This document shows positions 1 to 12,266 of a stretch of DNA of 12,266 nucleotides, in pieces. Source of the DNA: Fibrobacter sp. (GTDB lineage Bacteria > Fibrobacterota > Fibrobacteria > Fibrobacterales > Fibrobacteraceae). The position numbers were made by a program, and so were the translations under genes. Within the stretch, counting starts at the first letter, position 1. Each line of letters opens with the position of its first letter. The stretch covers positions 1-12,266 of the forward strand of contig JAFWRL010000045.1 of the NCBI GenBank assembly GCA_017520105.1, in the 5' to 3' direction. Below the pieces are notes generated by a model. That model had not been told where the DNA came from and did not search any database. It worked only from the letters and a program-made list of their open reading frames with translations.

Positions 1-335
1 GAGGCGATTTCCTTCCAGGCGTCGCGACCGAAGATGTCGCCGGAGACGATTGCGTCCTGCACGAGGGCTGCACCCTGGTTATAGACCTGGCCAGCACCGA
101 TGGCGTTGTGGCCCACTTCGGAGTTACCCATGTCTTCGTTGGTCGGCATACCCACGGCGCGGCCGTGAGCTTTCAGGAGCACGTTCGGGTACATCTTGAA
201 GAGGTTGTCGAGAGTCGGGGTGCGGGCAGCCTTGATGGCGTTGCCTTCGACCTTATCGGTGATGCCAAAACCGTCCATCACGATGGTGACGACGGGTCCC
301 TTGATGCCGGGGAAATTGGAAAGCTTCTTGAGCAT
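1..335 (-). CDS. gpmI: 2,3-bisphosphoglycerate-independent phosphoglycerate mutase, N-terminal part (cut by window edge)
   Basis: The enzyme interconverts 3-phosphoglycerate and 2-phosphoglycerate in cytoplasmic glycolysis and gluconeogenesis, using Mn2+ and a phosphoserine intermediate. The 111 visible residues start MLKKLSNFPGIKGPVV. They carry the metal-site motif MDGFG (Asp21) and the diagnostic NSEVGHN segment, in which Ser72 is the expected phospho-acceptor, followed by NAIGAGQVYNQG. These are hallmarks of the alkaline-phosphatase-superfamily, cofactor-independent mutase, which is normally about 510-550 residues, so roughly four fifths of the gene lies beyond the left edge. The start is the ATG at 335-333, preceded by GGAGT at 341-345 with 5-nt spacing. 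A promoter-like box lies at 361-377. The upstream lipoprotein gene on the same strand is separated by a terminator, so gpmI is probably transcribed on its own. Identity is confident; only the partial length limits it. Confidence 0.95.
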   Translation of the reverse strand, partial: MLKKLSNFPGIKGPVVTIVMDGFGITDKVEGNAIKAARTPTLDNLFKMYPNVLLKAHGRAVGMPTNEDMGNSEVGHNAIGAGQVYNQGAALVQDAIVSGDIFGRDAWKEIA

Positions 336-360
336 GATTTACTCCATTTTAATGTTTACG

Positions 361-377
361 GCGCAAAGATAGAAAAA
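361..377 (-). promoter_or_regulatory. Promoter-like box upstream of gpmI (TATCTTTG type)
   Basis: On the minus strand the sequence reads TTTTTCTATCTTTGCGC. It contains TATCTTTG (364-371), an exact match to the TAnnTTTG -7 element described for Bacteroidetes housekeeping promoters. The same extended block is found upstream of cysS. It sits about 28 nt before the gpmI ATG. No clear -33 TTTG element is visible, so the call rests on the -7-like box and its recurrence in the window. Confidence 0.45.
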
Positions 378-383
378 TGAAAA

Positions 384-460
384 GGAGATCCCAGCACACC
401 GGAACATGTCCGGGGCAGGCTTAGGCGGGATGACAGAGGGGGTCAGGCCGTCGGGATGAC
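384..460 (-). repeat. Dispersed palindromic repeat copy (one full and one half copy)
   Basis: On the minus strand the full copy starts GTCATCCC and ends GGGATCTCC (384-434). The outer stem ATCCC/GGGAT (388-392 with 427-431) encloses an inner stem CCGGA/TCCGG (399-403 with 409-413) with a 5-nt loop. A second GTCATCCC at 453-460 has no partner arm and looks like a truncated copy. The architecture matches the copies at 1992-2029, 4044-4072, 4711-4743, 5068-5096 and 9957-9994. It lies upstream of the gpmI promoter box and downstream of the lipoprotein terminator. Confidence 0.6.
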
Positions 461-466
461 ATAATG

Positions 467-493
467 AAAAAAGCCCTCCCGTAGGGGAGGGCT
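467..493 (-). terminator. Rho-independent terminator of the lipoprotein gene
   Basis: A perfect 9-bp stem, AGCCCTCCC (472-480) with GGGAGGGCT (485-493), has a 4-nt loop. On the minus strand it is followed by a run of six T (467-472). It lies 18 nt past the stop codon of the lipoprotein gene at 512. No U-tract follows on the plus strand, so it acts in one direction. Confidence 0.88.
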
Positions 494-511
494 CTAACAC
501 AATTTTAAGGG

Positions 512-1552
512 TTATTTGGCTTTATAGACTAGCAACGTGAAGGTGATGTCTCCGTTGGTGTCTGCAGTTCCTAATTCCGAGACTACGAATGCGTAGAAGT
601 CGGTTGCGGAACCCGAGTTGCGGACGTACTTCGGGCCGATTGCCACGAAGAATACGTCAACTTCGTTCAAGAAATCAGGGAAGACTTCCTTGAGGGAACC
701 GTCGAGGTAGAGGAACGAATCCGTTGTCGGATTATCCGGCAGGTAGTTCTTGCTCCAGTCGTCAAGGCGAGTATCGTTGCTCGTGTTGCTATAAACGGCG
801 AACTTGAGGCCTGTGGTGCTGGAAAGCTGGACGCTACCAGCAGAGCCGACGGTCTTAAAGCAGATGTCGCCGGTTGCTTCGGCAGAGGCGAGGCCCGTAG
901 CAATGCTCAAGCATTTGTCGGTCTTGGTGTTAACCTTGATGCTGATGGTGTCGAGCGGTGCGCCTGGAACGACAACTTCGCTAGAAGAGCTTTCCGGAAC
1001 TTGGCATTTTTCAATGGGGCGTTCGAACGGAATGGTATCTCTAGAAACGGATTCGAGGATTCCGTCTGTTGCCTTTGCTGTGACAATCAGGAGATAATTC
1101 CCGCATTCGGAATAGTTTGCATCGAGGTCTGTGTAGAGACCGACTTCAGCAAGGTTTACCGTGGTGAGTGCCTGGCTGTTGAAATCCAACGGGACGATTG
1201 TTTCGGCCTTGCCGCTACTCGTATGGCTTGTATTGACAATGTCGAACTTGATGTCCGTGAAGCGCACGGCATTAATATCGGCAACGGTATTCGAATCGCT
1301 CAAGTCGAGGGTAATGGAACCTTTAAACTTGACCTTCGTTAGAAGGGTTGAGCTGACACCCATGTCATTAAAAACGATTGCCGTTAATGCGGTTTCTGGT
1401 GTAGTGTCAGGAGGAATATAGGTGGACGATGACGAAGGAGTTCCTGTGGGCGGAATTCCTGGGTTAGGGTCGTCTCCGCAAGCAATGAAACTTAATGCTC
1501 CCAAAGAGAGAGCGGTGCTCAAAAGCAATGGTGTTACGAACTTAGAACTCAT
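512..1552 (-). CDS. Secreted lipoprotein with poly-serine linkers, function unknown
   Basis: This 346-residue protein is not a family I recognise by function. It has a signal peptide ending in a lipobox, SFIAC, with the lipidated cysteine at residue 25 and Phe at -3. A Pro/Ser linker with SSSS follows at about 40-43. A first beta-rich region runs from about 50 to 180, a second SSSS linker lies at about 188-191, and a C-terminal beta-rich region runs from about 200 to 346. Cysteines at 150, 183, 214 and 231 could form disulfides after export. SSSS linkers between domains are common in Fibrobacter surface and secreted proteins. An in-frame ATG exists 60 bp upstream (1612), but the ATG at 1552 is preferred: AAGGG (1560-1564) lies 7 nt before it and the signal peptide then has normal shape. 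The upstream 166 bp are very AT-rich and probably hold its promoter. A terminator follows at 467-493, so it is likely monocistronic. The location is probably the outer membrane or cell surface. Confidence 0.8.
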   Translation of the reverse strand: MSSKFVTPLLLSTALSLGALSFIACGDDPNPGIPPTGTPSSSSTYIPPDTTPETALTAIVFNDMGVSSTLLTKVKFKGSITLDLSDSNTVADINAVRFTDIKFDIVNTSHTSSGKAETIVPLDFNSQALTTVNLAEVGLYTDLDANYSECGNYLLIVTAKATDGILESVSRDTIPFERPIEKCQVPESSSSEVVVPGAPLDTISIKVNTKTDKCLSIATGLASAEATGDICFKTVGSAGSVQLSSTTGLKFAVYSNTSNDTRLDDWSKNYLPDNPTTDSFLYLDGSLKEVFPDFLNEVDVFFVAIGPKYVRNSGSATDFYAFVVSELGTADTNGDITFTLLVYKAK

Positions 1553-1718
1553 TTGAATACCCTTTTTGTGTAGTCTTTGGATTAAAATAAACAAAATACT
1601 GAAAAAAAGCACTAATTATTTAGTTTTTTTTATAAAATACAAAAAAAAATGGCATGTTTTCTTGGTTGCTGGAACAATTTGACGAATGTCACAATGATAT
1701 TGTAAGAGAAACCGAATT

Positions 1719-3968
1719 TTAGCCGTCCATGGAGCGTATAATATCGCGGATTCGGGCGGCTTCTTCGAAGTCGAGGCGGGCTGCGGCTTCCTTCATTTGG
1801 CGTTCCAAATCGGCGAGTTTGGAAGAACTTTTAGATGGAGTTGACGCAGCTTGGTTATGCCCAACTTCGTTGGTCGCAACTCTCGCCTTGTGCAGTTGTC
1901 GTCTAAAATTCGACGGTTGCAGCGGTTCCATCGGGCGGATGCCAAAATTAGTTCCTAGTTCAGAGTTACTAGTTACTAGAGACTCGTCACTGGATTCTTC
2001 GTTCCACTCTGTTTCACTCAGAATGACGTCATCACTCTCGTCTATGCCGGTTGGGTCGATGATTCGCAAATCTACTTCGATTTTGCGGGTGACGGACTTC
2101 GGGGTGATGTGATGCTCGGCGTTGAATTCCTCTTGCAAAGTGCGGCGGCGGTTTGTCTCGTCGATAGCTTTTTGCAGGCTTTCGGTCATGTTGTCGGCGA
2201 AAAGGAGCACCGTGCCGTTTACGTTGCGGCTTGCACGGCCCATCGTCTGGATGAGACTGCGGTAGTTGCGGAGGAACCCTTCCTTGTCGGCGTCGAGTAT
2301 GGCGACCATGCTCACTTCGGGGAGGTCGAGGCCTTCGCGCAGGAGGTTGATGCCCACGAGCACGTCAAATTCGCCACTGCGGAGCCCGCGGATGAGTTCG
2401 TGGCGTTCCAGCGTCTTGATGTCCGAGTGAAGGTACTTGGCGCGGATGCCCGCTTCAATGAAAAACTCCGTGAGGTCTTGCGCCATCTTCTTGGTGAGCG
2501 TCGTGACGAGCACGCGGTCACCGTTTTTCACGACTTCTTCGATGCGGTACAGGAGTACGTCCATCTGACCTTGAATCGGGAACATCTCGATTTTCGGGTC
2601 CAAAAGCCCGGTCGGTCGGTTAATCTGTTCTGTGACAACGCCGTTTGTCTTTTTGAGTTCGTAATCGCCAGGGGTGGCGCTCACAAAAAGCACCTGCTTT
2701 GGGTACATGTACTCGAATTCTGCGAAGTTCATCGGGCGGTTGTCCAGTGCACAGGGGAGGCGGAACCCGTATTGCACAAGCGTCGTTTTGCGGCTTTTGT
2801 CGCCTTCGGCCATGCCGCCCACTTGCGGGATGCTCACGTGGGATTCGTCAATCATCAAGAGCCAGTCATCGCCAAAGTAGTCGATGAGCGTAAAGGGGCG
2901 GGTGCCCGGAGCGCGGTCTTCGATGATGCGGGAGTAGTTTTCGATACCGTTGCACATGCCGGTTTCGCGCAACATTTCCATGTCGTAGCGGGTGCGGCTC
3001 GAAAGGCGTGCCGATTCCAGCACTTTGCCTTCTTTGTCCAGTTCGGCGAGGCGGTCGGTCAGTTCCATCTGGATGCGTTGCAACATGCCCGCGCGGTTTT
3101 CTTCTTTTGTAACAAAGTGCTTTGCTGGGGCAATCGTCAGTTCTTCGACTTCCTTGATGACTTCGCCTGTGACAATGTTAAAGCGGCAAAGGCGATCGAC
3201 TTCGTCGCCGAAAAGTTCGATGCGCAGTCCGTCTTCGTCGTAGCTCGGGTGGACTTCGATGACGTCGCCGCGGACGCGGAACGAGCCTCGGTCGAGGCTA
3301 AAGTCGTTGCGGGAATACTGAATGTGGACAAGGTCACGGAGAATCTTGTCGCGGTCGTAAACGTCGCCCTTTTTAATGCGGACCATCAAGTCGAAGTATT
3401 CGCTGGGGCTGCCGAGGCCGTAAATGCAGCTTACGGAAGCGACGATGATGACGTCGCGGCGGGTGAGGAGGTTCGCGGTGGCGCGCAAGCGGAGCTTGTC
3501 GATTTCGTCGTTGATGCTTGCGTCTTTTTCGATGAACGTGTCTGTGTGCGGGATGTAGGCTTCGGGCTGGAAGTAGTCGTAGTAGCTCACGAAGTATTCC
3601 ACCGCGTTGTTCGGGAAGAACGACTTGAATTCTTGGTAAAGCTGGGCGGCCAGCGTCTTGTTGTGTGTGAGGATGAGCGTCGGTTTGCCAACATTTTTGA
3701 TGACGTTTGCCATCGTGAACGTCTTGCCGGAACCGGTCACGCCGAGAAGCGTCTGGAACTGTTCGCCGTTCTTGAAACCTTCGGTCAATTCTTCGATGGC
3801 CTTGGGCTGGTCGCCTGCGGCACCGTAAGGACTCACGAGGTCAAAATCCGCACGCGTGGGCGCCTGGAACTGCTTGAGTTTTCCGGGCAAGCTCTTGGAA
3901 GGCGGTAGCGGTTTCGCTATCGGTTTTGCATACGGATCAGGAGTAATAGTCTTACGTGCGCGAGCCAT
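1719..3968 (-). CDS. uvrB: Excinuclease ABC subunit B (UvrB)
   Basis: UvrB is the damage-verifying helicase-fold subunit of nucleotide excision repair. It receives DNA from UvrA and recruits the UvrC nuclease. Visible motifs are Walker A GVTGSGKT (76-83), the beta-hairpin region [10 protein letters not shown] (129-138), Walker B DESH (374-377), motif [11 protein letters not shown] (574-582) and a C-terminal UVR domain (about 717-747) for UvrC contact. At 749 residues it is some 70-80 longer than typical UvrB (about 670). The extra length is in two places. One is a basic, Pro-rich N-terminal extension of about 40 residues before the usual [15 protein letters not shown]. The other is an enlarged linker between about 635 and 715. 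Part of that linker (residues 647-674) is encoded by a palindromic repeat plus 7-bp tandem units that also occur in intergenic DNA here. The first ATG is used because the next in-frame ATG falls after Walker A, but no good Shine-Dalgarno precedes it. Identity is certain; the exact start is less so. Confidence 0.97.
1952..2029 (-). repeat. Intergenic-type repeat embedded in frame in uvrB
   Basis: On the minus strand, 2029 to 1992 reads ACGTCATTCTGAGTGAA at its start and ends GAAGAATCC. The outer stem ATTCT/AGAAT occupies 2020-2024 and 1994-1998. This matches the ends of the copies flanking the GIY-YIG gene (ACGTCATTGCGA at one end, GAAGCAATCC at the other). After 12 nt come 7-bp units CTAGTAA, CTAGTAA, CTCTGAA, CTAGGAA (1979 to 1952). 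The 17-nt string CTAGTAACTAGTAACTC at 1963-1979 is identical to one at 4204-4220 in the intergenic array. The block encodes about 28 residues of the linker before the UVR domain. Confidence 0.75.
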
Positions 3969-3975
3969 GATTTAG

Positions 3976-4017
3976 TAGTCAGTAGGAAGTAGACGGTAGA
4001 CAGTAAGGAGTGGTCTG
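3976..4017 (-). repeat. Degenerate 7-bp tandem array just upstream of uvrB
   Basis: The plus strand shows consecutive 7-mers TAGTCAG, TAGGAAG, TAGACGG, TAGACAG, TAAGGAG and TGGTCTG; as CTNNNTA on the minus strand these resemble the arrays at 4141-4231 and 9999-10026. The array ends 7 nt before the uvrB start codon and so occupies the place where a ribosome-binding site would be expected. Confidence 0.6.
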
Positions 4018-4043
4018 TGGCTTTGAGGTATGACTTGGGGCTT

Positions 4044-4072
4044 GTCATGCCGGACTCTGTTCCGGCATCGCC
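4044..4072 (+). repeat. Dispersed palindromic repeat copy, short form
   Basis: GTCATGCCGGA is followed by a 6-nt loop and TCCGGCATCGCC. The stem ATGCCGGA (4047-4054) pairs perfectly with TCCGGCAT (4061-4068). The layout of GTC, stem beginning AT, loop, stem ending AT, then C.CC is that of the other copies, with outer and inner stems merged. It lies in the uvrB leader, and no T-run follows on either strand, so a terminator is unlikely. Confidence 0.6.
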
Positions 4073-4080
4073 TTTACCCA

Positions 4081-4093
4081 TTAAGATAGAAAA
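4081..4093 (-). promoter_or_regulatory. Possible uvrB promoter box
   Basis: The minus strand reads TTTTCTATCTTAA, close to the TTTTTCTATCTTTG block found before gpmI and cysS but lacking the final TTTG. It is about 113 nt upstream of the uvrB ATG; if used, the palindrome at 4044-4072 and the 7-bp array would both be in the 5' leader. No LexA-type operator was recognised. Confidence 0.3.
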
Positions 4094-4140
4094 TAATTGT
4101 ACCATCCTAGAGGAAACCGTAGGGCGACCCTTAACAATAA

Positions 4141-4231
4141 CCAATGACTAATGACCAATAACTAATAACTAGTAACTCATAACTAATAACTAGTAACTCA
4201 TAACTAGTAACTAGTAACTCATAACTAACCA
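4141..4231 (+). repeat. 13-unit heptanucleotide tandem array
   Basis: The stretch divides without gaps into thirteen 7-mers: CCAATGA, CTAATGA, CCAATAA, CTAATAA, CTAGTAA, CTCATAA, CTAATAA, CTAGTAA, CTCATAA, CTAGTAA, CTAGTAA, CTCATAA and CTAACCA. The consensus is about CTNRTAA. The CTAATAA-CTAGTAA-CTCATAA triplet recurs twice, giving a 21-bp higher-order period. It fills the space before the small plus-strand gene at 4254. Long open frames here are by-products of the 21-bp period. Confidence 0.85.
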
Positions 4232-4234
4232 CTA

Positions 4235-4248
4235 TTTTTCTACATTTC
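4235..4248 (+). promoter_or_regulatory. Promoter-like box immediately before the 4254 gene
   Basis: TTTTTCTACATTTC resembles the TTTTTCTAnnTTTG blocks of gpmI and cysS, with TACATTTC matching TAnnTTTG at seven of eight positions counting n as free. It ends only 5 nt before the ATG at 4254, and no Shine-Dalgarno is present. If used as a -7 element, transcription would begin at or next to the start codon. Confidence 0.35.
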
Positions 4249-4253
4249 TTTCC

Positions 4254-4520
4254 ATGCTTTGCAATCGGATTCTTGGTACGACTCATCACGGCACTTACAA
4301 GAAAGTCATTGACGTTCCTCTTTTGCGTGAGGAGCTGACTGCCCGTTCTATCCGCTGCATTGCACGCGATGGCGTCGAAATTGAAATCGATGTCTATGAA
4401 GATTTGCAAGAAGGCGATATCTTGGCGGAAACGGACTTTAACGTGTATGCCGTAAAAATCTACGTGCCTAAGAAAAAGTCTGCCGAAGAACCTAAGCCTA
4501 AGTTCAAGAGCTATTTGTAA
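4254..4520 (+). CDS. Small protein resembling the N-terminal domain of urease accessory protein UreE
   Basis: This 88-residue protein starts MLCNRILGTTHHG. It has a core IRCIARDGVEIEIDV and LQEGDILAETD followed by a valine/isoleucine strand, then a Lys/Pro tail. That order (hydrophobic start with RILG, charged strand with R....DG, L..GD.L, final strand) resembles the peptide-binding N-terminal domain of UreE. The metal-binding C-terminal domain and His-rich tail of true UreE (about 150 residues) are absent, and no urease genes are in the window. A role in nickel delivery is therefore doubtful; it may be a stand-alone chaperone-like or degraded relative. The start is the first ATG, with no Shine-Dalgarno and a promoter-like box directly before it. 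It is divergent from uvrB across a repeat-filled gap. Codon pattern and length suggest a real gene; the family assignment is from pattern memory only. Confidence 0.6.
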   Translation: MLCNRILGTTHHGTYKKVIDVPLLREELTARSIRCIARDGVEIEIDVYEDLQEGDILAETDFNVYAVKIYVPKKKSAEEPKPKFKSYL

Positions 4521-4555
4521 TTAGATATTTTGTGCCTCACACTTGATACTTTCTT

Positions 4556-4743
4556 ACGTCATTGCGCAGGCGCATGACTTTGCGGCTCGGCAATAAAAAT
4601 GAGCAAGCTCATTTTTGCAGCACTCGCCTTGTACGTCATTGCGCAAGCGCATGACAGAAACGCCTCGGATATAGAAACATGCAAGCATGTTTCTGCATCA
4701 CTCGGCTCTTACGTCATTGCGAACCCGAAGGGTGAAGCAATCC
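4556..4743 (+). repeat. Left palindromic array flanking the GIY-YIG gene
   Basis: Anchors ACGTCATTGCG occur at 4556, 4633 and 4711, spaced 77 and 78 bp. Units 1 and 2 each begin with a hairpin GTCATTGCGC-NN-GCGCATGAC and contain a central palindrome around GC-AA-GC. The arms are AAAAATGAGC/GCTCATTTTT at 4595-4616 in unit 1 and AGAAACATGC/GCATGTTTCT at 4673-4694 in unit 2. Arms differ but stay perfectly paired. The third anchor leads into the terminal hairpin ATTGC-GA-ACCC-GAA-GGGT-GAA-GCAAT followed by CC (ending 4743), 24 nt before the nuclease start codon. An open frame beginning at 4599 is produced by the repeat and is not considered a gene. Confidence 0.8.
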
Positions 4744-4767
4744 ATAAAATTTTTGTATGTTCTTTTC

Positions 4768-5058
4768 ATGCAAGAAAAATCATACACCTACATTCTTTTC
4801 AATAAGCCGCATGGAACGTTATATACGGGTGTGACTTCGAACTTAGTGAAACGTATGCAAGAACATAAATCATTGACCTCGGGATTTACTGCAAAATACA
4901 AAGTTACGCTATTAGGTTATTTCGAAGAACATACCTCAGTTGTTGATGCCATTGAAAGAGAAAAAAAGATAAAAGGTGGGTCTAGAAAAAAGAAAATAGC
5001 ATTGATTGAATCAATGAACCCTCAATGGAAAGATCTTTTCTCTGAACTCGATGTATAG
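4768..5058 (+). CDS. GIY-YIG family endonuclease, small stand-alone type
   Basis: This 96-residue protein is essentially one GIY-YIG nuclease domain. It starts MQEKSYTYILFNKPHG. YTYIL stands in for GIY (6-10) and LYTGV for YIG (18-22). Arg29 lies in the helix KRMQEHK, a likely catalytic Glu is in EREKKIKGG (65), and the family tail NPQWKDL is at 84-90. Small single-domain members of this kind (about 80-100 residues, often annotated UPF0213/YhbQ-like) are common in bacteria and mostly uncharacterised; the fold cleaves DNA with one metal ion. The frame is open 27 codons further up, but that extension runs into the repeat, so the ATG at 4768 is chosen. No Shine-Dalgarno is visible. The gene is boxed in by inverted palindromic arrays, 24 nt from the left one and 9 nt from the right one. 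This suggests that gene and repeats travel or function together (inference). Confidence 0.9.
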   Translation: MQEKSYTYILFNKPHGTLYTGVTSNLVKRMQEHKSLTSGFTAKYKVTLLGYFEEHTSVVDAIEREKKIKGGSRKKKIALIESMNPQWKDLFSELDV

Positions 5059-5067
5059 ATCGTTTTT

Positions 5068-5373
5068 GGATTGCTTCGCTTCGCTCGCAATGACGTCTAA
5101 GACGAGAGTCGCAGCCATGCTTGCATGGATATGACCGAGTCGATAGTCTTGTGCTTGCACAATGACGTACAAGAGTATCAAGCAGGAGTCCACTTGTGGA
5201 CTCATATTTGATACTCGTAGTGTCAAGCCTCGAAGAGGAATGACGTGCAAGGAAATCAAGCGCGAGGCCACTTGTGGACTCGCATTTGATTTCCGCAGAG
5301 TCATGCACGAAGTGTAATGACGTCCAATGACGTGAAAGCCGAGTGATACAGGAACATGCTTGTGTAAGACCAC
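5068..5373 (-). repeat. Right palindromic array flanking the GIY-YIG gene, inverted relative to the left
   Basis: Read on the minus strand, the terminal hairpin at 5096-5068 is ATTGC-GA-GC-GAA-GC-GAA-GCAAT followed by CC, the counterpart of 4711-4743. AATGACGT anchors end at 5096, 5168, 5246, 5323 and 5333 (spacing 72, 78, 77 and 10). Central palindromes around TT are CCATGC/GCATGG (5115-5128), GAGTCCAC/GTGGACTC (5186-5203) and GCGAGGCCAC/GTGGACTCGC (5262-5283, one mismatch). The last two have outer stems GAGTATCAA/TTGATACTC (5173-5181 with 5208-5216) and GGAAATCAA/TTGATTTCC (5251-5259 with 5286-5294). The outermost part, to about 5373, resembles the left unit end CACTCGGCT but is degraded. 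The array stops 7 nt before the acyltransferase stop codon. Minus-strand open frames across it are repeat artefacts. Confidence 0.8.
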
Positions 5374-5380
5374 TTGAGAA

Positions 5381-6532
5381 TTATTCCCTAATATTCAAAC
5401 TTTCTTTTACGCTGATTTTTTCTTTGCCGAGTAGGCGGTAGAGCTTGCAGCGGAATAGCGGGATTGCGGCGATGGTGCCCAGAACGACAATCGGGATGGC
5501 GATGTAGGCGATTCCTGGCTGGTTGATTTGCTCCCTGAAAAAGAGTCGCAGCATCAGGACAATCCACCAGTGGACTGCGAGAATCACAAGCGCGTTGCGG
5601 GATATGTTTCTGAGAATTCCCTTGAAAACGCGGATGGGCGCAAAGTTCGGAATCTTGCTTGCGAGTAGGAACATGGCAATGAGGCCGATAATGCCTGTGA
5701 TGGAACTTGCAACGAACTGGGGGAGGCTTTTGCCCAAGTCGTTGTTCATGATGCTGAAATTCGGGCTTGGCGATTCCAAAAATGCGTATGCGATAAAGTT
5801 TGCGATTCCTACCGCTGCGACGATGGTTGCGTTTTTTGCTGCATGGGGAGCGCCCGTAGAAATGGCATTGTGGATTTTTTTGATGGGTTCTTTGCAAAGA
5901 AAACCGCATCCGAAGAAAAATAGAATTGTGAGGTCGCGTTCAATGCCTAGCGGCAAGTGAATATGGTTCTTGTTCAGAATCCAGCCGCTAAGGAGCCCTT
6001 CTATGGACATGACTGCAAAAAACAACTTTGGATTGACTTGCCGTTTTGACATCTCATGAAGTAGATAGAAAATCAAACTGACTGAATATAAAGTAAATAC
6101 AAACCACAGAGGCCCTGCGCCAACAGAGGACTTCCCGGCGATAAATATTTTGGCTATGTTCCAATAGATGTATTGCCATGTGTTGTTGATGTCGGGAATG
6201 GTATTCACGACCATCATCGTGGGCGATTTCGGGTACAGCGAGAAATTGTAAACGACTGGATCAATGGCGAAAAAAAGAAATGAAAGGTAGAGATAGGGTG
6301 CTAACAAAACTTTTGTCTTGTGGGTAAAGTAACTTTTGAAATTGCTGAAGCGCTTGGTGCTGAAAAGCACGCCTGAAATAAAGAAGAAAGATGACATGCG
6401 CAGAGCGCTCAAGTGCCACGCTCCCAAAAGGGCGTTCGGGAATGTCTGCTCGATGTGAAAAAGGCAGACTAGCAAAAGTACGAACCCTTTGAATTCGTCA
6501 ATCCAGTTGATACGGTTGTGCGAAGAATTCAT
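5381..6532 (-). CDS. Membrane acyltransferase, acyltransferase-3 family
   Basis: This 383-residue polytopic membrane protein has about ten hydrophobic segments. Family features are the N-terminal segment WIDEFKGFVLLLVCLFHIE, with His26 at the conserved active-site position, and FFFISGVLF (49-57). GPLWFVFTLYS (140-150) and a late membrane segment with HWW (321-323) are also present. Members (OatA N-terminal domain, WecH, NolL and others) move acetyl or other acyl groups onto peptidoglycan, O-antigen or other glycans. The substrate cannot be read from the sequence and the neighbours give no polysaccharide cluster. The length is normal for a stand-alone member. The first ATG at 6532 is used; there is no strong Shine-Dalgarno. 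It is divergent from the phosphatase gene, sharing the 177-bp gap 6533-6709. Its 3' end abuts the right palindromic array and no ordinary terminator is visible. Confidence 0.9.
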   Translation of the reverse strand: MNSSHNRINWIDEFKGFVLLLVCLFHIEQTFPNALLGAWHLSALRMSSFFFISGVLFSTKRFSNFKSYFTHKTKVLLAPYLYLSFLFFAIDPVVYNFSLYPKSPTMMVVNTIPDINNTWQYIYWNIAKIFIAGKSSVGAGPLWFVFTLYSVSLIFYLLHEMSKRQVNPKLFFAVMSIEGLLSGWILNKNHIHLPLGIERDLTILFFFGCGFLCKEPIKKIHNAISTGAPHAAKNATIVAAVGIANFIAYAFLESPSPNFSIMNNDLGKSLPQFVASSITGIIGLIAMFLLASKIPNFAPIRVFKGILRNISRNALVILAVHWWIVLMLRLFFREQINQPGIAYIAIPIVVLGTIAAIPLFRCKLYRLLGKEKISVKESLNIRE

Positions 6533-6709
6533 AAATATGGCTGATATACTCTACATTCTAAAAGGTTCGTTTTTTCAGAAAAAATGCTTATGCTCCCAAT
6601 ATAGCGATTTAATAATTCTTTGTTAAGAGCAAAGTGGAAAATAATGTCGTCTTCGCCCCTCTAAAATATACTACATTCTACATGAACGCCTCCCATAGGC
6701 GAGGTTCCT
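6533..6709. promoter_or_regulatory. Divergent intergenic region with near-duplicate motif and palindrome
   Basis: ATATACTCTACATTCTA (6544-6560) and ATATACTACATTCTA (6666-6680) are near-identical plus-strand copies differing by a 2-nt gap; the second includes TACATTCT, which resembles the TAnnTTTG box, about 30 nt before the phosphatase ATG. TTTTTTC-A-GAAAAAA (6570-6584) is a perfect odd palindrome that could be an operator. CGCCT/AGGCG (6687-6691 with 6697-6701) forms a small hairpin whose 3' side touches the GAGG (6701-6704) ahead of the phosphatase start. None of these can be assigned to a known regulator. Confidence 0.35.
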
Positions 6710-7912
6710 ATGTTTCTGACGAAAAAGGCTTGCTTGATTTTTGCAATATTAGTTTTCTGTGCGCAGGTTTTTCTTGCCTGTAGTGACTCGTCTTCTGTTG
6801 TTCAAACACCCGCAGAATATCAAACATTACCGGGAAATACAGTAAAAGAAAATTTTGTCAGGGGTGATGGTTCTGGAGTAAGTTCTTTTGGACGGCTTCT
6901 ATCTTACGATTTGTATATTGATTACCCGGCGGATTCTTTCTTGACTGAATTCGACTATGGCGATATAGTGACTGTGGCTATAGCCGGTTATGACACTCTC
7001 GAAATACCGGTTGTTAAATTTGTCTATAATGTGCCTGTTTCTTGGTTTGCGATTGCGGCAGTCCGAGGTTCTGAAAATATTGTTTTGACCGCTCATTACG
7101 CACACATGGCTGATGTCCTTGGAATAACCGATGTCACGGCTCCTATAGAAGTTGTCATATCCATGAAAGATAAAGGCGGCTTTTTGTTTGGCCTCCAAAT
7201 GAGCCTTGTGCAATACATGGGATCGTATAAAGAAAATTATCCAAATCTTTCAATTGACGAGTTCGCCAATTTCAGGGACGTCCATACAACGGGCATGGGA
7301 AAGAATAGACTTTATCGTTCTTCTAGTCCCATAGATCTTAGTCTTGGTCGCAATTTTATTGTTGATTCCCTTGCTAAAGAGGCCGGAATTGCCACGTTTA
7401 TCAATTTGGCCGATTTGGAGAATAACGCTAAATCATTCAAGGGGTATGAAGCTTCCTATTACTCTACACAAAATGTAATTTTTTTAGCAATGCCGGTAGA
7501 ATTTTTCTCAAAGCCATTCAAGGAGAAACTTGTAAGTGGTTTCCGTTATATGATTGAGCATGAGGGACCGTATATGGTTCACTGCACTTATGGCATGGAT
7601 CGTACGGGTTGGACGATTGCTGTTTTAGAAGCGTTGATGGGTGCGACTGCCAAAGAAATCCAGGACGATTATGCAAAAACTTTTAGCAACTACTATCATG
7701 TTGTCGATGGCGTGCAAGTCGCTTTGAATGGACAGCAGGTGGATTTTTTCAAGTCCGTTGTTTTAAGAAATCTACGGGCTGTCTATCATGCTGAAGGAAT
7801 TGAGGTTGCAGACGCCGCTGATGCCGATTGGGCTGTTGCTACGGAAAAATACTTGGAAAAACTCGGAATGACTCCAGAAGAAATTTCGGCTTTGAAAAAT
7901 AGGTTGAAGTAG
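6710..7912 (+). CDS. Lipoprotein tyrosine/dual-specificity phosphatase
   Basis: This 400-residue exported protein has the cysteine phosphatase signature HC-TYGMD-RTG, with Cys292 as nucleophile and Arg298. It is preceded by FANFRDVHTTGMGKNRLYRS (186-203), the FRD..... and LYRSS pattern of the Y_phosphatase3-type bacterial phosphatases. The general-acid loop is probably around 230-265. The signal peptide ends in the lipobox VFLAC (Cys24), so the enzyme is lipid-anchored outside the inner membrane, where its substrate is unlikely to be a cytoplasmic phosphotyrosine protein; a phospho-glycan, phospholipid or inositol phosphate is possible. The region from about 55 to 165 is a separate beta-rich domain. 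I recall similar two-domain proteins in gut Firmicutes, where it resembles the C-terminal barrel of SAM-hydrolysing enzymes, but I hold this loosely. GAGG precedes the ATG by 5 nt. The gene is noticeably AT-richer than uvrB and cysS, and it converges with the 7928 gene with a 15-nt gap. Confidence 0.85.
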   Translation: MFLTKKACLIFAILVFCAQVFLACSDSSSVVQTPAEYQTLPGNTVKENFVRGDGSGVSSFGRLLSYDLYIDYPADSFLTEFDYGDIVTVAIAGYDTLEIPVVKFVYNVPVSWFAIAAVRGSENIVLTAHYAHMADVLGITDVTAPIEVVISMKDKGGFLFGLQMSLVQYMGSYKENYPNLSIDEFANFRDVHTTGMGKNRLYRSSSPIDLSLGRNFIVDSLAKEAGIATFINLADLENNAKSFKGYEASYYSTQNVIFLAMPVEFFSKPFKEKLVSGFRYMIEHEGPYMVHCTYGMDRTGWTIAVLEALMGATAKEIQDDYAKTFSNYYHVVDGVQVALNGQQVDFFKSVVLRNLRAVYHAEGIEVADAADADWAVATEKYLEKLGMTPEEISALKNRLK

Positions 7913-7927
7913 TATTTGCAAGTATCC

Positions 7928-8584
7928 CTAATACCACATTTTCTCGTCGTCGATGGTGGTGCTGGGACCGTGGCCGGGGAATACGACTGTTTCTGCGGGG
8001 AGCTTAAGGAGTTTGTTTTTGATACCATTTACGAGAGCGTATTCGTCACCGCCGTAGAGGTCGCTACGTCCGCGGCTGCCTGCGAATAAAATATCGCCTG
8101 AAAAAAGGAGCGGAGGCACGTTATCTTGTCCGTTCACTTTACCCGGATTTTCGCAGAAGAAGGCGAGACCGCCGGGGGAATGCCCGGCAACGTGAATCAC
8201 TTGCAAACGGATTTCTGCAATTTCGATGATGTCGCCGTCGTTTAGAAATTTTCCTAAAGCGGGGGCGGGATCATTTTGCGGAAGCCCGAACATTTGAGCT
8301 TGTTCTTGCTGCAGGTCGAGGAGAAATGTGTCGTCTTTATGCGCTTCGGCCTTGATGCCAAATGTACGTTCCACGAACGCGTTTCCGAGAACGTGGTCGA
8401 GATGCAAATGCGTGTTCAAAACGCGCACGACTTTCAGTTTTTCGCTCTTGATGTAATCGGCGAGAGCTGCTTGTTCGCGGGTGTTGCTAACGCTCGGGTC
8501 AATCAAGATGGTTTCGCCTTTGTCGTTGCCTAAAATGTAGCAGTTGACGCCGAACGGATTAAATACAAATTGTTTTATTTGCAT
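7928..8584 (-). CDS. Metallo-beta-lactamase-fold hydrolase, glyoxalase II-like
   Basis: This 218-residue cytoplasmic hydrolase has the complete two-metal site: THLHLDH (His59, His61, Asp63, His64), AGHSPG (His135), SGDILF (Asp164) and PGHG (His205). The N-terminus QIKQFVFNPFGVNCYILG and the overall length fit the short glyoxalase II-like group (YcbL type), whose members hydrolyse thioesters such as S-lactoylglutathione or related small thiol adducts. True substrate specificity cannot be told, since the long C-terminal glutathione-binding helices of classical GloB are missing. The start at 8584 has GAGG spaced well, and the Shine-Dalgarno begins at the stop codon of the upstream MFS gene (10-nt gap), so the two are translated from one transcript. 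Its 3' end is 15 nt from the converging phosphatase gene, with no terminator hairpin between them. Confidence 0.92.
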   Translation of the reverse strand: MQIKQFVFNPFGVNCYILGNDKGETILIDPSVSNTREQAALADYIKSEKLKVVRVLNTHLHLDHVLGNAFVERTFGIKAEAHKDDTFLLDLQQEQAQMFGLPQNDPAPALGKFLNDGDIIEIAEIRLQVIHVAGHSPGGLAFFCENPGKVNGQDNVPPLLFSGDILFAGSRGRSDLYGGDEYALVNGIKNKLLKLPAETVVFPGHGPSTTIDDEKMWY

Positions 8585-8594
8585 GATGGACCTC

Positions 8595-9896
8595 TTAGCG
8601 TTTTTTCTTCCGCTTGCGCTTTAAACGTTCACGCTTGACGCTTTCCATGGAAACTTCATGGAGAATGTCAAGAACGCGTTCGCGGGCGTAAGACTTATTG
8701 AGCTTCTTGTGCGTGACATAGTCTAGCAAGCACACGCATAAAAGTAACAATCCAACGAAAATCGAAAGTGAAATCGGCCAAAGATGAACAGAAAAATGCG
8801 TGGCGACAAGTCCGAATGCGGGTGGCATCAAAATGGAGCCAACGTAAGAACCGGCAAGTTGGATGCTAATGGCTTGGCTGGAGAGCGCTTCGCCAAATCG
8901 TGCCGGAGTGGCGTGGATGAGCGAGGGATAGACGGGGGCGCAACCGAGGCCGAGGAGGCAAATGCATACAGGCAACATCCAAAGTGGTAGCGGTAGTGAA
9001 AGCACAAGGCAGCCAGCGGCAACGATGAAGATCCCTGCGTAAATTAGACGATGGTCGGTGAATTTAATCGCAAAAAATCCACTGATGATTCTCCCAATCA
9101 TCACAGACGCAAACATGAGCGATACGATGAATGCGCCGACTTCAGGCTTGAAACCGCAAGCGATAAGGTATGTGCCACACCAAAGGCTTGTTGAGATTTC
9201 GAGTGATGAGTAAAAGAAGAATGTGAGGAACGAAAGTTTCATTCCTGGGACGCGGAGAGATTCGCGGAAACTGAGTTGTGCGGAATTGTTGGGCTTGCTG
9301 TCGGGAGCTGTTTTTTCGAGTGCTGCGGCTCCTGATACTCCGCTGTGGGCTTCCGTTTTTTTCCAAAGCGGGAGTGAAATAAGAATCAGCACGAAAATTG
9401 CAGCGAGAGCAGCGGCGACATATTCGTAAGCCCCACGCCAACCATTCCCGGTCAAAATCGATAACGATAGTAGCGACGGACCAAGCGTAGCTCCGATGCC
9501 CCAACTGGCGTGCAGCCAATTCGTGTGCTTCGATTCCAGATAAACGGCGGCAAAGTTGTTCATCGCCACATCAACGGCGCCAGCGCCAATGCCCATCGGG
9601 ATAGCCCACAAACAGAGAATGCCGAATGAATCGGCGAAACCGTAACCGAGTGATGCGATTGCTGTGAGTGCAATGCTGTATGCAACGAGTTTCCCGGTTC
9701 CTAGAATGCGCAGAAACTTCGGCGTCAAAAGGCTAGAAACTATCGTCCCAAGCGATGTGATGATGGAGAGTATGCCTGCCGCCGAAATGGGAGCGGAAAG
9801 GTCTAGACGCATCAACGGCCAAGATGCCCCGAGTATAGTGTCGGGGATCCCAAGCCCAATAAATGCAACGTATATGACGACAAGTAAAAAAAACAT
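8595..9896 (-). CDS. Major facilitator superfamily transporter
   Basis: This 433-residue inner-membrane protein has about twelve transmembrane segments in two halves joined by a hydrophilic loop (about residues 178-210). The first segment reads YVAFIGLGIPDTILGASWP, the G.xD..LG..WP pattern of the FucP/YfkF-like branch of MFS permeases. GRIISGFFA and a motif-A-like basic stretch lie in the second half. The cargo cannot be read; sugar permeases and drug exporters both occur near this branch. The C-terminus is a strongly basic tail, KRERLKRKRKKKR, which probably stays cytoplasmic and contacts lipid or RNA. The start at 9896 lacks a Shine-Dalgarno, and a terminator hairpin lies 14-44 nt upstream, so either the promoter lies in that short gap or some read-through from cysS feeds it. 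It forms an operon with the hydrolase gene at 7928-8584. Confidence 0.9.
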   Translation of the reverse strand: MFFLLVVIYVAFIGLGIPDTILGASWPLMRLDLSAPISAAGILSIITSLGTIVSSLLTPKFLRILGTGKLVAYSIALTAIASLGYGFADSFGILCLWAIPMGIGAGAVDVAMNNFAAVYLESKHTNWLHASWGIGATLGPSLLSLSILTGNGWRGAYEYVAAALAAIFVLILISLPLWKKTEAHSGVSGAAALEKTAPDSKPNNSAQLSFRESLRVPGMKLSFLTFFFYSSLEISTSLWCGTYLIACGFKPEVGAFIVSLMFASVMIGRIISGFFAIKFTDHRLIYAGIFIVAAGCLVLSLPLPLWMLPVCICLLGLGCAPVYPSLIHATPARFGEALSSQAISIQLAGSYVGSILMPPAFGLVATHFSVHLWPISLSIFVGLLLLCVCLLDYVTHKKLNKSYARERVLDILHEVSMESVKRERLKRKRKKKR

Positions 9897-9909
9897 CGAA
9901 GGTAATTTA

Positions 9910-9940
9910 TAAAAAAAGATGGCGGCTCAGAGGCCGCCAT
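9910..9940 (-). terminator. Terminator downstream of cysS, in the leader of the MFS gene
   Basis: The 8-bp stem ATGGCGGC (9919-9926) with GCCGCCAT (9933-9940) has a 6-nt loop. On the minus strand it is followed by CTTTTTTT (9911-9918). It lies about 87 nt past the cysS stop and 14 nt before the MFS start codon. Confidence 0.8.
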
Positions 9941-9956
9941 GACAGTGTTCTGCTAG

Positions 9957-9994
9957 GGATCCTTCCCCGGACTAGTTCCGGGACTCAGGATGAC
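9957..9994 (-). repeat. Dispersed palindromic repeat copy
   Basis: On the minus strand it starts GTCATCCTGAG and ends GAAGGATCC. The outer stem ATCCT/AGGAT (9959-9963 with 9987-9991) and inner stem CCCGGA/TCCGGG (9966-9971 with 9977-9982) enclose a 5-nt loop. Layout and ends match the GIY-YIG flanking hairpins and the copy in uvrB. It lies between the cysS stop and its terminator. Confidence 0.7.
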
Positions 9995-9998
9995 ACTC

Positions 9999-10026
9999 CT
10001 AACCACTAATCACTAACTACTGTTTA
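9999..10026 (+). repeat. Four-unit heptanucleotide array abutting the cysS stop codon
   Basis: Units are CTAACCA, CTAATCA, CTAACTA and CTGTTTA, and the next CTA (10027-10029) is the reverse complement of the cysS stop codon TAG. It begins 4 nt from the palindromic repeat at 9957-9994, the same pairing seen in uvrB. Confidence 0.65.
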
Positions 10027-11481
10027 CTAGCCCTTGATTTCCCAGGTCGTGCCTTCCTTGGAGTCCTTGATGACCACGTTCATTGCGGCGAGTTCGTCGC
10101 GGATGCGGTCACTTTCGGCCCAGTTCTTGGCTGCACGGGCTTCCTTACGGGCGGCAATCAGCGCTTCAATCTTCGCGACATCAACGCCGTCGTTCGCACC
10201 CTTCTTGGCATATTCTTCACGGGGTTCATCGAGCTTCAAACCGAAAATCTGGTCGAAGTCGGCCACCAACGCAGCCTTTTCTCCGTCATCGATTTCGCTC
10301 TTGAGCATCGTGTTCATGATACCGAGCGCACGCGGCATGTTCAGGTCGTCACCGATAGCTTCCTTGAACTCGTTCTGGAATGCCTTGGCAGCATCGCTCG
10401 TAATCGCGGTAGCCTTGCCAATCAGCGGGTCCGTCTTCTTGTGCAAACTCTTGAGGCCTTCCTTGGCGCCTTCCAAAGCTTCCCACGTGAAGTTCAGGTA
10501 GTTGCGGTAGTGGCTGCCAATCGCGAAGAAGCGGTAGTCGAGCGGGTTGAAACCGCGGTCCATCAAAAGCGTGACCGTCAGAAATTCGCCGCTGGACTTG
10601 CTCATCTTGCCGAACTTGGTTTCGGTCGTGCCGTCTTCCAGTTTTTCTTCGCTTGCGGTGCGCAGGAATTCGCCGTGCATCCAGAAGCGGGCGAACTGCA
10701 CGCCGTTGGCGCATTCGCTCTGGGCGATTTCGTTCGTGTGGTGCACGCGGATGTGGTCGGTACCGCCGCAGTGGATGTCGAGCGTCGGGCCGTTGTACTT
10801 CATGGCCATGGCGGAGCATTCGATGTGCCAGCCGGGGAAGCCGACGCCCCACGGGCTGTCCCATTCCATGGCGCGTTTCTTGTCCTTCGGGCTGAACTTC
10901 CACAGAGCGAAGTCGGTGGCGTTCTTCTTTTCGCCCATGTCGATGCGGCTACCCTTGCGGAGGTTTTCCACGTCGAGGCGGGCAAAGTCGGCATAGCGCG
11001 GGAACTTGAGGCTGTCGAAGTAGATGCCGTCGCTGGTGCGGTAGGTGTAGCCCTTTTCTTCCAAGGTCTTTACCAGGTCAATCTGTTCCTGGATGTGCTG
11101 CGTAGCAGGCGTCCAGCGGGTCGGTTCCTGGATGTTGAGGCGGTGCCAGTCAGCCATGAAGGCGTCGGTGTAGAACTTCGCAATGTCCCACACGGACTTG
11201 CCTTCGCGGGCGGCGCCCTTTTCCATCTTGTCGTCGCCGGAGTCTGCGTCGCTCGTGAGGTGGCCCACGTCGGTGATGTTCACGATGTGGTTCACCTTGT
11301 AGCCGTAGTACTTGAGCGTGCGGACCAAAAAGTCTTCAAAAATGTAGGTGCGGAGGTTACCGATGTGGGCGAAATGATAGACAGTCGGGCCACAACAGTA
11401 CATGCGCACGGCGGGAACGCCTTCGGGGAGTGTGAATACTTCTTTCTTGCGCGATGCGGTGTTGTAGAACTGTAGAGCCAT
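10027..11481 (-). CDS. cysS: Cysteinyl-tRNA synthetase
   Basis: This class I aminoacyl-tRNA synthetase charges tRNA-Cys with cysteine in the cytoplasm. At 484 residues it has near-normal length (E. coli CysS is about 460). YCCGPTVYHFAHIGN (28-42) carries the first zinc-ligand cysteine and the HIGH-type motif HIGN. GWHIECSA (217-224) holds Cys222. HHTNEIAQSE (247-256) holds the His and Glu ligands of the zinc that selects cysteine. GKMSKSSG (291-298) is the KMSKS loop. A C-terminal anticodon-binding region follows, ending with the NW.ESDRIRDEL helix typical of CysS. The ATG at 11481 is supported by a strong GGAGG Shine-Dalgarno (11487-11491). A TATATTTG promoter box lies about 48 nt upstream. 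Downstream come a 7-bp array, a palindromic repeat and a terminator. It lies on the same strand as the Crp-like gene but appears to be separated from it by a terminator-like palindrome. Confidence 0.98.
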   Translation of the reverse strand: MALQFYNTASRKKEVFTLPEGVPAVRMYCCGPTVYHFAHIGNLRTYIFEDFLVRTLKYYGYKVNHIVNITDVGHLTSDADSGDDKMEKGAAREGKSVWDIAKFYTDAFMADWHRLNIQEPTRWTPATQHIQEQIDLVKTLEEKGYTYRTSDGIYFDSLKFPRYADFARLDVENLRKGSRIDMGEKKNATDFALWKFSPKDKKRAMEWDSPWGVGFPGWHIECSAMAMKYNGPTLDIHCGGTDHIRVHHTNEIAQSECANGVQFARFWMHGEFLRTASEEKLEDGTTETKFGKMSKSSGEFLTVTLLMDRGFNPLDYRFFAIGSHYRNYLNFTWEALEGAKEGLKSLHKKTDPLIGKATAITSDAAKAFQNEFKEAIGDDLNMPRALGIMNTMLKSEIDDGEKAALVADFDQIFGLKLDEPREEYAKKGANDGVDVAKIEALIAARKEARAAKNWAESDRIRDELAAMNVVIKDSKEGTTWEIKG

Positions 11482-11525
11482 TTTAGCCTCCGGTTAGTTA
11501 ATGCGGCGCAACTTGCGTCGTTCGC

Positions 11526-11544
11526 GCGCAAATATAGAAAAAAA
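11526..11544 (-). promoter_or_regulatory. Promoter-like box upstream of cysS (TATATTTG type)
   Basis: The minus strand reads TTTTTTTCTATATTTGCGC. TATATTTG (11529-11536) exactly fits TAnnTTTG, and the surrounding TTTTTCTA...TTTGCGC is shared with the gpmI upstream box at 361-377. It lies 48 nt before the cysS ATG and overlaps the palindrome at the end of the Crp-like gene. Confidence 0.5.
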
Positions 11545-11557
11545 GCGCTTTTTTCTA
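11535..11557 (-). terminator. Possible terminator of the Crp-like gene
   Basis: A near-perfect palindrome, TAGAAAAAA-GCGC-TTTTTTTCTA on the minus strand, begins at the TAG stop codon of the upstream gene and ends in seven T. The stem is AT-rich and has almost no room for a loop, so terminator strength is uncertain. It could serve only as an A/T-tract upstream of the cysS promoter. Confidence 0.35.
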
Positions 11558-12238
11558 AAGGATTTTCTTCAGCCCTTCGATATTACGGAGTACAATTTTC
11601 CCACGTTTGATTTCGACAAGGCCTTTGGCGGCGAATTCCTGGAGCATGCGGGCCACCACCTCACGGGCGGAATTCACGTCGCGAGCAATTTCTTCTTGGG
11701 TTTTCTTGATTTCGGGCTTGCCTGTGCTTTGGTAGGCGTCAATGAAGTAAGTGGCGAGGCGCTGGTCAAATTTTTTGAAGAGCATCTGCTGGATTGCCCA
11801 AATTGTCTGCGAATAACGTTCCGTCTCCTGTTCAAAGACAAATGAACGCACGTAGATGTTCCTTTCCATGAGCCGGGCTGTAACGGATGAAGGAATGACG
11901 AGTACGGTCGTATCTTCTTCGGCCGAAACGTTCGCCTCAAATGTCAGCTGGTGAATGACGCACGAAGCGGTTGAAACGCAGAACTCGCCTGCGTGGGCGC
12001 GGTAGAGCGTGATTTCGCGACCTTCATCGGAAATGAGGCTGATGCGAACCCCACCCTTTAGGATGAGGATAATCCCGAGGCATGCGGAACGGTCGCTTGT
12101 TATGATTTGGTCCTTGTCGAAACTCTTTGTCAAGGCACGCTGGGACACGAGCGCCTTCTCTTCGGAAGAAAGGTTCGCCCAAAACGGAATCTTTGGAAGA
12201 ATTTGACTGATTGGGGGTGCGTTGAGTCCTGTAATCAT
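11555..12238 (-). CDS. Crp/Fnr-family transcriptional regulator
   Basis: This 227-residue cytoplasmic DNA-binding protein has an N-terminal cyclic-nucleotide-binding-type beta-barrel (about 20-130), with GVRISLISDEGREITLYR (63-80) typical of the barrel. A dimerisation helix (about 130-165) and a C-terminal winged helix follow, with the HTH in TQEEIARDVNSAREVVARML (180-199) and the wing GLVEIKRGKIVL (206-217). The cAMP phosphate-binding motif of true Crp (GE..x..RSA) is not present; that region reads GEFCVSTASC (84-93), with Cys87 and Cys93. This Cys pair is reminiscent of a Crp subgroup in anaerobes and might sense redox state or a metal, but that is inference. The four N-terminal cysteines of Fnr are absent. 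The ATG at 12238 gives a normal-length protein; its Shine-Dalgarno is weak. The target genes are unknown, and cysS downstream appears to have its own promoter. Confidence 0.9.
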   Translation of the reverse strand: MITGLNAPPISQILPKIPFWANLSSEEKALVSQRALTKSFDKDQIITSDRSACLGIILILKGGVRISLISDEGREITLYRAHAGEFCVSTASCVIHQLTFEANVSAEEDTTVLVIPSSVTARLMERNIYVRSFVFEQETERYSQTIWAIQQMLFKKFDQRLATYFIDAYQSTGKPEIKKTQEEIARDVNSAREVVARMLQEFAAKGLVEIKRGKIVLRNIEGLKKIL

Positions 12239-12266
12239 AATATGCCCATCGATTTTAATATATAAA

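Follow-up and report, generated by a model that had tools for sequence, protein, structure and literature searches.

Small GIY-YIG nucleases of a family named Ssn reportedly have a cognate repeat, NTS, in Neisseria, and are said to cleave single-stranded DNA site-specifically in vitro (Chenal et al., Nature Communications 2025). In REP/RAYT systems (PMC8266576, PMC3116915) a small nuclease gene likewise lies between inverted tagged palindromes with solo copies elsewhere, and enzyme and repeat co-evolve. CGTC-tagged REPs were defined in 2013 (PMC3733652), with the dRS3 repeats of Neisseria and the RPE repeats of Rickettsia among them, and according to that survey they are apparently without a dedicated transposase and are not associated with transposase genes.

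The locus described here comes from a Fibrobacter contig (JAFWRL010000045.1), and the whole stretch of 12,266 nucleotides that was analysed is referred to as the window. It contains a nuclease gene enclosed by inverted hairpins, CGTCATTGCGA..GAAGCAATCC. The features are the following:

4254..4520, + strand: left neighbour gene, 88 aa, bounding the insertion site on the left, with a match in 76 of the 80 genomes of the genus
4555..4711, + strand: left outer array, consisting of a pair of 77-78-nt units at 4555-4631 and 4632-4709
4712..4743, + strand: left inner hairpin CGTC-ATTGC-GA-(ACCC..GGGT)-GAA-GCAAT-CC, CGTCATTGCGAACCCGAAGGGTGAAGCAATCC, tag pointing away from the gene
4768..5058, + strand: GIY-YIG nuclease gene, 96 aa plus stop (ATG at 4768, TAG at 5056-5058)
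5068..5095, - strand: right inner hairpin CGTC-ATTGC-GA-(GC..GC)-GAA-GCAAT-CC, CGTCATTGCGAGCGAAGCGAAGCAATCC, inverted, tag pointing away from the gene
5096..5362, - strand: right outer array, running opposite to the left array and containing direct units of 78 nt at 5161-5228 and 5239-5306
5381..6532, - strand: right neighbour gene, bounding the insertion site on the right, called acyltransferase-like from a reading of its translation
388-434 (-), 4044-4068 (+), 9919-9943 (-) and 9959-9994 (-): solo GTC-tagged hairpins of other stem types

The predicted protein matched PF01541 with E=5e-13 (49.6 bits against a cut-off of 22.6) in a profile scan whose input was the longer 123-aa frame at 4687-5055. 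Residues Y8, Y19, G21, R29, H33, E65 and N84 are invariant in a 38-row alignment of nuclease sequences, and Y8, Y19, G21, R29, E65 and N84 are what we take to be the catalytic positions in the I-TevI and UvrC literature. Domain and conserved catalytic residues together assign the putative enzyme to the GIY-YIG superfamily. In an AlphaFold2 model, with a mean pLDDT of 90.4, helices 58-70 and 73-83 are joined by a turn at residues 71-72. The original prediction of a 96-residue GIY-YIG gene between oppositely pointing arrays is confirmed by the profile match and the inverted inner hairpins, and the distances that it gave between these hairpins and the gene, 24 nt and 9 nt, were borne out.

The next units outward had also been said to align between the two sides, and they do so in inverted orientation, over 38 nt at 89% complementarity (4682-4719 with 5325-5362) and over another 28 nt, again at 89% (4628-4655 with 5146-5173). 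Each left outer unit is made of one CGTCATTGCGC..GCGCATGAC palindrome and one A+T-rich palindrome. These units of about 78 nt are a second, looser repeat family, distinct from the ATTGC hairpins. The outer-unit palindrome ACGTCATTGCGCAAGCGCATGAC, with up to two mismatches, has 32 copies in 18 of the 80 Fibrobacter genomes, and five of these copies, judged by eye, have an ATTGC-type nuclease gene no more than about 150 nt away, four being upstream of the gene and one downstream. As for the solo hairpins of the same design claimed for other parts of the window, the GTC-tagged architecture is there but the stems differ, and they were rejected as cognate sites because their sequences give stems of other types. 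Upstream of the 88-aa gene, at 4150-4228, a short tandem-like repeat tract consists of variants of TAACTAGTAACTCATAACTA.

We have compared the locus with 80 genomes of the genus Fibrobacter, 67 of which have a homologue of the nuclease gene, many of them several. From 185 matches, 162 copies were kept after dropping duplicates and gene matches covering fewer than 76 residues. Hairpins of the form GTC-X5-N(3-45)-revcomp(X5), with a perfect stem, were searched within 200 nt of the gene. A forward hairpin was found upstream in 116 of the 162 copies, a reverse one downstream in 110 and both in 92, versus 48, 36 and 6, respectively, at 340 random positions of the same loci. The opposite orientation (upstream reverse plus downstream forward) was also enriched, in 29/162 copies against 4/340 random positions, indicating that arrays are enriched too. 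The pairing of gene and inverted palindromes that had been proposed for homologues is found in 43 of 82 dissimilar copies (picked by a simple text-similarity cut of 0.8), which have GTC hairpins on both sides with the tags outward, while this two-sided layout is not equally dense beside unrelated genes, being found at none of the 83 neighbouring ORFs examined, each 100 aa or longer.

In a first flank test, starting downstream at the stop codon, inverted matches between the flanks exceeded the 99th percentile of the control in 83 of 157 copies, and direct flank-to-flank matches were also frequent (55/157) because many copies lie in arrays. Since downstream hairpins run into the 3' end of the ORF in some copies, the starting point of later flank tests was moved to where the conserved core ends, a choice taken with the data already in view. 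Such overlap was seen at L131, L140, L141, L150, L151 and L167, where the repeat sequence encodes the C-terminal residues of the nuclease, for example ..AGMTVSTPKS or ..GDPGTRPG. In the typing step 25 of the 162 copies were without a tagged hairpin, including 7 with GTCTTCCCC hairpins missed by the filter and 9 in a divergent clade. This clade of small GIY-YIG proteins (L002, L192-L200 and L225) lies beside palindromes of another design (GTTCCCTGAGCYTGCCGAAGGGAAC), found upstream in 5/11 with a strict pattern, looser forms being also visible, and its Fibrobacter copies have a similar downstream neighbour. At L058 (G047:C1:275117-276166) there is a tandem pair of nuclease genes, with starts 762 nt apart and equal identity to the query.

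Outside Fibrobacter, a GTDB scan gave 44 loci, which without duplicates left 35 copies at 34 loci, a sample biased towards Gly since one of the six peptide patterns used contains Gly71. With a filter relaxed to one stem mismatch, properly oriented tagged hairpins were found on both sides in 23 of the 35 copies, on at least one side in 29 and on neither in 6. The 23 two-sided copies come from 13 named phyla plus two unplaced loci. An IMG/VR scan matched four stretches, none of them a relative. Among plasmid records, 16 of 32 were analysed, many of the remaining ones being near-copies by identity. The plasmid AZO_p3 of Azospirillum lipoferum 4B (L235) has the nuclease gene and CC-type hairpins between sufB and sufC, and in plasmid p1 of Planktothrix agardhii (L229) the gene lies between an MmeI-type restriction gene and the DISARM gene drmA. 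Two Legionella homologues (L016 and L046) showed no GTC-tagged hairpins in the flanks inspected, and both have another palindrome downstream, GATGCCGCGAACAAGTCGCGGCACGTAGGC.

Hairpins come in several types, and the type follows the protein and not the genome. Left and right types agree in 92 of the 102 copies typable on both sides. When each protein was compared with its nearest relative in another genome at a non-orthologous site, the type was the same in 116 of 131 cases (31 of the 162 copies, untyped or oddly typed, were left out), against 32 on average and 47 at most in label shuffles. Paralogues from the same genome agree in type in only 13 of 66 pairs. In a quick tree, with 87 rows left of the 131 typed copies (those more than 0.9 similar or shorter than 80 aa were dropped), few columns and many unresolved forks, the five types need 12 changes versus 47.4 in shuffles. 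As counter-evidence, the nearest Fibrobacter protein is of the same type for only 9 of 27 typed copies outside the genus, a mismatch that would be explained if one Fibrobacter branch had switched type, as the tree suggests without proving it. One copy (L013) was typed as CC from a spurious upstream match, its downstream hairpin being of the CTGA type.

A single position, residue 71 (in IKGGSRKKK), found post hoc by scanning the 96 columns, separates the ATTGC type from the rest. It is Gly in 27/27 ATTGC-type representatives and in 0/60 others, 55 of which have Trp, Tyr, Leu or Phe; among all 131 typed copies it is Gly in 40/40 ATTGC and 0/91 others (3 of the 91 unreadable there). The residue changes three times on the tree, once on well-supported branches, so that phylogenetic support is thin. 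The rule was fixed before 33 further loci (L211-L243) were fetched, of which three belong to the divergent clade and three have no clear hairpin; by eye, ATTGC hairpins accompany 5/5 Gly proteins and another type 21/22 non-Gly ones, the exception being L218, with near-copies in two pairs (L232/L237 and L241/L242). Residue 71 is a candidate specificity residue.

The ATTGC-type hairpin consists of an unpaired GTC tag, an ATTGC/GCAAT outer stem, a GA/GAA internal loop, an inner stem that varies, and a tail of CC or CT. Of 72 distinct inner segments, 43 contain a self-complementary stem of 4 bp or more, where shuffles expect 7.35, indicating that the outer stem and internal loop conserve sequence and the inner stem mainly pairing. 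These hairpins are widely dispersed. The pattern GTCATTGCGAN{2,30}GCAATC has 2061 matches, a few of them overlapping, in the 80 Fibrobacter genomes and its backward-read control only one, so the pattern is commoner than chance. Three pairs of tags-outward hairpins about 160-180 nt apart that lack the gene (L244-L246) gave no convincing GIY-YIG remnant (best tblastn E 0.009). In L244 and L245, around 300-540, two tags-outward ATTGC hairpins about 170 nt apart are apparently inside one lipoprotein-like ORF and, translated by eye, read as a VIASVAKQS-like peptide.

For the two types tested, the density of the repeats goes with the type of the gene. After subtracting two copies per gene, and with p-values that ignore shared ancestry, the ATTGC type has a median density of 10.9/Mb where a gene of that type is present (19 genomes) and of 4.4/Mb where there is none (61 genomes; p=8.9e-6), and the median for the GTCATCCTGAG..GTCGAAGGATCT type is 3.7/Mb in the 18 genomes with its own type of gene and 1.5/Mb in the other 62 (p=6.1e-4). 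In genomes at least 85% complete the values are p=7e-6 and 0.0059, respectively. The crossed comparisons, of the density of one type with the gene of the other and without subtraction, gave no link (p=0.50 and 0.71). Counting against the association, genomes without an ATTGC-type gene still carry ATTGC repeats, at the median given above.

The insertion site was compared in 26 sequences having both neighbour genes, namely the window and 25 of 30 loci (the other five, L078, L079, L083, L092 and L094, showed no acyltransferase gene near the 88-aa gene). The nuclease gene is present at 6 of the 26 sites, with the neighbours 532-860 nt apart, and absent at 20, with the neighbours 6-1352 nt apart and only 6 nt in G062 and G076. 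In 19 of these 20 empty junctions, those inspected, GTCATTGCGA was not found, indicating that the gene and its cognate hairpins are jointly present or absent between species. The gene and arrays had been expected to vary together between strains, and at the level of species the gene and the ATTGC hairpins do. Hairpins of other types were found in at least four empty junctions (G053, G043, G002 and G009).

The presence of these other hairpins at an insertion site without the gene is what would be expected from a passive association, in which small accessory genes and REPs gather in permissive intergenic sites with no functional link. This explanation is already disfavoured, and seems quite improbable to us, because the two-sided arrangement is missing from all 83 neighbouring ORFs, the hairpin type matches the protein rather than the genome and, for both repeat types, a higher density goes solely with the matching type of gene. 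The hairpins might also serve the expression of the nuclease gene, as terminators or as stabilisers of its mRNA, and be kept by descent, the solo copies having unrelated uses. Their position within a few tens of nucleotides of the gene in many copies, and over its 3' end in some, would fit, but this role leaves unexplained the conserved unpaired GTC tag, the outward tags on both sides, the dispersal of 2061 matches in 80 genomes and the genome-level link of gene type with solo density, and we find it unlikely.

Another candidate as mover of the repeats is an IS200/RAYT-type Y1 transposase, the nuclease being then a passenger or parasite of the repeats. An IS200-type Y1 transposase domain is present in 27 of the 80 genomes. 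However, the best 10 of the 37 Y1 matches listed include only one locus with hairpins on both sides of the gene, whose position was taken from the layout of the locus (one of the ten is shorter). The density of ATTGC repeats is 6.43/Mb in genomes that have Y1 and 6.32/Mb in those lacking it (p=0.50), and PMC3733652 describes CGTC repeats as not associated with transposase genes. RAYT/IS200 was rejected as mobiliser on the locus count and the density, and we give this explanation very little chance.

We consider it probable that the window holds a hairpin-specific GIY-YIG endonuclease and its cognate GTC-tagged hairpins as one accessory unit, with dispersed solo sites. The gene would code for a small structure- and sequence-specific endonuclease of the reported Ssn kind, whose cognate site would be the GTC-tagged hairpin on both sides. 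The enzyme may bind this hairpin in single-stranded DNA and make a cut in one strand close to the base of the stem, with stem positions 4-5 read in part by the turn at residues 71-72. The pairing, its specificity for type, the dispersal, and the presence or absence of gene and inverted hairpins as a whole are seen in the sequences themselves. The solo hairpins would be additional cognate sites that earlier rounds of repeat copying left behind, and they may spread through cleavage and then host repair or recombination.

A wider reading, which we put forward only tentatively, is that the GTC-tagged REP superfamily as a whole, across bacterial phyla, has in small GIY-YIG nucleases the dedicated mobilisers that it had long seemed to lack, each clade copying its own hairpin type by single-strand cleavage, with position 71 setting the stem read. 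GTC-tagged hairpins of many kinds surround nuclease genes in at least 13 phyla, and the data point to one enzyme family as an answer to the question of what spreads such repeats, left open in the 2013 survey (PMC3733652). The type-by-type correspondence and a residue that predicts the repeat bring this question within reach of experiments that need only short oligonucleotides and the exchange of a single amino acid. Such enzymes are also a possible source of hairpin-specific cutters of single-stranded DNA.

With regard to known systems, the REP/RAYT-like character originally attributed to the unit stands for the layout, here with a GIY-YIG enzyme, but not for membership. The enzyme is not of the Y1/HUH class and Y1 genes are not linked to the repeats; REP/RAYT systems have an HUH/Y1 partner and a GTAG tag, whereas the window has a GIY-YIG enzyme and a CGTC/GTC tag. 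In addition, and in contrast to REP/RAYT, no covalent DNA intermediate is expected of a GIY-YIG enzyme. For the window unit, RAYT offers a fair analogy but is not its family. Close known systems also include the UPF0213 small GIY-YIG proteins (1zg2 and 1ywl) and Slx1, which according to entry titles acts with Slx4 on branched DNA. No work on GIY-YIG enzymes with REP/REPIN-type repeats was found among the matches listed in a limited literature collection, where absence does not mean absence from print, and a term search for 'palindrom' gave nothing in the GIY-YIG survey PMC1564403.

The repeats themselves are close to the CGTC-tagged REPs, which in PMC3733652 have an unpaired CGTC tag, AT/AT stem starts, a CC(A) tail and dispersed copies. 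The window hairpins, CGTCATTGCGA..GCAATCCA, have on both sides the CGTC tag, a stem started by AT and the CC(A) tail. The four families described there have stems of 8-9 bp and loops of 4-5 nt, whereas the window repeat combines an outer stem of 5 bp with an internal loop and an inner stem that varies, and for this reason is a relative of these families and not a member.

Ssn/NTS is among the known systems that come closest. The Neisseria gonorrhoeae homologue has 44.3% identity to the window protein over 91% of the query and lies within dRS3-like CGTCATTCCCGCGCAGGCGGGAATCC repeat arrays, which fits the Ssn/NTS family, although the nearest repeats, also inverted, point the other way than at the window. 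NTS may be dRS3 and the gonococcal locus Ssn. Both systems have a small single-domain GIY-YIG protein and a cognate repeat in many genomic copies, as in the 80 Fibrobacter genomes, where its density is linked to the same type of gene. The window system differs in its host, Fibrobacter, in its ATTGC-type repeat and in a gene placed tightly between inverted hairpins. The window gene is probably an Ssn-type nuclease with cognate REPs. The partnership of nuclease and repeat was originally put forward as undescribed and probably is not so; if the Ssn family is as reported, a partnership of this kind was already described, and the window provides a further member. The present analysis contributes its breadth across GTC-tagged hairpins, a link at the genome level for two repeat types, the correlation with residue 71 and the joint empty sites.
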